DNA from: Delftia tsuruhatensis NBRC 16741
Lineage (GTDB): Bacteria; Pseudomonadota; Gammaproteobacteria; Burkholderiales; Burkholderiaceae_C
Length of the DNA stretch: 64,000 nucleotides
Assembly: GCF_001571325.1 (NCBI RefSeq)
Contig: NZ_BCTO01000043.1
Location: forward strand, 1-64,000
Reading direction: 5' to 3'
Shown here: piece after piece, positions 1 through 64,000 of the stretch
Numbering within the stretch: position 1 is the stretch's first letter
Layout of the letters: each line of letters opens with the position of its first letter
Notes under the pieces: generated by a model
What the model saw: only the letters and a program-made list of their open reading frames with translations
What the model was told of the DNA's origin: nothing
Database searches by the model: none
Translations under genes and position numbers: made by a program

Positions 1-31
1 CCACGCGCTTGACCGGGACCAAAACCTTCAT
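1..31 (-). CDS. etfB: Electron transfer flavoprotein beta subunit, N-terminal 10 codons (cut by window edge)
   Basis: The reverse strand from base 31 reads ATG and then encodes MKVLVPVKRV before the window ends. This is the characteristic N-terminus of proteobacterial EtfB, which with EtfA passes electrons from acyl-CoA dehydrogenases to the ETF:ubiquinone oxidoreductase. An AGGAG ribosome-binding site lies a few bases upstream (about 40-44). Only 10 residues are visible, so the call rests on that signature and on the well-placed start. Confidence 0.75.
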   Translation of the reverse strand, partial: MKVLVPVKRV

Positions 32-63
32 TGCAGCGGCTCCTGATTGATTGATAGATTGAC

Positions 64-75
64 GTTTACGTAAAC
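64..75. promoter_or_regulatory. Perfect 12-bp palindrome upstream of etfB, probable operator
   Basis: GTTTACGTAAAC is a perfect palindrome 33 bases upstream of the etfB start, inside the longer string TTGACGTTTACGTAAAC. It resembles operators of regulators of branched-chain amino-acid and fatty-acid catabolism (the MerR-family LiuR type, as I recall its motif). EtfAB serves those pathways, so the placement makes sense. The palindrome is seen directly; the regulator identity is inference. Confidence 0.45.
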
Positions 76-149
76 CGAAATCATTGTATGCGGCGCTGCA
101 GCAGCTGCGGCAGGTTTCCCTCACGGCCGAGGGCCGCATGCGCGCTCAC

Positions 150-181
150 AAAAAAGAACGATCGTGCCATTTTAAGCACGA
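150..181 (-). terminator. Intrinsic terminator of the mscS-type gene
   Basis: Read on the minus strand, TCGTGC (181-176) pairs with GCACGA (167-162) around an 8-nt loop and is followed by TCGTTC and a run of six T (155-150). It lies about 60 bases past the channel gene's stop. A second short inverted repeat (CTAGGA/TCCTAG, 229-244) overlaps that stop codon. Confidence 0.6.
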
Positions 182-240
182 CCATTGAGATTTCCTGCAG
201 GGGAACAGCCTGAACTCAGGGTATGCACCTAGGAATAATC

Positions 241-1530
241 CTAGCTGCTTTTCTCTGCCGCCTGGGCCACCACGCCCCCGCGTTCGGTGATCTGTACCAC
301 CTGCCTGGGGACCGGCAGGCTCACGCCTGCGGCACGCAGGCCGCGCAGTACGGCGAGGTTGACCTCGGAGCGCACATTTCCCTGGCCATTTTGCGGGTCG
401 TTGATGTAGTAGCTGAGACTGAACTGCAGGCCCTGCTCCACAAAGTCGACCAGAGCCACCGAAGGCGCGGGCGTCTTGAGCACGCGCGGCTGCGCGGCTG
501 CGGCTTCGAGCAGGATGCCGCGCACCTGCTCCACATCGCTGTCCATGCCCACGACGATGTTGGTGGACAGGCCGAACTTGACGTCGAATCCGGTGAGGTT
601 CTCCACACGCTGGGTGATCAGCGTCTCGTTGGGCACGATGGATTCGCGGCCGTTGAGCGCGCGAATGATGGTGTAGCGCGTGCGGATGTCGGTGATGCGG
701 CCCTCGAAGCCGTCCACGCGCACGTTGTCGCCGATGCGCAGCGCACGCTCGATCAGCACCAGAAAGCCGCTGACGTAGTTGGAGGCGATCTTCTGCATGC
801 CGAAACCCAGGCCCACGCCGATGGCGCCGCCCATGACGGACAGCGCCGTCAGGTCCACGCCCACCATGGACAGCGAGACCAGCAGGCCCACCAGGATCAG
901 CACGCTGCGCGTGATGTTCATGGCCACCTTGCGCATGGACAGGTCGCTGACCCACTGGTTGATGACCTTCTGCTCGAACAGCGTGGACAGCCAGAGCACG
1001 GCCACCATCATCAGGCCCGCCGACAGCGTGCCCTCGATCAGGTTGAGCAGGCTGACCGGCGTCTTGCCGATGTTGAACTGCAGGGCCTCCAGCTCCTCCA
1101 TGACCTGCGGCAGCAGGCCGATGCTGTGCAGCACCGCCGCGCCCCAGGCCAGCCAGGAAAAAATGCGCTCGATCAGGCGCACCACGGTGGAGTGGGGGAA
1201 GGTCCGGCTGAGCACCCGCGCCACGAAGCGGATCACCGACAGGGATACCAGCAGCGACACGGCCACGCGCAACCAGAACACCGTGGAAAACCGCGCCAGG
1301 ATCTCCTGGCTGGTGAAGACCAGCACCAGCGCCAGCAGCGGGAACAGTGCGCCATCGAGCGCATGGCGGCCAATCCATACGGAGGGCTTGCCATCGTTCA
1401 GATGGCCGTAGCGCGCATGCAGGCCGCGCATGGCGCCGTAGGCCAACAGCAGGCAGCCGATGAGAACGGAGAACTCCAGCCAGGCGCTGGAGCTTTGGAA
1501 GTCGTTGATGAGCTTGTCGAAGATGTCCAT
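241..1530 (-). CDS. MscS-family mechanosensitive ion channel
   Basis: A 429-residue inner-membrane protein. The N-terminal half carries several hydrophobic segments (about residues 18-35, 60-75, 88-105 and 125-145), and the MscS core follows from about residue 190. The pore-lining helix is recognisable as a Gly/Ala-rich stretch (SVMGGAIGVGLGFGMQKIA), followed by the beta domain (RIGDNVRVDGFEGRITDI, then RESIVPN). MscS channels open under membrane tension and release osmolytes during hypo-osmotic shock. The length exceeds E. coli MscS (286 aa), so this is a version with extra N-terminal helices. It stands alone between etfB and a crotonase-fold gene. Which solutes pass cannot be read from the sequence. 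Confidence 0.9.
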   Translation of the reverse strand: MDIFDKLINDFQSSSAWLEFSVLIGCLLLAYGAMRGLHARYGHLNDGKPSVWIGRHALDGALFPLLALVLVFTSQEILARFSTVFWLRVAVSLLVSLSVIRFVARVLSRTFPHSTVVRLIERIFSWLAWGAAVLHSIGLLPQVMEELEALQFNIGKTPVSLLNLIEGTLSAGLMMVAVLWLSTLFEQKVINQWVSDLSMRKVAMNITRSVLILVGLLVSLSMVGVDLTALSVMGGAIGVGLGFGMQKIASNYVSGFLVLIERALRIGDNVRVDGFEGRITDIRTRYTIIRALNGRESIVPNETLITQRVENLTGFDVKFGLSTNIVVGMDSDVEQVRGILLEAAAAQPRVLKTPAPSVALVDFVEQGLQFSLSYYINDPQNGQGNVRSEVNLAVLRGLRAAGVSLPVPRQVVQITERGGVVAQAAEKSS

Positions 1531-1622
1531 GGATCAGGGCCGTTCCGCCGCAAGGGTGCAGGCCGCCATCATCGCGCAGATCCAGGACAGGCCAACCGGA
1601 CCGGGGCCTACATGCAGGTCGG

Positions 1623-2432
1623 TCAGCGGCCCGTCTTCCAGGCCGGTTCGCGCTTGGCGGCGAAGGCCTGGGCGCCCTCCTGGGCGTCGGCATCCATCAT
1701 GTTGGCGGCCATGGTCTGGCCGGCCAGCTGGTAGGCGGCCTCGATGCCCATCTCGCGCTGGCGGTAGACCAGGGCCTTGCCCATGGCCACGGCCGCGCGG
1801 GGCTTGCTGACGATGGACTGCACGAAGTGCTCCACCGCATCGTCCAGCGCCTCCTCGGCCACCACGCGGTTGACCAGGCCCTGGTCCAGCGCCTGCTGCG
1901 CGTCGATGAAGTCGCCCGTGAGCAGCATCTCCATGGCCTGCTTGGCCGGCACATTGCGCACCAAGGGCACGCTGGGCGTGGCACAGAACAGGCCATAGTG
2001 GATGCCACTGGTGGCAAAGCGCGCCGCCTGCGCAGCAACGGCCAGATCGCACTGGGCCACGAGCTGACAGCCCGCCGCCGTGGCAATGCCGTGCACGCGC
2101 GCAATCACGGGCACGGGCAGCCGGTGGATGGACAGCATCATGCGGCTGCACTGGGCGAACAGCTTCTGGTAGTAGTCCAGCTGCGGATGGGCCGCCATGT
2201 CCTTGAGATTGTGTCCGGCGCAAAAGGCCTTGCCGGCTGCAGCCAGCACGACCACGCGCACCGACTCGTCACGCGCCACATCGTCCAGCGCCTGCTGCAG
2301 CTGCGTGAGCATCTGCTCGCCCAGGGCATTGAAGCGCTGCGGATCGTTGAGCGTGAGCCGCACGACGCCGCGCGCGTCGCGCTGCACGTCGAGCAGGGGG
2401 CTGGCTTCAGAAGGATGGGTGCTCGCGTTCAT
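1623..2432 (-). CDS. Enoyl-CoA hydratase/isomerase family protein, ECHDC3-like
   Basis: A 269-residue crotonase-fold protein. The CoA-binding and oxyanion-hole elements are present (AGHNLKDM near residue 75; HGIATAAGCQL near 125). The two glutamates used by classical enoyl-CoA hydratase (Glu144 and Glu164 of the rat enzyme) align with Gln in GCQL and Gly in SGIHYG, so canonical hydration is doubtful. This pattern matches the ECHDC3-like branch of poorly defined function. The start was set at ATG 2432 because a longer reading frame upstream is only the antisense shadow of the next gene. It lies 17 bp downstream of the HDAC-like gene on the same strand, so the two are probably cotranscribed. 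Confidence 0.82.
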   Translation of the reverse strand: MNASTHPSEASPLLDVQRDARGVVRLTLNDPQRFNALGEQMLTQLQQALDDVARDESVRVVVLAAAGKAFCAGHNLKDMAAHPQLDYYQKLFAQCSRMMLSIHRLPVPVIARVHGIATAAGCQLVAQCDLAVAAQAARFATSGIHYGLFCATPSVPLVRNVPAKQAMEMLLTGDFIDAQQALDQGLVNRVVAEEALDDAVEHFVQSIVSKPRAAVAMGKALVYRQREMGIEAAYQLAGQTMAANMMDADAQEGAQAFAAKREPAWKTGR

Positions 2433-2449
2433 GGTGCTCCAGATCGGAT

Positions 2450-3403
2450 TCAGAGGTCGGCCAGCACGCGCACGTGCGCTTCCACGCTGCGCGCAAGCGG
2501 CCCCATCACGTAGCCGCCTTCCAGGCAGGAGACGATACGCCCCTTGGAGAAGCGCCGCGCAATGTCCTTGATGCGCGAGGTGATCCAGGTGAAGTCCTGC
2601 TCGGTCATGCCCAGCTGGCCCATGTCGTCCTCGCGGTGGGCGTCGAAGCCGGCGCTGATGAAGATCAGCTCGGGCTTGAAGGCCTCCAGTCGCGGGATCC
2701 ACATCATCTCGACGATCTCGCGGATGTCCATGCCCTTGGTATAGGCGGCCACCGGCACGTTGACCATGTTGGCGGCCGGGTGCTGGTCGCCGCTGAAGGG
2801 ATAGAAGGGGTGCTGGAAGATGCCGCACATGAGCACGCGGTCGTCGCCGGAGAGGATGTCCTCCGTGCCATTGCCGTGGTGCACGTCGAAATCGATCACG
2901 GCCACGCGCTTGAGGTGGTGGCGGCTGAGCGCGTACTTCACGCCCACGGCCACGTTGTTGAAGAAGCAAAAGCCCATGGCCTGGTGGCGGGTGGCATGGT
3001 GGCCGGGAGGGCGCACGGCGCAAAAGGCGTTCTCCAGCTCGCCGGCCATCACCGCATCGGTGGCCGCCAGCGCGGCACCGGCCGCATGCAGCGCGGCCGA
3101 GAAGGTGTGGCTGTTGATGGATGTGTCGGTGTCGATCTGGGAGTACTCGGGGCCGCCGGCCTGCTGCTCCTCGATGAGGCGCTGGGTCAGGCCCTGCAGC
3201 GCGGCCACATGCATGCGGTCATGGGCCAGTTCGATGTCGGCCAGCGAGGCCTGGGGGGCCTCGTGCCGCTCCAGCGCATCGGCCACTCCGGTCACCAGCA
3301 GCCGGTCCTCGATGGCGTCCAGCCGGGCCGGGCACTCTGGGTGCCCCGGCCCCATCTCATGCCGCCAGCACTCCCTATGGGTGAAATAACCCGTCTTGCC
3401 CAC
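2450..3403 (-). CDS. Histone deacetylase-family (AcuC/HDAC-like) amidohydrolase
   Basis: A 317-residue class II HDAC-like zinc hydrolase, predicted to remove acetyl or acyl groups from lysines, polyamines or small amides. Family motifs appear in order: GPGHPECPARLDAI (residues 18-31), RPPGHHAT with the catalytic histidine pair, GFCFFNN, the zinc ligands in DFDVHHGNGTEDI, then GFDAH with the third ligand, and EGGYV near the C-terminus. All expected catalytic and metal residues are present. It probably forms an operon with the crotonase-fold gene, and it is divergent from moxR with only 42 bp between starts. The physiological substrate is not evident. Confidence 0.88.
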   Translation of the reverse strand: MGKTGYFTHRECWRHEMGPGHPECPARLDAIEDRLLVTGVADALERHEAPQASLADIELAHDRMHVAALQGLTQRLIEEQQAGGPEYSQIDTDTSINSHTFSAALHAAGAALAATDAVMAGELENAFCAVRPPGHHATRHQAMGFCFFNNVAVGVKYALSRHHLKRVAVIDFDVHHGNGTEDILSGDDRVLMCGIFQHPFYPFSGDQHPAANMVNVPVAAYTKGMDIREIVEMMWIPRLEAFKPELIFISAGFDAHREDDMGQLGMTEQDFTWITSRIKDIARRFSKGRIVSCLEGGYVMGPLARSVEAHVRVLADL

Positions 3404-3445
3404 AGTGATGTCTCCGCGATGTTTTTTTTAGGATAACGTCGCGCC

Positions 3446-4366
3446 ATGCAAGCTACACACAAGATCAAGGCGCTTCTGGATCAGCTTAACACGGTGGTTG
3501 TAGGGAAGCCGGCTCAGGTCCGCGACAGCGTGGCCTGCCTGCTGGCCGGGGGACACCTGCTGCTGGAAGACGTTCCCGGCGTGGGCAAGACCACGCTGGC
3601 CCATGCGCTGGCGCACAGCTTCGGGCTGCAGTTCTCGCGCGTGCAGTTCACGGCCGACCTCATGCCCAGCGACCTCACCGGCGTGTCCATCTATGAGCGC
3701 AGCAGCGAGTCCTTCGTCTTCCATCCAGGTCCCGTTTTCGCCCAGGTACTGCTGGCCGACGAGATCAACCGCGCCAGCCCCAAGACACAGAGCGCCCTGC
3801 TCGAAGCCATGGAAGAGCGCCAGGTCTCGTCCGAAGGCCGCACGCACCGCCTGCCCGAGCCCTTCTTCGTGATCGCCACGCAGAACCCGCAGGAACAGCT
3901 GGGCACCTTCCCGCTGCCCGAAAGCCAGCTGGACCGCTTTCTGATGCGCATCAGCCTGGGCTATCCCGACCGCGCGGCCGAGCGCTCCCTGCTGTCCGGC
4001 AATGGCCGGCGCGCCCAGGCCGATGCACTGCTCCCGCTGCTGGCCACGGACGAGCTGCAGCAGTTGCAGGCCGCCGTGCTGCAGGTCCATGCCAGCGATG
4101 CCTTGCTCGACTATGTGCAGGACCTGCTGGAGGCGACGCGCTCGGGCCAGTGGTTCGTGCAGGGCCTGTCGCCTCGCGCGGGCATTGCGCTGCTGCGCGC
4201 GGCCAGGGCGGTGGCCCTGATGGAGGGGCGCGACTACGTGGCGCCCGACGATGTGCAGGCCATCCTGCCGCAGACGGCCGCCCACCGCCTGGTGCCCATA
4301 GGCTCCAGCGGCCGGGGTGCCGTGGAGCAGGTGCGCGCCATGCTGGACGCCGTGGCGCTGCGCTGA
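3446..4366 (+). CDS. MoxR-family AAA+ ATPase
   Basis: A 306-residue cytoplasmic ATPase with Walker A (DVPGVGKTT, about residues 38-46) and Walker B (LLADEINRA, about 104-112), the sensor region ATQNPQEQLGTFPLPESQLDRF, and the C-terminal lid typical of MoxR. MoxR proteins act as chaperones that mature or activate partner proteins, usually encoded beside DUF58 and VWA or transglutaminase proteins. Here it is the first gene of a four-gene overlapping set. Its stop overlaps the start of the DUF58 gene (TGATG at 4364-4368), which implies translational coupling. Confidence 0.9.
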   Translation: MQATHKIKALLDQLNTVVVGKPAQVRDSVACLLAGGHLLLEDVPGVGKTTLAHALAHSFGLQFSRVQFTADLMPSDLTGVSIYERSSESFVFHPGPVFAQVLLADEINRASPKTQSALLEAMEERQVSSEGRTHRLPEPFFVIATQNPQEQLGTFPLPESQLDRFLMRISLGYPDRAAERSLLSGNGRRAQADALLPLLATDELQQLQAAVLQVHASDALLDYVQDLLEATRSGQWFVQGLSPRAGIALLRAARAVALMEGRDYVAPDDVQAILPQTAAHRLVPIGSSGRGAVEQVRAMLDAVALR

Positions 4367-5400
4367 TGCCGGCCGCTCCCGCGTCCTCGCCCGGCGCCGC
4401 CCAGCCGGGGGCATCGCTGCGCCAGCGCTGGTCTCCTGCGCGGCGCGTGCGCCAGTGGTGGCATGCCCGCCTGCCGCGCACCGACAGCCTCAGGCTGACC
4501 CAGCGCAATGTCTACATCATGCCCTCGCGCGCAGGCTGGGCCCTGGCGCTGACGCTGTGCGTGCTGCTGGTGGCGGCCATCAACTACCAGCTCAACCTGG
4601 GCTACCTGCTGACCTTTTTGCTGGCCGGAAGCGCGGCTGCGGGCATGGTGGTCGGCCACGGCAACCTGCGCGGCCTGGCAATGCACCTGCTGCCGCCGGC
4701 CGGCAGCTTTGCCGGCCAGCCCTGCCGCTTCGACGTGGTGCTGCACAACAGCCGCCGCAGCACGCGCTGGGGCATAGGCCTGGCCGTGCAGGGCGATGTC
4801 CCGGCCACCGACTGGACCTGGATCGATGTACCGGCACAGGGCAGCACCACGGCACAGTTGGCCTTCACGCCGCTGCGCCGGGGACGGCAGCCGCTGCCCA
4901 CGATCACGGCGGCCACCCGCTATCCGCTGGGCACCTTCCGCGTCTGGGCGCTGTGGCGCGCACAGACGCAGGCCTGGATCTACCCGGCGCCCGAGCACAA
5001 TCCGCCGCCCCTGCCACCGGCCAGCGCCGATGCCGGCGGCCGCAGCGCGGCTGCCACGCGGCACGGCGACGAGTTCGACGGTGTGCGGGCCTACCGTCGC
5101 GGCGATCCGCTCAAGCTGGTGGTCTGGAAAAAGGCTGCACAGGCCTTTGCCACGGGCAGCAACCAGCTGGTGAGCCGCGACCGCCCGCTGTCCCAGCAGC
5201 ACCGCCTGTGGCTGGATGCCAAGGCCACCGGCCTGGCCGACCCCGAGGCCCGCCTCAGCCGCCTGACCGCCTGGGTGCTGGCCGCGCGCCAGCAGGACCT
5301 GACCTGGGGCCTGCGCCTGCCCGACGGCCGCGAGATCGCCCCCGACCAGGGCCCGGCCCATGCCACGCTCTGCCTGGAAGCCCTGGCGGCCTGCCCATGA
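4366..5400 (+). CDS. DUF58 domain-containing membrane protein
   Basis: A 344-residue protein with two adjacent hydrophobic segments near residues 55-95 (GWALALTLCVLLVAAINYQL, then YLLTFLLAGSAAAGM) and a C-terminal DUF58 region marked by GDEFDGVRAYRRGDPLKLVVWK (about 230-250). DUF58 proteins are vWA-like partners of MoxR ATPases. The ATG at 4366 overlaps the moxR stop; the upstream extension in this frame is antisense or out-of-frame moxR sequence. The 3' end overlaps the next start in ATGA (5397-5400). Function is known only as part of the MoxR - DUF58 - transglutaminase module. Confidence 0.85.
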   Translation: MPAAPASSPGAAQPGASLRQRWSPARRVRQWWHARLPRTDSLRLTQRNVYIMPSRAGWALALTLCVLLVAAINYQLNLGYLLTFLLAGSAAAGMVVGHGNLRGLAMHLLPPAGSFAGQPCRFDVVLHNSRRSTRWGIGLAVQGDVPATDWTWIDVPAQGSTTAQLAFTPLRRGRQPLPTITAATRYPLGTFRVWALWRAQTQAWIYPAPEHNPPPLPPASADAGGRSAAATRHGDEFDGVRAYRRGDPLKLVVWKKAAQAFATGSNQLVSRDRPLSQQHRLWLDAKATGLADPEARLSRLTAWVLAARQQDLTWGLRLPDGREIAPDQGPAHATLCLEALAACP

Positions 5401-7547
5401 ATCGCACGTCCATGCCCTCCTCCTTCCAAGCCATTGCGCAGCCTGCGGCCACTTGGCGCCAGCGCCTGGCCGCCCTGCCCCGCGATGCGCGCGACACCCT
5501 GTTCCTGCTGGCCGTGGTGGCCTGGGTGCTGATGCCCCAGGCCGCCCACACGCCCTGGTGGACCATGGTCTTCGTGGCCGGCCTGCTGCTGTGGCGCGCC
5601 CTGCTGGCCTGGCGTGGCCAGCCCCTGCCCGGCCGCTGGCTGCTGGGCGGACTGCTGCTGCTGGCCCTGGGCGCCACCTGGGTCTCGCACGGCACCTTTG
5701 TCGGGCGCGATGCGGGCGTGACGCTGATCGTGCTGCTGCTGGCGCTCAAGACACTGGAGCTGCGCGCCCGGCGCGACGCCATGGTGGTGTTCTTCCTGGG
5801 CTTCTTCGCGCTGCTGGCCAACTTCTTCTACTCGCAGTCCCTGCTGCTGGCCCTGGCCATGGTGCTGGGCCTGCTGGGCCTGCTCACGGCCCTGGTCAAT
5901 GCCCACATGACCGCCGGCCGGCCGCCGCTGACCCAGGCGCTGCGCACGGCAGCCCTGCTGGCGCTATGGGGCACGCCGGTGATGGTGGCGCTGTTCCTGT
6001 TCTTTCCACGCATGGCCCCGCTGTGGGGCGTGCCGGGCAACGACCTGGCGGGCCGCAGCGGCCTGTCGGAGAACATGCGCGTGGGCTCCATGGCCTCGCT
6101 GGTGCTGGACGAGAACATCGCACTGCGCCTGCGCTTCGACACGCCCGACGGCGCCCCGCCACCGGCCAACACCCTGTACTTCCGCGGCCCCGTGCTGTCG
6201 CGCTTCGACGGCCAGGAATGGCAGATGGACACGGAGGCCGGGCTGGACAGCGCCCAGCTGCGCGTCTCGGGCGAAGGCGTGCGCTACCAGATGACCATAG
6301 AGCCCAGCCGCCGCCCCTGGCTGACCATGCTTGACGCCACGCCCCAGCCCCCCGAACTGCCCCAGGGCATGGGCACCGCCCGCATGACACCCCAGCTGCA
6401 ATGGCTGACCTGGCGCCCCATCACCGACGTGGTGCGCATCAGCGCCCAAAGCCATGTGCAGTTCAGCTACGGCCCGCTCAAGCCCACGCGCGGCCTGCGC
6501 CGCTACACCCAGCTGCCCGAAGGCAGCAACCCGCGCACGCTGGAACTGGCCCGGCAGATGCGTGCCGACCCGCAACTGGCCGATGCCACGCCCCGCGCCT
6601 GGGTGCAGGCCGCGCTGGCGCGCCTGCGCAAGGGCGGCTACACCTACACGCTGGAGCCCGGCGTGGTGGACAGCGTGCACACGGCCGATGACTTCTGGTT
6701 CGACAGCAAAGAGGGCTTTTGCGAGCACATCGCCTCCGCCTTCGCCGTGCTGATGCGCGGCATGGGCGTGCCTGCCCGCATCGTCACCGGCTACCAGGGT
6801 GGCGAGCGCAACCCGGTCGACGGCTACTGGACCGTGCGCAACGCCGACGCCCATGCCTGGACCGAGGTGTGGCTGGAGGATGAGGGCTGGGTTCGCATCG
6901 ACCCCACCGGCGCCGTGGCCCCGTCGCGCGTGGGCGAGTTCCAGCGCCTGCGCGCGCCGCAGGGCGCCATCGCCGGAGCCATGGGCAACTTCGTGGGCGT
7001 GGGCATGCTGCAGCAGATGCGCGCCGTGTGGGAGGCCGTCAACAACGGCTGGAACCAGTGGGTGCTCAACTACACGCAAAGCCGCCAGCTGGACCTGCTC
7101 AAGAACCTGGGCGTGCAATCGCCCTCGTGGGTGGACATGCTGCGCCTGCTGGGCGCGCTGGCCGGCGTGGCCGCGCTGGCGTGGCTGGCCTGGATGGCCC
7201 GCGCCCAGCGCACCAGCCGCGACGAATGGCTGCGCCTCATGGACAGGACCCGCGCCCGGCTGCGGCGCATCGGCCTGGACGCCGACGCCAGCCTGCCCCC
7301 ACGTGCGCTGGCAGCCCAGGTCATGGACCGCTGGGGCCGGGACGATGCCAAGGCGGCCCAGGCCCTTCACGACTGGCTCCTGGGCATGGAGCGCCAGCGC
7401 TACGCACGGCCATCCCCATCCTCATCCGCACCCGACACCCCCGGCCTGCCCGCCCTGCGACGCCAATGGCGGGCGCTGGACTGGCCACGCACTCCGCAGC
7501 CACGGCCACAAGCCGCCGCTGCCGGCCCCACGACAAGCACACCATGA
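5397..7547 (+). CDS. TgpA-like transmembrane transglutaminase (DUF3488-type)
   Basis: A 716-residue inner-membrane protein. The first 200 or so residues hold about six hydrophobic helices. A periplasmic transglutaminase-like domain follows, with the Cys-His-Asp triad recognisable in KEGFCEHIASAFA (about 440-452), NADAHAWTEVW (about 482-492) and RIDPTG. A late helix near residues 580-600 (LLGALAGVAALAWLAWMA) precedes a basic cytoplasmic tail with a DUF4129-like look. The family member TgpA of Pseudomonas is important for growth; its substrate is uncertain. The ATG overlaps the stop of the DUF58 gene (ATGA), and the end overlaps mltB (ATGA, 7544-7547), so the set is a single coupled operon. Confidence 0.88.
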   Translation: MNRTSMPSSFQAIAQPAATWRQRLAALPRDARDTLFLLAVVAWVLMPQAAHTPWWTMVFVAGLLLWRALLAWRGQPLPGRWLLGGLLLLALGATWVSHGTFVGRDAGVTLIVLLLALKTLELRARRDAMVVFFLGFFALLANFFYSQSLLLALAMVLGLLGLLTALVNAHMTAGRPPLTQALRTAALLALWGTPVMVALFLFFPRMAPLWGVPGNDLAGRSGLSENMRVGSMASLVLDENIALRLRFDTPDGAPPPANTLYFRGPVLSRFDGQEWQMDTEAGLDSAQLRVSGEGVRYQMTIEPSRRPWLTMLDATPQPPELPQGMGTARMTPQLQWLTWRPITDVVRISAQSHVQFSYGPLKPTRGLRRYTQLPEGSNPRTLELARQMRADPQLADATPRAWVQAALARLRKGGYTYTLEPGVVDSVHTADDFWFDSKEGFCEHIASAFAVLMRGMGVPARIVTGYQGGERNPVDGYWTVRNADAHAWTEVWLEDEGWVRIDPTGAVAPSRVGEFQRLRAPQGAIAGAMGNFVGVGMLQQMRAVWEAVNNGWNQWVLNYTQSRQLDLLKNLGVQSPSWVDMLRLLGALAGVAALAWLAWMARAQRTSRDEWLRLMDRTRARLRRIGLDADASLPPRALAAQVMDRWGRDDAKAAQALHDWLLGMERQRYARPSPSSSAPDTPGLPALRRQWRALDWPRTPQPRPQAAAAGPTTSTP

Positions 7548-8722
7548 CCAAGCAACGACTGATCCCCTCCGCCCTGCTGCTGCTTGCGGCCGCCGCCCTG
7601 CCCTGCGGCGCGCTGGCCAGCAAGCCGGCGCCCGCCCAGACCGGCGCAGCCAAGACTGCCGCCAAGTCCACGGCCAAACCTTCCACGAAAAAGCGCACGG
7701 CCGCTGCTGCCGCCGCTACGGCCGCTGGCGGCGCCGCCGTGGCCAGGACCGTGCAGGGCAGCACGCCCTACGGCGAACGGCCTGAAGCCATGCAGATGGC
7801 CGCCGACATTGCGATGCGCCACGACCTGCCGGTGGACTGGGTGCGCGAGACCATCGCCCAGGCCCGCTTTCTGCCCCAGGTGCCGCGCCTGATGACGCCG
7901 GCCGTCCAGGGCACGGCCAAGAACTGGGGCGTCTACCGCAGCCGCTTTGTCGAGCCCGTGCGCATACGTGCCGGGACACGCTTTTGGCAGGCCAATGCCG
8001 CTGCGCTGGCGCGTGCCGAAAAGCAGTACGGCGTGCCGGCCGAAATCATCGTCGGCATCATCGGCGTGGAGACCATCTACGGCCAGCAGATGGGCAACTT
8101 CCGCGTGATGGACGCCCTGGCCACGCTGAGCTTCGACTTCCCTGCCGCCCACCCGCGCGCTGCGGCGCGCACCGAGTACTTCCGTGGCGAGCTGGAGCAG
8201 TTCCTGCGCTTCACCCACCGTGCGGGCACGGACCCGTTCTCGCTGCGCGGCAGCTACGCAGGCGCCATGGGCATGGGCCAGTTCATGCCCAGCAGCTGGG
8301 TGAAGTGGGCCGTGGACTTCGACGGCGACGACCGCATCGACCTGTTCGGCAGCGCGGCCGATGCCATCGGCTCGGTGGCCAACTACTTTGTCGCGCATGG
8401 CTGGAAAAGCGGCATGCCCACCCACTACCCGGTGATCATGCAGGCCCAGGGCGCCGACCTGGCCGCCCTGCTGGCGCCCGACATCCTTCCCCAGTTCACG
8501 GCCGACGAGATGGCCGCACGCGGCGTGCAGTTGCCAGGCGACGGCGCCGCGCACCCGGGGCCGCTGGCCCTGGTCAAGCTGGAAAACGGCGCGCAGGGCC
8601 AGCCGCTGTACATCGCGGGCACGGAGAACTTCTATGCCATCACGCGCTACAACTGGTCCAGCTACTACGCGCTGTCCGTGATCGAGCTGGGCCAGGAAGT
8701 CGCGGCAGCCATGGGCCGCTGA
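7544..8722 (+). CDS. mltB: Membrane-bound lytic murein transglycosylase B
   Basis: A 392-residue cell-wall lytic enzyme of the MltB family that cleaves the MurNAc-GlcNAc bond with anhydro-muropeptide formation. A signal peptide (about residues 1-23) is followed by an Ala/Lys-rich linker (about 25-65). The catalytic core includes VGIIGVETIYGQQMGN, with the catalytic Glu in VETIYG (about 180-190), and GSYAGAMGMGQFMPSSW (about 240-256). There is no lipobox cysteine in the signal sequence, so it may be a soluble periplasmic form rather than a lipoprotein. The start overlaps the preceding stop, placing a murein hydrolase in the MoxR/transglutaminase operon. Confidence 0.88.
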   Translation: MTKQRLIPSALLLLAAAALPCGALASKPAPAQTGAAKTAAKSTAKPSTKKRTAAAAAATAAGGAAVARTVQGSTPYGERPEAMQMAADIAMRHDLPVDWVRETIAQARFLPQVPRLMTPAVQGTAKNWGVYRSRFVEPVRIRAGTRFWQANAAALARAEKQYGVPAEIIVGIIGVETIYGQQMGNFRVMDALATLSFDFPAAHPRAAARTEYFRGELEQFLRFTHRAGTDPFSLRGSYAGAMGMGQFMPSSWVKWAVDFDGDDRIDLFGSAADAIGSVANYFVAHGWKSGMPTHYPVIMQAQGADLAALLAPDILPQFTADEMAARGVQLPGDGAAHPGPLALVKLENGAQGQPLYIAGTENFYAITRYNWSSYYALSVIELGQEVAAAMGR

Positions 8723-8749
8723 TCCAGGCCATCCAAACCGTCGAGGCGG

Positions 8750-10060
8750 TCAGGGCCGGCGCATGCGGCACATCGCGGGCTGCTCGGCACGCGCGGCCTC
8801 GATCTCTCGCACCACGCGGAAGCCGTAGCCCGAGCCTTCCACATCGAAGGGCACGCCGGGCGCGCCCTGCCTGTCCATGACGCCGACCACCAGCGCCTGC
8901 TGGAACTGGTGGTCGGCCGCGCGCATGCGGCCCCTGCGTCCGGCCAGGGTCACGTCCGCGCTTTCCAGCGCCTGCGCCACGGCAACGGTGTCCGTGCTGC
9001 CCGCGCGCGCCATGGACTGGGCCAGGGCCTCGATCATCAGCTGCATGCGCATGTGCACATAGTCATCGGCCGGCCTGGGAAAGCGCTCGCGGAATGCCTT
9101 GTAGAAGGCCTGGCTGTCGGGCCCCGGCACGTTGGGCAGCCAGTCGGCAACGGCCAGCACCTTGCCCACGCCGGCCTCGCCCAGGGCGGCTGGCGCGCCC
9201 AGCGCATTGCCGTAGAAGGTGTAGAAGCGGCCGTCAAAACCCGCCTCCCGCGCGGCCTTGACCAGCAGCATCAGATCGTTGCCCCAGTTGCCCGTGATCA
9301 CGGCCTGGGCGCCGCTGGCCTTGATCTTGGCGGCATAGGGCGCAAAGTCCTTGACGCGGCCCACGGGGTGCAGCTCGTCGCCCACGATGGCCACATCGGG
9401 CCGCTGCGCGGCCAGCTGGCGCCGTGCCTCGCGCAGCACGGCCTGGCCAAAGCTGTAGTCCTGCCCGATCAGGTAGGCGCTGCGCACGGCCCCGTCCTCG
9501 CGCAGCACCTGCATCAGCGCGGCCATGCGCATGTCGGCATGGGCGTCGAAGCGAAAGTGCCAGAAGCTGCAGCGCTCGTTGGTGAGCGCAGGATCGACGG
9601 CCGAGTAGTTCAGGTACAGCACGCGCCGGGCCGGATCGCGCTCGTTGTGCTTGGCAATGGCGTCGACCAGCACGGCGGCCACGGCCGATGAATTGCCCTG
9701 CATGACCACGCGCGCGCCGCCGTCGATGGCTGCGCGCAGCGCAGACAGCGCCTCCTCGTTCTGGCCCTTGCTGTCATGGCGTTCGATGGCCAGGGGCCGG
9801 GCGCCGCCCTGCGCGGCCGGCAGCAGCACACCGCCGCGCGCGTTCACGCGCTCGGCGGCCCACAGCAGGTTGCGGAACACGGCCTCGCCCGTGTTGGCAA
9901 AGGGGCCGGACAGGCTTTCGATCAGCGCCAGCCGTATCGGCTCGCCGCGCGGCGGCGACACGGGCCGGTCGTGTCCGCTTGACGCCCGGGCCAGCAGCGC
10001 GGGCGCCGCAAATAGCGCCATGGCGCCGCTTTTCAAGACCTTGCGGCGCAATTTATTCAT
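8750..10060 (-). CDS. ABC transporter substrate-binding protein, branched-chain amino acid (LivJ-like) type
   Basis: A 436-residue periplasmic receptor of the type I fold. It begins with a basic N-region and hydrophobic core (MNKLRRKVLKSGAMALFAAP) and continues with IRLALIESLSGPFANTGEAV, the family's usual first ligand-binding segment. The ATG at 10060 was chosen because AGAGGAAA sits at a normal distance upstream; a start 30 bases earlier has no comparable site. Permease and ATPase genes are absent from the neighbourhood, so it is an orphan receptor here. The ligand is unknown. It converges on mltB with 27 bp between the two stops. Confidence 0.82.
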   Translation of the reverse strand: MNKLRRKVLKSGAMALFAAPALLARASSGHDRPVSPPRGEPIRLALIESLSGPFANTGEAVFRNLLWAAERVNARGGVLLPAAQGGARPLAIERHDSKGQNEEALSALRAAIDGGARVVMQGNSSAVAAVLVDAIAKHNERDPARRVLYLNYSAVDPALTNERCSFWHFRFDAHADMRMAALMQVLREDGAVRSAYLIGQDYSFGQAVLREARRQLAAQRPDVAIVGDELHPVGRVKDFAPYAAKIKASGAQAVITGNWGNDLMLLVKAAREAGFDGRFYTFYGNALGAPAALGEAGVGKVLAVADWLPNVPGPDSQAFYKAFRERFPRPADDYVHMRMQLMIEALAQSMARAGSTDTVAVAQALESADVTLAGRRGRMRAADHQFQQALVVGVMDRQGAPGVPFDVEGSGYGFRVVREIEAARAEQPAMCRMRRP

Positions 10061-10157
10061 GGCTTTTTCCTCTTGAAATGCGTTCAACACCGCTTAACTA
10101 GGCTCCATGCGGCGACAACTTCGATGAAGCCGCGCAGTTTATAGGAGCCAACCCACC

Positions 10158-10538
10158 ATGATCTTCACGCCTGTTCTCCGCCGCAACGCCTTCGCTCCCC
10201 AAGCCGCCGATCTGGCCCTGCAGCGCTTCTTGCAAGGCACCCTGGGCAACGCGGCCCCTTCGCTCTCGTCGGTGCAGGTTCAGCGCGATGAAAAGGCCAC
10301 GACCTTGCAGCTGGATGTGCCCGGCCTGTCCCGCGAGCAGCTGCAGCTGAGCATCGAAGGCGCCGTGGTCCGTCTGTCCAGCGTCGAGGGCGCGCCCCGC
10401 CAGGTGCAGCGCGCCTGGGAGCTGGACCATGAAATCGACACGGCCGCCAGCAGCGCCAAGCTGGAAAACGGCGTGCTCACGCTGTCCCTGGCCCGCCTGG
10501 AACCCCAGAGCAAGGCCACCATGCTGAGCATCCAGTAA
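10158..10538 (+). CDS. Hsp20/alpha-crystallin family small heat-shock protein
   Basis: A 126-residue ATP-independent holdase. The alpha-crystallin domain runs from about residue 38 to 122, with the conserved LDVPGLSREQLQLSIEG segment, the later LENGVLTLSLAR strand (the family's A-x-x-x-N-G-V-L signature) and a short C-terminal tail. It lacks the long C-terminal IxI extension of larger relatives. A GGAG ribosome-binding site lies about 10 bases upstream. It is transcribed alone, divergently from the ABC receptor, and ends at a strong terminator (10626-10651). A CTTGAAA string at 10073 recalls a sigma-32 -35 box, but no convincing -10 follows. Confidence 0.9.
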   Translation: MIFTPVLRRNAFAPQAADLALQRFLQGTLGNAAPSLSSVQVQRDEKATTLQLDVPGLSREQLQLSIEGAVVRLSSVEGAPRQVQRAWELDHEIDTAASSAKLENGVLTLSLARLEPQSKATMLSIQ

Positions 10539-10568
10539 GTCCGGTCACGGTCAGCGCGTTTGTGCACC

Positions 10569-10618
10569 CGGGCTGTCAACCATCCTTTCTTCCATCCTCT
10601 TGGCAAGGTGACAGCCCG
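10569..10618 (+). repeat. 10-bp perfect inverted repeat after the hsp20 gene
   Basis: CGGGCTGTCA (10569-10578) and TGACAGCCCG (10609-10618) are exact inverse complements separated by 30 nt, just before the intrinsic terminator. In RNA this would form a long-loop stem at the 3' end of the small heat-shock mRNA. It may be a transcript stabiliser or a protein-binding operator; the sequence does not decide. Confidence 0.55.
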
Positions 10619-10625
10619 TTTCCAG

Positions 10626-10651
10626 AGCCCGGCCCGCGCCGGGCTTTTTTT
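10626..10651 (+). terminator. Intrinsic terminator after hsp20
   Basis: AGCCCGGC (10626-10633) pairs with GCCGGGCT (10638-10645) across a CCGC loop and is followed by seven T residues (10645-10651). The T-run exists only on the plus strand, so it serves the hsp20 transcript and not the converging tsaD. Confidence 0.85.
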
Positions 10652-10694
10652 GCGCCTGCCGTGCAGTGCAGGCCGGGCACGCGGCCCCGGACCA

Positions 10695-11735
10695 TCAGGC
10701 CAGCGAATCGAGCGGCCAGCGCGGCTTGACGTCGAACGCGTAGTGCCTGTTCGCCATTTCGCGGCCTGCCTGCAGGCGCATGGCGGCGGCCATGGCGATC
10801 ATGGCGCCGTTGTCGGTGCACAGGTGCAGCTCGGGGTAGTGCACGCGCAGCTTGCGCTTGGCACAGGCCGCATCCAGCTGGGCGCGCAGCAGACGGTTGG
10901 CGCCCACGCCGCCGGCCACGACCACGCGCTTCATGCCGGTCTGCTGCAGCGCCGCCAGCGTCTTCTTGACCAGCACCTCGACGATGGCCGCCTGCGTGCT
11001 GGCGGCCAGGTCGGCCTTGCGCGCCTCAAGGTCATCGCCCAGCTTCTTCGCCTGGGTCAGCACGGCCGTCTTCAGGCCGGCGAACGAGAAGTCCAGGTCG
11101 CCCGAATGCAGCAGCGGCCGGGGCAGCTTGAAGGCCTGCGCGTCCCCGCCCTCGGCCAGGCGCGAGAGCACGGGGCCGCCCGGATAGGGCAGGCCCATGA
11201 GCTTGGCCGATTTGTCGAAGGCCTCGCCGGCCGCGTCGTCGATGGTCTCGCCCAGGATGGCGTAGCTGCCCACGCCGTCCACGCGCATCAGCTGCGTGTG
11301 GCCGCCCGAGACCAGCAGGGCCACGAAGGGGAATTCGGGGGGATCGGCGCTCAGGAAGGGCGACAGCAGGTGGCCTTCCAGGTGGTGCACGCCCAGCACG
11401 GGCTTGTCCAGCGCCGCAGCCATGGCGCAGGCCACGCCCGCGCCCACCAGCAGCGCGCCGGCCAGGCCGGGGCCGCGCGTGAAGGCGATCACATCGACCT
11501 GGTCCAGCGTGCGGCCGGACTCGCCCAGCACGCTTTCGGTCAGCGGCAGCACGCGGCGGATGTGGTCGCGGCTGGCCAGCTCCGGCACCACGCCGCCATA
11601 GGCGCGGTGCATGTCGATCTGGCTGTGCAGCGCATGGGACAGCAGCCTGGGCACGCCCGTGCCATCGGGGGCCTCGACCAGGGCCACGCCGGTTTCATCG
11701 CAGGAGGATTCGATCCCCAGAATCAGCAAACTCAT
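10695..11735 (-). CDS. tsaD: tRNA N6-adenosine threonylcarbamoyltransferase
   Basis: A 346-residue cytoplasmic enzyme that, with TsaB and TsaE, transfers the threonylcarbamoyl group to A37 of ANN-decoding tRNAs (t6A). The start [16 protein letters not shown] is the standard TsaD N-terminus. The metal-binding [10 protein letters not shown] motif lies near residue 110, and the ASKAE-type fold elements [13 protein letters not shown] and [13 protein letters not shown] are present. The length fits the family. It often neighbours rpsU and yqeY in proteobacteria; here those genes are 22 kb away. It is a single-gene unit upstream of hsp20 in the opposite direction. Confidence 0.96.
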
Positions 11736-11825
11736 GGGACTGAAGTGTAGAACCTGCGGGCGCGGCGCACGGCCGCCCGCGTCAATGGCCCCTGGCCGGC
11801 GGGCAGTTGCGGGGCCGGCGGGCCG

Positions 11826-13520
11826 CTACAGGTTGTCCAGGTATGACGAGCGCGAGAACTGCACGGGCTCGATGCCGTCGGAGGTCCAGATTTCGCTGGC
11901 GATCAGCGCCTGGGCGTTCATGGGGCGAGCGAAGTAAAAGCCCTGCAGCTCGTCGCAGCCCAGCGTCTGAAGCACTTCGCGCTGCTGCTGGTCGGTCACG
12001 CCTTCGGCCACCACGCGCAGCTCCAGCGCATGGGCCAGGCGCACGATGGCATCGACCACGGCCCGCGCGTCGCTCTTGATGGCCACGTCCCGCACGAAGC
12101 TGCGGTCGATCTTGACCTCGTCGGCGCCCAGCTGGCGCAGCAGGGCCAGGCTGGAGTAGCCGGTGCCGAAGTCGTCGATGGAAATCTGCACGCCCATGCC
12201 CGTCAACTCGGCAATCACGGCCATGGTGGTCTTGTCGTCCTCCATGGCCACGGACTCGGTGATCTCGAAGACCAGCTGCTCGGGCCGAATGCGGTGCCGC
12301 TCGATCGCTTCGCCGATGTACTGCGCCAGCCGCGTCTGAAAGAGCTGATAGCCCGAAATATTGATGGAGACGCGCATGAAGCGCCGCTGGCGCGTCCACT
12401 GGGCAGTCTGGCGGCAGGCCTCGTCGATGACCCAGTCGCCGATCTCGCTGATCAGGCCGAAGCGCTCGGCCAGCGGAATGAACACGCGGGGGCTGATGAG
12501 GCCGAATCGGGGATGGTTCCATCGAACCAGCGCCTCCACGCTGCGGATGCGGCCCGTGCGGGCATCGATCTTGGGCTGGTAGAACAGCACCAGCTGCTGG
12601 CTTGCCACGGCGCGGCGCAGGGCTTGCTGCAGGTCGAACTGCACGGCCACATCCTTGCGCATGCTTTCCTTGAAGATGGCGCAGGAATTCCCGCCGGCGC
12701 GCTTGGCCGTGTACATGGCGAGGTCGGCCGCCGCCATGAGCTTTTCCTTCTGGCCATGATCGGGATAGATGGCCACGCCGACGGAGCTGCCGATGGAGAT
12801 GGACTTTCCCGGCAGATCGAAGGGCTGACCCAAAACCTTCTGCACCCGGCCGGCCATGGCCACGGCATCGTCCTCCGATGCCAGGCAGCCCAGCAGCAGC
12901 ACGAACTCATCGCCCCCCACGCGCGCCAGCGTGTCCGACTTGCGCGTCATACGGTTCAGGCGCACGGCCACCTGGCACAGCAGCGCGTCACCTGCGGCAT
13001 GGCCCTCCACGTCGTTGATGGGCTTGAATCCGTCCAGATCGATGTACAGCAGGCCCACGCGCACCGGTCCGCCGGGCCCTGGCTGCTCCACCGAGCTGTC
13101 GGCGCGCGCAATCGCCCGGCCAAGCCGGTACTCGAGCAGCGCCCGGTTGGCCGTGCCGGTCAGCGGGTCCCTGAAGGCGATGCGCTTGAGCTTCACATTG
13201 GCGCGCAGCAGCTTTTCATTGGTCTGCTGCAGCGATTGCGTCAGGCGCTGAGCCTTCTCGCGCAGGCGCACATGGACCACCAGCGAAACCAGCAGGAATA
13301 TCAGAACGGGAATGGCGCCCCACAGGCCGAAAGCGCTCCACCCCGCGGCCCAGCTTCCCTGGCCATCGGATGGCGCCGATGCGGCCAGGAGCTCGCCCCC
13401 CGCCAGTGCCCGGCACTGCGCCAGGCCCAGCAGCAGCGCAGCCAGGGACGGGCCACGCCGGCGCACAGCAGTCCGCCGCAACACCGCCTGGGTCATGAAC
13501 CGCCAGCGCACGGGGGACAT
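11826..13520 (-). CDS. GGDEF-EAL bifunctional cyclic-di-GMP protein
   Basis: A 564-residue membrane-anchored protein. A hydrophobic N-terminal segment and a second helix (about residues 68-85) are followed by a coiled stretch, a GGDEF domain (about 115-285, with an intact RVGGDEF active site) and an EAL domain (about 305-555, with EALVRWNH and DDFGTGYSSL). Both catalytic signatures look intact, so it could make and/or break c-di-GMP; I cannot say which dominates. The start at 13520 follows a GAGAAG site; a longer frame to 13703 runs into AT-rich promoter-like sequence with no such site. It is divergent from the nasR-like gene. Confidence 0.87.
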   Translation of the reverse strand: MSPVRWRFMTQAVLRRTAVRRRGPSLAALLLGLAQCRALAGGELLAASAPSDGQGSWAAGWSAFGLWGAIPVLIFLLVSLVVHVRLREKAQRLTQSLQQTNEKLLRANVKLKRIAFRDPLTGTANRALLEYRLGRAIARADSSVEQPGPGGPVRVGLLYIDLDGFKPINDVEGHAAGDALLCQVAVRLNRMTRKSDTLARVGGDEFVLLLGCLASEDDAVAMAGRVQKVLGQPFDLPGKSISIGSSVGVAIYPDHGQKEKLMAAADLAMYTAKRAGGNSCAIFKESMRKDVAVQFDLQQALRRAVASQQLVLFYQPKIDARTGRIRSVEALVRWNHPRFGLISPRVFIPLAERFGLISEIGDWVIDEACRQTAQWTRQRRFMRVSINISGYQLFQTRLAQYIGEAIERHRIRPEQLVFEITESVAMEDDKTTMAVIAELTGMGVQISIDDFGTGYSSLALLRQLGADEVKIDRSFVRDVAIKSDARAVVDAIVRLAHALELRVVAEGVTDQQQREVLQTLGCDELQGFYFARPMNAQALIASEIWTSDGIEPVQFSRSSYLDNL

Positions 13521-13815
13521 CCGATCTTCTCGTGATATTGCAAGCTCATGCTGATTCAGCCTCGCTGCCGCATTGCGCAGCCCGATCTTGTGGATGGCTA
13601 TGCCATGGGTGTCGTGTGTGCCGGAAAGCCGGGCTTTTTCCTGAAGGGTGCCCGGCAAATATTCGACACATTCGCGCGTCCAAATTTGTATCGACGATTT
13701 CAAAACGTTAGAAAAATTCTATCAAACCCTGCGCCTTGCTTCTACTTGTCCTTTTGCGCCACGGCAGGCCCGGCATGGGAATTGCATCAACGCAGGCAGA
13801 CAGGACCCGTCCCCC
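13521..13815. other. Divergent intergenic region between the GGDEF-EAL and nasR-like genes
   Basis: This 295-bp gap holds no supportable gene. Its centre (about 13660-13740) is distinctly AT-rich, with short A and T runs, as expected for divergent promoters. I could not pick unambiguous -35/-10 pairs. Confidence 0.4.
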
Positions 13816-15081
13816 ATGAAAACCGCTCTCAACTTTCTTGTGGCCGCGCGCCAGTGCGAAATCGGCGAGCTGGAGCAACTGCAGCGCACCAGCGCACTGG
13901 TGGATCTGCTCAGCCGCCTCATCCATGCGCTGCAAAAGGAGCGCGGCCTGTCCAACGTCTTTCTGGCCAGCGCGGGCGCGCATGGCGGCGAGGCACGGCT
14001 GGCGCAGATGGCCGAGTGCGACCGGATTGCCGCGGCGGCGCTTGACGGCTTCGACCGGCTGGACATGCAGCCCGGCCAAACAGACTCCACGGGACACCCC
14101 GGCCATGGCGCGCGGCTGTTCAGCCGCATCGCCCATGTGCTGCAGTGCCTGGACGCCCTGCCTGCGCTGCGCGAGCGCGTCGCCAGCCACGACCTGTCGC
14201 CGGAGGCGGCCACCGCCATCTACATCGAGCTGGTGGCAGGCCTGCTGGCCGTGGTGTTCGAGGCGGCCGACAGCGCACCCGAGCCCGGCATCTCGCGCCT
14301 GCTGGTGGCCTTGTTCAACTTCATGCAGGGCAAGGAATTCGCGGGCCAGGAGCGTGCCACGGGCGTGGCCGCCTTTGGTGCGGGCGTCAGCGATGCGCCG
14401 CGCCAGCAGCACTGGCTGCACCTGATCGCCTCGCAGGAGCGCTGCTTTCAGGTCTTTGCGGAGTTCGCGCCGCCCCATTCCCTGGCCCTGTGGCAAGAAA
14501 GCAGCGCGGCCGACGCCACGCTGGCCGTGATCGAACGCCTGCGCCGCGTGGGCTGCACGGCCGCGCCGGGCACTCCCCTGGCGCCGGAGATGGCCGAGCC
14601 CTGGTTCGACAGCTGCTCGCGGCGCATGGATGCGCTGCACACCGTCGAGGCCCGCCTGACGGCCGAGCTGCAGCAGCAGTGCCAGCGCTGCATTGTCGAT
14701 GCGCGCGCCGCCCTGCAGACGCTGCTGCAGGCGCCGCAGGCAATGGAGATCACGCCCGTCTCCGCCACGCTGGCGCTGGGCGGGCTGCAGCCCCCGGCCG
14801 CGCGTCTGGGCCCGCAGCTGGACCGATCCGTGATGGACCTGGTGCAGGACCAGTCCCAGCGGCTGCAGGCCATGCAGGCCGAGCTGGAGACCGTGCGCGC
14901 CACGCTGACGGAACGCAAGCTGCTGGAGCGCGCCAAGGGCCTGTTGATGACACGGCGCCAGCTCAGCGAAGGCGAGGCCCACAAGCTGCTGCGCCAGACC
15001 GCCATGAACCAGAACCGCCGCCTGGCCGAAGTGGCGCAGGCCGTGCTTTCCATGGCCGATCTGCTGCCGCCCGCCCCATGA
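13816..15081 (+). CDS. nasR: NIT-ANTAR nitrate-responsive transcription antiterminator (NasR-like)
   Basis: A 421-residue cytosolic regulator. The N-terminal 300 or so residues form an all-helical nitrate- and nitrite-sensing NIT domain (ALQKERGLSNVFLAS near 38; the helix IYIELVAGLLAVVFEAAD near 140). The C-terminal ANTAR RNA-binding domain (about 360-415) carries ERKLLERAKGLLMTRRQLSEGEA and NRRLAEVAQAVL. In Klebsiella, NasR binds hexaloop hairpins in the nas leader when nitrate is bound and prevents termination. The neighbouring nrt genes and the matching leader hairpins downstream support the same job here. The ATG at 13816 was chosen because the NIT domain starts just after it; the longer frame upstream is unrelated intergenic sequence. 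Confidence 0.9.
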   Translation: MKTALNFLVAARQCEIGELEQLQRTSALVDLLSRLIHALQKERGLSNVFLASAGAHGGEARLAQMAECDRIAAAALDGFDRLDMQPGQTDSTGHPGHGARLFSRIAHVLQCLDALPALRERVASHDLSPEAATAIYIELVAGLLAVVFEAADSAPEPGISRLLVALFNFMQGKEFAGQERATGVAAFGAGVSDAPRQQHWLHLIASQERCFQVFAEFAPPHSLALWQESSAADATLAVIERLRRVGCTAAPGTPLAPEMAEPWFDSCSRRMDALHTVEARLTAELQQQCQRCIVDARAALQTLLQAPQAMEITPVSATLALGGLQPPAARLGPQLDRSVMDLVQDQSQRLQAMQAELETVRATLTERKLLERAKGLLMTRRQLSEGEAHKLLRQTAMNQNRRLAEVAQAVLSMADLLPPAP

Positions 15082-15112
15082 ACCCGGGCCGCTGCGCGCC
15101 ATGTTGCAGCGC

Positions 15113-15129
15113 AGCACCGACTTGGTGCA
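15113..15129. promoter_or_regulatory. NtrC-type enhancer site upstream of the nitrate transporter promoter
   Basis: GCACC-GACTT-GGTGC (15114-15128) is an exact match to the dyad core GCACC-N5-GGTGC of NtrC sites. A second, imperfect dyad (GCACC-AGAA-GGTGG) lies at 15147-15160. They sit about 55-100 bp upstream of the sigma-54 -24 element, the usual enhancer range. Confidence 0.7.
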
Positions 15130-15213
15130 GTGCTGCGGCAAGTCGCGCACCAGAAGGTGGCCCGGCGCGGACGGCAAGGCCGGTGGAGTGCATGGTCCCC
15201 CTTGAACGCCGCC

Positions 15214-15229
15214 TGGCACGGTTTCTGCA
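15214..15229 (+). promoter_or_regulatory. Sigma-54 promoter of the nrt operon
   Basis: TGGCACGGTTTCTGCA matches the -24/-12 consensus (TGGCAC-N5-TTGCA), with GG at 15215-15216 and GC at 15227-15228 separated by exactly 10 bp. The predicted start of transcription, near 15240, is immediately before the leader hairpin. Confidence 0.75.
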
Positions 15230-15239
15230 TTGACTCTGG

Positions 15240-15345
15240 CAAATCCCGGCCAAAGGCGGCCGGGAACCCGGTCTTGATTCAGGGCCCCAGGACAACGGCG
15301 TCACTCTCCCCGCGCAGCGCGGCCGGAGAGGACGCCGTTTTGCTT
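15240..15345 (+). ncRNA. ANTAR-responsive leader RNA of the nrt operon
   Basis: The predicted 5' leader opens with a perfect 8-bp hairpin, TCCCGGCC (15244-15251) / GGCCGGGA (15258-15265), whose loop AAAGGC is a hexanucleotide with A at position 1 and G at position 4, the ANTAR-target rule. A weak second hexaloop, GAC-AACGGC-GTC (15291-15302), would overlap the 5' arm of the terminator and so be mutually exclusive with it. A long terminator hairpin follows. The NIT-ANTAR gene lies directly upstream. The fold and binding are inferred from base-pairing and family knowledge. Confidence 0.72.
15294..15341 (+). terminator. Leader (attenuator) terminator of the nrt operon
   Basis: AACGGCGTC (15294-15302) pairs with GACGCCGTT (15331-15339). 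Inside it CTCTCC (15304-15309) pairs with GGAGAG (15325-15330), and CCGCG (15310-15314) with CGCGG (15318-15322). TTTTGCTT follows. It precedes the first gene of its own operon by about 55 bases, as expected for an attenuator rather than an operon end. Confidence 0.75.
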
Positions 15346-15398
15346 GGGACATGCCGGTTTGCAAGTGTTCCATTCCCGACGATCGAAGGAGTTCCGCC

Positions 15399-16679
15399 AT
15401 GGCGTCCACGCCCCAGCCCACCACAGGCCCTCTCACCTCCGGCCCGGCACTGCCCCGGCGCGATTTTCTGCGCCAGGCCGGCACGCTGGCAGGCGGCGCG
15501 GCGCTCTACACCCAGCTGGGCCACCACGGCGCCTGGGCGGCAGGCTCGGATGCGCCCGAGAAAAAGGAAGTGCGCATCGGCTTCATTCCGCTGACCGATT
15601 GCGCCAGCGTGGTCATGGCCTCGGTGCTGGGGATCGACCAGAAGTACGGCGTCAGGATCATTCCCTCCAAGGAAGCGAGCTGGGCCAGCGTGCGCGACAA
15701 GCTGGCCAATGGCGAACTGGACTTTGCCCATGTGCTGTACGGCCTGGTCTACGGCATGCACCTGGGCGTGGGCGGCGCCCGGAAGGACATGGCCGTGCTG
15801 ATGACGCTCAACCACAACGGCCAGGCCATCACGCTGTCCAAGAAGCTGGCCGACAAGGGCGCCGTCAACGGCGCAGGCCTGGCCAAGCTGATGGCCAGCG
15901 AAAAGCGCGAATACACCTTTGCCCAGACCTTTCCCACGGGCACGCATGCCATGTGGCTGTACTACTGGCTGGCGGCCAACGGCATCCACCCGCTCAAGGA
16001 TGCCAAGGTCATCACCGTGCCGCCGCCGCAGATGGTGGCCAACATGCGCGTGGGCAACATGGACGGCTTCTGCGTGGGCGAGCCCTGGAACCACCGCGCC
16101 ATCATGGACGGCATCGGCGTCACGGCCACCACCTCCCAGGCCATCTGGCAGGACCATCCCGAGAAGGTGCTGGGCACCACGGCCGAATTTGCCCGCCAGA
16201 ACCCCAATACGGCACGCGCCGTGACGGCCGCCATCATCGAGGCCGGCCGCTGGATCGACGAGAGCCTGGCCAACAAGACCCGCATGGCCGACACCATTGC
16301 CGGCAAGGCCTATGTGAACACCGGCGTGGACGCCATCAACCAGCGCATCCTGGGCCGCTACCAGGACGGCATGGGCAAGACCTGGGACGACCCCCACCAC
16401 ATGAAGTTCTATGGCGACGGCAGCGTGGGCTATCCCTATCTGTCCGACGGCATGTGGTTCCTCACCCAGCACAAGCGCTGGGGCCTGCTCAAGGACCACC
16501 CCGACTACCTGGGCGTGGCCCGCTCCATCAACCGCCTGGACATCTACCAGCAGGCCGCCACCGCCGCCAAGGCCCCGCTGCCCAAGGGCGAGATGCGCAG
16601 CAGCAAGCTGATGGACGGCACGGTCTGGGACGGCAAGGACCCGCGCAAGTACGCGGACAGCTTCGCCCTCAAGGCCTGA
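15399..16679 (+). CDS. nrtA: Nitrate ABC transporter substrate-binding protein (NrtA/CmpA type)
   Basis: A 426-residue periplasmic nitrate/nitrite receptor. The N-terminus has a twin-arginine signal (PRRDFLRQAG followed by AGGAALYTQLG), so export by Tat is likely. The mature part starts near KEVRIGFIPLTDCASVVMA and keeps family segments such as YTFAQTFPTGTHAMWLYYW and GNMDGFCVGEPWNHRA, which line the anion pocket in NrtA/CmpA. The ATG at 15399 follows an AAGGAG site; upstream in-frame sequence belongs to the leader RNA. It is the first gene of nrtABD. Bicarbonate (CmpA) is an alternative ligand, but the nasR and leader context favours nitrate. Confidence 0.9.
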   Translation: MASTPQPTTGPLTSGPALPRRDFLRQAGTLAGGAALYTQLGHHGAWAAGSDAPEKKEVRIGFIPLTDCASVVMASVLGIDQKYGVRIIPSKEASWASVRDKLANGELDFAHVLYGLVYGMHLGVGGARKDMAVLMTLNHNGQAITLSKKLADKGAVNGAGLAKLMASEKREYTFAQTFPTGTHAMWLYYWLAANGIHPLKDAKVITVPPPQMVANMRVGNMDGFCVGEPWNHRAIMDGIGVTATTSQAIWQDHPEKVLGTTAEFARQNPNTARAVTAAIIEAGRWIDESLANKTRMADTIAGKAYVNTGVDAINQRILGRYQDGMGKTWDDPHHMKFYGDGSVGYPYLSDGMWFLTQHKRWGLLKDHPDYLGVARSINRLDIYQQAATAAKAPLPKGEMRSSKLMDGTVWDGKDPRKYADSFALKA

Positions 16680-16719
16680 GAGATCCCCTTTGAAGACCCA
16701 TCCCACCGAGGAACACACC

Positions 16720-17655
16720 ATGGTCAGCGCCGTCTTCCACTTCCCGGCAGAGTCCTCCACCGCCGCCGCCCCGCCTGCGCCGGCTTCCCCCACCGCTGCA
16801 TCCCCGGTCCCGGCCATGCAGGCTGCACCGGCAACGCCCAGGACTCCCGCCCCTGCGCGCGACTGGGCGGCGCTGCCGCGCGCCTTCTGGCTGGCCGTGC
16901 TGCCGCCGCTGTGCGGCCTCGGCCTGCTCGTGGGCGTGTGGTCCCTGGTGGCCGCAGGCTCGGGCCAGAGCATTCCGGGGCCCCTGGCGACCTGGCAGCA
17001 GGCGGTGGAGATTTTCAGCGACCCGTTCTACCGCAACGGCCCCAATGACCAGGGCGTGGGCTGGAACGTGCTCGCCTCGCTGCAGCGCGTGGCCGTGGGC
17101 TTCGGCCTGGCGGCCCTGGTCGGCATTCCGGCCGGCTTCGTGATCGGGCGCTTCAACTTCCTGTCGCGCATGTTCAACCCGCTGATCAGCCTGCTGCGCC
17201 CGGTGTCGCCGCTGGCCTGGCTGCCCATAGGCCTGCTGGTCTTCAAGGGCGCCAACCCGGCGGCCATCTGGACCATCTTCATCTGCTCGATCTGGCCCAT
17301 GCTCATCAACACCGCCGTGGGCGTGCAGCGCGTGCCCCAGGACTACATGAACGTGGCGCGCGTGCTCAACCTCAGCGAGTGGAAGATCGCCACCACCATC
17401 CTGTTCCCGGCCGTGCTGCCCTACATGCTGACCGGCGTGCGCCTGGCCGTGGGCACGGCCTGGCTGGTCATCGTCGCGGCCGAGATGCTCACCGGCGGCG
17501 TGGGCATCGGCTTCTGGGTCTGGGACGAGTGGAACAACCTCAACGTCAAGAACATCATCATCGCGATCTTCGTGATAGGCATCGTGGGCCTGCTGCTGGA
17601 GATGGCCCTGGTCAAGCTGGCAACGGCATTTACGTTCGAAGAGGTGAAGGCATGA
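16720..17655 (+). CDS. nrtB: Nitrate ABC transporter permease (NrtB type)
   Basis: A 311-residue inner-membrane permease of the NitT/TauT family. A Pro/Ala-rich N-terminal stretch (about 10-45) is unusual for its length and is followed by about six helices. The cytoplasmic coupling loop around RVLNLSEWKIATTILFPAVLPYMLTG corresponds to the EAA motif that docks with the ATPase. The ATG at 16720 has GAGGA upstream and is preferred to a TTG 30 bases earlier. It sits 40 bp after nrtA, and its stop overlaps the nrtD start (ATGA, 17652-17655). Confidence 0.9.
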   Translation: MVSAVFHFPAESSTAAAPPAPASPTAASPVPAMQAAPATPRTPAPARDWAALPRAFWLAVLPPLCGLGLLVGVWSLVAAGSGQSIPGPLATWQQAVEIFSDPFYRNGPNDQGVGWNVLASLQRVAVGFGLAALVGIPAGFVIGRFNFLSRMFNPLISLLRPVSPLAWLPIGLLVFKGANPAAIWTIFICSIWPMLINTAVGVQRVPQDYMNVARVLNLSEWKIATTILFPAVLPYMLTGVRLAVGTAWLVIVAAEMLTGGVGIGFWVWDEWNNLNVKNIIIAIFVIGIVGLLLEMALVKLATAFTFEEVKA

Positions 17656-18458
17656 ATGCATCGTCCAAGTTCATCGAGATCCAGGGCGTGGAGCAGAGCT
17701 TCAAGACCGCCAAGGGCCTGTTTCCAGCACTGCGCAATATCGACCTGACCATTGCGCGGGGCGAGTTCGTCTCGCTGATCGGCCACTCGGGCTGCGGCAA
17801 GTCCACCCTGCTGAACCTGATCGCGGGCCTGACCACGCCCACCACGGGCGTGCTGCTGTGCGCCAACAAGGAGGTCAAGGGCCCGGGACCCGAGCGCGCC
17901 GTGGTCTTCCAGAACCACTCGCTGCTGCCCTGGCTGACCTGCGAGGGCAACATCCACCTGGCCGTGGAGCGCGTCTATGGCCGCACGGAAAGCCGCGCCC
18001 AGCTCAAGGCCCGCACCCTGGCCGCGCTGGAACTGGTGGGCCTGGCCCATGCCGCGCACAAGCGGCCCGGCGAGATATCGGGCGGCATGAAGCAGCGCGT
18101 GGGCATTGCGCGCGCGCTGTCGATGGAGCCGCAGGTGCTGCTGATGGACGAGCCCTTCGGCGCGCTCGATGCGCTCACGCGCGCCAAGCTGCAGGACGAG
18201 CTGCTGGAGATCGTGGCGCGCACGCAAAGCACCGTGGTCATGGTCACGCACGATGTGGACGAGGCCGTGCTGCTGTCCGACAAGATCGTGATGATGACCA
18301 ACGGCCCGGCCGCCACCATCGGCGAGGTGCTGCAGGTCGGCCTGGCCCGCCCGCGCAACCGCGTGGCGCTGGCCGAGGACGACCTCTACCGCCAGTGCCG
18401 CAAGGCCGTGATCGATTTCCTCTACACCCGCCAGGGGCATGTGGAAAAGGCGGCCTGA
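17652..18458 (+). CDS. nrtD: Nitrate ABC transporter ATP-binding protein (NrtD type)
   Basis: A 268-residue ABC ATPase. Walker A is GHSGCGKST (about residues 42-50), the Q-loop is VVFQNHSLLPW, the signature is ISGGMKQRVGIARAL (about 140-154), Walker B is LLMDEPFGALDA, and the H-loop is VTHDVDEAV. It lacks the C-terminal NrtA-like extension of cyanobacterial NrtC, so one homodimer of this gene product would serve the permease. It is translationally coupled to nrtB. A 7-bp hairpin without a T-run (18488-18506) lies between it and the converging CBS gene. Confidence 0.92.
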   Translation: MNASSKFIEIQGVEQSFKTAKGLFPALRNIDLTIARGEFVSLIGHSGCGKSTLLNLIAGLTTPTTGVLLCANKEVKGPGPERAVVFQNHSLLPWLTCEGNIHLAVERVYGRTESRAQLKARTLAALELVGLAHAAHKRPGEISGGMKQRVGIARALSMEPQVLLMDEPFGALDALTRAKLQDELLEIVARTQSTVVMVTHDVDEAVLLSDKIVMMTNGPAATIGEVLQVGLARPRNRVALAEDDLYRQCRKAVIDFLYTRQGHVEKAA

Positions 18459-18487
18459 ACCTTCGCAGGTCCTGCCGCCTTCGAGAC

Positions 18488-18506
18488 CCTGCCCATGGCG
18501 GGCAGG
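18488..18506. terminator. GC hairpin between convergent nrtD and the CBS gene
   Basis: CCTGCCC (18488-18494) and GGGCAGG (18500-18506) form a 7-bp stem with a 5-nt loop between two converging stops. No T-run follows on either strand, so it may protect or punctuate both transcripts rather than act as a classical intrinsic terminator. Confidence 0.35.
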
Positions 18507-18518
18507 CCGAGCCCCGGC

Positions 18519-18959
18519 TCAGTGCCGGCCCGAGATGTAGTGCTCCAGCTGCTCGATGATGAACTTCTGCTCGGAGATGATGTCCTTGACCAGGTCTCCG
18601 ATGGAGATCAGGCCCAGCAGCTTGCCGCCTTCGTCCACCACGGGCAGGTGGCGCAGCCGGTTCTCGGTCATCACCGCCATGCACTCCTGCGTGGTCTGGG
18701 TGGGGCCGACGAACAGCACGTCGCGCGTCATCACGTCGCGCACCAGGGTGGCGCCGGAGGTGCGCCCCAGCAGCGCGATCTTGCGCGCGTAGTCGCGCTC
18801 GGTGACGATACCGGCGATCTCGCTGCCCTCCATCACGAGCAGGGCGCCAATGCCCTTGTCGGCCATGAGCCGCAGCGCATCGAGCACGGAATCGGTAGGC
18901 GCGATGCTGTACACCGCGCTGGTGGCCTTGGACTTGAGAATGTCTGCAACTGCTGTCAT
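18519..18959 (-). CDS. CBS-domain pair protein
   Basis: A 146-residue cytosolic protein composed almost entirely of two CBS motifs (about residues 8-62 and 75-130), which form a Bateman module binding adenine nucleotides. The repeated pattern is visible in GIGALLVMEGSEIAGIVTERDYARKI and RHLPVVDEGGKLLGLISIGDLV. Stand-alone CBS pairs sense energy state for partner enzymes or channels; no partner is encoded next to it. It is a single-gene unit between converging and tandem neighbours. Confidence 0.9.
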   Translation of the reverse strand: MTAVADILKSKATSAVYSIAPTDSVLDALRLMADKGIGALLVMEGSEIAGIVTERDYARKIALLGRTSGATLVRDVMTRDVLFVGPTQTTQECMAVMTENRLRHLPVVDEGGKLLGLISIGDLVKDIISEQKFIIEQLEHYISGRH

Positions 18960-19013
18960 GGGTGCCTTTCAGTCGTTCGCCAATTCGGTTCTAGTGTCAT
19001 CCGAACTGCGCCC

Positions 19014-19058
19014 AAAAAGCAACAGGGCCAGCGCGTGTATGCACACGCACCGGCCCTG
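19014..19058 (-). terminator. Intrinsic terminator of the DUF937 gene
   Basis: On the minus strand CAGGGCC (19058-19052) pairs with GGCCCTG (19029-19023), with an inner stem GCGTGT/ACACGC (19048-19043 with 19038-19033). TTGCTTTTT follows, which reads as the A-run at 19014-19018 on the plus strand. It lies just past the stop of the DUF937 gene and upstream of the CBS gene, separating the two. Confidence 0.75.
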
Positions 19059-19081
19059 CCCGATTCAGTGAATGCGGCCCT

Positions 19082-19732
19082 TCAGCGGCGGCCGCCCAGC
19101 AGGCTGCCACCAATCTTCATCAGATCGCTGAGACCTACCTGGCCGTCGCCATCCTGATCGAGCAGGCTTCCCAGCAAACCACCACCCAGGCCGCCCTGCT
19201 GCTGCGCCTGCGCATGCTCGCGGCCCAGCACCTGGCCCAGGCCGCCGGCATCCATGCCGCCTGCGCTCACGCGCTGTGCAAGAAAGGACATGACGATGGG
19301 GGCCAGCAGCTGCAGCAGCTGGGCCGCGCCGCCGCTGCCCAGGCCCGTGGCCTGGCCCAGGCCGTCCTGCGCGCGCTGCTGGTTGCCGCCCAGGATATGG
19401 CCCAGGATGGCTGCGCCGTCGAGCCCGCCGCCCGCATTGCCGCCTGCGCCTGCGCCGCCGCCCAGCAGCGAGCCCAGCAGGCCTCCCAGATCCAGCCCGC
19501 CGGCGCCACCGCTGGCCGCGCCGTGGTCGCGCTGCAGCGCGCCGAAGAGATTGGCCGCGCCCTGCGGATCGGCCGCATTGCGGCCCAGCGAACCCAGCAG
19601 CACGGGAAGGGCCGCGCCCACGGCACTTTCGGTCTGAGCGGGGCTGGCGCCGATCTGGTCTGCCATCTGCTGCATGGGCGCGCCCTGCAGTTGGGCCATC
19701 AGTTCCGCGGCCAGGGAAGAGCTGGAGTTCAT
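19082..19732 (-). CDS. DUF937/YidB-like protein
   Basis: A 216-residue protein of unknown function. The N-terminal 60 residues match the DUF937 pattern (MQQMADQIGASPAQTESAVGAALPVLLGSL). A Gly/Ala-rich low-complexity middle (about 75-130) follows, then a second helical block (AAQLLQLLAPIVMSFLAQRV). The C-terminus has an EF-hand- or dockerin-like calcium loop, DQDGDGQVGLSDL (about 195-207). The ATG at 19732 has an AAGGA site; an upstream TTG-type start lacks one. YidB of E. coli is the nearest familiar relative, but its role is not established. Confidence 0.75.
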   Translation of the reverse strand: MNSSSSLAAELMAQLQGAPMQQMADQIGASPAQTESAVGAALPVLLGSLGRNAADPQGAANLFGALQRDHGAASGGAGGLDLGGLLGSLLGGGAGAGGNAGGGLDGAAILGHILGGNQQRAQDGLGQATGLGSGGAAQLLQLLAPIVMSFLAQRVSAGGMDAGGLGQVLGREHAQAQQQGGLGGGLLGSLLDQDGDGQVGLSDLMKIGGSLLGGRR

Positions 19733-19854
19733 GGTCGTTCCTTCATCCGGTCGCCCGGTCAACACAAAGTCACATGGTAGCGCCGGCCGGTGCAGCGGGC
19801 ATGACGGCGCAGCGCCCCAAGTGTCAACGATGTTTTCCAGCGCCCGGATCGCGC

Positions 19855-21543
19855 TCAGCCCGTGGTCAGCGCCGGCTGCGGCTGGGTGCGCGGCGGCCGC
19901 AGCGGCGGCAGCGGCGCCTGCGCCTTCATGGACCGGCGCAGCGCCACTGCATCAGCCACGGCCGCCGGTGCCCGGGCCGTGGCGTCCAGCCGGAAGACCT
20001 GCACGGTCTCCGACACGGTCTGCGCCTGGGCCTGCAAGGCCATGGCCAATGCCGCGTTCTGCTCCACCAGCGCCGCGTTCTGCTGCGTGATGTTGTCCAG
20101 ATGCGCCACGGCCGCGTTGACCTGCGAGATGCCGCTGAGCTGCTCGTTGGAGGCGCTGTGGATTTCGCCGATCAGCAGGTTCACGCGCCGCACCAGGTCC
20201 AGCGATTCGGTCATGGTTTTCTGCGCGACCTCGGTGCGCCGATTGCCATCCAGCACCTTGGCGGCGGAGTCGTCTATGAGTTCGCGGATCTCCTTGGCCG
20301 CTGCCTGCGTGCGCTGCGAGAGGCTGCGCACTTCGGCCGCCACCACCGCAAATCCCCGGCCCTGGTCGCCCGCGCGCGCGGCCTCCACGGCGGCGTTCAG
20401 CGCCAGGATGTTGGTCTGGAAGGCGATGGAGTCGATGAGCTGCGTGATCTCGCCGATACGCCCCGACGCGGCCTGGATCTGCTTCATGGTGGCCGCCACG
20501 CCGTCGACGGCGCCGCTGCTGCGCTCGGCCACCTCGCTGGCCTGGGTGGCCAGGTCCGTGGCCTGGCGCGCCGACTCGGCCGTGTGCTTGACCGTGCCCG
20601 TGATCTCCTCCATCGAGGCCGCCGTCTGCTGCAGGTTGCCGGCCTGGGTTTCCGTGCGCGCGGACAGGTCCTGGTTGCCCTGCGCGATTTCCCGCGTGGA
20701 GATCTGCATCTTGTCGCTTTCCTCGCGCGCATCGCGCACGATGGACAGCAGGTTCACATTGAGCTGGCTCAGCGCCTTCTGCAGATCGCCCACCACGTCC
20801 TTGCGCGTGATGCGTATGGTCTGCGTCAGGTCGCCGGCCGCCAGGCGGTTGGCCTGCAGCACCATCTGCGCCAGCGGCGCCACGGTCAGCCGGTACGCCC
20901 AGGCCCCGGCCAGCCCCGTGAAGATGCAGACCGCCAGCCAGGCCAGCGCGGACCATGCATCCAGCGTGTGCCCTCCCGCCATCGCCGCGCCAAAGGCTGC
21001 CGCCACCACCAGGAAGAAGATCAGCACCAGCTTGCCTGCCAGGCCCAGGCTCAGCGCGCTGGCAAGGCGTCCGCGCAGGTTGTTGCGCACCAGATGGCCG
21101 GCGCGCAGCACGTGGACCTTGCGCCCTGCGTCCTTTTCGGCGCGCATGGTGGCGTAGAGGCGCTCGGCCGCATCCGTCTGCTCGCGCGTGGCCTCGGTGC
21201 GCACCGACATGTAGCCCGAGGGCCGGTCGCCTTCCATCAGCGGCGTGACATTGGCCATGACCCAGTAGAAGTCGCCGTTCTTGCGCCGGTTCTTCACGGG
21301 CGCCGACCAGGGCAGGCCGGCCGAGATGGTGGCCCACATGTCGCGGAAGGCTTCCTCGGGCATGTCGGGGTGGCGGATCATGTTGTGGGGCTGGCCCAGC
21401 AGTTCTTCGCGCTCGTAGCCGCTGACCTCGATGAACATCGGGTTGCAGTAGAGGATGCGCCCCTTCAGGTCCGTGGTGGACACCAGGGTCTGGCCCTTGG
21501 GAAATGCGTATTCACGCGTGCTGACTGGCAGATTCACTCTCAT
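19855..21543 (-). CDS. Methyl-accepting chemotaxis protein with N-terminal PAS domain (Aer-like)
   Basis: A 562-residue chemoreceptor. A cytoplasmic PAS domain (about residues 15-115: GRILYCNPMFIEVSGYEREELLGQPHNMIRHPDMP) matches Aer, which binds FAD to sense redox or oxygen. Two close hydrophobic segments (about 160-205) form a membrane hairpin without a periplasmic sensor, followed by HAMP and a long signalling coiled coil whose hairpin tip is IDSIAFQTNILALNAAVEAA. The C-terminal tail lacks an obvious NWETF-like CheR pentapeptide. It is transcribed alone. The PAS ligand is inferred from the Aer similarity. Confidence 0.9.
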   Translation of the reverse strand: MRVNLPVSTREYAFPKGQTLVSTTDLKGRILYCNPMFIEVSGYEREELLGQPHNMIRHPDMPEEAFRDMWATISAGLPWSAPVKNRRKNGDFYWVMANVTPLMEGDRPSGYMSVRTEATREQTDAAERLYATMRAEKDAGRKVHVLRAGHLVRNNLRGRLASALSLGLAGKLVLIFFLVVAAAFGAAMAGGHTLDAWSALAWLAVCIFTGLAGAWAYRLTVAPLAQMVLQANRLAAGDLTQTIRITRKDVVGDLQKALSQLNVNLLSIVRDAREESDKMQISTREIAQGNQDLSARTETQAGNLQQTAASMEEITGTVKHTAESARQATDLATQASEVAERSSGAVDGVAATMKQIQAASGRIGEITQLIDSIAFQTNILALNAAVEAARAGDQGRGFAVVAAEVRSLSQRTQAAAKEIRELIDDSAAKVLDGNRRTEVAQKTMTESLDLVRRVNLLIGEIHSASNEQLSGISQVNAAVAHLDNITQQNAALVEQNAALAMALQAQAQTVSETVQVFRLDATARAPAAVADAVALRRSMKAQAPLPPLRPPRTQPQPALTTG

Positions 21544-21793
21544 AGGCGTGGTCCCTTGAAGAAGAAAAATCCTTCACGTCATTGCGGCCCTGGCTTACTG
21601 CAGGACCCGGTGGCTTGTTGTACCCCGATTCGTCGCATTTGAAACAAATCGCCACAAAACCTCCATTCGATTCAGACATCTGATTGCGCGCTCTCGATAG
21701 CGGGCGCACCGCCTTGAGGCATGCGACGCACCACCATGGCTCGGCCGCCGGGCGGCAGCCCCGAGGACAGCGCCCGCGCAGGGCTGCGCGCCC
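21544..21793. other. Regulatory gap upstream of the nas operon with possible NtrC half-sites
   Basis: The segment holds no supportable gene; short open frames in it lack ribosome-binding sites. Two GCACC half-sites (21706-21710 and 21728-21732) lie about 60-90 bp upstream of the sigma-54 promoter. Each has a degenerate right half, so NtrC binding is only possible. The AT-richer part (about 21600-21680) probably contains the divergent chemoreceptor promoter. Confidence 0.35.
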
Positions 21794-21809
21794 TGGCATG
21801 CCGCTTGCT
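21794..21809 (+). promoter_or_regulatory. Sigma-54 promoter of the nitrate reductase operon
   Basis: TGGCATGCCGCTTGCT matches -24/-12 consensus, with GG at 21795-21796 and GC at 21807-21808, exactly 10 bp apart. The predicted start near 21820 again falls directly before a hexaloop hairpin. Confidence 0.72.
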
Positions 21810-21819
21810 TCATCCCGTG

Positions 21820-21937
21820 CGTGGCCATTGCAGGCCATGGGGGCAAGGCGCAACGAGGTGCCGCTGCCCCAGGGACAAAGGCGTCAACCCGCGCGCAGGC
21901 AGCAGCCGCGCAGTGGGGATGACGCCTTTTTGCTTTT
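21820..21937 (+). ncRNA. ANTAR-responsive leader RNA of the nitrate reductase operon
   Basis: Two hexaloop hairpins obeying the A1/G4 rule are visible. The first is TGGCC-ATTGCA-GGCCA (21822-21837). The second is GGCGC-AACGAG-GTGCC (21847-21862), nested in an outer stem GGGGCA/TGCCCC (21840-21845 with 21865-21870). A third candidate loop, GAC-AAAGGC-GTC (21874-21885), overlaps the 5' arm of the downstream terminator. The layout matches the dual-hexaloop ANTAR target and parallels the nrt leader; the block 21867-21886 is almost identical to 15285-15303. Confidence 0.75.
21877..21931 (+). terminator. Leader (attenuator) terminator of the nitrate reductase operon
   Basis: AAAGGCGTCA (21877-21886) pairs exactly with TGACGCCTTT (21920-21929), with further GC-rich pairing inside. 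Five T residues (21927-21931) and then GCTTTT follow. It lies 27 bases before the first gene of the operon, so it must be read through for expression. Confidence 0.78.
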
Positions 21938-21957
21938 CGAACCGATGCGGGGGCGCA

Positions 21958-23211
21958 ATGAAGAAATCCAGGCTGGTGATGGTGGGCAACGGCATGGCCG
22001 GCGTGCGCACGCTGGAAGAGCTGCTCAGGATCGCGCCCGACCTCTACGAGATCACCGTGTTCGGCGCCGAGCCGCACCCCAACTACAACCGCATCATGCT
22101 GTCGCCCGTGCTGGCGGGCGAGCAGCAGCTGGACGAAATCATCCTCAACGACTGGTCCTGGTATGCCCGGCACGGCATCACCTTGCATGCAGGCTGCCGC
22201 GTGCATGCGGTGGACCGGGCGCGCCGCGTGGTGCATGCCGTGGACGCCACCGGCCAGCCCGTGAGCGCCGGGTACGACCGCCTGATCCTGGCCACGGGAT
22301 CGCGCCCCTTCATGCTGCCCGTGCCCGGGCGCGAGCTGGAAGGCGTGCTCGGCTACCGCGACATTGCCGACACCCAGGCCATGATCGCGGCGGCCGCCAG
22401 CCACCGCCAGGCGGTGGTCATCGGCGGCGGACTGCTGGGCCTGGAGGCCGCCAACGGCCTCATGAAGCGCGGCATGGAGGTCACCGTGGTGCATGCGGGC
22501 GAGCGCCTGCTGGACCGCCAGCTCGACGAGACCGCCGCCGCCTTGCTGCAGGCCTCGCTGGCCGAGCGCGGCATGCGCTTTCTGATGCAGGCCCAGACCC
22601 GCGCGCTGACGGGCGATGGCCGGGGCCGCGTGGCCTGCGTGCACCTGCAGGACGGGCGCGATGCGCCGGCCTCGCTCGTGGTCATGGCCGTGGGCATCCG
22701 GCCCGAGACCACGCTGGCCGAGCAGATGCACCTGCACGTGCAGCGCGGCATCGTGGTCAGCGACACGCTGCAGACCGTGACCGACCCGCGCATCTATGCC
22801 GTGGGCGAATGCGCGGCGCACCGGGGCGTGGCCTACGGGCTGGTGGCGCCGCTGTTCGAGCAGGGCAAGGTGCTGGCCAACCACCTGGCCGAAATCGGCA
22901 TCGGCCGCTATCCGGGCTCGCAGACCTCGGCCAAGCTCAAGGTCACGGGCATCCATCTGTTCAGCGCAGGCGACTTCCGCGGCGACGACGGCACGGAGGA
23001 AATCGTGCTCAGCGACCCCGGCGCGGGCGTGTACCGCAAGCTGGTGCTGCGCGGCGACAGACTGGTCGGCGCCTGCCTGTATGGCGACACCGAGGACGGT
23101 GGCTGGTACTTCCGCCTGTTGCGCGATGGCGTGGCAGTGCAGGAACTGCGCGACCGCCTCATGTTCGGCGAAAGTCAAGCCAGCCAGGCCGACCCGGCCA
23201 GCGGCCCGTGA
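21958..23211 (+). CDS. Assimilatory nitrate reductase FAD/NADH electron-transfer subunit (NasC/NirB-N-terminal-like)
   Basis: A 417-residue flavoprotein that would pass electrons from NAD(P)H to the catalytic subunit. The FAD-binding motif is MVGNGMAGVRTLEEL at the N-terminus, the NAD(P) motif is VVIGGGLLGLEAANGL (about 155-170), and the FAD-closing motif TDPRIYAVGECA lies near residue 275. The C-terminal region (SAKLKVTGIHLFSAGDF onward) is the NirB-type FAD/NAD C-terminal domain. It lacks the 2Fe-2S, siroheme and 4Fe-4S parts of full NirB (about 850 aa), so it is a stand-alone module like Klebsiella NasC. It is the first gene after the leader RNA, 50 bp before nasA. Confidence 0.85.
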   Translation: MKKSRLVMVGNGMAGVRTLEELLRIAPDLYEITVFGAEPHPNYNRIMLSPVLAGEQQLDEIILNDWSWYARHGITLHAGCRVHAVDRARRVVHAVDATGQPVSAGYDRLILATGSRPFMLPVPGRELEGVLGYRDIADTQAMIAAAASHRQAVVIGGGLLGLEAANGLMKRGMEVTVVHAGERLLDRQLDETAAALLQASLAERGMRFLMQAQTRALTGDGRGRVACVHLQDGRDAPASLVVMAVGIRPETTLAEQMHLHVQRGIVVSDTLQTVTDPRIYAVGECAAHRGVAYGLVAPLFEQGKVLANHLAEIGIGRYPGSQTSAKLKVTGIHLFSAGDFRGDDGTEEIVLSDPGAGVYRKLVLRGDRLVGACLYGDTEDGGWYFRLLRDGVAVQELRDRLMFGESQASQADPASGP

Positions 23212-23261
23212 CGGCGCCCGCCCCCGTGCCCTGCCCTTCCCTCATCCACCCCAGGCCCACC

Positions 23262-26099
23262 ATGCAAGAAACCCGATCCACCTGCCCCTACTGCGGCACA
23301 GGCTGCGGCGTCATCATCGAAAGCGATGGTGCGCGCATCACGGGCGTGCGTGGCGATCCGGCGCACCCCGCCAACCACGGCCGCCTGTGCACCAAGGGCA
23401 GCACGCTGCATCTGACGGCCTCGCCCGCCCTGGCGCGGCAGACCCGGCTGCTGCAGCCCGCCCTGCGCACCACGCGCGGGGCGGCGCCCCGGGACATCAG
23501 CTGGGATGCCGCGCTGGACCTGGCAGCCGGCAGGCTGGCCTCCATCGTGCAGGAGCACGGCCCCGACGCCGTGGGCCTCTATGTGAGCGGCCAGTTGCTG
23601 ACCGAGGACTACTACGTCTTCAACAAGCTGGCCAAGGGCCTGATCGGCACCAACAACATCGACACCAATTCGCGCCTGTGCATGAGCAGCGCCGTGGCGG
23701 GCTACAAGGCCACGCTGGGCGCCGACGCGCCGCCGGCCTGCTACGAGGACGTGGACCATGCGGACTGCCTGTTCATCGTGGGCAGCAACGCGGCATGGGC
23801 CCATCCCGTGCTCACGCGGCGCATCGAGCAGGCGCGTGCCGCGCGGCCGCAGATGAAGATCATCGTGTCCGACCCACGCCGCACCGACACGGCCGGCATG
23901 GCCGACCTCTTCCTGCCGCTGCGCCCCGGCAGCGACACCCTGCTGTTCCACGGCATGCTGCACATCATGGAGCTGGAAGGCTGGCTGGACCGGGCCTACA
24001 TCGCGCGCCACACCAGCGGCTTTGCCGACCTGCAGGCCCTGGTGCGGGAGGCCACGCCCGAGCGCGTGAGCGAGGTCTGCGGCCTGCCCAGCCACGACCT
24101 TTTCCAGGCCGCGCAGTGGTTCGCGCTGGGAGGAGATGCGCGGGACGGCGCCGCCCGTGGAGCAACGCTCAGCCTGTACTGCCAGGGCCTGAACCAGAGC
24201 AGCAACGGCACGGCCAAGAACGCCGCGCTGATTGGCCTGCACCTGGCCACGGGCCAGATCGGACGCGCAGGCGCAGGGCCGTTCTCGCTCACGGGCCAGC
24301 CCAATGCCATGGGCGGGCGCGAGGTGGGCGGGCTGGCCAATCTGCTGTCGGCGCACCGCGACCTGGCCAACCCCGCCCACCGCGCCGAAGTGGCCGCCCT
24401 GTGGGGCGTGGACGCCGTGCCGCCCCGCCCTGGCAAGACCGCCGTGGAGATGTTCGAGGCCGCCGCCGAGGGCGAGATCCGCGCGCTGTGGATAGCCTGC
24501 ACCAACCCCGCGCAAAGCATGCCCGACCAGGCCCTGGTGCGGCGCGCACTGCAGCGGGCCGAATTCGTCATCGTGCAGGAGGCCTTCGCCACCACCGCCA
24601 CCTGCGCCTACGCCGACCTGCTGCTGCCCGCCACCACCTGGGGCGAGAAGATCGGCACGGTGACCAACAGCGAAAGGCGCATCTCGCGCGTACGCCCCGC
24701 CGTGGCCGCACCGGGCGCCGCGCGCCATGACTGGCACATCGCCGTGGACTGCGCGCGGCGCATGGAAACGCGGCTGCGCCCGGGCCGGCCCAGCCTCTTC
24801 CCCTACGACACCGAGGACGCCGCCGCAGGCGCCGAAGCCATCTGGAACGAGCACCGCGAAAGCACGCGCGGGCGTGACCTGGACATCACCGGCCTGTCCT
24901 GGGATCTGCTGGACGCGCAAGGCCCCCAGCAATGGCCGCTGCCCGAAGGCGCAGCCCTGGGCCGCGCACGGCTCTACGAAGACGGCCGCTTTCCCACGCC
25001 CGATGGACGCGCCCGCTTTGCCCTGCTGCCCTGGCAGCCGCTGGCCGAGTCGCCCGATGCGAGCTACCCCTTCAGCCTGACCACGGGCCGGCTGCGCGAC
25101 CAGTGGCACGGCATGAGCCGCACGGGCCAGCTGGGACGACTGTTCGGCCAGGCTGCCGAGCCCAGTGTGCAGATGCATCCGCAGGACATGGCCGAGCGCG
25201 GCCTGCGCGCGGGCGACCTGGTGCAGATGAGCAGCCGCCGCGGTGCCCTGCTGGTGCCGGTGCAGCCCGATGCCACGCTCGCGCCCTCCCAGCTCTTCAT
25301 GGCCATGCACTGGGGCGGCGAGTACCTGGGCGGCACGGCCACGGGGGGCCTCAACGCACTGACCACGCCAGCCTTCTGCCCCGCATCCAAGCAGCCTGAA
25401 CTCAAGCACACGGCCGTCAAGCTGCAAAAGGCCGCTCTGCCCTGGACCCTGCTGGCCATGGCCTGGCTGCCCGAGGACCGCGTGCTGGCCGTGCGCGAGC
25501 AGTTGTCCGCCCTCATGCCGCACTTCGGCTTTGCCAGCTGCGTGCCTTTCGGCAATGCCGTGCCGCTGCAGGACGCCGCCCGCGCCCGCCACGGCGTGCT
25601 GCTGCGCGCCGCCGCGCATGAGGCGCCCGACGACGCCCTCATCGCGCAGATCGAGTCCCTGCTGGGCCTGGATGCCGCCGACACCCTGCGCTACAGCGAC
25701 CGCCGCCGCCAGCACAGCCGTGCGCTGCGGCTGGACCGCACCAGCCTGTCCACCACGGTCGAAGCCTTGCTGCTGGCCGGAGACACACGCGCCGGCAGCT
25801 GGCTGGGCACCCTGCTGAAGGACCAGTTGCCGGCCCAGGACTATGGGCGCCTGCTGCTCATGTCCTCGGCCTCGGCACCCCTGCCCCTGGCGCAGCGCAC
25901 GCGCCAGGTCTGCGCGTGCTTCGACGTGGACGAGGCCGCCATCGAAGGCGTGCTTGCACGCTGCGAGGGCAGCGACGATGCCCGCCTGGCCGCTTTGCAA
26001 GGCCAATTGCGCTGCGGTACCAACTGCGGCTCCTGCCTGCCTGAACTCAAGCGCCTGGTGCGCCACATCCCCCTCGCGCCCAGCCCGCAGGCGGCATGA
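23262..26099 (+). CDS. nasA: Assimilatory nitrate reductase catalytic subunit
   Basis: A 945-residue cytoplasmic molybdoenzyme that reduces nitrate to nitrite. The N-terminal 4Fe-4S site is CPYCGTGCG with a fourth Cys in GRLCTKG (about residues 8-45). Mo-bis-MGD-binding segments follow (LYVSGQLLTEDYY, TNNIDTNSRLCMSSA, and the molybdopterin dinucleotide-binding part from about 600). The C-terminal 60 residues form a BFD-like 2Fe-2S domain (CACFDVDEAA and CGTNCGSC), as in Klebsiella NasA, which accepts electrons from the FAD subunit. The longer frame upstream of 23262 is an out-of-frame shadow of the FAD gene. No nitrite reductase gene is in the window. Confidence 0.95.
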   Translation: MQETRSTCPYCGTGCGVIIESDGARITGVRGDPAHPANHGRLCTKGSTLHLTASPALARQTRLLQPALRTTRGAAPRDISWDAALDLAAGRLASIVQEHGPDAVGLYVSGQLLTEDYYVFNKLAKGLIGTNNIDTNSRLCMSSAVAGYKATLGADAPPACYEDVDHADCLFIVGSNAAWAHPVLTRRIEQARAARPQMKIIVSDPRRTDTAGMADLFLPLRPGSDTLLFHGMLHIMELEGWLDRAYIARHTSGFADLQALVREATPERVSEVCGLPSHDLFQAAQWFALGGDARDGAARGATLSLYCQGLNQSSNGTAKNAALIGLHLATGQIGRAGAGPFSLTGQPNAMGGREVGGLANLLSAHRDLANPAHRAEVAALWGVDAVPPRPGKTAVEMFEAAAEGEIRALWIACTNPAQSMPDQALVRRALQRAEFVIVQEAFATTATCAYADLLLPATTWGEKIGTVTNSERRISRVRPAVAAPGAARHDWHIAVDCARRMETRLRPGRPSLFPYDTEDAAAGAEAIWNEHRESTRGRDLDITGLSWDLLDAQGPQQWPLPEGAALGRARLYEDGRFPTPDGRARFALLPWQPLAESPDASYPFSLTTGRLRDQWHGMSRTGQLGRLFGQAAEPSVQMHPQDMAERGLRAGDLVQMSSRRGALLVPVQPDATLAPSQLFMAMHWGGEYLGGTATGGLNALTTPAFCPASKQPELKHTAVKLQKAALPWTLLAMAWLPEDRVLAVREQLSALMPHFGFASCVPFGNAVPLQDAARARHGVLLRAAAHEAPDDALIAQIESLLGLDAADTLRYSDRRRQHSRALRLDRTSLSTTVEALLLAGDTRAGSWLGTLLKDQLPAQDYGRLLLMSSASAPLPLAQRTRQVCACFDVDEAAIEGVLARCEGSDDARLAALQGQLRCGTNCGSCLPELKRLVRHIPLAPSPQAA

Positions 26100-26161
26100 A
26101 AGAGGCCATGGAACGACAGGTTTGCATATATAGCGAAAAGTAATGAAACCTGCGGGAAAAT

Positions 26162-27112
26162 ATGCGCCCACAGGATTCCACCCACGATCACCACGCCATG
26201 GGCATCAGCCAATACATCAAGGAAATAGGCCGCGGCGCACGCGGAGCCAAGGCGCTGGAGCGCGCGCAGGCCGCCGACCTGTTCGGCCAGGTGCTGGACG
26301 GGGGCGTCAGCGACCTGGAGATCGGCGCCTTCTGCATCGCCATGCGCATCAAGGGCGAGACGGTCGAGGAGATGAGCGGCTTCCTGGATGCCGTGCATGC
26401 GCGCGCCGCGCGCTTTCCCGCCTCGGCCCATGGCCGCCCCGTGATCGTGCTGCCCAGCTACAACGGCGCGCGCCGCCTGCCCGTGCTCACGCCCCTGCTG
26501 GCCCTGCTGCTGGCGCGCGAAGGCCTGCCCGTGCTGCTGCACGGCATGCGCACCGAGGCGCGGCGCATCCTGGCCAGCGATGTGCTGCAGGCGCTGGGCA
26601 TTGCGCCGCTGCAGGCACCCCAGGCACTCGATGGCGGCCAGGTGGCCCATCTGCATACCGAACACCTGCATCCGGCGCTGGCCCGGCTGCTGTCCGTGCG
26701 CGAGGTCATCGGCCTGCGCAATCCGGGCCACAGCGTGGTCAAGCTGCTGGCGCCCTGCGACGGCCCGTCCTTGCTGGTGACGGCCTACACCCATCCCGAG
26801 TACCTGCCCATGCTGCACGGCACCTTCGGGACGCTGGGCATGAATGTGCTGCTCTCGCGCGGGCTGGAAGGCGAGGTCGCGGCCGACCCGCGCCGGCTGC
26901 CGCGCTACGACGGATTCGTCGCAGGCGCCCACCAGCTGCTGGCCGAGCAGCAAAGCGGCACGGCCTCCGAAATCCCGGGCCTGCCCGCCGAGATCGACGT
27001 GGACACCACGGCGCGCTACACCGAGGACGTGCTTGCGGGCCGCCTGCCCGTGCCGCCGGCGCTCACGCGCCAGGTGGAACACATCGTCCACCTTGCCGAT
27101 CAGATTCGCTGA
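26162..27112 (+). CDS. ybiB: YbiB-family protein (anthranilate phosphoribosyltransferase-like, DNA-binding)
   Basis: A 316-residue protein with the two-domain TrpD fold: helical N-terminus (YIKEIGRGARGAKALERAQAADLF) and a larger alpha/beta part with LPSYNGARRLPVLTPLLALLL and RNPGHSVVKLLAPCDGPSLLVTAYTHPEY. The catalytic phosphoribosyl-binding glycine motif of TrpD is not preserved, and the E. coli homologue YbiB is known to bind nucleic acid rather than make tryptophan. Its place between nasA and cobA is common in Burkholderiales, which hints at a link to nitrate assimilation. The start has only a weak GGGA site; an ATG 36 bases later is an alternative. Confidence 0.82.
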   Translation: MRPQDSTHDHHAMGISQYIKEIGRGARGAKALERAQAADLFGQVLDGGVSDLEIGAFCIAMRIKGETVEEMSGFLDAVHARAARFPASAHGRPVIVLPSYNGARRLPVLTPLLALLLAREGLPVLLHGMRTEARRILASDVLQALGIAPLQAPQALDGGQVAHLHTEHLHPALARLLSVREVIGLRNPGHSVVKLLAPCDGPSLLVTAYTHPEYLPMLHGTFGTLGMNVLLSRGLEGEVAADPRRLPRYDGFVAGAHQLLAEQQSGTASEIPGLPAEIDVDTTARYTEDVLAGRLPVPPALTRQVEHIVHLADQIR

Positions 27113-27138
27113 ACACCCCAGAAAAACGGAGCCCCGCC

Positions 27139-27951
27139 ATGACGACCCCGTCCCACACCCCCGCAAACACCGCCCGGCGCGGCAGCTGCACCCTAGTCGG
27201 CGCCGGCCCCGGCGACCCGGAGCTGCTGACCATCAAGGCCCTCAAGGCCATACAGACGGCCACCGTGCTGCTGGTCGATGACCTGGTCAGCGATGCCATC
27301 GTGGCCCATGCCTCGCCCACGGCGCGCATCGTCTACGTGGGCAAGCGCGGCGGCTGCAAGAGCACGCCCCAGGCCTTCATCGAAAAGCTCATGCTGTCCG
27401 CCGTGCAGGATGGCGAGACGGTGGTGCGCCTCAAGGGCGGCGACCCCTTCATCTTCGGGCGCGGCGGCGAAGAGGTGGAGCATCTGCGCGAGGCCGGCAT
27501 CGAGGTCCAGGTCGTCAACGGCATCACGGCCGGCCTGGCCGGGCTCACCAGCCTGGGCGCGCCGCTCACGCACCGCGACCGGGCGCACGGCGTGGTCTTC
27601 ATCACCGGCCACGCCAAGCCCGGCGACAGCGGCACGGACTGGCGCCAGCTGGCCGCCACCGCGCGCGATGCCCGGCTCACCCTGGTGATCTACATGGGCG
27701 TGAGCAGCGTGGAACACATCCGCGCCGAGCTGCTGCACGGCCTGCCCGCCGCCACGCCCGTGGCCGTGATCCAGCACGCCAGCCTGCCGCAGCAGCGCCA
27801 TGCACTGGCCACGCTGGACACGCTCGTGCAATGCATTGCCGACACCGGCCTGGGCAGCCCCAGCGTCATCGTCGTTGGAGATGTGGTCCATGGCATTCGG
27901 GCAATGGCCGAACCCCAGGAGCAGCCCAACCCTGCGGTTGCTGCCGCCTGA
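27139..27951 (+). CDS. cobA: Uroporphyrinogen-III C-methyltransferase (SUMT)
   Basis: A 270-residue enzyme that methylates uroporphyrinogen III at C2 and C7 to precorrin-2, the precursor of siroheme. Motifs include VGAGPGDPELLTIKALKAI (residues 20-38), VRLKGGDPFIFGRGGEEVE (about 95-113) and VVNGITAGLAG, then SLGAPLTHRD. It lacks the CysG oxidase/ferrochelatase domain. In the nas operon it would supply siroheme for nitrite reductase, whose gene must lie elsewhere. It starts 26 bp after ybiB, and no strong terminator is obvious after its stop. Confidence 0.93.
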   Translation: MTTPSHTPANTARRGSCTLVGAGPGDPELLTIKALKAIQTATVLLVDDLVSDAIVAHASPTARIVYVGKRGGCKSTPQAFIEKLMLSAVQDGETVVRLKGGDPFIFGRGGEEVEHLREAGIEVQVVNGITAGLAGLTSLGAPLTHRDRAHGVVFITGHAKPGDSGTDWRQLAATARDARLTLVIYMGVSSVEHIRAELLHGLPAATPVAVIQHASLPQQRHALATLDTLVQCIADTGLGSPSVIVVGDVVHGIRAMAEPQEQPNPAVAAA

Positions 27952-27975
27952 GTGCCGAGCTGCAACAAAGAAAAA

Positions 27976-27989
27976 ATCTATCGATAGAT
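27976..27989. promoter_or_regulatory. 14-bp perfect palindrome upstream of the hybrid kinase gene
   Basis: ATCTATCGATAGAT is a perfect palindrome in an AT-rich stretch 112 bp upstream of the kinase start. It looks like an operator; I cannot name the regulator. Confidence 0.45.
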
Positions 27990-28028
27990 AAAATCATTAG
28001 TTTTCATTAAAAATCTCCTGTTGGTTGC

Positions 28029-28054
28029 CGAAAACAGCGTCTAGACCGTTTTCG
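28029..28054. promoter_or_regulatory. 7-bp inverted repeat upstream of the hybrid kinase gene
   Basis: CGAAAAC (28029-28035) and GTTTTCG (28048-28054) flank a 12-nt spacer containing TCTAGA. With the palindrome at 27976 it suggests a regulated promoter between cobA and the kinase. Confidence 0.4.
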
Positions 28055-28101
28055 CAGGCCGTCAGCTGCGCCGGACGGCGGCAGCGCCACCGGGGGATTC
28101 A

Positions 28102-31100
28102 ATGAAAACATCAAGCCGTACTCTCACTTCCACAGCGACGCAGGCATGGTGGCCGGCATGCCGACACCTGGCGGCCCAACTGCTGGCCGGCTGCGCACTT
28201 GGCATGGCCATGCCCATGCCCGGCCTGGCCAGCGGCGCCGACATGGTGCTGGCCACGCGCGTCACGGCAGGCGCCAAGCCCTGGCTCACGCCTGCGCACC
28301 GCCAATGGCTGCAGGCGCGCGGGCCGCTGACGCTGGGCATTTCCACGCCGGACCATCCGCCGCTGGGCATGATCGATGGCGATCGCTTCCAGGGCATCAC
28401 GGCCGACCACCTGGGCCTGCTTTTTCCCACGCCCGTGCGCTTCAAGTCCTATGGATCGCGTGCGGCCGTGCTCGATGCGCTGCGCCGCGGCGAGATCGAC
28501 CTGGCCTGCGGCGGCACCGAGCTGGAAGCCGAGCGCGCCGACCTGGCCCTGAGCGTGCCCTACCTGCCCAGCCAGCCCGTGCTGGTCTCCCCGTCGAATG
28601 CTCCCTTCGACGCCCGGCGCCGGGGTGCGCGGCTGGCCATGACGCCCGACCAGCTGCTGCGCTCCCAGGTGGCTGCCGCCTATCCCCTCAGCGAGCTGCT
28701 GACCTATGAAACACCCCGCCGCGCGCTGGAGGCGCTGAGCCTGGGCGAGATCGACGGCTTCGTCGGCGACACGGTCACGGTGCACTACCTGATCCAGGCC
28801 AACTACCTGCTCAACCTGCGCGTGCAGGGCTTTGCGCCCATAGAAAGCCGTGGCTTCGGCATGCTGGTGAGGCATGGCGATGCACAGCTGAAGGCCTACC
28901 TGGACCAGGCCCTGCCCAGCATCACCGTGCAGCACGGCGACGACATCCTGCGCAGCTGGAGTGGAAGCCGCCGCCCGCTGCTGGGCGGCGACCGCGTGGC
29001 GCTGACGCCCTCGGAAAAGCAGTGGCTGGATGCCCATCCGCGCATTCCCGTGGTCCTCAACGGCTCGCTGGGTCCGCTGGGACAGCTCGATGCCGACCGC
29101 CAGGCCCAGGGCATCGGCCCCGACTACCTGGACCTGATCAGCCGCCGCGCCGGCCTGCAGTTCGAGTACATCGCCGCGCGCAACTATTCCGAACTCGAAA
29201 CCGTGCTGGGCTCCGGCAAGGCCCTGCTCACCCCGGCGTACACCTCGCCGCCCACGGCCTCGCCCGATATCAGGCTGCTGCCGCCCTATCTGCGCAGCAC
29301 GGTCGTGGTGATGGCCCGGCCCGAGGCCAACGCAGGCACCCCGCGCGACAAGCCCATACACCACCTCCAGCGACTGGAGGGCAAGCGCGTGGCCATGGTG
29401 GCGGGCTTCTTTCTCGAAAGCACGGTGCGCAGGGAACATCCGAGCATACGGCTGCAGCTGTATGCCGACCTGACCCAGGCCCTGGCCAGCGTGGCGGCCA
29501 ATGACAGCGATGCCTTCGTGGGCAACGACTACGCGGCGCGCTATGCCAACGCCCAGCAATTGGGCAGCCGGCTGCAGCTCACCGGCATCCTGGACGACTA
29601 CACCCGCCCCATCAGCCTGGCCGTGCACGCCGCCGAACCTGAACTGCTGGGCATCCTGGAAAAGGCCCAGCTGTCCATCGCACCCGAAGAGGTGGCCGAA
29701 ATCGTCCACCACTGGGCGCCGCACCATAACGGCAACGGCGCGAGCTTCTGGCGCGAGCACCGCCAGCGCCTGCTGCTGCTGGCCGGGGCGCTGGCCCTGG
29801 TCACGGTCATCTCCCTGGTCTGGGGCTTTTACCTGAGCCGCCAGATGCGCAGGACACGCCGGGCCGAGCGGCGCGCCGAGGCCGCCAACCAGGCCAAGAG
29901 CCTGTTTCTGTCCACCACCAGCCACGAGATACGCACGCCGCTGAGCGCCGTCATCGGCCTGCTGGAACTGGCGCAGGACCGGGAAAAGCTCGGCCTGCCC
30001 CACCGCGATATGCTGGCCTCCGCCCACAAGGCCGCCCAGGGCATGCTGCTGTTGCTGGGCAATGTGCTGGATCTGCACCGCATCGAGTCGGGCCATATCG
30101 ACTCCACGCTCCAGCCCGTGGCACTGCGCCCGCTGATCGAAGACATGGCCCCGCTGCTGCAAGGACTGGCCCACGGCAAGCGGCTGTCGCTGCGCACCGA
30201 AGTGGGCAGCGGCGTGGACCACAGCGTGACGGCCGACCCGCTTCACCTCAAGCAGGTGCTGTTCAACCTGCTCAGCAATGCCATCAAGTTCACCGAGCGC
30301 GGCAGCGTCACCCTGCGCGCGCATGGCGCCAGCCGGCATGACCGCCTGCTGCTGCAGATGGAGGTCGAGGACACGGGCATCGGCATTGCGCCGCAGGACC
30401 AGGCCCGGCTGTTCCAGCCTTTCTCGCAGGTGGAAGGCGCCCACCAGGACAGGGCCTTTGGCAGCGGCCTGGGCCTGAGCATCACGCGGCGCCTGCTGGA
30501 GCACATGGGGGGAACCATCACGGTGGACAGCGCACCGGGCCGAGGCTCGCGCTTCACGGTCAGGCTGAGCCTGCCACTGGTGGAGCCGGACCATCGCATG
30601 CAGGCCGACGTCACGCCCGCGTCAGAGGGAATATTGCCCCTGGTGCTGCCCGCCTCGGTGGCGCTGCAAGGAAAGCCCCAGGCCAGTGCCGAGCCCCTGC
30701 CCGCATCACAGCCCGGGTCCGACCTCAGAATCCTGGCCGTGGAAGACTATCTGTTCAACCGCGAGCTGCTCAAGAGCCAGCTGGCCGCGCTGGGCCACGG
30801 CATCTGCCTGGCCGGCGATGGACAGGAAGCCTGGGCACGCTGCCTGGTCGAGTCCTTCGATCTCATCATCACCGATGGACGCATGCCGCTCATGGACGGC
30901 TTCGAGTTCATCCGGCGCCTGCGCCAGCGCGAGGCCGAAAACCAGCTGCGCCGCTGCCGCGTGATCGCGCTGACCGCCAGCCCCGAAGCCTCCGAAGCGC
31001 TGCGCTACCTGCAGGCCGGCGCCGACGAGGTGCTGTCCAAGCCGGCTGCCATGGAAGACCTCAGGCGCGTCATCGAACAGGTGCGGAACGAGCTGCAGGG

Positions 31101-31161
31101 CGGCACGCCCGGCACCTGGCATCCGCCGCCCGCCGCGCCCTCCACGCTCAGCCCGGCCTGA
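28102..31161 (+). CDS. BvgS-like hybrid sensor histidine kinase with two periplasmic Venus-flytrap domains
   Basis: A 1019-residue transmembrane sensor. A signal/TM segment (about 20-42) is followed by two SBP_bac_3-type domains (about 70-285 and 305-545), one helix (about 553-575: LLLLAGALALVTVISLVWGFYL), a His-kinase dimerisation site (STTSHEIRTPLSAVIGLLEL, about 610-630), an ATPase domain (NAIKFTERG, DTGIGI, GSGLGLSI), and a receiver domain (about 880-995) with phosphoacceptor D in IITDGRMPLMDG. There is no PAS before the kinase and no visible C-terminal HPt domain, unlike BvgS. No response regulator is encoded nearby, so the phosphotransfer partner is unlinked. The ligand is unknown. Confidence 0.88.
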   Translation: MKTSSRTLTSTATQAWWPACRHLAAQLLAGCALGMAMPMPGLASGADMVLATRVTAGAKPWLTPAHRQWLQARGPLTLGISTPDHPPLGMIDGDRFQGITADHLGLLFPTPVRFKSYGSRAAVLDALRRGEIDLACGGTELEAERADLALSVPYLPSQPVLVSPSNAPFDARRRGARLAMTPDQLLRSQVAAAYPLSELLTYETPRRALEALSLGEIDGFVGDTVTVHYLIQANYLLNLRVQGFAPIESRGFGMLVRHGDAQLKAYLDQALPSITVQHGDDILRSWSGSRRPLLGGDRVALTPSEKQWLDAHPRIPVVLNGSLGPLGQLDADRQAQGIGPDYLDLISRRAGLQFEYIAARNYSELETVLGSGKALLTPAYTSPPTASPDIRLLPPYLRSTVVVMARPEANAGTPRDKPIHHLQRLEGKRVAMVAGFFLESTVRREHPSIRLQLYADLTQALASVAANDSDAFVGNDYAARYANAQQLGSRLQLTGILDDYTRPISLAVHAAEPELLGILEKAQLSIAPEEVAEIVHHWAPHHNGNGASFWREHRQRLLLLAGALALVTVISLVWGFYLSRQMRRTRRAERRAEAANQAKSLFLSTTSHEIRTPLSAVIGLLELAQDREKLGLPHRDMLASAHKAAQGMLLLLGNVLDLHRIESGHIDSTLQPVALRPLIEDMAPLLQGLAHGKRLSLRTEVGSGVDHSVTADPLHLKQVLFNLLSNAIKFTERGSVTLRAHGASRHDRLLLQMEVEDTGIGIAPQDQARLFQPFSQVEGAHQDRAFGSGLGLSITRRLLEHMGGTITVDSAPGRGSRFTVRLSLPLVEPDHRMQADVTPASEGILPLVLPASVALQGKPQASAEPLPASQPGSDLRILAVEDYLFNRELLKSQLAALGHGICLAGDGQEAWARCLVESFDLIITDGRMPLMDGFEFIRRLRQREAENQLRRCRVIALTASPEASEALRYLQAGADEVLSKPAAMEDLRRVIEQVRNELQGGTPGTWHPPPAAPSTLSPA

Positions 31162-31651
31162 CCGTGCTGCTGGCCGTCACGCGGCTTTGCTCGAAGCGCT
31201 GGGCCAGCTCGCGGCGCAGGTCCTTGCGGATCAGCGCAGCCTGCCAGCGGCGCCTTTCCTCGTCGTTGGACGGCACCAGCGTCGGCACGGCGGCCGGCTG
31301 CTTGTTCTCGTCCACGGCCACCATGGTGAAAAAGCAGCTGTTCACATGGCGCACCACCTGGGTGCGGATGTCCTCGGCCACCACCTTGATGCCGATCTCC
31401 ATCGACGACTTGCCCGTGTGGTTGACGCTGGCCAGGAAGGTCACCAGCTCGCCCACGTGGATGGGCTGCAGGAACATCACCTGGTCCACGCTCAGCGTGA
31501 CCACATAGCGGCCCGCGTAGCGGCTGGCGCAGGCATAGGCCACCTGGTCGAGCTGCTTGAGAACGGCGCCGCCATGGACGTTGCCCGAAAAGTTCGCCAT
31601 GTCGGGCGACATGAGCACAGTCATGCTCAGCTGGTGCGATGGGAAATTCAT
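31148..31651 (-). CDS. Hotdog-fold acyl-CoA thioesterase (YciA-like)
   Basis: A 167-residue cytosolic acyl-CoA thioester hydrolase. The hotdog helix is marked by GNVHGGAVLKQLDQVAYACASRY (about residues 23-45), and the strand with VTLSVDQVMFLQPIHVGELV and the NHTGKSSMEIGIKV segment match YciA/acyl-CoA thioesterases. The C-terminal tail is charged and variable. Its 3' end overlaps the 3' end of the convergent kinase gene by 14 bp (31148-31161), so there is no room for a dedicated terminator between them. Confidence 0.9.
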   Translation of the reverse strand: MNFPSHQLSMTVLMSPDMANFSGNVHGGAVLKQLDQVAYACASRYAGRYVVTLSVDQVMFLQPIHVGELVTFLASVNHTGKSSMEIGIKVVAEDIRTQVVRHVNSCFFTMVAVDENKQPAAVPTLVPSNDEERRRWQAALIRKDLRRELAQRFEQSRVTASSTVRPG

Positions 31652-31666
31652 CGCTGGATTTTAGGT

Positions 31667-31735
31667 CCCCCTGAGTCGCTGCGCGCCTTCCCCCAGAGGG
31701 GGACGACACCCTCGGTGCGGGGCGGCCCTTCCTCG
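31667..31735. repeat. Comamonadaceae-type intergenic GC-rich repeat element
   Basis: The segment CCCCTGAGTCGCTGCGCG, then a TCCCCC-AGA-GGGGGA hairpin, then GACGACACCCTCGGTGCGGGGCGGCCC, resembles a short dispersed intergenic element I recognise from Delftia/Acidovorax/Comamonas genomes. It lies between divergent genes and carries no ORF. Only one copy is in the window, so repetition itself cannot be shown here. Confidence 0.5.
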
Positions 31736-31835
31736 GTGTCCCTGGCTTCAGGACACGCCAGTTTCACAGGGCACGCGAAGGGCTGGCTCAAGTGCGCGAG
31801 AATGGGCGCCCTTTTGCCCCCCGAGTGACTTTTTT

Positions 31836-33056
31836 GTGACCTCTTCCCTCTCTTTCGACGCCATCGTCATCGGCGCCGGTGCGGCCGGTCTGTTCTGCGC
31901 GGCCCAGGCCGGACAGCGTGGCCTGTCGGTGCTGCTCCTGGACCACGCGGAGAAGGTGGCAGAGAAGATCCGCATCTCGGGCGGTGGCCGCTGCAACTTC
32001 ACCAACCGCGACCTGGACGTGCGCGCGCCCCACAAGCACTTCGTGGGCGGCAACCCGCAGTTCTGCCGCTCGGCCCTGTCGCGCTACACGCCGGCCGACT
32101 TCATTGCGCTCATGGACAGGCACGGCATCGCCCACCATGAAAAGCACAAGGGCCAGCTGTTTGCCGACCGCTCGGCCGAAGACATCATCGCCATGCTGCT
32201 GGCCGAATGCCAGGCCGGCGGCGTGCAGCGCTGGCAGCCCTGCAAGGTCGATTCCGTGGCGCACTCGGACGGCCAATACCGCCTGCAGACCAGCCGGGGC
32301 GCCGTGCAGGCGCACAGCCTGGTCATCGCCACGGGCGGCCTGTCCATCCCCAAGATCGGCGCCACCGACTTCGGCTACCGCCTGGCCCAGCAATTCGGCC
32401 TGCCCCTGGTCGAACGCACGCCGGGCCTGGTGCCGCTGACCTTCGATGGCGACGCCTGGGCCCCCTACGCCCAGCTCGCGGGCCTGGCCCTGCCCGTGGA
32501 GATCAGCACCGGCAGCAAGAAAGAGCGCATGGCCTTCATGGAAGACCTGCTGTTCACGCACCGGGGCCTGTCGGGCCCGGCCGTGCTGCAGATATCGAGC
32601 TACTGGAAGCCCGGCACGCCCCTGAGCATCAACCTCGCGCCCGAGGTGGACCTGCAGGGCGAGCTGCTCAGGGCCAAGTCGCGCTCGCGCAAGCTCATCG
32701 CCAATGAACTGGCGCAGTGGCTGCCCTCGCGACTGGCCGATGCCTGGGTGCAGCAGGATGCTGCCTGGCAGCGCCCCATCGCCGAAGCCTCCGACAAGGC
32801 CCTGAACCAGCTGGCCGAGCGCCTGTCACGCTGGGAGATCGTGCCCACGGGCACGGAAGGCTACAAGAAGGCGGAAGTGACGCTGGGCGGCGTGGACACG
32901 CGGGCGCTCTCGCAGCAGACCATGGAATGCAAGACCCAGCCGGGCCTGTACTGCATTGGCGAAGTGGTGGATATCACCGGCTGGCTCGGCGGATACAACT
33001 TCCAATGGGCCTGGGCCAGTGGGCACGCCTGTGCGCAGGCCTTGCCTTCTGCCTGA
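31836..33056 (+). CDS. HI0933/YhiN-family flavoprotein (BaiN-like)
   Basis: A 406-residue FAD-dependent oxidoreductase. The dinucleotide-binding motif is VIGAGAAGLFCAAQAG near residue 12, followed by the family hallmark RISGGGRCNFTNRD (about 48-61). Later signatures are VIATGGLSIPKIGATDFGY (about 165-183), VTLGGVDT near residue 350, and the C-terminal EVVDITGWLGGYNFQWAWASG. The start is GTG at 31836, giving an N-terminus of normal length; the Shine-Dalgarno is weak. The biological substrate of this widespread family is unsettled. Confidence 0.9.
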   Translation: MTSSLSFDAIVIGAGAAGLFCAAQAGQRGLSVLLLDHAEKVAEKIRISGGGRCNFTNRDLDVRAPHKHFVGGNPQFCRSALSRYTPADFIALMDRHGIAHHEKHKGQLFADRSAEDIIAMLLAECQAGGVQRWQPCKVDSVAHSDGQYRLQTSRGAVQAHSLVIATGGLSIPKIGATDFGYRLAQQFGLPLVERTPGLVPLTFDGDAWAPYAQLAGLALPVEISTGSKKERMAFMEDLLFTHRGLSGPAVLQISSYWKPGTPLSINLAPEVDLQGELLRAKSRSRKLIANELAQWLPSRLADAWVQQDAAWQRPIAEASDKALNQLAERLSRWEIVPTGTEGYKKAEVTLGGVDTRALSQQTMECKTQPGLYCIGEVVDITGWLGGYNFQWAWASGHACAQALPSA

Positions 33057-33057
33057 T

Positions 33058-33087
33058 TTGTCAGACCGCTTTCGTCTCGCGTATAAT
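33058..33087 (+). promoter_or_regulatory. Sigma-70 promoter of rpsU
   Basis: TTGTCA (33058-33063) and TATAAT (33082-33087) are separated by 18 bp, about 135 bp upstream of the rpsU start and immediately after the flavoprotein stop. The match to consensus is strong. Confidence 0.75.
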
Positions 33088-33221
33088 CGCCCGCTTTGCT
33101 GGCAATCGCCCCGTCGGCCAATACTAGTTAACTTTGGACGGGGACCAACCGCTGAACATGGCTCTCAGGCCCGATCTTCCCGGGAACCCGCTGTCAGCAC
33201 AGATATCTGGAAATCTAGCTA

Positions 33222-33434
33222 ATGACCACCATCCGCGTAAAAGAAAACGAGCCCTATGAAGTTGCCCTGCGCCGCTTCAAGCGCACCATCGAAAAGCTCG
33301 GCCTGCTGACCGACCTGCGCGCTCGCGAGTTCTACGAGAAGCCCACTGCCGAACGCAAGCGCAAGAAGGCTGCCGCCGTCAAGCGTCACTACAAGCGCGT
33401 TCGCAGCATGCAGCTGCCCAAGAAGCTGTACTGA
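33222..33434 (+). CDS. rpsU: 30S ribosomal protein S21
   Basis: A 70-residue basic protein of the 30S subunit that contacts the 3' end of 16S rRNA and helps early initiation. It starts [20 protein letters not shown] and ends in a Lys/Arg-rich tail ([15 protein letters not shown]), the classic S21 pattern and length. A strong sigma-70 promoter lies upstream and a terminator 35 bp downstream, so it is a single-gene unit. Confidence 0.98.
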
Positions 33435-33468
33435 TCAGCCCTTGACCAGCCGGCTCTCGTCAGCCGCA

Positions 33469-33503
33469 AAACCCGCGCTCGGGACGCCAGGCGCGGGTTT
33501 TTT
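33469..33503 (+). terminator. Intrinsic terminator of rpsU
   Basis: AAACCCGCGC (33469-33478) pairs with GCGCGGGTTT (33491-33500) over a 12-nt loop and is followed by T-rich sequence (33498-33511). Confidence 0.85.
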
Positions 33504-33551
33504 GTTTTTTTGTTCCGTGTTTTCCGACGCCATCACCTCAGGAGAAAAGCC

Positions 33552-33998
33552 ATGAGCCTCAAGGCCCAGATCACCGAAGACATGAAGACCGCCATGCGCG
33601 CCAAGGACAGCGAGCGCCTGGGCACCATCCGCCTGCTGCAGGCAGCGATGAAGCAAAAGGAAGTCGATGAGCGCATCGAGCTGGACGACGCCGCCGTCAT
33701 CGCCATCGTGGACAAGCTGATCAAGCAGCGCAAGGACAGCATCGCCGCCTTCGAGGGCGCGGGCCGCCAGGACCTGGCCGACAAGGAAAAGGCCGAGATG
33801 GCCGTGCTGACCGCCTACCTGCCCGAGCGCATGTCGGCCGAGGAAGTGGCCACCGCCGTCAAGGCCATCGTGGCCGAACTGGGCGCATCCGGCCCCGGCG
33901 ACATGGGCAAGGTCATGGGCGCGGTCAAGGCGCAACTGGCAGGCAAGGCCGACATGGGCCAGGTCTCCGCCGCAGTGAAGGCCGCCCTGGCAGGCTGA
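33552..33998 (+). CDS. yqeY: YqeY/GatB-like protein
   Basis: A 148-residue cytosolic protein related to the C-terminal tRNA-binding domain of GatB amidotransferase. Recognisable parts are the helical N-terminus (MSLKAQITEDMKTAMRAKD), AEMAVLTAYLPERMS (about 82-96) and the C-terminal GDMGKVMGAVKAQLAGKADMGQVSAAVK repeat-like motif. The ATG at 33552 follows GGAGA; the frame upstream has no site. Linkage with rpsU is common in proteobacteria. The precise role is unknown, with tRNA metabolism suspected. Confidence 0.92.
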   Translation: MSLKAQITEDMKTAMRAKDSERLGTIRLLQAAMKQKEVDERIELDDAAVIAIVDKLIKQRKDSIAAFEGAGRQDLADKEKAEMAVLTAYLPERMSAEEVATAVKAIVAELGASGPGDMGKVMGAVKAQLAGKADMGQVSAAVKAALAG

Positions 33999-34031
33999 TC
34001 CCCGGCCAGTCCGCTGCAGCAGCCGCCCCGC

Positions 34032-34946
34032 TCAGGGAGCGGCTGCCATCCACTCCTTCTTGAAGTGTTCCTGCAGGAACTCCACGCACACCCGCACCTT
34101 GGCCGACAGCTGCAGCCGCGTCGGATACACAGCCCAGACATTGGCCTCCTGCCGCCATTCGGGCAACACCTGCACCAGGCGCCCGGCCTGCAGATGGGCG
34201 CCCACATCCCATAGCGAGCGCAGCGCAATGCCGCGACCGTCCACGGCCCACTGCACCACCATCTCGCCGTTGTTGGCCGACAGCGGCCCCGTGACCTTCA
34301 CCGCCTGCTCGGCCGCGCCCGCGCGCAGCCGCCACACGCCAAAGGCCTGGTCGCGCTCCTTGATGGCCAGGCAGTCATGGGCCGACAGCTCGGCCGGCGT
34401 GCGCGGCGTGCCACGGCGCGCCAGGTAGGCAGGCGCGGCGCACAGCACGCGGTGGTTGTCGGCCAGGCGCCGCGCAATCAGGTGGGGCGCGATCTCGTCG
34501 CCCACGCGCACATCCAGATCGAAGCCCTCGCCCGCCACATCCACCAGCCGGTCGAACACGTCCAGCCGCACCTGCAGCCCCGGATGGCGCTCCACCAGCC
34601 TGGAAAGCGCGGGCGCGATCACATGCCGCCCGAAACCGAAGCTGCTGCTCACGCGCAGCAGGCCGCGCGGCTCGCTGCGCGTGATGGCCACCTCCTGCAT
34701 CAGCTGGTCCATGTCGTCGAGGATGCGCTGCGCCCAGTGGAAGACGCGCTCGCCCTCCTCGGTCACGGCCACGCGGCGCGTGGTGCGGTGCAACAGCTTC
34801 ACGCCCAGCTCTTCCTCCAGCAGGCGGATGCGCTTGCTCACATAAGCGGGCGAAGCCCCCAATTCCTCGGCCGCAGCGGCAAAGCCGGATTTGCGGGCCA
34901 CCACGGTGAAGACGCGCAGGTCTTCGGGAGACGGCTGTTTATTCAC
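34032..34946 (-). CDS. LysR-family regulator, DmlR-like
   Basis: A 304-residue transcription factor. The N-terminal winged helix (SPEDLRVFTVVARKSGFAAAAEELGASPAYVSKRIRLLEEELG) is followed by the effector-binding domain. The likely start is the GTG at 34946, which places the helix-turn-helix at the usual distance from the N-terminus; an ATG at 35012 would add 22 residues. It is divergent from a tartrate/D-malate dehydrogenase gene, the same pairing as dmlR-dmlA in E. coli, so D-malate or tartrate is a reasonable inducer guess. Confidence 0.88.
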   Translation of the reverse strand: MNKQPSPEDLRVFTVVARKSGFAAAAEELGASPAYVSKRIRLLEEELGVKLLHRTTRRVAVTEEGERVFHWAQRILDDMDQLMQEVAITRSEPRGLLRVSSSFGFGRHVIAPALSRLVERHPGLQVRLDVFDRLVDVAGEGFDLDVRVGDEIAPHLIARRLADNHRVLCAAPAYLARRGTPRTPAELSAHDCLAIKERDQAFGVWRLRAGAAEQAVKVTGPLSANNGEMVVQWAVDGRGIALRSLWDVGAHLQAGRLVQVLPEWRQEANVWAVYPTRLQLSAKVRVCVEFLQEHFKKEWMAAAP

Positions 34947-35076
34947 GATCTGTAAATAATGGAACCACAGTTGGCCGATTGTATTTAGCCCTGGCGCAGC
35001 CAACAATGCCATGCATGCGGCCAGGCTGTCAGCGGCGCCGCTTCATATCCATCCATTCGATACAAGGACAGACACC

Positions 35077-36165
35077 ATGCAAGACACATTCAAGATCGCC
35101 GTCATCGCCGGTGACGGCATTGGCAAGGAAGTCATGCCCGAAGGCCTGCGCGCCCTGGAAGCTGCCGCCAGCCGCTTTGCGATCAAGCTCGAATTCCACC
35201 ATTTCGACTGGGCCCACTGCGACTACTACCTGGCCCACGGAAAAATGATGCCCGACGACTGGAAGGCGCAGCTGTCCGGCATGGATGCCATCTTCTTCGG
35301 CGCCGTGGGCTGGCCCGCCACCGTGCCCGACCATGTCTCGCTGTGGGGCTCGCTGCTCAAGTTCCGCCGCGAGTTCGACCAGTACATCAACCTGCGCCCC
35401 GTTCGCCTGTTCGAAGGCGTGCCCTGCCCGCTGGCCGGCCGCAAGCCCGGCGACATCGACTACTACGTGGTGCGCGAGAACACCGAAGGCGAGTACACCT
35501 CGCTGGGCGGCATCATGTACGAGGGCACGGACCGCGAGATCGTGATCCAGGAATCGGTCTACTCGCGCAAGGGTGCCGAGCGCCTGCTCAAGTACGCCTT
35601 CGACCTGGCCCAAAGCCGCGAGCGCAAGCACGTCACCCTGGCCACCAAGAGCAACGGCATCGCCATCAGCATGCCCTGGTGGGACCAGCGCGCCGAGGAC
35701 GTGGCCAAGGCCTACCCGGAAGTCACGCTGGACAAGCAGCACATCGACATCCTGACCGCGCGCTTCGTGCTGCAGCCGGGCCGCTTCGACGTGGTGGCCG
35801 CCACCAACCTGTTCGGCGACATCCTCAGCGACCTGGGCCCGGCCACCACGGGCACCATCGGCCTGGCTCCCTCGGCCAACCTCAATCCCGACCGCAGCTT
35901 CCCCAGCCTGTTCGAGCCCGTGCACGGCTCGGCGCCCGACATCTACGGCAAGAACATCGCCAACCCCATCGCCATGGTCTGGTCGGCGGCGCTGATGCTG
36001 GACTTCCTGACCCACGGCCAGGGCGCAGGCCGCGCGGCGCACGACGCCATCGTCTCGGCCATCGAGGAAGTCATCAGGAGCGGCCCGCGCACGCCCGACC
36101 TGGGCGGCACGGCCAGCACCACCGAGGTGGGCCAGGCCATCGCCCGGCGCATCGCTGCCGCCTGA
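35077..36165 (+). CDS. Tartrate dehydrogenase / D-malate dehydrogenase (decarboxylating)
   Basis: A 362-residue NAD-dependent beta-decarboxylating dehydrogenase of the isopropylmalate/isocitrate family, converting D-malate to pyruvate and CO2 or acting on tartrate. Motifs include VIAGDGIGKEVMPEG (about 10-24), FFGAVGWP, RPVRLFEGV, YVVRENTEGEYTSLGG (substrate loop), SNLFGDILSDL-type metal-binding ATNLFGDILSDLGP and EPVHGSAPDIYGKNIANP. The DYY and WGSLLKFRREFDQYINLRP segments place it in the TtuC/DmlA branch rather than LeuB. An AAGGA site precedes ATG 35077. It is divergent from the DmlR-like gene, which probably controls it. Confidence 0.9.
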   Translation: MQDTFKIAVIAGDGIGKEVMPEGLRALEAAASRFAIKLEFHHFDWAHCDYYLAHGKMMPDDWKAQLSGMDAIFFGAVGWPATVPDHVSLWGSLLKFRREFDQYINLRPVRLFEGVPCPLAGRKPGDIDYYVVRENTEGEYTSLGGIMYEGTDREIVIQESVYSRKGAERLLKYAFDLAQSRERKHVTLATKSNGIAISMPWWDQRAEDVAKAYPEVTLDKQHIDILTARFVLQPGRFDVVAATNLFGDILSDLGPATTGTIGLAPSANLNPDRSFPSLFEPVHGSAPDIYGKNIANPIAMVWSAALMLDFLTHGQGAGRAAHDAIVSAIEEVIRSGPRTPDLGGTASTTEVGQAIARRIAAA

Positions 36166-36203
36166 GGCGCCGCGCCGGGGTTCATGCCGCCCGGCAGCCT
36201 GGC

Positions 36204-38294
36204 CTACCGGCCCATGCGGCCCATGCTGCCCCTGGGCAGCCTGCCGGCCCCCATCCCGGCCGCCAGCAGGCTCAGCATGACCAGCGCCACGGTGTGCAGG
36301 GCCGGCACAGGCGTGGGCACCGGCGCCGCCACCACGGCCTGTGTGAAGCCCTGGCTCATCGGGGCGTGGACTGCATCCCCGCTGTAGTCGACCACAAGGC
36401 CGTGGGATCCGGCCGCCACGGGCAGCCGGACCGTGATGCTGGCGGCGCCGCCAACCAGGGGCGCCGACCCCAGCTGCGCCCCGTTGTACGAGACCGTGAT
36501 GCTGCCCGAGGGGAGCGCCGCCGCCATCGCCCGCAGCGCCCCCCGTCGGTCCTGCGCCCCGGTCACGGCCGACACGCTGATGGTCACATCGTCGCCGGGC
36601 CAGGAAGGGTTGGGGGTGGAGGTGATCGCCAGGGTGGTTGTGGCCTGGGCGATCTGCACGCTTTGCTGCTGCCTTGCCGCCGCCTCGTAGTTCGCATCGC
36701 CGGCCTGGTCTGCCAGGATGCGGCAGGGTCCCGGCGCAATGAAGGAGACAGAACCGCCCGCGATGGTGCAATGGGCAGCCGTCGCCGTATCCACGGAGAA
36801 CACCACCGCCTTCCCGGAAGCCCCGCCCGTTGCTGCCACGGCATAGGTATCGCCCACCTTGGCGGCCGCTGGCGCCACGGAAGTGAAGGCAATGGCCTGC
36901 GCGCCCTTGCCGATGCTCAGGGACAGGACTTGCCGGGCCGCAGGCAGGTGGTTGGCATCCCCCTGCTGATCGGCGGCCAGCAGGCAGTTGTCCGTACCCG
37001 CCAGCCTGCCGGACACCTCGGCACCGCTGACGGAGCACGCCGCCGGCGTCAGGGAGCTGAACTGCACGGCCTGGGACGAGCCACCGCCGGCGGCGCTCAG
37101 AGCCACCCGTGCATCCACGACCAGGGGCGCCGGCATGCTCCAGACGATGTTCTGCGCAGCAGGCTGCACCGTCACCGGGTAAGCCACCTCGGGGGCGGGA
37201 GCATAGGTCGCGTCGCCGCCCTGCCGGGCCGTCATCGTGCAAGTGCCTGCGGAATGGAAGCTGAACACCCCTGCGGCATCGACGGTGCAAACCTCTGGCG
37301 CAGATGCGGAAAACGTCACGGCCAGGCCGGAGGTAGCCGTTGCAACGGGCGTGAATGCCGTGCCGAAGGTTTGCGCCGACGGCTGCGCAAAGTCGATGCT
37401 CTGCTCCAGCCTGAGCGTGGTGAAGGGCACGCTGGCCACATCCGGCTGCACGCGGCCTGCGCCATCCCTGGCGATGAAGTGCAGCCTGTAGGCCGTATTC
37501 ACCGCCAGCCCCCCGATATCGATATCGTGGACCACGCCTGCCGTCATGCCGACCGGGGAGCCGCCGGCCTGCAGCGTGGCGGCATCCGGCGCCGCGGCGG
37601 CCGCAGCAAGCACCTGCCAGTAGCCCGTGCCGTCCCGGTCCAGCGCCACGCGGGCCTTGGCCGTCACGCCGCCCGCCTGCGGGTCGACGACGGGAGCCAG
37701 ACTGAAGACCGGGCGGCCCAGCACATAGCCGGCAAACCCAGGGTTTTGCGCTGCATGCCACCCATCGGACAGGGATGACAGACCCGCCCAGACCGCATTG
37801 GCGGGGATGGACGATGCGTCCATGGCGAGCAGGGTCTGGATGCCATCGAGCGAATAGTGGAAAACAGTGCTGTCGATGGGGCGCGGGAGGGAGGACCCCT
37901 CGATCTGAAAGGAGCTGATCGTGGCCCAGGCTGCCGCTGCGGGAATTCCCATGGGATCGGTCGTCCGCAGGACCTGGCCCTGGTAGCTGTATGTGTAGTC
38001 CTCGTTCCAACTGTTGAGACCCCAGCCGTCATCCCAGTAGTTGGAAGGGGTGACCCAATCCGCAGTGGAGGGCGGCGAGCCGCCTTGCTGCACCACGCCG
38101 CCCACGCTGAACGTGTATTCGGTCACCATGGACGTATACCAAGCGTTGGACTGCGTCTGGTAGCCCGTCATGACCAGCCCCTGCGCCGGCGCGGCCACGG
38201 CCGCGACGCAATGCAGGCCGGCTCCGAATACCACCACCCACGGCATCATGGCCCTGGAAAATTCCGCCTGAAGGCGACTGCCTCGTTCTCTCAC
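36204..38294 (-). CDS. Secreted/surface Ig-like repeat protein with IPTL-CTERM-like C-terminus
   Basis: A 696-residue exported protein of unknown function. A basic N-region and a hydrophobic core ([19 protein letters not shown]) form a signal peptide. The first 200 mature residues are rich in Trp, Tyr and Asn. From about residue 270 there are at least three Ig-like modules with a shared pattern ([38 protein letters not shown], each with paired Cys). The end, [28 protein letters not shown], resembles an IPTL-CTERM sorting tail but lacks the exact IPTL. The start is GTG 38294 behind GGGAG; ATG 38249 is an alternative. It converges on the dehydrogenase gene. Confidence 0.72.
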
Positions 38295-38637
38295 ATGCAC
38301 TCCCGTTTCAACTTGCTGTTCTTCTGGTCCGTGCCGGGGGTACCGGCAATGCAGGAGCCTAGCGGCCGCACCTGCCCGCGCCTTGACTGCGCGTTGCGCT
38401 TTTCTTGACAGTGCGTCCCGCCCCCTGCGCAACGCGGGCTGCCGCGCCACCGTCCGTTCATTTGCCACCAAACGCCTGCTGCCCCCGGCCCTGCAAAGCG
38501 GCGATACGCCGTCCAACCGGGCCGTCGTCTGGGCGCGGAGATGGCGGCATTGCCCCCGCCGCAGGCCCCTGGCCGGCGAACAGGGCAAGATGGCCGGCTG
38601 CGGCATTCGGGCCGCTCAGACACAGCACGGAATCTCC

Positions 38638-39987
38638 ATGAAGCACTACGACTACATCGTCATCGGCGGCGGCAGCGGCGGCATTGCATCGGCCAACCGC
38701 GCCGCCATGCACGGGCGCCACTGCGCGCTGATCGAAGCCGGCGAGATCGGCGGCACCTGCGTCAACGTGGGCTGCGTGCCCAAGAAGGTCATGTGGCATG
38801 CAGCCCAGATCGGCGAGGCCATGCACCGCTACGGCCCCGACTACGGCTGGGATGCCACCGTCGAGGGCCTGGACTGGCAGCGCCTGCTGGACAGCCGCAG
38901 CGCCTACATCGACCGCATCCATGCCTCGTATGAAAGCGGCCTGGCACGCAACAAGGTCGAGCTGATCCAGGGCTTTGGCCGCTTCGTGGATGCGCGCACC
39001 GTGGAGGTGGGCGGCCAGCGGCTCAGTGCCGACCACATCCTCATCGCCACGGGCACGCGCCCGGCACGGCCCGACATACCTGGCGCCGAGCTGGGCATCG
39101 ACTCCGACGGCTTCTTCGCCCTCAAGGCCCTGCCTGCGCGCACGGCCGTGGTGGGTGCCGGCTATATCGCCGTGGAGATTGCCGGCGTGCTGCACGCGCT
39201 GGGCTCGCAGACCCATCTGTTCCTGCGCCAGAACTCGGCACTGCGCGGATTCGATCCGCTGCTGAGCCAGACCCTGATGGAGATCATGGAGGCCGAAGGC
39301 CCCGCCGTGCACCGCCAGGCCACCCCGAAGGCCGTGGTCCGCAATGCCGACGGCAGCCTGGACCTGCAACTGCAGGACGGCAGCAGCCACACCGTGGACT
39401 GCGTGGTCTGGGCCGTGGGCCGCAGGCCCGACACCTCGGGCCTGAACCTGGAGGCCGCAGGCGTGGCGCTGCAGGACAGCGGCCACATCGCGGTGGACAA
39501 GTTCCAGGACACCAATGTGCCCGGCATCCACGCCGTGGGCGACATCACGGGCCGTATCGAACTCACGCCCGTGGCCGTGGCTGCAGGCCGGCGCCTGTCC
39601 GAGCGCCTGTTCAACGGCAAGACCGGCGAGCACCTGGACTACGACAACGTGCCCACCGTGGTCTTCAGCCACCCGCCCATCGGCACCGTGGGCCTGACCG
39701 AGCCGCAGGCGCGCGAGCGATTTGGCGACGATCAGGTCAAGATCTACCAGTCGGCCTTCACCGCCATGTACACGGCGGTCACGCGCCACCGCCAGCCCGC
39801 GCGCATGAAGCTGGTCTGCGTGGGCCCCGAGGAACGCATCGTGGGCATACACGGCATCGGCCTGGGGATGGACGAGATGCTGCAGGGCTTTGCCGTGGCG
39901 CTCAAGATGGGCGCCACCAAGCGCGACTTCGACGACACCGTGGCCATCCACCCCACGGCGGCAGAAGAGTTCGTGACCATGCGCTGA
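38638..39987 (+). CDS. gorA: Glutathione-disulfide reductase
   Basis: A 449-residue homodimeric flavoenzyme that reduces GSSG with NADPH. It has the FAD motif [16 protein letters not shown] (residues 8-23), the redox-active disulfide C41-x4-C46 in [13 protein letters not shown], the NADPH motif [20 protein letters not shown] (about 170-190) followed by an Arg-containing LFLRQ, and the C-terminal HPTAAEE with the acid-base His-Glu pair. Length is standard. It stands alone; the 340 bp upstream, shared with the divergent Ig-like gene, holds no other gene I can support. Confidence 0.95.
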
Positions 39988-40039
39988 ACGGCGCGCACCA
40001 CCTGCCTTCGGCGGTTGACCACCGCCCTGGGCAGGGCAC

Positions 40040-40192
40040 GCGCCGGGCGAGCGCGTGAGCTCCTTGAGCCAGCCCGGCAAATAGGGGGGCCACCAGGCCG
40101 CCCAGGTGGGCGAAGGCATCGGGAATGGCCGTGAGCCGGCCGATCTGCGCCGTGCTCCTGACGCCAGCCTCGCGGACGCTGGTGGGCAGCCG
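40040..40192 (-). pseudogene. Possible frameshifted remnant of an MFS transporter C-terminus
   Basis: On the minus strand one frame gives GRLTAIPDAFAHLGGLVAP, and the frame one base over continues PYLPGWLKELTRSP. Joined, they resemble the late transmembrane region of ACS-type MFS carriers (a glycine-rich LGGxVAP turn, then a W-(I/L)-K segment). The switch falls in a run of six C, so a single-base insertion (or sequencing slip) would explain it. No complete gene surrounds it. The identification is tentative. Confidence 0.3.
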
Positions 40193-40891
40193 CAAGCTGC
40201 GCGCGATCCGCAGCCGGCTCCGCTCCTCCTCCTTCTCCTTTTCCTTCCCCCGACATGGACCTCCTGCCCCTGCATGCCGCCGCTGCCTGCATGGCTATGG
40301 GCTGACATTTCAGCTGCTTGCGGTGCATTGCCACCGTCCAGGGTCCTGCGTCGCCACGCTGGCCCCGGTGGAAACATCCGTCCACCGCGGGAATTTCAAG
40401 CGCCTACGCTCAAACACCCAAATAAATAGTCAAAAACAAATAAAGTATTTTCCCGATAGTCAAGTCAAATCGAAAAATTCACAATCCTTGTACGCGGGGA
40501 AAAAGAGGCATTGCTCCATGGAAAGCCTTGGTGTTTCTTTGTAGGCAATCCGACTTAATTCGAGTGCATACACCTTGATTTTCCGCATCGACCCAGCAGC
40601 CATGGGTCGAGAGCCGCGATCGGAGCCCAGGAGACATCCCATGCCCAGACTGCATTCGAAGACAGGGCATGGCGAGCCCGCGCCAGGCGGCATGCAGGCC
40701 AGCTTCTGGCCCCTGCGGCAAACGCACGCGCCGGGCAGCAGACTGAAAGCAGTGTTCGCGCTGGAGGCCTTCCACCGTGCGGGCAGCGGCGCCGGGAGCC
40801 GCTTGGCCGATGAAGCCTTCTTGGCCCGCAGCGCCTATGGGGCTGAGCAGCGGCCGGGGCGCAACACCACACTCAACAAGGAGACAGATCC
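40193..40891. other. Long non-coding, partly AT-rich gap
   Basis: No gene can be supported here. A pyrimidine-rich patch lies at about 40217-40250. The stretch 40411-40560 is far richer in A and T than its surroundings, with many A runs. An inverted repeat TCGACCC/GGGTCGA (40588-40594 with 40604-40610) may be an operator for the downstream operon. An open frame at 40575-40895 has no family resemblance and no clear ribosome-binding site. Confidence 0.5.
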
Positions 40892-40999
40892 ATGACAACC
40901 GATGTACTCGATGCCCGGTCCCCGTTGACCGGGTCGCGCAACGCGGGCCACCCTCTGCCGGCGGACCGCATGATCGTGGGCGCGCCCACTGGCGGCTGA
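40892..40999 (+). CDS. 35-codon ORF with strong ribosome-binding site, unknown
   Basis: The ORF encodes 35 residues beginning MTTDVLDARSPLTG and ending IVGAPTGG. It is preceded by AAGGAGA at ideal spacing and ends 10 bp before the next gene, whose own ribosome-binding site overlaps its stop, so translation coupling is plausible. I do not recognise it. It could be a leader peptide, a real small protein, or the N-terminal scrap of a deleted gene in this decayed region. Confidence 0.4.
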   Translation: MTTDVLDARSPLTGSRNAGHPLPADRMIVGAPTGG

Positions 41000-41009
41000 G
41001 GGGCAGGTC

Positions 41010-42062
41010 ATGCACGAAGCCCCCCGCCCCACCCTCCCGCCCATCGGCTGCAACGGCCGTGGCGTGCAGCGCTCCTCGCGCCACCAGCCCATCGGCCTGC
41101 AGGAGCTGCCCATACGCGAGCAGTTCCGCCTCGTCAGCGAGACCGGCGTGTTCGACTGCTTCGACCGCCTGCCGCTGCGCCACCAGCTGGCCGACTACGA
41201 GTCGGCCATCGCCGAATTCAAGCTGCCCGTGCACACCGCCAGCTGGTTCTACCGCCTGGGCGAGGACGAGGTCCTGCTGGCCGGCAACCTGCGCATCTGC
41301 CGCGAGATCGGCGTGCGCTGCCACAACATCATGACCTTCAAGCACCACCGCGACGGCCATGTGCTGTCCGATGTGGAAATCGCCGAACACTATCTGCGGG
41401 TCTATGACGACGCCATGGGCCTGGGCGTGGAGCCCAGCTTCGCGCTGCATGTGAACACGTGGACCGAAGACTTCCTGCGCGTGCGCAGCGTGGCCGGGCG
41501 CGTGCAGGCACGCGGCGTGCCCTTTCACTTCACGCTGGACTACAGCCATGTGAACTTCAAGATCGGCAACCCGGCCGAGCTGGACCGGTCGGGCGTGCGC
41601 GGGCTGCTCGAGCGCGGCGAACTGGTGCTGGACCCGTTCGAGCCCGGCTCGCTGTGCGAACAATGGCTGGACATGGGCATCGTGCGCTGGGCCCAGCTGC
41701 GCGCGGCCGGCCCCAACCAGCCCCTGAACCTGTGGCACCGCGACGAGGACGGCAGCCCGGGCCGGGGCATCCAGTACCCCATGCTGCGGCCCGGACCCGG
41801 CGAATGGCATTCGCCCTGGCATGCCTACCTGCTGGAGCCCTCCAAAGAGGCCATCCGCAAGGTGCTGGCCTGCCACCATGCGCAGCCGCACAGCCCGCTG
41901 CGCTACCTCACCACCGAATTCATCAATCTCCCCGACTACGGCCTGGGCGCAGGCTATGACCTGCTGGAGCAGAACGTGGCGGCCGCGCGCTTCATGCGGC
42001 AAGCCTGGGACGAGATCTGCGCCCGCCCCGTACTCCGGGCCTCCTGCGAAGGTGCAGCATGA
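41010..42062 (+). CDS. Uncharacterised protein, possibly xylose-isomerase-like TIM barrel
   Basis: A 350-residue soluble protein without signal peptide or membrane segment. The alternating pattern of strands and helices (GVRCHNIMTFKHHRDG, the helix EIAEHYLRVYDDAMGLG, SFALHVNTWTEDF, FHFTLDYSHVNFKIG) resembles sugar-phosphate isomerase/epimerase barrels, with several His/Asp/Glu residues placed as metal ligands would be. I cannot assign an enzyme. It follows the 35-codon ORF and overlaps the ferredoxin reductase start (ATGA, 42059-42062), so the two belong to one operon. Confidence 0.65.
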   Translation: MHEAPRPTLPPIGCNGRGVQRSSRHQPIGLQELPIREQFRLVSETGVFDCFDRLPLRHQLADYESAIAEFKLPVHTASWFYRLGEDEVLLAGNLRICREIGVRCHNIMTFKHHRDGHVLSDVEIAEHYLRVYDDAMGLGVEPSFALHVNTWTEDFLRVRSVAGRVQARGVPFHFTLDYSHVNFKIGNPAELDRSGVRGLLERGELVLDPFEPGSLCEQWLDMGIVRWAQLRAAGPNQPLNLWHRDEDGSPGRGIQYPMLRPGPGEWHSPWHAYLLEPSKEAIRKVLACHHAQPHSPLRYLTTEFINLPDYGLGAGYDLLEQNVAAARFMRQAWDEICARPVLRASCEGAA

Positions 42063-43294
42063 ACCCCGCACAACACCCCCAAGGCCATGCCGTCATCATC
42101 GGCGCCGGACACGCCGGTGGCACCCTGGCCGCCCTGCTGCGCCAGTACGGCCACCCGGGCCCGATCACTGTGGTCGGCGGCGAGGACCTGCAGCCCTACC
42201 TGCGCCCGCCGCTGTCCAGGGCCTGGCTGCAGCAGGCCATGGGCCCGGACGAGCTGTTGCCGCGGCCCGCCGGCGCCTCCGCGGACCAGGCCATCGCCCT
42301 GCGCCCGGGCATGCGCGCCATGGCCATAGAGCCGGGCTCGCGGCAGGTGGCGCTGAACGACGGATCGGTGCTGCACTACGAACACCTGGTCATTGCCACA
42401 GGCTCCGCGCCGCGCTGGCTGGTCCTGCCCGGGGATGAGCGGCCTGGCATCACCTACCTGCGCACCATGGAAGACGCGCAGGCGCTGCGGGGCCATCTGC
42501 AGACCGCGCGCTGCCTGGCCATCATCGGCGGCGGCTATGCGGGCCTCGAAATCGCTTCCACGGCCCGCAAGCTGGGCGTGCAGGTCCGGATCATCGAGCG
42601 CGAAGGCAGGCTGCTGACGCGCAGCGCCTCGCCGCAGATGGCTGCGCATCTGCTGCAGCTGCATGCAGGCCAGGGCGTGGAGGTGCATTTCAATGCAGCG
42701 GTCGCCGCCATCCAGGGAGACAGCCCCACCCGCATCACGGCCCTGTGGATGGCCGATGGCTCCCGACTGGAGTGCGATGCCGTGCTCATCGGCGTGGGCG
42801 CGGCGCCCTGCATGGAACTGGCGCAATCCCTCGGCCTGGACTGCGCCGACGGCATTGCCGTGGATGGCGAAGGCCGTACCGCCATGAGCGGCATCTACGC
42901 CATAGGCGATGCCACGCGCCGCCCGCTGGCCGGCTACCCCGGGCTGCACCGGCTCGAAAGCGTGCCCAGCGCGCTCGAACAGGCCCGGCGCGCGGCCTGC
43001 GCCATCACGGGCAGCGAACTGCCCGCCCATGAAACGCCCTGGTTCTGGTCCGATCAGTACGACACCAGGCTGCAGATCGCCGGCCTGCCCGGCCAGGGCG
43101 ACCAGACCGTGCTGCGCGGCAACCCGGCCAGCGGCAGGTTCGCCGTCCTGCACCTGCGCGGTGGCCAGCTGTGCGCCGCCGAATGCGTGAATTCGCCGGG
43201 CGAATTCATGGCTGCGCGCAAGGCCATCGCCGCCACGCACTGCGCCGGCCCCGGTTTCCCAACGCTCCCCTCCAAAGCCCCACTCACGCCATGA
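42059..43294 (+). CDS. Ferredoxin/rubredoxin reductase-type FAD oxidoreductase
   Basis: A 411-residue NAD(P)H-dependent flavoprotein of the putidaredoxin reductase/BenC-like class that feeds electrons to a 2Fe-2S ferredoxin for P450 or Rieske oxygenases. The FAD motif is IIGAGHAGGTLAALLR (about 13-28), PYLRPPLSRAWL is the family hallmark, the NAD motif is LAIIGGGYAGLEIAS (about 150-164), and the second FAD motif is SGIYAIGDATRRP (about 280-292). A C-terminal reductase domain follows (PWFWSDQYDTRLQIAGL). Its expected partner, a ferredoxin, is encoded immediately after it but truncated. Confidence 0.88.
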   Translation: MNPAQHPQGHAVIIGAGHAGGTLAALLRQYGHPGPITVVGGEDLQPYLRPPLSRAWLQQAMGPDELLPRPAGASADQAIALRPGMRAMAIEPGSRQVALNDGSVLHYEHLVIATGSAPRWLVLPGDERPGITYLRTMEDAQALRGHLQTARCLAIIGGGYAGLEIASTARKLGVQVRIIEREGRLLTRSASPQMAAHLLQLHAGQGVEVHFNAAVAAIQGDSPTRITALWMADGSRLECDAVLIGVGAAPCMELAQSLGLDCADGIAVDGEGRTAMSGIYAIGDATRRPLAGYPGLHRLESVPSALEQARRAACAITGSELPAHETPWFWSDQYDTRLQIAGLPGQGDQTVLRGNPASGRFAVLHLRGGQLCAAECVNSPGEFMAARKAIAATHCAGPGFPTLPSKAPLTP

Positions 43295-43512
43295 TCTCCA
43301 TTGCCTTCATGGAGCACGGCGGCAGCGAGCATGCGGTGCAGGCCACGGAGGGACAGAGCCTCATGCCGAATGCGGCGGCGCCGGTGGCGCAGCGCCAATG
43401 CAGCCGCAGCCGCAGCCGCAGGATCAGCGCGTTGCCAGGCTGCGCCCCACCGCCCGCAAACACTCCACCAGCAACCGCGTCGTCGCCGTCATCGGCTGGC
43501 CGCGCAGGGTGA
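43291..43512 (+). pseudogene. Truncated 2Fe-2S ferredoxin gene
   Basis: The ATG at 43291 overlaps the reductase stop (ATGA) and opens a frame starting MISIAFMEHGGSEHAVQATE, then GQSLM, a typical beginning of adrenodoxin-type ferredoxins. After about 28 residues similarity ends in Arg/Ser-rich and then Pro-rich sequence that runs antisense through the 3' end of the convergent LysR gene. The C-x5-C-x2-C ligand loop and the fourth Cys are absent, so no 2Fe-2S cluster could bind. A deletion that fused this locus to the LysR region is the simplest explanation. Confidence 0.65.
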
Positions 43513-44362
43513 TCAGGCCCACGGGGGGCAGGTCGATGGGCACGGGCAGGTCCAGCACGGCGACCAGCCCCTGCTGCGCGAAATGCTGCGCCACGCCGCG
43601 CGCCATGAAGGCCACGGCGCCGCGCTGGTGCAGGAAGCTGATCTGCGACAGGAATGAGGCGGACTCGACCAGATCGGCCGGAGGATGCAGGCCGTGGGCG
43701 AAGAACTGCTGCTCCAGCTTCACGCGCAGCGATGCCCAGGGCGGGGGCATGACGCAGGGCATGTCGGCCAGCGCCTGCCAGCTCGCAGGCTGCGCCAGCA
43801 ACGCATGGCCGGGGCGCACGACGGCGACCATGGGCTCGTCGTACAGGGCTTCGGTCTCCAGGTCGGGCGAGGCATAGCCGGGTTCGAGCCGGCCCACGAA
43901 CAGGTCCAGCTCGCCCATGCGCAGCTTGGGCAGCAGCCGCGTGAGATCGCCCTCCTCGACCAGCACCGTGGTCTGGGCCGATCGCGCCTTCAACTGCTCG
44001 ACGGCCCGGGCCAGCAGCACGGGCGTGGCCACGACCATGGCGCCCACGCTGGTGCGCCCGCGCGTGCCGCTGGCCTCGGCCGCCATTTCATCGCGCGTGC
44101 GTTCGAAGCCCGCCAGCACCGAGCGCGCAAAGCGCACCATGCTGACCCCGGCCGCCGTGGGCTCGGTGCCGCGCGTGGAGCGCTCGAACAGCGTCATGTC
44201 CAGCATGCGCTCGATCTCGGCCAGGGTCTTGGAGACGGCGGGCTGGGTGACGGCCAGGAACTCGGCGGCGCGGCCCAGGTGGCGGAACTGGTCCAGCGCC
44301 ACCAGCAGCTGCAGATGGCGCAGCTTGAGGTTGGAGCGCAGCACGCGGTCTATCTTGCTCAT
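43424..44362 (-). CDS. LysR-family regulator (GbpR/CbbR-like N-terminus)
   Basis: A 312-residue transcription factor with an N-terminal winged helix (LKLRHLQLLVALDQFRHLGRAAEFLAVTQPAVSKTLAEIERML) and a LysR substrate domain (RTSVGAMVVATPVLLARAV onward). The N-terminal pattern LRHLQLL and the VGRLEPGYASPDLETEALYDEPM segment resemble GbpR-type regulators of sugar or galactonate use. It is divergent from the Bug receptor, dehydratase, dehydrogenase and aldolase operon, which it probably controls. An inverted repeat in the shared promoter (44368-44391) is a candidate site. Its 3' end overlaps the ferredoxin remnant. Confidence 0.9.
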   Translation of the reverse strand: MSKIDRVLRSNLKLRHLQLLVALDQFRHLGRAAEFLAVTQPAVSKTLAEIERMLDMTLFERSTRGTEPTAAGVSMVRFARSVLAGFERTRDEMAAEASGTRGRTSVGAMVVATPVLLARAVEQLKARSAQTTVLVEEGDLTRLLPKLRMGELDLFVGRLEPGYASPDLETEALYDEPMVAVVRPGHALLAQPASWQALADMPCVMPPPWASLRVKLEQQFFAHGLHPPADLVESASFLSQISFLHQRGAVAFMARGVAQHFAQQGLVAVLDLPVPIDLPPVGLITLRGQPMTATTRLLVECLRAVGRSLATR

Positions 44363-44367
44363 GGGGT

Positions 44368-44391
44368 CTTCATAGCTTTGAGGTTATGAAG
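44368..44391. promoter_or_regulatory. Inverted repeat, candidate LysR operator
   Basis: CTTCATA (44368-44374) and TATGAAG (44385-44391) flank a 10-nt spacer six bases upstream of the LysR ATG and about 110 bp upstream of the divergent Bug gene. This fits a LysR T-N11-A autoregulatory site. Confidence 0.5.
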
Positions 44392-44499
44392 CCAGTCTAT
44401 CTTTTCATTGGATTGTCATGATCAGGCACTGAACAATCGCGCCAGTCAGCCCAGGGCCCGGATCACAGGGCTGCAAAAAGCCAATACAGGAGACAAGCG

Positions 44500-45495
44500 A
44501 TGAACACCCCACGCACACGCCATGCAAGCCGGCGCGAATTCGTGCTCGCCACCCTCGGCGCCAGCGCACTGGCCGCCACCGGACCTCTTTTCGCCCAGAG
44601 CTGGCCCGAACGCCCCATCACCTTCATCTGCCCCTGGCCTGCGGGCGGCACGGCCGACCAGTCCATGCGCGCGCTGTGCACCGTGGCCGGCAAGCTGCTG
44701 GGCCAGCCGATCGCGGTGGAGAACCGCGCGGGCGCCTCGGGAATGATCGGCGCCAAGGCGCTGGCCTCGGCCAGGGCGGACGGCTACACCATCGGCCAGA
44801 TTCCCATCTCGGTCACGCGCTTTTCGCAACTGGGCAGCCTGCAGGCCGATCCGCGCAAGGACTACACCTACATCGCGCGCACCTCGGGCCAGACCTTCGG
44901 CATTGCCGTGCCCGCCCATTCGCCGTTCAAGACGCTCAAGGACTTCGTGGCCGCCGCCAAGGCCCGGCCTGGCCAGGTGACCTATGCCCATGCAGGCGTG
45001 GGCGGTGCCACGCATGTGGGCATGGAGGAGTTTGCGGGCGTGGCCGGCATACAGCTCAACCATGTGCCCTACAAGGGCGGCGCCGAGGCACTGCAGGGTG
45101 TGCTGGGCGGCCACGTGGATGCGCTGGCCGACTCCAGCTCCTGGGCCCCCCATGTGGAAGCCGGCAAGCTGCGCCTGCTGGCCACCTGGGGCGAGCAGCG
45201 CACGGCGCGCTTCAAGGACGTGCCCACGCTGCGCGAATGCGGCTACGACGTGGTGGTCGATGCGCCCAACGGCATCGGCGCGCCGCGTGGCCTGGAGCCG
45301 GCCGTGGCGGCCAGGCTGCGCGAGGCCTTCCGCGCCGCCGTGGCCAGCCCCGAGTTCAAGTCCGTGGCCGAGAAGCTGGATGCACCGCTGCTCTACCTGG
45401 ACGGCCCGGACTACGAGAAATACGTCAACACGGTCTATCAAAAAGAGACCGTCCTCATCGACAAGCTCAAGCTGCGCGAATTGATGAAGGGCTGA
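44500..45495 (+). CDS. Bug-family (TctC-like) periplasmic solute receptor
   Basis: A 331-residue tripartite tricarboxylate-type receptor. The N-terminus carries a twin-arginine-like signal (SRREFVLATLGASALAATG). The mature part begins WPERPITFICPWPAGGTADQSMR, the standard Bug opening, and continues with AVENRAGASGMIGA and YAHAGVGGATHVG. Membrane partners TctA and TctB are absent nearby, as for most Comamonadaceae Bug proteins. First in an operon with a sugar-acid-type dehydratase, it probably binds the sugar acid or dicarboxylate that the pathway consumes. Confidence 0.9.
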   Translation: MNTPRTRHASRREFVLATLGASALAATGPLFAQSWPERPITFICPWPAGGTADQSMRALCTVAGKLLGQPIAVENRAGASGMIGAKALASARADGYTIGQIPISVTRFSQLGSLQADPRKDYTYIARTSGQTFGIAVPAHSPFKTLKDFVAAAKARPGQVTYAHAGVGGATHVGMEEFAGVAGIQLNHVPYKGGAEALQGVLGGHVDALADSSSWAPHVEAGKLRLLATWGEQRTARFKDVPTLRECGYDVVVDAPNGIGAPRGLEPAVAARLREAFRAAVASPEFKSVAEKLDAPLLYLDGPDYEKYVNTVYQKETVLIDKLKLRELMKG

Positions 45496-45528
45496 CAGCC
45501 CGCGAACCCACACCGATGAAAGCCCCGC

Positions 45529-47058
45529 ATGTCCCGCACCGATAGCCCCCTGCTGCACCTGCATCCCAACGACAACGTGCTGGTCGCCAGGACCGCTCTG
45601 TCGCTGGGCCAGGAGATTCCCGAACTGGGCGTGCGCGCCCGCGCCCAGGTGCCTGCGGGCCACAAGATCGCCGCGCGCCGCATCGCAGAGGGCGAGCAGG
45701 TGAAGAAGTACGACACCGTGATCGGCGTGGCCACGCGTGAGCTGGAGGCCGGCGACTATGTGCACAGCCACAACCTGCGCATCGTGGACTACTACCGCGA
45801 CCCGGCCTTCGGCGCCGATGTGCGGCCCGTGGACTATGTGCCCGAGGCGCAGCGCGCCAGCTTCCAGGGCTTTGTGCGCGCCGGCGGCGGCGTGGGCACG
45901 CGCAATTTCATCGGCATCCTGTCGTCGGTGAACTGCTCGGCTACGGTGATCAAGCGCATTGCCGCGCATTTCACGGCCGAGCGCATGGCAGCCTTCCCCA
46001 ACGTGGACGGCGTGGTGGCCTTCGCCCAGACCAGCGGCTGCGGCATGTCCTCGCCCAGCGAGCATTTCGACGTGCTGCGCCGCACGCTGGCCGGCTATGC
46101 GCGCCACCCGAACCTGGCCGGCGTGCTCATCGTGGGCCTGGGCTGCGAGCGCAACCAGGTCGATGCCCTCGTGGAGTCGCAGGGCCTGTGCGAAGGCCGG
46201 CTCATGCGCACCCTGGTGATGCAGGAGGTCGGCGGCACGCGCGTGACCATAGAGGCAGGCATCCGCGCCATCGAAGAGATGCTGCCCGAAGCCGATGCCG
46301 CGCGGCGCAGCACGGTCAGTGCCAGCCACCTGAAGATCGGGCTGGAGTGCGGCGGCTCGGACGGCTTTTCGGGCATCACGGCCAACCCGGCACTGGGCGC
46401 GGCCATGGACATCCTGGTGCGCCACGGCGGCACGGCCATCCTGTCGGAAACGCCCGAGATCCATGGCGTGGAATTCATGCTCACGCGCCGCGCCATCACG
46501 CCAGCCGTAGGGCAGAAGCTGCTGGACCGCCTGGCCTGGTGGGAGCGCTACGCGGCCGGCCAGAACGCGCAGTTCAACGGCGTGGTCGGCCACGGCAACC
46601 AGGCCGGGGGCCTGGCCAACATCTTCGAGAAATCGCTGGGCTCGGCCATGAAGGGCGGCACCACGCCGCTGCGCGCCGTCTACGAATATGCCGAGCCCAT
46701 CACCGAGCCGGGCTTCGTCTTCATGGATTCGCCGGGCTACGACCCCGTGGCCTCCACGGGCCAGATTGCCAGCGGCGCGCACCTGATCTGCTTCACCACG
46801 GGGCGCGGCTCCATGTTCGGCAGCAAGCCCGCGCCCACCATCAAGCTGGCCAGCAACACGCCCATGTACCGGCGCCTGGAGGAAGACATGGACATCAACT
46901 GCGGCCTGATCGTGGACGGCGAATGCGGCGTGCCCGAGATGGGGCAGCGCATCTTCGCGCAGATCCTGCGCCACGCCAGCGGCGAGCCCACCAAGAGCGA
47001 GGCCCTGGGCCTGGGCGACCATGAGTTCGTGCCCTGGCACCTGGGCATCGTGAGCTGA
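45529..47058 (+). CDS. UxaA/GarD-family sugar-acid dehydratase
   Basis: A 509-residue iron-dependent dehydratase of the altronate/galactarate family. An N-terminal SAF domain (HPNDNVLVARTALSLGQE, then VPAGHKIAARRIAEGEQVKKYD and AGDYVHSHN, about 12-85) is joined to a catalytic domain with GVGTRNFIGILSSVNCSATV, QTSGCGMSSPSEHF, VGLGCERNQ and LECGGSDGFSGITANPALG. The conserved cysteines of the family are present. The enzyme removes water from an aldarate or aldonate to give a 2-keto-3-deoxy acid. Both E. coli UxaA and GarD share these motifs, so altronate, galactarate or glucarate cannot be separated by eye. It lies 33 bp after the Bug gene. Confidence 0.85.
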   Translation: MSRTDSPLLHLHPNDNVLVARTALSLGQEIPELGVRARAQVPAGHKIAARRIAEGEQVKKYDTVIGVATRELEAGDYVHSHNLRIVDYYRDPAFGADVRPVDYVPEAQRASFQGFVRAGGGVGTRNFIGILSSVNCSATVIKRIAAHFTAERMAAFPNVDGVVAFAQTSGCGMSSPSEHFDVLRRTLAGYARHPNLAGVLIVGLGCERNQVDALVESQGLCEGRLMRTLVMQEVGGTRVTIEAGIRAIEEMLPEADAARRSTVSASHLKIGLECGGSDGFSGITANPALGAAMDILVRHGGTAILSETPEIHGVEFMLTRRAITPAVGQKLLDRLAWWERYAAGQNAQFNGVVGHGNQAGGLANIFEKSLGSAMKGGTTPLRAVYEYAEPITEPGFVFMDSPGYDPVASTGQIASGAHLICFTTGRGSMFGSKPAPTIKLASNTPMYRRLEEDMDINCGLIVDGECGVPEMGQRIFAQILRHASGEPTKSEALGLGDHEFVPWHLGIVS

Positions 47059-47092
47059 GCCGCCCTTTACAACACCTGCATCCACCGATTCC

Positions 47093-48580
47093 ATGCCACT
47101 GACCCTCACCCGCCCCGAGCTGCTGCGCAGCGCCAACTTCATCGCCGGCCAATGGACGACCGCGACGGCCACGCCCGCCGCACCTGCCCCGCGCCTGGCC
47201 GTGACCGACCCCGCCACGGGCGCACTGATCACCGAGGTGCCCGACTCCGGCGCCGCCGAGGCCCGCGCCGCGCTGGACGCCGCGCATGCCGCCTTCCCCG
47301 CCTGGCGCAAGACGCCCGCCAAACAGCGCGCCGCCATCATCAAGCGCTGGAACGACCTGGTGCTGGCCCACCAGGACGACCTGGGCCGCCTCATCAGCCG
47401 CGAGCAGGGCAAGCCCCTGGCCGAGGGCAAAGGCGAGGTCGCCTATGCGGCCAGCTACATCGAATGGTTTGCCGAAGAGGCCACGCGCATGAACGGCGAG
47501 ATCATTCCCGCACCCGTGCCGGGCCGGCGCATGCTTGCGCTGCGCGAGCCCGTGGGCGTGGTGGCCGCCATCACGCCCTGGAACTTTCCTGCCGCCATGA
47601 TCGCCCGCAAGATCGCGCCCGCGCTGGCCGCCGGCTGCACCGTGGTCTGCAAGCCAGCGGAAGACACGCCGCTGACCTCGCTGGCCCTGGTGCTGCTGGC
47701 CCAGGAGGCAGGCGTGCCTGCCGGTGTGCTCAACATCGTCACGGCCTCGCGCGAGAAGACGCCCGAGGTGGTGGATGTCTGGCTGGACGACGCGCGCGTG
47801 CGCAAGATCACCTTCACGGGCTCCACGCCCGTGGGCAAGCACCTGGCGCGGCGCAGCGCCGACACGCTCAAGAAGCTCTCGCTGGAGCTGGGCGGCAATG
47901 CGCCCTTCATCGTCTTCGAGGATGCCGACATCGAGGCCGCCGTCGACGGCTTCATGGCCGCCAAGTTCCGCAATGGCGGCCAGACCTGCGTGTGCCCCAA
48001 CCGCGTCTTCGTGCACCGCAGCGTGCACGACACGTTCGCACAGAAGCTGGCCGCGCGCGTGGCCGCGCTGCACGTGGGCCCGGCCAGCGACCCGGCCTCG
48101 CAGATCGGCCCCATGATCAACGCGCGCGCCGTGGAAAAGATCGAGCGCCATGTGCAGGACGCCGTAGCGCGCGGCGCCAGGGTGCTCACGGGCGGCAGGC
48201 GCCTGGATGCCCTGGGCGCCAACTACTACGCGCCCACCGTGCTCACAGGCGCAGATGCCTCCATGGCCTGCGCCTGCGAGGAAACCTTCGGTCCCGTGGC
48301 GCCGCTCACCGTCTTCGACAGCGAGGACGAGGTCATCGCCGCCGCCAACGACACGCCCTTCGGCCTGGCCGCCTACTTCTACAGCAACGACGCGCGCCGC
48401 ATCTGGCGCATGGCCGATGCGTTGGAGACCGGCATCGTCGGCATCAACGAAGGCGCGCTGGCCGCCGAGGCAGCGCCCTTCGGCGGCGTCAAGGAATCGG
48501 GCTACGGCCGCGAGGGCTCCACCCACGGCCTGGACGACTACCTGCACACCAAGTACGTCTGCCAGGGCCTGCTGGACTGA
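47093..48580 (+). CDS. NAD(P)-dependent succinate-semialdehyde-type aldehyde dehydrogenase (GabD-like)
   Basis: A 495-residue aldehyde dehydrogenase. It shows the cofactor segment ITPWNFPAAMIARKIAPALAAG (about 160-181), the TFTGSTPVGKHL glycine motif, the catalytic base in LELGGNAP (about 265-272), and the nucleophilic Cys in NGGQTCVCPNR (about 295-305). The family keeps SSADH-like residues, but semialdehydes of other keto-acid pathways are equally possible, such as alpha-ketoglutarate semialdehyde or tartronate semialdehyde. Here it follows the dehydratase by 34 bp and precedes the aldolase by 30 bp, so it probably oxidises the aldehyde made by that aldolase. Confidence 0.9.
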   Translation: MPLTLTRPELLRSANFIAGQWTTATATPAAPAPRLAVTDPATGALITEVPDSGAAEARAALDAAHAAFPAWRKTPAKQRAAIIKRWNDLVLAHQDDLGRLISREQGKPLAEGKGEVAYAASYIEWFAEEATRMNGEIIPAPVPGRRMLALREPVGVVAAITPWNFPAAMIARKIAPALAAGCTVVCKPAEDTPLTSLALVLLAQEAGVPAGVLNIVTASREKTPEVVDVWLDDARVRKITFTGSTPVGKHLARRSADTLKKLSLELGGNAPFIVFEDADIEAAVDGFMAAKFRNGGQTCVCPNRVFVHRSVHDTFAQKLAARVAALHVGPASDPASQIGPMINARAVEKIERHVQDAVARGARVLTGGRRLDALGANYYAPTVLTGADASMACACEETFGPVAPLTVFDSEDEVIAAANDTPFGLAAYFYSNDARRIWRMADALETGIVGINEGALAAEAAPFGGVKESGYGREGSTHGLDDYLHTKYVCQGLLD

Positions 48581-48610
48581 ATCTTTCCATCAACGAAATC
48601 ACCGGACACC

Positions 48611-49417
48611 ATGCCAGCCCATAACCCCTTCAAGACCGCCCTGGCCGCAGGCCAGCCTCGCATCGGCCTGTGGCTGTCCATGGCCGACCCCTACCTGGCC
48701 GAGGCGGCCGCCACCTGCGGCTATGACTGGCTGCTGATCGACGGCGAGCACGCGCCCAACGACGTGCGCAGCACCCTGGCCGCGCTGCAGGCCGTGGCCC
48801 CGCACCCGGCCCAGGCCGTGGTGCGCGTGGTCGAAGGCAGCACGGCACTGATCAAGCAGATGCTGGACATAGGCGCCACCACCTTGCTCGTGCCCATGGT
48901 GGACACGGCCGAACAGGCGCGCGCCGTGGTGGCCGCCACGCGCTACCCGCCGCTGGGCGTGCGCGGCGTGGGCAGCGCCGTGGGCCGCGCATCGCAGTGG
49001 AGCGCACGCGCCGACTACCTGCAGGTGGCCGACGACGAGGTCTGCCTGCTGGTACAGGCCGAGACCGTGGCCGCGCTGCAGAACCTGCCGGCCATCTGCG
49101 CGGTGGACGGCGTGCACGGCGTCTTCATCGGCCCCGCCGACCTGGCCGCCTCCATGGGCCACCGCGGCAACCCGGGCCACCCCGAAGTGCAGGCCGCCAT
49201 CGAGGGCGCCATGAAGACCATCATCGCCAGCGGCAAGGCGGCCGGCACCCTGACCTCGGACCCCGCCCTGGCCCGCCGCTACCTGGACCTGGGCTGCAGC
49301 TTCGTGGCCGTGGGCGTGGATGTGCTGCTGTTTGCGAATGCGGCGCGCAGGCTGCGGGGGCAGTTCGATGATTCGCCGGTGGCCGCGCCTGCACAGCAGG
49401 CAGCTGCCGCCTATTGA
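48611..49417 (+). CDS. HpaI/GarL-type class II pyruvate aldolase
   Basis: A 268-residue metal-dependent aldolase of the HpcH/HpaI family that cleaves 4-hydroxy-2-oxo acids to pyruvate and an aldehyde. Almost every family block is kept: [30 protein letters not shown] (about 38-51), [27 protein letters not shown] (about 112-126), [23 protein letters not shown], then [10 protein letters not shown]. Resemblance to HpaI (4-hydroxy-2-oxoheptanedioate to pyruvate and succinate semialdehyde) is very close; GarL does the analogous 5-keto-4-deoxyglucarate cleavage. With the dehydratase and dehydrogenase it completes a three-step route. Confidence 0.9.
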
Positions 49418-49418
49418 A

Positions 49419-49751
49419 TCAGCCAGCCACCAGCCAGGCCAGCAGCCCCACCGCCGCTGCAGCGGCCGCCACACGCCGCGCGAACTGCGGCGCATAGGTC
49501 AGCAGCAGGCCCAAGGCCAGGGCCGCAAAGGTGAGCAGGCCCAGCCAGGCGGCCACGGCCACCGAGGCATTCCAGCGCAGCAGGCAGGGCGCCAGCGATA
49601 GGGCCAACAGCGCGTAGCCGGCCAGCCGCCAGGCCTTCAGGCGCGCGGGTGCCAGGCCTTCGGTGCCCAGTTGGTCCTGGTGCCGGTCCATGGAAGCGGC
49701 AATGACGGCAAAGCCTGCAAAGGCCAGGCAAAGGGTGGCAAGAATCATCAT
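49419..49751 (-). CDS. DUF3325 small membrane protein
   Basis: A 110-residue protein of three to four hydrophobic helices (about 1-20, 42-60, 62-82 and 92-110), with one short charged loop (MDRHQDQLGTEGLAPARLKAWR). It matches DUF3325, a family found beside PepSY proteins and siderophore receptors. Its first codons overlap the end of the PepSY gene (ATG 49751; PepSY stop ends at 49748), so it is the last gene of a coupled three-gene operon. Its function is unknown beyond the iron-uptake association. Confidence 0.75.
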   Translation of the reverse strand: MMILATLCLAFAGFAVIAASMDRHQDQLGTEGLAPARLKAWRLAGYALLALSLAPCLLRWNASVAVAAWLGLLTFAALALGLLLTYAPQFARRVAAAAAAVGLLAWLVAG

Positions 49752-51400
49752 GACGCGCGCTCCAGCGTGGAGGCATGGCTGGCGGCGCGGGCTTGCGTGC
49801 GGGGGGCTGCAGGCGCTGCAGCCGCTGCCGGCTTGCCGCGCAGCAGCCACCAGGCCACCACGCCGTGGATGGCGGCCAGGCCCAGCATCAGCAACTCGAA
49901 GCTGGCGATGCTCCACTGCCCGTTGGCCATGGTTTGCACCAGCGATGCGCCGCCCGTCAGCAGGTTGAGCAGGGGCAGCAGCGCATACAGCACGGCGGCC
50001 AGCGCCATCTGCTGCAGCCAGGCATTGCGGTGCGAGACCCGCAGCGGATGCAGCAGGCACAGCAGCCAGATCAGGAAGAAGCCGTTGATCTCCCAATCAC
50101 TGCGCGCCTGCATGGGCACGGGCAGCAGGCGGTTGAGCCAGAAGAAGCCGGCCACGGCCACCGACAGGCCCGCGATGGAGCCCACGTTGAGCACCTCCAC
50201 CAGACGGTGGCCGAAGGGCGTGCGGCCCAGCTTGCGGCGCTCGGGCATGCGCTTGACCACCCACAGCACCATGCCGGACGCGGCCATGAAGGTGCCGACC
50301 ACGCCGCTGAGCAGCAGCAGCCAGCGCGTGGCGGGCTCTGCAAAGCGACCCAGGTGCACGCCGGTGATCACGTTGCTGGTGGCACGCACCCAGGAGATGG
50401 CGGGCGCCTCGGGGCTGGCCTGCAACTGGCCGGTCACGCCGTCGAAGCGCAGCGTCTCGGACTGGCCCCGGTTGATGAGGCTCATGCCGCCGCCTTCGCG
50501 CAGCTCGACCACCGCGCGCGAGGTGCCGGGCGCGTTGACGGTGATGCTGCCCACGCCGTGCTCGGGCCAGCGGCGCGCGCCCTCGGCCAGCATGGGCGCG
50601 ATGTCGGCCAGCGCGGCGGCCTGGCGCTCTTGTTTGCCACCACGCGCGCCAGGGCCCTGGTTGGCCGCCTGCCCGCGTGCACCGCGCACATCGGCGAAGT
50701 AGGCATTGGTGTCGCCGTTGTAGGCCGCCTGTATGCCCCAGGGCATGAGCATGAACATCAGCAGCACCAGTCCGCTGAAGGTGATGACGATGTGAAACGG
50801 CAGCGCCAGCACGGCCGTGGCGTTGTGCGCGTCCAGCCAGGAGCGCTGGCCCTTGCGCGGGCGGAAGGTGAAGAAGTCCGTGAAGATCTTCTTGTGCGTG
50901 ATCACGCCCGTGATGATGGCCACGAACATCAGCATGGTGGCGAAGCCCACGATCCATCGGCCCCAGATGCGCGGCATGGCGTGCAGTTCGAAGTGGAAGC
51001 GGTAGAAGAAGTTGCCGGCGCGTGTCTCGCGCGGCTCCAGCTTCTCGCCCGTGGCGGCGTCGATCTCGGCGCGTTTGGTGCCTGCGCGGCCCGTGGCGGC
51101 GCCGGGCTCGCGCCAGGATGCGGCCACCGCCACCTGGCGCGGGCCGGGCAGGCCCAGCGTCCAGGTCGTGGCCTCCGGCGCGATGCGCTGCATGGCCTCC
51201 AGTGCGCGCTGCGCGGTATCGGCATCCTGCACCGAGCCGTGCAGCTCGGGCCGCATCCAGTCGTTGATCTCGTCGCGGAAATAGCTCAGGGTGCCCGTGA
51301 AGAACACCGCGTAGAGCAGCCAGCCCAGCAGCAGGCCGCTCCAGGTGTGCAGCCAGGACATGGACTGGCGCAGTCCCTCGGGTTTGCCGTCTGCCCTCAT
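49748..51400 (-). CDS. PepSY-associated transmembrane (PiuB-like) protein, probable iron-siderophore reductase/uptake component
   Basis: A 550-residue inner-membrane protein. The N-terminal helix WLHTWSGLLLGWLLYAVFFTGTLSYFRDEI (about 14-45) is the PepSY_TM hallmark. Two periplasmic PepSY-like parts, further helices carrying conserved His (FHFELHAMPRIWGRWIVGF; LDAHNATAVLALPFHIV; TGVHLGRFAEPATRWLLLLSG) and a C-terminal four-helix block follow. Relatives act in siderophore-iron release or uptake. The start at 51400 overlaps the DUF3649 stop (ATGA); the 3' end overlaps DUF3325. A Fur box lies upstream of the operon. Confidence 0.85.
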   Translation of the reverse strand: MRADGKPEGLRQSMSWLHTWSGLLLGWLLYAVFFTGTLSYFRDEINDWMRPELHGSVQDADTAQRALEAMQRIAPEATTWTLGLPGPRQVAVAASWREPGAATGRAGTKRAEIDAATGEKLEPRETRAGNFFYRFHFELHAMPRIWGRWIVGFATMLMFVAIITGVITHKKIFTDFFTFRPRKGQRSWLDAHNATAVLALPFHIVITFSGLVLLMFMLMPWGIQAAYNGDTNAYFADVRGARGQAANQGPGARGGKQERQAAALADIAPMLAEGARRWPEHGVGSITVNAPGTSRAVVELREGGGMSLINRGQSETLRFDGVTGQLQASPEAPAISWVRATSNVITGVHLGRFAEPATRWLLLLSGVVGTFMAASGMVLWVVKRMPERRKLGRTPFGHRLVEVLNVGSIAGLSVAVAGFFWLNRLLPVPMQARSDWEINGFFLIWLLCLLHPLRVSHRNAWLQQMALAAVLYALLPLLNLLTGGASLVQTMANGQWSIASFELLMLGLAAIHGVVAWWLLRGKPAAAAAPAAPRTQARAASHASTLERAS

Positions 51401-51723
51401 GCGGCGGCTCCGTTCGACAGCACCCAGGCCAGAAGTCCCAGGCCCGCGCCCGGCAGGCCGATCACGGCCCAGGCGCGCCAGGCACTGGCGCAGCCAAAGG
51501 CCCACATGGCCGCCACGGCGTAGATGATGAAGGCCAGCAGCGTCGAGCCCAGCGCCGCATCGGCCCGTTCCACGCCCAGCCAGACCATGGCGCGCGCGCC
51601 CGTGGCGGCGCAGGCGGCCGACAGCAGATAGCCGCCGCCGATCGCCGCCAAGGCGCGCGAGGCCACGGCCACGCGGTAGCGCAGCAGGGATGGAGAGGAC
51701 CCTCCCGGGGTCGAGGCTTGCAT
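51397..51723 (-). CDS. DUF3649 small membrane protein
   Basis: A 108-residue protein with three hydrophobic helices (about 24-44, 60-80 and 85-105: GGYLLSAACAATGA; LLAFIIYAVAAMWAFGCASAW; GAGLGLLAWVLS). It fits DUF3649, which accompanies DUF3325 and PepSY proteins in Fur-controlled clusters. ATG 51723 has an upstream AAGG at acceptable distance. It is the first gene of the operon, about 160 bp from the Fur box. Its role is unknown. Confidence 0.75.
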   Translation of the reverse strand: MQASTPGGSSPSLLRYRVAVASRALAAIGGGYLLSAACAATGARAMVWLGVERADAALGSTLLAFIIYAVAAMWAFGCASAWRAWAVIGLPGAGLGLLAWVLSNGAAA

Positions 51724-51884
51724 GGGGATGACCTTTCTTGCGGATCGTTGCCCGTCATGGACGCCGCGGCCGCTGCAGACACCGCGCGCAGGCCCGGACG
51801 GACAAAGGCGCCACAACAGTTCAAGGTCTGTGCGGCGCCGGGCGTTGGCCGCGCGCCTGGAGCACGCCGCCTTTCAAAGAGCGG

Positions 51885-51906
51885 GAATGATAATGATTTT
51901 TATTAC
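51885..51906. promoter_or_regulatory. Fur box upstream of the DUF3649 - PepSY - DUF3325 operon
   Basis: GAATGATAATGATTTTTATT at 51885-51904 closely matches the Fur consensus (GATAATGATAATCATTATC). It is an AT-rich island in GC-rich DNA, between the divergent-facing 5' end of the iron operon and the 3' end of the DMT gene. Iron repression of the operon is inferred. Confidence 0.7.
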
Positions 51907-51978
51907 CCGAGTCATTTAAAGAAATGCAAAGCCGGCCTGCTGCCACCGGCCCCGACCATCCCCCTGGCGCCTGTTCCC

Positions 51979-52890
51979 CTATCGCGCCCGCCCCGCCAGC
52001 CAGCGCCCGCCGAACTGGTTGATCACCATGCCCGCCAGCACGGCCAGCGTGCCCATCCACTGCATGAAGGTGGGCCGCTCGCCCAGCAGCAGCATGGCCG
52101 AGACCAGGCCCACCACGGGCACCATCAGCGACAGCGGCGCCACCGTGCCGGCCGCATAGCGCTGCAGCAGGCGCGTCCACAGGCCGTAGCCCAGCAGCGT
52201 GGCCAGCAGCGCCAGGTACAGGATGGAGGCCACGGCGGTCAGGTCGATCCCCGCCAGTTGCTGCACGACCGTATCCGCGCCATCGGTCCAGACAGCCAGG
52301 GCCATCAGCGGCGCGATGGGGAAGATGCTGCTCCAGACGATGAAGGGGAAGGGCTCGTAGGGGCCGCTGCGCGCCGCATAGCGCGTGATCATGTTGGACA
52401 CGGCCCACATGCAGGCTGCGCCCACGGTCAGCAAAAAGCCGGCCAGCGTCATGGCGTTGTCGCCCTCGCCATGGGCGCTGCCAATGGCAACCAGCCCGCC
52501 CAGCGACACCACCAGGCCCAGCCAATGCCACAGGCGCGCGGGCTCGCCCAGCAGGAAGGCGGCCAGCAGCAGCGTGACGAAGGCCTGCGTCTGCAGCACC
52601 ACCGAGGCCATGCCCGCCGGCATGCCCAGCTTCAGGCCCAGGAACAGCATGCCGAACTGGCCCACGCCCTGCACCAACCCATAGGCGGCCAGATAGCGCC
52701 AGCCCACCGACTTGGGCGGGCGCACGAACAGCAAAAAGGGCAGCGACGCCACCACGAAGCGCAGCGCGCTCAGCAGCATGGGCGACAGCGTCAGCAGACC
52801 GAACTTCATGGCCACGAAGTTGGTGCCCCAGATCAGGATGACCAGCAGCGCACGCGCCCAGTCGCCACGGCTCAGGTGCTGCGCGGTCAT
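51979..52890 (-). CDS. EamA-family (DMT) transporter
   Basis: A 303-residue inner-membrane protein with ten predicted helices in two EamA repeats (about 8-135 and 150-295). Typical beginnings are LLVILIWGTNFVAMKFGL in the first and LAGFLLTVGAACMWAVSNMI in the second, and the second ends VVGLVSAMLLLGERPTFMQWMGTLAVLAG. Such carriers export amino acids or other metabolites; the substrate is unknown. ATG 52890 is preceded by AGGGCAGGG; a TTG 30 bases upstream is less likely. It is separated from the DUF1641 unit by a strong terminator. Confidence 0.88.
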   Translation of the reverse strand: MTAQHLSRGDWARALLVILIWGTNFVAMKFGLLTLSPMLLSALRFVVASLPFLLFVRPPKSVGWRYLAAYGLVQGVGQFGMLFLGLKLGMPAGMASVVLQTQAFVTLLLAAFLLGEPARLWHWLGLVVSLGGLVAIGSAHGEGDNAMTLAGFLLTVGAACMWAVSNMITRYAARSGPYEPFPFIVWSSIFPIAPLMALAVWTDGADTVVQQLAGIDLTAVASILYLALLATLLGYGLWTRLLQRYAAGTVAPLSLMVPVVGLVSAMLLLGERPTFMQWMGTLAVLAGMVINQFGGRWLAGRAR

Positions 52891-52984
52891 GCCCTGCCCT
52901 CGGTGCAGCGGGGCCTGCAATGGTCAGGGACAGCGGCCGGCAGCACCGGCAAGGAACAGGAAGAAGGCATGGCGGGCAATGGGC

Positions 52985-53014
52985 AAAAAGAAAAAGGGCG
53001 GATCACATCCGCCC
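52985..53014 (-). terminator. Intrinsic terminator of the DUF1641/SQR-like operon
   Basis: On the minus strand GGGCGGAT (53014-53007) pairs with ATCCGCCC (53003-52996) over a 3-nt loop, followed by TTTTTCTTTTT (plus-strand A-run 52985-52995). It is one of the clearest terminators in the window. Confidence 0.88.
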
Positions 53015-53074
53015 CCGGCGTTTGTACCACCGCAGCCCGTGCGCTGCCGGGCGGCCGTGGCTCGGCCCTGCGTT

Positions 53075-53503
53075 TCAGTCCGCCGCGTAGTCGATGGGAT
53101 CGTGGGCATGCTGGCGCCCCAGCGCGCCGGCCATGGCCAGCATGAAGGCCAGGCCGCGCCGCACATCGGGCTCGCGTGCCATGCGCATCAGGCCGATCAG
53201 GGTGGGCGTTTCCTCCATGGCCTGCACCTGGGCCGCCGCCATGCGCGCGGCATTGCCCGCGGCCCAGGCCCCGCCCACGCCATCCTCGAAGGCCTTGGCG
53301 ACCTTCTCGACCATGTAGTCGTCTGCCATGTCCACCAGGTCCGCCGTGGCCGACAGCAGATCGACCACGCGGTTCAGGCGCCGGCCCGCCAGCAGCGGCT
53401 CCAGCTTGCCCATCAGTTCGGCCAGCCCCTGCAGCGCGGCGTCGTCCTGCAGCAGGCCGCCGGCGGCGGGCTGCGCCACGGGAATGTCGGAAGCGATGTT
53501 CAT
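53075..53503 (-). CDS. DUF1641 protein
   Basis: A 142-residue mostly helical cytosolic protein matching DUF1641 (GLAELMGKLEPLLAGRRLNRVVDLLSATADLVDMADDYMVEKVAKAFEDG, read in pieces). Members are found next to formate dehydrogenase or sulfide:quinone-type oxidoreductases. Here it follows an SQR-like flavoprotein by 51 bp on the same strand and ends at a terminator, so it is probably an accessory subunit of that oxidoreductase. No enzymatic motif is visible. Confidence 0.8.
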   Translation of the reverse strand: MNIASDIPVAQPAAGGLLQDDAALQGLAELMGKLEPLLAGRRLNRVVDLLSATADLVDMADDYMVEKVAKAFEDGVGGAWAAGNAARMAAAQVQAMEETPTLIGLMRMAREPDVRRGLAFMLAMAGALGRQHAHDPIDYAAD

Positions 53504-53554
53504 CTCGGTGCTCCTTGTCTTCGTGCTTGGAATGACAATGCAAAGGCCCTGGCC

Positions 53555-54745
53555 TCAGACCAGGGCGCGGGCCACGGCCCAGTACATGCCGCGGTTGAAG
53601 CCCTTGCGCATCATGGAGCCGAGCTTGGTCGGCGGCGTGGGCTTGACGTCGACCTGGTAGTCGTACCAAAGCGGCATGCCGCCGTCCAGGCCCATCTGGG
53701 CGATGGCCACCACGCGCCCGTCGTAGGCATCGCTGGTGCGGCCGAAGCGGATCTGCGAGGCGATGTTGTTCACCACCACGGGCGACTGGTTGTGGCAGGC
53801 GCCGCCGGCCTTGCTCACCGGCAGGTCCACCGTATCGCCCAGCACATAGACATGGCTCTGGCCCAGCACCTGCATGGTCTCGTGGTCGGTGGGCAGCCAG
53901 CCTTCGCCGTCCTGCGCCTGCGACAAGCCGCAGTCGCGCACGGCCTGCACGGCGCGTATCGGCGGCGTGGCCATGAGGATGTCGAAGTCCTCGGACTGGC
54001 CCTCTTCCGAGTGGGCCACCTTGGCCTCGGGGTCCACGCGCGCCAGCGTGAAGCCGCGCTGGTGGCGAATGCCGCGCTGCTCGAACACCGTGGGCAGGAT
54101 CTCGCAGGTGTCCTTCTGCAGGAACAGGCAGTTGCGCAGCAGCTGCGAGACCGTGGGATAGGTGTAGACGATCTCCACCTTGTCGCGCACGCCGCGCCGG
54201 CGCAGCAGGTCGTCCAGCATCAGCGTGGTCTCTATGGGCGCGATGCCGCACTGGTGCGGCACATTGGGCGTCTTGGGAAAGGTCACGGTGACGAAGATGC
54301 GGCCCTTTTCTATGCGCGCCAGCTTGTCGGCCAGTTGCCGCGCGGGCGCGTGCTGGTAGAAGTGGTCGCCGGCCTCGGCCAGGCCTTCGATGCGCTCGGG
54401 CGAAGGCACGCAGCCCGTGGAGATCACCAGGTGGTCGTAGCCGAAGCGCTTGCCGCTCTTGCAGTGCACGGCCTGCAGCGCGAAGTCGAAGCGTTCCACT
54501 TCTTCCACCTGGAAGTCGATCTCGGGCCGCAGCAGGCCGCGCTGCCTGCGCCGCAGCTCGTCGCGGAAGAAGGCATTGAAGGCCACGTACATGAAGGCCG
54601 GCTTGTAGTAGTGCCAGGGCGAGTTCGACAGCATGGTGATGCGCACCTTGCCCGTGACCACCTCCGGATACAGCTTGCTGACCAGGTGGTTGGCGGTCAT
54701 GGTGCCGCCAATGCCCCCTCCGATGATCAAGATGTGATGCGCCAT
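53555..54745 (-). CDS. Sulfide:quinone-reductase-like FAD oxidoreductase
   Basis: A 396-residue peripheral-membrane flavoprotein. It has the FAD motif ILIIGGGIGGTMTANHLV (about 5-22), then SNSPWHYYKPAFMYVAFNAF, typical of the SQR/NDH-2 group. Cysteines at VPHQCGIAPIE (about 185) and GGACHNQSP (about 320) sit where SQR has its redox-active pair, and STGCVPSPERIEG adds a third. The C-terminus has an amphipathic stretch (TKLGSMMRKGFNRGMYW) that may bind the membrane. Sulfide oxidation or related sulfur/quinone chemistry is likely but unproven. It precedes DUF1641 and follows a TetR gene. Confidence 0.82.
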   Translation of the reverse strand: MAHHILIIGGGIGGTMTANHLVSKLYPEVVTGKVRITMLSNSPWHYYKPAFMYVAFNAFFRDELRRRQRGLLRPEIDFQVEEVERFDFALQAVHCKSGKRFGYDHLVISTGCVPSPERIEGLAEAGDHFYQHAPARQLADKLARIEKGRIFVTVTFPKTPNVPHQCGIAPIETTLMLDDLLRRRGVRDKVEIVYTYPTVSQLLRNCLFLQKDTCEILPTVFEQRGIRHQRGFTLARVDPEAKVAHSEEGQSEDFDILMATPPIRAVQAVRDCGLSQAQDGEGWLPTDHETMQVLGQSHVYVLGDTVDLPVSKAGGACHNQSPVVVNNIASQIRFGRTSDAYDGRVVAIAQMGLDGGMPLWYDYQVDVKPTPPTKLGSMMRKGFNRGMYWAVARALV

Positions 54746-54823
54746 CCCTGCTACTCCTTGTGCTTTCGCCTCAGTGGAACAACCGCTGGCGCCGCACGGC
54801 GCCCGCGCCGGAAAATGCGCCGC

Positions 54824-55423
54824 TCAGTCAGGCTTGAGCGATCGCCACACCCCGTCCCAGAGCGCGTCGAACAGGGGCTCTATGGGCGTGTCGATGATGC
54901 CGTCCAGCCGCAGGCAGATCATGCGGATCGCGCTGCCGTACATCAGGCTGGCCGCCACCATGGGCTCCATCTGGCGGATCTCGCCATCTGTCATGCCGGC
55001 GAACACGAAGCCGCGCATGCGCACGAAGGCCGAGGCCGAGCAGATGGCCTGCTCGTCGGGCAGAAACTCGCGGTGGCGCGCATTGACCACGAAGCCCATG
55101 GCCTCGGGCTCGGCCTCGGCCAGCCCGAACAGCATGCGCAGCACCTCGCGGCAGCGCTGGGCGCTGCCCGCGTGCCGCTCCTCGATATCGTCGAGCAGCA
55201 CATTCATGCGCGCCAGCAAATGCCGGTACAGCTCGCGCGCAATGCCTTCCTTGTCGGCAAAGTGGTTGTAGAAGAAACCGATGGACACGCCGGCCTCGGC
55301 GCACAGGTCCTGTATCGAGGTATTGAAGAAGCCCCGCTCCACGAACAGCCTGAGCGCCACGCGCAGCGTCTGCACATGGCGCGAACCCGCATGCGGAAAG
55401 AAGGTCCAGGCCTCGTCTTGCAT
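54824..55423 (-). CDS. TetR/AcrR-family regulator
   Basis: A 199-residue repressor-type protein. The N-terminal helix-turn-helix (TLRVALRLFVERGFFNTSIQDLCAEAGVSIGFFYNHFADKEGIA, about 20-62) is classic TetR. The C-terminal helical domain would bind a ligand. It is 78 bp upstream of the SQR-like gene on the same strand and is its likely regulator. Confidence 0.92.
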   Translation of the reverse strand: MQDEAWTFFPHAGSRHVQTLRVALRLFVERGFFNTSIQDLCAEAGVSIGFFYNHFADKEGIARELYRHLLARMNVLLDDIEERHAGSAQRCREVLRMLFGLAEAEPEAMGFVVNARHREFLPDEQAICSASAFVRMRGFVFAGMTDGEIRQMEPMVAASLMYGSAIRMICLRLDGIIDTPIEPLFDALWDGVWRSLKPD

Positions 55424-55505
55424 GGGAAATGATCGTAGAACGAATCTTCATTCTATTTTTCACAAGCACTTGCAAACTACACCAGGGTTTTCCTGGACCT
55501 TGGCC

Positions 55506-56474
55506 TCAATCCATCAGCCGGAGTGCCTCGGCAAGCGATGCCACGTTGGCAATGCCCAGCTTTTCGTAGATGGAGCGGATCTGATTGCGCACCGTGGCAG
55601 GAGCACGCTGGAGTTGGACTGCAATCTGCTTGTGGGTCAGGCCCCGGACCACAAGCCGGGCAACCGTGGCTTCGCGGGGGGACAGCCCGTCGGCTGCGCA
55701 CCGGGGGCGCGCTCGCAACCACAGCAGACCGTGCTGCGTGAACAGCGTGATGACCAGGGTGTGGGCCACCAGACGATGGGCGCCGCCCTGTGCCGCAGTC
55801 TGCACGGCCGCAGGCAGGCGAGGACCTTGCCAGCCCGGCCATTCGGCGCGCAAGGCGTGCTCGAAGACGACGTCCATGTGGTGGATGATGCCGCGCGGGT
55901 CTGCCAGTGCCGAGCCCAACCGATCACGGGCCAGGCCCTGCCGAAGCTGCCCCAGATGCGTGAGGCGGTTGAGTTCCAGCGCCTGCTGCACATGGGGCAG
56001 CAGCGCGGCCAGCAGTTGGCGCTCGCCCTCGGTGCAATGCGCATCCGTGCGGGCGCGAAACAGCGTGAGCCAGCGCGTGTAAAGAGTGCTCGGGTTCAGC
56101 ATCCCGCCGATGAAGAAGTGCGACTGCTCGAAGCGCCTGCCGTAGTCGCGCAGCGCCCCCTGATGCCGGCCACTGAACCAAGTCCTCGCTTCGAAGGCCA
56201 GCGTCTCGCTGGGATGCATGGTGACGGCCTGCGCCGCCGTGTCCAGGTGCTTGACCTCTTCATAGGCCTGCAGCATTTCGGGTGGCTGCCGATGAAGGTG
56301 GATGGTGTGGATATCGATGCCGGCCGCCGTCATGGTGGCCGAGCCCCACATGGCCGAGTCGAAGGGCAGCACGGGTTTGAGCAGGTCCAGCGCCTGGTCC
56401 TGGAAATGTTCGACAGGCTGCTCGTGCGATAGCCGGTAGAGGTTCAGCAGCAGGTGGTTGTATGCAGCGTCCAT
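55506..56474 (-). CDS. LuxR-family transcriptional regulator
   Basis: A 322-residue protein with a C-terminal LuxR-type helix-turn-helix (LSPREATVARLVVRGLTHKQIAVQLQRAPATVRNQIRSIYEKLG, about 255-300). The N-terminal 230 residues are a sensor region I do not recognise; there is no receiver domain or obvious acyl-homoserine-lactone domain. ATG 56474 was chosen over an upstream frame that runs into intergenic sequence. It is divergent from the lipoprotein gene, with 176 bp between starts, and may control it. Confidence 0.85.
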   Translation of the reverse strand: MDAAYNHLLLNLYRLSHEQPVEHFQDQALDLLKPVLPFDSAMWGSATMTAAGIDIHTIHLHRQPPEMLQAYEEVKHLDTAAQAVTMHPSETLAFEARTWFSGRHQGALRDYGRRFEQSHFFIGGMLNPSTLYTRWLTLFRARTDAHCTEGERQLLAALLPHVQQALELNRLTHLGQLRQGLARDRLGSALADPRGIIHHMDVVFEHALRAEWPGWQGPRLPAAVQTAAQGGAHRLVAHTLVITLFTQHGLLWLRARPRCAADGLSPREATVARLVVRGLTHKQIAVQLQRAPATVRNQIRSIYEKLGIANVASLAEALRLMD

Positions 56475-56650
56475 GGCGGCTTGCCTGCCTCTCTTCGATA
56501 CGTTGAGATCGACTGCACGGGCGGGTGTTGCGCGAGCCGTGCCCTCTTGCCCCACCCCGGCAGCGCTTCAGGATAGTGCAATTGCATCATTTTGTTTGTT
56601 GCGTGTCACACATAGAGTTGGCTTGCCACCCACATTCCTGTACCGACACC

Positions 56651-58315
56651 ATGCAAATCCACCCCAGTGCATCCACTTCCTTTCCCGCCGTGCGCCCTTT
56701 GCTGCTGTGCGGACTTGTTGCAAGCCTCTATGCCTGTGGAGGAGGCAGCGGCGGCACCGACAGCGGCGGGGGCACCGGCGGCGGCACCGTGACACAGCCG
56801 GCCATCACGCTGTCAGGCACCGTCGCCATCGACCAGGCCGTGCGCAACGCTGCAGTCTGCGTGGATCTGAACGCCAATGCAGCCTGCGACACGGGCGAGC
56901 CCAGCGCAGCGGCCACCGGCAGCGACGGCACGTTCAGCCTGACCTATCAACCCGGCGATGCGGCAGCCACCGCTGCCTTCAACCAGGCTCCCGTGCTGGC
57001 TCGCATCACACCCGAATCCGTGGACGCTGCGGACCCCACCAGCACCGCCACAGCCAAGGCGTTCGTGCTGTCTGCACCGGCTGGCAAATCGGCGCAGATC
57101 AATCCATTGACCAGCCTGGTGCAAAAGGCCATCGCGGCCGGCACAGCCAGGGAAGTGGCCGAGGCTGCAGTGGCCCGCCAGCTCGGCATCGACGCCGCCA
57201 GGATCTACGACTACCAGAGCGACGCGGCCTCCAGTGCCGCCGTGCTTGCGGATACCGCGCGCACAGCCGCCAAGGTCACCGCCTACGCGCTTGAGTTGGG
57301 CGTGCCTATCCAGGTGACGGCACCTGGCGCAGCGGCCGTGGCATCGAACCAACTGGCGTTCCTGAACTATGGCAACGCGCAGAACTACTCCGTGCGTGAA
57401 CGCAGGTCCGACGGCGTCGTCCAGGCAGACGGCTTTGCCCACCAGTTCGAGACACGCAGCGGAAAAACCAACGGTGCACCCAGTACGCAGGAAGCGCTGT
57501 TCCCGTCCGTCACGCTCACCAGCACCGGATGGACGCGCTGCGACAATTCCGTTGCGCGCCTGACGACACAGGGGGTTCCCTCGCGCACGCTGCTGTGCAA
57601 CCAGTCCACCGCCTACCTGGGCTTTACCACCGCTTCGCAGGACGTCAGCGGCAAGCCCATGGCCGAAGTCATTACGCAATTGCGTGCCGGAGACACAACG
57701 CTGCAGGCCGAGGGCATCCGCCATGACCGCTCCATCGAAATGGACCCTGCCACGCTGGGCTCGGCCGTCTTCCCGCAGGGCGCACAGATGCGCACTGCAC
57801 TGTCGGTGCAGTTGAACCGGTCGCCGGCCTTCATCAACAACACGGCCACGGACCGCTTCGGCTTCGCCACGCTGGAAGCCATGATTGCCGGCCGCCCGGC
57901 CAGCGCGGTGAACCTGTCGACTCCAGCCACCGTGCGCGCCTCGACAGTCGGGGCGGCGGGGCCGGTCGATGCCAACCATGTGTTGCGCGTGGCCTTCATC
58001 GATGCGGCCAACGCCCAGTTCTACAGCTGTGAGTCCACCCCTCCGGCCTACAGCGATCTGGGCGCCTGCACCGTGCATTCGCAAAGCGCGTACACCCTCT
58101 CCACCTCCCAGGGCGTGCGCCTGCTGAGCTTTGCCGACTTCCCTGGCAAGACCTTCATGCAAGGCGTGACGCGGGGCTATACGGAATTCGACGGCAGCGT
58201 ATTCGGCTATCGCCTGCCTGCCGCCATTGCCAGCGAAGACCAGGCGCTCAGCTATTCCACCCGGCTGAACGGCGTGGCCTGGGCTGCCATGAAAACGGTT
58301 CTGGGCATTGAGTGA
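56651..58315 (+). CDS. Large secreted lipoprotein of unknown function
   Basis: A 554-residue exported protein. The N-terminus has a hydrophobic core and a lipobox ending SLYAC at Cys29, followed by a Gly/Ser/Thr-rich spacer (GGGSGGTDSGGGTGGG) typical of surface lipoproteins. The mature part begins with a carboxypeptidase-regulatory-like fold (ITLSGTVAIDQAVRNAAVCVDLNANAACDTGEP, about 45-78). The rest has Thr/Ser/Ala-rich strands and six or more Cys (RCDN, LLCNQ, YSCES, GACTVHS) that could pair in disulfides. I see no enzyme motif. It stands alone, divergent from the LuxR gene. Confidence 0.72.
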   Translation: MQIHPSASTSFPAVRPLLLCGLVASLYACGGGSGGTDSGGGTGGGTVTQPAITLSGTVAIDQAVRNAAVCVDLNANAACDTGEPSAAATGSDGTFSLTYQPGDAAATAAFNQAPVLARITPESVDAADPTSTATAKAFVLSAPAGKSAQINPLTSLVQKAIAAGTAREVAEAAVARQLGIDAARIYDYQSDAASSAAVLADTARTAAKVTAYALELGVPIQVTAPGAAAVASNQLAFLNYGNAQNYSVRERRSDGVVQADGFAHQFETRSGKTNGAPSTQEALFPSVTLTSTGWTRCDNSVARLTTQGVPSRTLLCNQSTAYLGFTTASQDVSGKPMAEVITQLRAGDTTLQAEGIRHDRSIEMDPATLGSAVFPQGAQMRTALSVQLNRSPAFINNTATDRFGFATLEAMIAGRPASAVNLSTPATVRASTVGAAGPVDANHVLRVAFIDAANAQFYSCESTPPAYSDLGACTVHSQSAYTLSTSQGVRLLSFADFPGKTFMQGVTRGYTEFDGSVFGYRLPAAIASEDQALSYSTRLNGVAWAAMKTVLGIE

Positions 58316-58516
58316 GCCTTGCAGCCGGGAGCGGGCATTTCAAGCAAGGGATGGGGCGAGGCATCCCACGCGGCGCCCCGCAGCCGCGTGGGCCGGCATG
58401 CCGGGCATGCATGCCTCAGCTCCATCCTGCCGGACCGTAGAATCCGCGCGCAGCCATTGGAGACAGAGACAACAATGACGGGCTGCACACGAATCCGACC
58501 CAAAGGCCTTTTGCAA

Positions 58517-59320
58517 ATGCAACTCCCCATCCACGTCATCGACGCATTCACATCGGAACGATTCAAGGGCAATCAGGCCGCCGTCATTCCCCTGGATGCA
58601 TGGCTTGCCGATTCCACGCTGCAGGCCATTGCCGCCGAGAACAATCTTTCGGAGACCTCGTTCCTGGTCTGGAGTGCCGAGCGCGCCGCCTTCGAGATCC
58701 GCTGGTTCTCCCCCCTGACCGAGATCGCGTTCTGCGGCCATGCCACGCTGGCAAGCGCCTTCGTGCTGTTCGAGGCCGACCCGGCGCTGCGCAGCATCAC
58801 GTTCTGGGCCGCCGCCGTGGGCAAGGTCACGGCCGCGCAGGAGGATGGCGGACGCATCGTCATGACCTTCCCGCGCCGCGATGCCAAGTCGCTGGATGAG
58901 GTGCCCGCCGCACTGCGCGAAGGCCTGACGCCCGCACCCACGGCCTATCTCGTGAACCAGCAGGCCTACGTGGCCGTCTACGCAACCGAAGACCAGGTGC
59001 GAGCCGTCAAGCCGGACCTGGAGCGCCTCAAATCGCTGGGCCCGCTGGACGTGGTGGTGACGGCGCCTGCGGATGCGGGCGCCTCCCATGACTTCGTCAG
59101 CCGCTATTTCTGGCCCGCCAATGGCGGCGAGGAAGACCCGGTCACGGGCTCCATCCATGCGGCGCTTGCGCCTTACTGGGCAGGCAGGCTGGGCAAGAAC
59201 CGTCTGATCGGCCACCAGGCCTCTCGCCGCACGGGCACGCTGTTTTGCGAGGTGACCGATGCCAGCGTCGAGGTGGCCGGCCATTGCGCGCGTTATCTGA
59301 CCGGGACCATTACCGTCTGA
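58517..59320 (+). CDS. PhzF-family isomerase
   Basis: A 267-residue two-domain isomerase. The opening IHVIDAFTSERFKGNQAAVIPL is the PhzF signature, the catalytic Glu lies in AENNLSETSFL (about 38-48), GHATLASAFVLFE follows (about 72-84), and the C-terminal domain has EDPVTGSIHAALAPYW. The family includes PhzF of phenazine synthesis, but most members act in unrelated pathways; no phenazine genes are here. Start 58517 is preceded by AAAGG; an ATG at 58475 is an alternative. The HMCES-like gene follows 38 bp later. Confidence 0.9.
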   Translation: MQLPIHVIDAFTSERFKGNQAAVIPLDAWLADSTLQAIAAENNLSETSFLVWSAERAAFEIRWFSPLTEIAFCGHATLASAFVLFEADPALRSITFWAAAVGKVTAAQEDGGRIVMTFPRRDAKSLDEVPAALREGLTPAPTAYLVNQQAYVAVYATEDQVRAVKPDLERLKSLGPLDVVVTAPADAGASHDFVSRYFWPANGGEEDPVTGSIHAALAPYWAGRLGKNRLIGHQASRRTGTLFCEVTDASVEVAGHCARYLTGTITV

Positions 59321-59358
59321 CGCCCGACTTTGCGCTGGCACGCAGGTACCATCCGCGC

Positions 59359-60099
59359 ATGAGTACCCACTACGAATCCCTGTCGCAAGCCGACGCCTAC
59401 CGCGACGCCTTCGGCGTGGAGGCGCCTGCCGCCAGCGAGCGCAACATGACACCGCGCAAGTCCGGCTTTTTCATCCGCAGCGTCGCCGTGGCCGCGGATG
59501 CCGCCACCGGACAGCAAGAACCCTCCGCTTCCGACACACCGCCCGCGCCTGCGGCACCGCCCGCACGCGAGCTGGTTGCCGCCCAATGGGGCTTGGTGCC
59601 GCACTGGGTGAAGTCAGCCTCCGATGGACGGCTGCGCGCGCTCAAGCTGGTGAATGCGCGTTCGGAGACCGTCTCCACGGCCCAGGCCTTCCGCGATGCC
59701 TGGCTCAATGGCCAGCGCTGCATCGTGCCCATGGCCGCCTTTTTCGAGGATGACTACCGCAACGGCAAGGCCCTGCCCACGCGCATCTCGCGCATCGACG
59801 GCAAGCCCATGGGCGTGGCCGGCGTGTGGGCGCAGTGGACGGGCCCGGATGGCGAGGTGCTGCTGAGCTACGCCCTGCTCACGGTCAACGCCAACAGCCA
59901 TGCGCTGCTGCACCGCTACCAGCAGCCCGGCGCGGAAAAGCGCATGCCGGCGATTCTCAACGAGGGCGCCTACGACGCCTGGCTCAACGCGCGCGTGGAA
60001 AAGGCGCGCGAGTTCATGCGCCAGTACCCCTCCAACTGGCTCACCGCCAACCCCGTGGAGCGCAAGGCCGACAAGCGGCCTCCAGGGCTGATGGGCTGA
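59359..60099 (+). CDS. HMCES/YedK (SRAP)-family protein lacking the catalytic Cys2
   Basis: A 246-residue SRAP protein. Family members crosslink to abasic sites in single-stranded DNA through Cys2 (exposed after Met removal) and protect forks during the SOS response. The fold is clear: WGLVPHWVKSA (about 77-87), LKLVNARSETVST with the conserved Asn (about 96-108), CIVPMAAFFEDDYRNG, and YALLTVNANSHALLHRY. The N-terminus here, however, is MSTHYESLSQ, where related proteins read MC-x-x-Y: Ser replaces the crosslinking Cys. A proline/alanine insert (about 50-72) is also seen. It may be inactive or use other chemistry. Confidence 0.82.
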   Translation: MSTHYESLSQADAYRDAFGVEAPAASERNMTPRKSGFFIRSVAVAADAATGQQEPSASDTPPAPAAPPARELVAAQWGLVPHWVKSASDGRLRALKLVNARSETVSTAQAFRDAWLNGQRCIVPMAAFFEDDYRNGKALPTRISRIDGKPMGVAGVWAQWTGPDGEVLLSYALLTVNANSHALLHRYQQPGAEKRMPAILNEGAYDAWLNARVEKAREFMRQYPSNWLTANPVERKADKRPPGLMG

Positions 60100-60125
60100 C
60101 GGGCTGATGGGCTGATGGGCTGACG
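60086..60125 (+). repeat. Five-copy 8-bp tandem repeat spanning the HMCES-like stop codon
   Basis: GGCTGATG or GGCTGACG occurs five times end to end (60086, 60094, 60102, 60110, 60118). The gene's stop TGA (60097-60099) lies in the second unit. Because the unit is not a multiple of three, a gain or loss of one copy inside the coding part would shift the reading frame of the last residues. Confidence 0.8.
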
Positions 60126-60145
60126 CATGGGCCTTGTCCCGCGCG

Positions 60146-60946
60146 CTACGGCGCCTTGGGCAACGCGTTGATGGAGCGCAGGATGTCGCGCGTGATGCCC
60201 TGGCGCTTGGGCAGGTCGGCCAGCCTGTGGGGCGTGTCCATGTTCATGGCGAAGAACACGGGGCCGGCAGGCCATTCCACCCAGCCCACCCACCAGCCGA
60301 TACGGCCCGTCCAGCCGGTTTTGGCGCGCAGTATCCAGTCGGTGCCGGCCTCGTTGATCATCACGTCCTTCACCAGCCGCTGGTGTTCCACCGGCAATGG
60401 CAGCCGATTGCGGTACAGCTGCTGCAGGAAGGCCACCTGCTCCAGCGCCGAGATGGCCAGGTCGCCCTCCACCCAGAAAGGCGCCTCGCCCGTGGCCAGC
60501 GCATTGCCGTAGTCGATCTTGCGCATGTAGGCAGCCTCGCGCGCGCTGCCCAGTTCCCCGGCAAAGCGTTCGTACACCCAGACGGTGGAGTTGCGCATGG
60601 CCGAGCGCAGGTCCTGATCGGCATTCCAGGCCGGCAACTGGCGCTTCACGCCATCCCAGGCAATGCGCTGGAATTCATCCCGCACCAGCCCGGCGTCCAG
60701 CGCGAACAGGCTGTGCGGGATCTTGAAGGTGGAAGCGGGCGAGTAGCGCCTCACCGCGCGTTCACGGTTGTGGACGTAGACGGCTTCGGCCGGGCCTCTG
60801 GCATCGACCACGACGATGCTGCCATCAACCTTGGCATCGGCAAAAAAGCGGGCCCACTCGGGCCTGTCCTGCAGTTCGGCAGCCGCCAGCGCCGCCTGTG
60901 ACAGACAGGCGAGCAGCGCGGCGCACATCAGATTTCTTCGATTCAT
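60146..60946 (-). CDS. Class D (OXA-type) beta-lactamase
   Basis: A 266-residue periplasmic serine hydrolase that opens beta-lactam rings. A signal peptide (about 1-22) precedes the catalytic S72-T-F-K75 motif. S-x-V appears as STV (about residue 118, NSTVWVYERFAG), YGN in KIDYGNALATGE (about 143-154), and KTG in RAKTGWTGRIGWWVGWVE (about 207-224). All four class D motifs are intact. It lies in ordinary chromosome with no integron, IS or resistance island around it, so it is probably an intrinsic enzyme of the lineage. The specific OXA group and spectrum cannot be told by eye. Confidence 0.92.
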   Translation of the reverse strand: MNRRNLMCAALLACLSQAALAAAELQDRPEWARFFADAKVDGSIVVVDARGPAEAVYVHNRERAVRRYSPASTFKIPHSLFALDAGLVRDEFQRIAWDGVKRQLPAWNADQDLRSAMRNSTVWVYERFAGELGSAREAAYMRKIDYGNALATGEAPFWVEGDLAISALEQVAFLQQLYRNRLPLPVEHQRLVKDVMINEAGTDWILRAKTGWTGRIGWWVGWVEWPAGPVFFAMNMDTPHRLADLPKRQGITRDILRSINALPKAP

Positions 60947-60963
60947 GCCGGCAGTTTAAGAGC

Positions 60964-60988
60964 TGCACCACCGCACGCCGATGGTGCA
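60964..60988. promoter_or_regulatory. NtrC-like inverted repeat upstream of amt
   Basis: TGCACCA (60964-60970) and TGGTGCA (60982-60988) are a perfect 7-bp inverted repeat made of NtrC half-sites, but the spacer is 11 nt instead of the short one of canonical sites. It lies about 90 bp upstream of the sigma-54 -24 element, in enhancer range. Confidence 0.5.
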
Positions 60989-61078
60989 CCGCCCGCCCGG
61001 CTGCCCTGTTTTGACTCGCGGTTTTCCCGTTTTGGTGTTCCGGCTGCATCGCACGGCCCCCAAGGGCCCCGTCTGCGC

Positions 61079-61094
61079 TGGCACGACTTGTGCA
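61079..61094 (+). promoter_or_regulatory. Sigma-54 promoter of the ammonium transporter gene
   Basis: TGGCACGACTTGTGCA has GG at 61080-61081 and GC at 61092-61093, exactly 10 bp apart, and a full TGGCAC block. It is 82 bp upstream of the amt start. Unlike the two nitrate promoters, no hexaloop hairpin or attenuator follows. Confidence 0.75.
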
Positions 61095-61175
61095 AGGCCG
61101 CTGCAGGCCGGCCAATGCAGCCATGGCGGCAACGGCAGACGGCCCCATGACCACAACAAACAAGGGAGTCATTGC

Positions 61176-62516
61176 ATGCACAGGTGCGCACGGGCATTGA
61201 GAACATTGGTGGCGGGAGGATGGGTCGCGGTCCTGGGTGTGGCGCAGACGGCGCAGGCGGCCGAGCAGGCGATCACGCGGCCGTCGCTGGTGGCGGTGGA
61301 ATCCCTCAGCGCCGTGGACACGGTCTGGCTGATGACGGCCACGGTGCTGGTGCTGCTGATGACGCTGCCCGGCATTGCGCTGTTCTATGCGGGCATGGTG
61401 CGCCGCAAGAACGTGCTCAACACCATGGCCAGCGTGGTGGCGATTGCCTGCCTGGTGAGCATTCTGTGGTTCGCACTGGGCTATTCGCTGGCCTTCACGC
61501 CCGGCAATGCGTGGATAGGCGGTGATTCGCGCGCCTGGTTCGCGGGGCTGGATTTCAACGCCGCCAAGGGCCTGGTGGCCGTGAGCCACCTGGCGCCGCA
61601 TGTGCCCGAAGCAGCCTATGCCATGTTCCAGCTGGCCTTTGCCGTGATCACCGCCGCCTTGCTGGTGGGCGCCTGGGTGGAGCGCATGCGCTTCGGTGCC
61701 ATGCTGATCTTCGTGGGCTTGTGGAGCCTGCTGGTTTATGCCCCGGTGGCGCACTGGGTGTGGGAGCCGGGCGGCTGGCTGGCGCGCATGGGCGCGCTGG
61801 ACTTTGCCGGGGGCACCGTGGTGCATGTGAACGCGGGCGTGGCCGGGCTGGTCTGCGCCTGGTTCCTGCGGCCGCGCCGCGGCTACGGGCACGAGCCCTT
61901 CGAGCCCTACAACCTGGCCCTGACCATGATGGGCGCGGCGCTGCTGTGGATGGGCTGGTTCGGCTTCAACGCCGGCTCATCGCTGGCCGGGGACAGCCGG
62001 GCGGCGCTGGCGCTGGCCGTCACCCACATTGCCGCCAGCGCGGGCGCCCTGGCCTGGTCGCTGGCCGAGTATGTGGTGCGCGGCAAGGCCACGCTGCTGG
62101 GGCTGTGCTCGGGGCTGGTCGGCGGCCTGGTGGCGATCACGCCGGCAGCCGGTTTCGTGACGCCGCTGTCGGCGCTGTGCATCGGCCTGATCGCCGGTGT
62201 CGCCTGCTACTGGGGCGCCACGGGCCTCAAGCGGCTGCTGGGCGCGGACGATTCGCTGGATGTGTTTGGCGTGCATGGCGTGGGCGGCATCGTGGGATCG
62301 CTGCTGACCGGCGTGTTTGCCAGTCCGCAGATCGGCGGCGTGCAGGCCAGCGTGCTCACCCAGGCCGTGAGCGTGCTGGCCGTGGCCTTGTTCACGCTGG
62401 TGGCCACGGCAGTGCTGCTGTGGTTGCTGGACATGCTGATCGGCCTGCGCGTGGATGAGGAAAGCGAGCTGCAGGGCCTGGACCTGGCGCTGCACCGCGA
62501 ACGCCTGAGTGGATGA
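61176..62516 (+). CDS. amt: Ammonium transporter
   Basis: A 446-residue inner-membrane ammonia channel. A cleavable signal (about 1-28, ending AQAAEQ) precedes eleven predicted helices. Amt landmarks include GIALFYAGMVRRKNVLNTM (about 65-83), VWEPGGWLARMGALDFAGGTVVH (about 195-217), WMGWFGFNAGS and DVFGVHGVGGIVGSLLTG with the pore histidine (about 360-377). An AAGGGAG site precedes ATG 61176. The sigma-54 promoter and NtrC-like repeat imply induction under nitrogen limitation. No glnK is adjacent, unlike the common glnK-amtB pair. Confidence 0.94.
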   Translation: MHRCARALRTLVAGGWVAVLGVAQTAQAAEQAITRPSLVAVESLSAVDTVWLMTATVLVLLMTLPGIALFYAGMVRRKNVLNTMASVVAIACLVSILWFALGYSLAFTPGNAWIGGDSRAWFAGLDFNAAKGLVAVSHLAPHVPEAAYAMFQLAFAVITAALLVGAWVERMRFGAMLIFVGLWSLLVYAPVAHWVWEPGGWLARMGALDFAGGTVVHVNAGVAGLVCAWFLRPRRGYGHEPFEPYNLALTMMGAALLWMGWFGFNAGSSLAGDSRAALALAVTHIAASAGALAWSLAEYVVRGKATLLGLCSGLVGGLVAITPAAGFVTPLSALCIGLIAGVACYWGATGLKRLLGADDSLDVFGVHGVGGIVGSLLTGVFASPQIGGVQASVLTQAVSVLAVALFTLVATAVLLWLLDMLIGLRVDEESELQGLDLALHRERLSG

Positions 62517-62519
62517 ACG

Positions 62520-62542
62520 GCCGGGCCGCGAAGCGGCCCGGC
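62520..62542 (+). terminator. Strong GC hairpin after amt
   Basis: GCCGGGCCGC (62520-62529) pairs perfectly with GCGGCCCGGC (62533-62542) around a GAA loop, 3 bp after the amt stop. No T-run follows, so it may only partly reduce read-through into the next small gene. Confidence 0.45.
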
Positions 62543-62585
62543 ACCCGATCGCCCGATGATCGTCAAACCGAAGGAGTGCCACTAC

Positions 62586-62894
62586 ATGCCCGAAAGCGAA
62601 CTCCTGGCCATCGCCGCGCACCTGCATGTGCTGCTGCGCAGAAGCTGCGGCCGCGTGACCGATACCGAATGGCTAGCGGCCAATGCCGAGTACGCCGCCG
62701 AAATCATCCGCTTCGCCCGGGAGCAGGAAGGGGCGCGCAGCACGCCCGAACTGGTGGAATGGACCCATCGCTTCGAAGCGGCCTGGAATGCCGCGCTGGC
62801 CGGGCCCGCCGAGCGCTCGCCGCTCATGCAGCGCGCAGGCGAGCTGATGCGCCAGCGTACGGAAAACCGCAAGTACGTGGGCACGCTGCGCTAG
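62586..62894 (+). CDS. Conserved-looking small hypothetical protein
   Basis: A 102-residue, probably all-helical cytosolic protein (MPESELLAIAAHLHVLLRR; EYAAEIIRFAREQEGARST). There is no signal peptide or recognised motif. AAGGAG lies 9 bp before ATG 62586, and codon use matches its neighbours, so it is probably real. It may be cotranscribed with amt, across the hairpin between them. I do not recognise the family. Confidence 0.65.
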   Translation: MPESELLAIAAHLHVLLRRSCGRVTDTEWLAANAEYAAEIIRFAREQEGARSTPELVEWTHRFEAAWNAALAGPAERSPLMQRAGELMRQRTENRKYVGTLR

Positions 62895-62919
62895 GGCCTG
62901 GCTGGCTCAGGCAGGAGGA

Positions 62920-64000
62920 TCAGGCCGGTGGAGCGGGCACCGAGTGCAACAGCACGGGCGCGTCGCCATCGCCGTTGACGCTTTCCAGCTGCACGCCAAA
63001 GCCCCACAGGCGCGCTGCGTGCTTGAGCACTTCCAGCGCATCGTCGGACAGCGGCCGGCCCTGGTAGCGGGTGTGGCGCAGGGTGAGGCAGCGGTCGCCG
63101 CGCAGATTGACGTTCCAGACCTGGATATTGGGCTCGCGCGCGCCCAGGTCGTATTGCTGCGACAGCGTCTGGCGCAGGGTGCGGTAGCCGTCGTCGTCGT
63201 GGATGGCGCTGACCAGCAGCTCGCGTTCGCTGGCGTCGTCATGGATGGCGAACAGGCGCATGTCGCGCATCAGCTGAGGGCTCAGGTACTGGCCGACAAA
63301 GCTCTCGTCCTTGAAGTTCTGCATGGCATGGTGCAGCGCCGGCAGCCAGGTCGTGCCGGCCAGGTCGGGGAACCAGCGGCGGTCTTCTTCGGTGGGGTCC
63401 TGGCAGATGCGGCGGATGTCGCGGTACATGGCAAAGCCCAGCGCATAGGGGTTGATGCCGCTGTAGGCGCGGTGACCGGCCGGGGGCTGGTAGATGACGT
63501 TGGTGTGGGAGGACAGCCATTCGATCATCACGCCGTCGGTCAGCCAGCCTTCGTCGTACAGGGTGTTGAGCAGGGTGTAGTGCCAGAACGTGGCCCAGCC
63601 CTCGTTCATCACCTGGGTCTGGCGCTGCGGGTAGAAGTACTGGGCGATCTTGCGCACGATGCGCACGATCTCGCGCTGCCAGGGCTCCAGCAGCGGGGCG
63701 TTCTTCTCGATGAAGTACAGCAGGTTTTCCTCGGGCTCCTTGGGAAAGCGCTCGCTGTGCTGCGCCGCGCTGTCCTTGCCCGGGCGGGCCGGCAGGGTGC
63801 GCCACAGCTCGTTGACCTGCTGCTGGGCATAGGCCTCGCGCTGCTCGCGCTCGGCCCGCTCGCGCGCCAGGCTTTTCTTGGAGGGGCGGCGGTAGCGGTC
63901 CACGCCCAGGTTGGACAGGGCGTGGCAGGAGTCCAGCCATTGCTCCACCGTCGTCAGGCCGTGGCGCTCCTCGCACTGGGTGATGAAGTCGCGCGCATAG
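62920..64000 (-). CDS. SpoVR-family protein (5' end beyond the window)
   Basis: The C-terminal 360 or so residues of a SpoVR/YcgB-type protein. Visible blocks are ALSNLGVDRYRRP, IVRKIAQYFYPQRQTQVMNEGWATFWHY, the tract INPYALGFAMYRDIRRICQDPTEEDRRWF (in pieces), and the C-terminal NIQVWNVNLRGDRCLTLRHTRYQGRPL. The frame is open to base 64000 (reading YARDFITQCEERHG just inside the edge), so an apparent GTG at 63948 is internal. The function in proteobacteria is unclear; it is often encoded with the PrkA kinase and YeaH, which would lie outside this window. Confidence 0.92.
   Translation of the reverse strand, partial: YARDFITQCEERHGLTTVEQWLDSCHALSNLGVDRYRRPSKKSLARERAEREQREAYAQQQVNELWRTLPARPGKDSAAQHSERFPKEPEENLLYFIEKNAPLLEPWQREIVRIVRKIAQYFYPQRQTQVMNEGWATFWHYTLLNTLYDEGWLTDGVMIEWLSSHTNVIYQPPAGHRAYSGINPYALGFAMYRDIRRICQDPTEEDRRWFPDLAGTTWLPALHHAMQNFKDESFVGQYLSPQLMRDMRLFAIHDDASERELLVSAIHDDDGYRTLRQTLSQQYDLGAREPNIQVWNVNLRGDRCLTLRHTRYQGRPLSDDALEVLKHAARLWGFGVQLESVNGDGDAPVLLHSVPAPPA

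Follow-up and report, generated by a model that had tools for sequence, protein, structure and literature searches.

The nitrate uptake operon in the window, that is the whole 64-kb stretch of DNA that was analysed, appears to be preceded by an antitermination leader of the NasR type behind an NtrC/sigma-54 promoter, and the same reading applies to a sister leader further downstream (probability for both roughly 0.87). Most likely, NasR lets RNA polymerase read past stop signals before the uptake operon and again 6.6 kb further on, and does so only after nitrogen shortage has activated the promoter. Such two-gate control, in which nitrogen has to be short and nitrate has to be present, had been proposed in a first-pass annotation of this DNA and is supported by enrichment of the NtrC-type dyad, by the anatomy of the hairpins P1 and P2 and the terminator, by covariation in P1 and by the co-occurrence of leaders and ANTAR genes. 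It has already been described for NasR of Klebsiella and for NasT/NalA of Pseudomonas, and the window holds a further instance. Sequences, alternative folds, conservation, gene context and co-occurrence were obtained here; for protein binding, the direction of control and the nitrate signal, work on NasR, EutV and NasT was followed.

The proposed mechanism runs as follows. Under nitrogen shortage, phosphorylated NtrC bound near 15121 would switch on sigma-54 polymerase at 15214-15229, with transcription beginning near 15240. If nitrate is missing, the nascent RNA would form the 20-pair terminator (15294-15341) and transcription would halt before the transporter genes. If nitrate is present, the ANTAR domain of NasR would be set free by the NIT domain, would bind P1, which serves recruitment, and would then hold P2. 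As long as P2 is held, the 5' arm of the terminator would be occupied and polymerase would read through into the ABC nitrate transporter genes. The sister leader (21794-21931) would do likewise for an operon with nirB-like and nasA genes. As the same switch is predicted at both leaders, one protein would co-ordinate uptake and reduction.

Predicted promoter, leaders and regulator in the window

The elements listed in the first-pass annotation, namely a perfect GCACC-N5-GGTGC dyad, a -24/-12 element, an A1/G4 hexaloop hairpin at the predicted transcription start and a terminator with a 20-bp stem, were all recovered (Table 1), the dyad one base away from where it had been placed and the hairpin with its stem starting 4 nt past the predicted +1. 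The dyad (GCACCGACTTGGTGC) reads GCACC-GACTT-GGTGC. The -24/-12 element (TGGCACGGTTTCTGCA) combines GG-N10-GC with seven of eight further consensus bases, and its position is kept in relatives. With this element, a dyad at conserved spacing and genes for NtrC (above the NCBIfam cut-off) and for two RpoN proteins in the genome, the characteristics of an NtrC/sigma-54 promoter are found together.

Computational folding of the transporter leader recovered P1 (UCCCGGCC-AAAGGC-GGCCGGGA) and the terminator, and the alternative fold with P2 was computed as well. P2 had been absent from the first-pass list. The very bases of its loop and 3' arm double as the 5' arm of the terminator, and this sharing makes an antitermination switch possible, which could not exist without P2. 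As read from its sequence, the leader with P2 is a complete dual-hairpin ANTAR leader, with two A1/G4 hexaloops and a P2 that is mutually exclusive with the terminator, and it matches the P1/P2/overlapping-terminator anatomy of the ANTAR model (PMC3369931). The stem of P2 is just 3 pairs long, and the fold with the terminator reaches -66.5 kcal/mol versus -48.9 kcal/mol with P2 forced. At equilibrium this is a cost of about 18 kcal/mol, thus switching would have to be co-transcriptional and protein-assisted. The U-run of the terminator at 15338-15341 is short and is followed by GCUU; this and the few pairs of P2 count against the proposed switch. The spacer hairpin occupies the middle place, where other leaders have a further A1/G4 hairpin, and is kept in two more leaders of the Delftia group (L026 and L150).

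The proposal of an adjacent upstream NIT-ANTAR gene is borne out by Pfam, which assigns the two domains that define NasR to its product (NIT, PF08376, 187.8 bits; ANTAR, PF03861, 69 bits), and phmmer identifies a clear relative of Klebsiella NasR (E 9.4e-45 against structure 4akk). According to the 4akk alignment, read against PMC7496416, residues matching R340, K341 and K347, which act in RNA binding, are kept, as are those matching the predicted nitrate pocket E175/R176. Of the other RNA-binding residues, K345 is R and W362 is H in the alignment; the K345R exchange in NasR behaved as wild type (PMC7496416). Contacts between the NIT and ANTAR domains that are involved in autoinhibition of Klebsiella NasR are changed, with G in place of E359 and A in place of D201, and like the change at W362 they tell against a switch of the NasR type. 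Apart from the nasR-like gene, a single ANTAR gene was detected genome-wide (L002, 1456-3015, minus strand, contig C45); it is AmiR-like by sequence reading, and control by its product was rejected.

A ribosome binding site (GAAGGAG, 15385-15391) precedes the gene for the substrate-binding protein, and the permease and the ATPase behind it both pass curated cut-offs for nitrate ABC transporters. The N-terminus of the substrate-binding protein (window 15399-15500) carries a twin-arginine-like signal, RRDFLRQAG. A gene for a PAS-HAMP-MCP chemoreceptor (19858-21543, minus strand) lies between the transporter and the nirB-like/nasA operons.

The sister leader, located 6.6 kb downstream, had been missed in the first-pass annotation. 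Its terminator ends 26 bases 5' of the start codon of the NirB-like flavoprotein, which is probably the electron-donating partner of NasA. Its dyad is degenerate with two mismatches, thus NtrC control of the nirB-like/nasA operon is less certain; L026 has a dyad with one mismatch at the matching place. When both strands of the window were searched with the composite pattern, only two matches were obtained, the transporter leader and 21877, and a stricter P2/terminator pattern found only the same two sites and no third leader in the 6.6 Mb genome.

Table 1. Positions of promoter elements, leader hairpins and genes in the window
Feature	Position	Strand	Details and basis
nasR-like gene	13816..15081	+	421 aa, NIT and RNA-binding ANTAR domains; Pfam, phmmer
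NtrC-type enhancer dyad GCACC-N5-GGTGC	15114..15128	none	about 100 bp upstream of -24; motif and comparative enrichment
Sigma-54 -24/-12 element TGGCACGGTTTCTGCA	15214..15229	+	predicted +1 at 15240
Hairpin P1, hexaloop AAAGGC (A1, G4)	15244..15265	+	loop 15252-15257; 8 bp; fold; proposed recruitment hairpin
Spacer hairpin GGUCUUG-AUU-CAGGGCC	15270..15286	+	without ANTAR loop; fold
Antiterminator hairpin P2, GAC(AACGGC)GUC	15291..15302	+	loop 15294-15299; pattern scan, fold
Intrinsic terminator	15294..15341	+	20 pairs, U-run UUUU; fold
Nitrate ABC transporter, substrate-binding protein	15399..16679	+	first gene of operon; Pfam NMT1_2, 337.6 bits
Nitrate ABC transporter, permease	16690..17655	+	TIGR01183 ntrB, 253 bits (cut-off 209)
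Nitrate ABC transporter, ATPase	17652..18458	+	TIGR01184 ntrCD, 329.6 bits (cut-off 291.8)
Degenerate NtrC-like dyad GCACC-GCCTT-GAGGC	21706..21720	none	2 mismatches, weak
Sigma-54 element TGGCATGCCGCTTGCT	21794..21809	+	predicted +1 at 21820
Distal hairpin P0, loop AUUGCA (A1, G4)	21820..21839	+	second leader
Middle hairpin P1, loop AACGAG (A1, G4)	21847..21862	+	second leader
Hairpin P2, GAC(AAAGGC)GUC (A1, G4)	21874..21885	+	second leader; overlaps terminator
Terminator of second leader	21877..21931	+	end UUUUU; fold
NirB-like flavoprotein	21958..23211	+	TIGR02374, 436 bits (below cut-off 578)
Assimilatory nitrate reductase catalytic subunit, NasA/NasC type	23364..26099	+	NF047855 429.7 bits, NF041323 431.1 bits, both below cut-off; start codon provisional

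Conservation of the leader in relatives

Eighty loci with a NIT-ANTAR protein were fetched, mostly from Comamonadaceae, with additional ones from Azoarcus, Thauera, Herbaspirillum and a few gammaproteobacteria. The composite scan of these 1.48 Mb gave 39 matches in 34 of the 80 NasR loci, versus none in order-3 Markov copies, and all but one of the matches precede genes for an ABC nitrate transporter or nirB-like/nasA (nir/nas) genes. The exception, on the minus strand of L100, is without a sigma-54 element and was discarded as likely chance. Across 32 aligned transporter leaders, A1 and G4 of the proximal P1 loop are present in every case, and the P1 stem covaries, with two-sided changes in four of six pairs and 95.8% of cells paired. 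The P2 core and the terminator arm are invariant in the aligned relatives, which is uninformative on P2 covariation, as P2 and terminator had been used for selection.

A wider survey of genomes used a DNA pattern of P2 and terminator only, which is blind to P1 and to NasR. It occurs in 35 of the 300 order genomes and in 87 of the 301 family genomes, and a reversed-pattern control found none. The surveyed leaders precede, among others, genes for ABC nitrate transporters, nirB-like genes and genes for MFS transporters, the last of which resemble NarK by sequence reading, while Pfam gives only MFS_1. An ANTAR gene was present in 34 of the 35 order genomes with a leader versus 113 of the 265 without (the surveyed genomes are related, and these counts are not independent events), and the sole leader genome that has no ANTAR gene is 67% complete. 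At L146 (minus strand), a leader of this type lies before a gene that is truncated by the end of the contig and encodes a HAMP-domain protein, which might be a chemoreceptor or other sensor controlled through ANTAR.

Two other explanations of the transporter leader have to be weighed against these data. The dyad sits within a longer inverted repeat (CGCAGCAC...GTGCTGCG), visible in the sequence just past the nasR stop codon, and might be part of a nasR 3' hairpin and no NtrC site, so that sigma-54 activation would proceed via another activator or site; the dyad of the second leader, which is degenerate, would suit this. However, a U-run is absent after the longer repeat, and the exactly spaced motif recurs upstream of homologous leaders. 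Among 105 non-redundant leaders, for whose choice the DNA before the sigma-54 element played no part, 59 have GCAC-N7-GTGC at most 200 bp upstream of -24, in most of them at a distance of 80-140 bp, whereas five permuted dyads gave 0-2 and other spacers 0-9 occurrences in the same leaders. A 3' hairpin devoid of NtrC binding is thus improbable. It is less probable still that the hairpin at 15294-15341 is a mere nasR terminator or a constitutive attenuator and that transcription of the transporter genes starts further downstream. The hairpin lies between two same-strand genes and has a very stable fold, as a simple terminator would, but the order of sigma-54 element, P1 and terminator-overlapping P2 is kept in many genomes, and also where the upstream gene is no ANTAR gene, as at the second leader in the window.

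Relation to known regulators and RNA families

In Klebsiella, the nasFEDCBA operon opens with the ABC transporter genes nasFED. Its control by NasR and the dual A1/G4 leader mechanism have been described (PMC3369931). Like NasR/nasF of Klebsiella oxytoca, the window system has a NIT-ANTAR gene beside the operon, a dual A1/G4 hexaloop leader, an overlapping terminator and an operon that starts with an ABC transporter. The first-pass annotation had put forward NasR/ANTAR control of an ABC nitrate transporter in this lineage as its own inference; given the precedents of Klebsiella and of Pseudomonas NalA, the arrangement is less new than implied. Unlike Klebsiella oxytoca, the lineage here is betaproteobacterial, and a second leader, with three hexaloop hairpins, would control a nirB-like/nasA operon of its own some 6 kb distant. 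Judged by the features that sequences can test, the system belongs with NasR/nasF and probably works like it. The nasR gene has been called mainly gammaproteobacterial (PMC5424462); among the 80 fetched loci, NIT-ANTAR relatives are common in Comamonadaceae. The findings point to a two-operon, two-gate nitrate regulon in a betaproteobacterium of the Delftia group and to NIT-ANTAR control that is wide in Comamonadaceae.

Other ANTAR systems share parts of this layout. According to a review (PMC12830290), NalA, the nirBD leader of Pseudomonas, combines NtrC activation of a sigma-54 promoter with an ANTAR leader and an overlapping terminator, as proposed here, whereas the sensor there is NasS with the REC-ANTAR protein NasT and here a single NIT-ANTAR protein. 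EutV of Enterococcus acts on a P1 and a terminator-overlapping P2, as in the transporter leader, A1 and G4 of the loops are required (PMC3369931), and recruitment is modelled to be followed by transfer (PMC8934654), but EutV is a REC-ANTAR protein activated by phosphorylation, its leader has two hairpins, and it serves another pathway. The nitrate-responsive ANTAR leader before the nas genes of Paracoccus denitrificans likewise has two hairpins (NasS-NasT/nasA; PMC5424462), and its sensor is NasS-NasT and not NIT-ANTAR.

At curated Rfam thresholds, no matches were obtained in the window, nor at E 0.01 in six related loci. Below the gathering scores, narK RNA (RF03032) reached 30.8 bits at 15215-15304 (gathering score 43.2) and P11 (RF00625) 30.2 bits at 15202-15336 (gathering score 70). 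P11 and NalA are presumably the same RNA. The printed consensus of RF03032 starts with a GG-N10-GC sigma-54 element and contains two A1/G4 hexaloops, AACGGC and AAAGAC, so the narK RNA family looks like an ANTAR nitrate leader that includes promoter DNA; it differs from the transporter leader in linker length. The two Rfam entries are suggested to be one leader class. A literature search that covered mainly open-access main texts found nothing that links narK RNA or P11 to ANTAR.

Leaders with three hairpins and possible exchange of the sensor

Beyond the NasR-type switch in the window, many nitrate-assimilation leaders of proteobacteria might be three-hairpin ANTAR elements with two recruitment hairpins and an antiterminator, of which lineages would keep the distal hairpin, the proximal one or both, while NIT-ANTAR NasR or REC-ANTAR NasT would be swapped as sensor over the same RNA. 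This proposal is evenly balanced. Of the 105 leaders, 24 have a pair of A1/G4 hexaloop hairpins before P2, which with P2 makes three, when stems of 5 or more pairs are required, compared with 0.02 in dinucleotide shuffles and 0 in upstream DNA of equal length. In an order sample of 25 leaders, selected by P2, terminator and sigma-54 element alone, 15 had the three-hairpin form with stems of 4 or more pairs, compared with 0.03 in shuffles.

The extra A1/G4 hairpin may still be a structural spacer that is unbound by the ANTAR protein, which is a real possibility, though not the expected outcome. It would fit that many leaders of the Variovorax type retain a covarying distal stem with a loop that no longer has A1/G4 (A1 in 12 of 32), and that in the transporter leader of the window this position is taken by a hairpin without an ANTAR loop. 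However, when the hexaloop hairpins of each leader other than the longest were chosen irrespective of the loop, 26 of 42 carried A1/G4 versus about 7% expected, and this excess, together with that of leaders with two such hairpins upstream of P2, suggests that loop identity is selected.

If the three-hairpin proposal is true, an additional site would make the response more sensitive to nitrate or the transfer to P2 more efficient. One recruitment hairpin precedes the uptake operon and two precede the reductase operon, and the operons may thus respond at different nitrate levels. Previous work favours recruitment followed by transfer, with one upstream hairpin recruiting the protein before P2, and raises the question why a protein dimer that holds one hexaloop at a time needs two (PMC8934654). 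The three-hairpin pattern suits such a sequence of events if spacing and number of hairpins are flexible. Leaders whose sole difference is which of the upstream hairpins bear an ANTAR loop provide natural variants for this question, and for asking whether the upstream hairpin serves recruitment, with its number and distance tuning the response. Thirteen ANTAR motifs have been reported in six transcription units of one Desulfotomaculum (PMC3369931), thus several motifs in one unit have a precedent. No description of a three-hairpin ANTAR leader was found in a literature made up mainly of open-access main texts, which does not prove novelty; the form may be a new variant of a system that is otherwise of known type.

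NIT-ANTAR proteins were found in only 14 of 300 genomes at E 1e-20. Beyond the family of the window, many genomes with a leader encode a short ANTAR protein and give no NIT-ANTAR match. Six of eight scanned short proteins are REC-ANTAR like NasT, and at one locus a protein of the nitrate-binding type is encoded directly after the ANTAR gene, as NasS would be. Different sensors thus appear to act on the same RNA.

As a separate observation, leaders of Variovorax and relatives (L030-L053) keep a distal stem AGACC/GGUCU about 55-60 nt upstream of P2, and in several of them the A1/G4 hexaloop is swapped for other loops, including UUCG and GCAA tetraloops.
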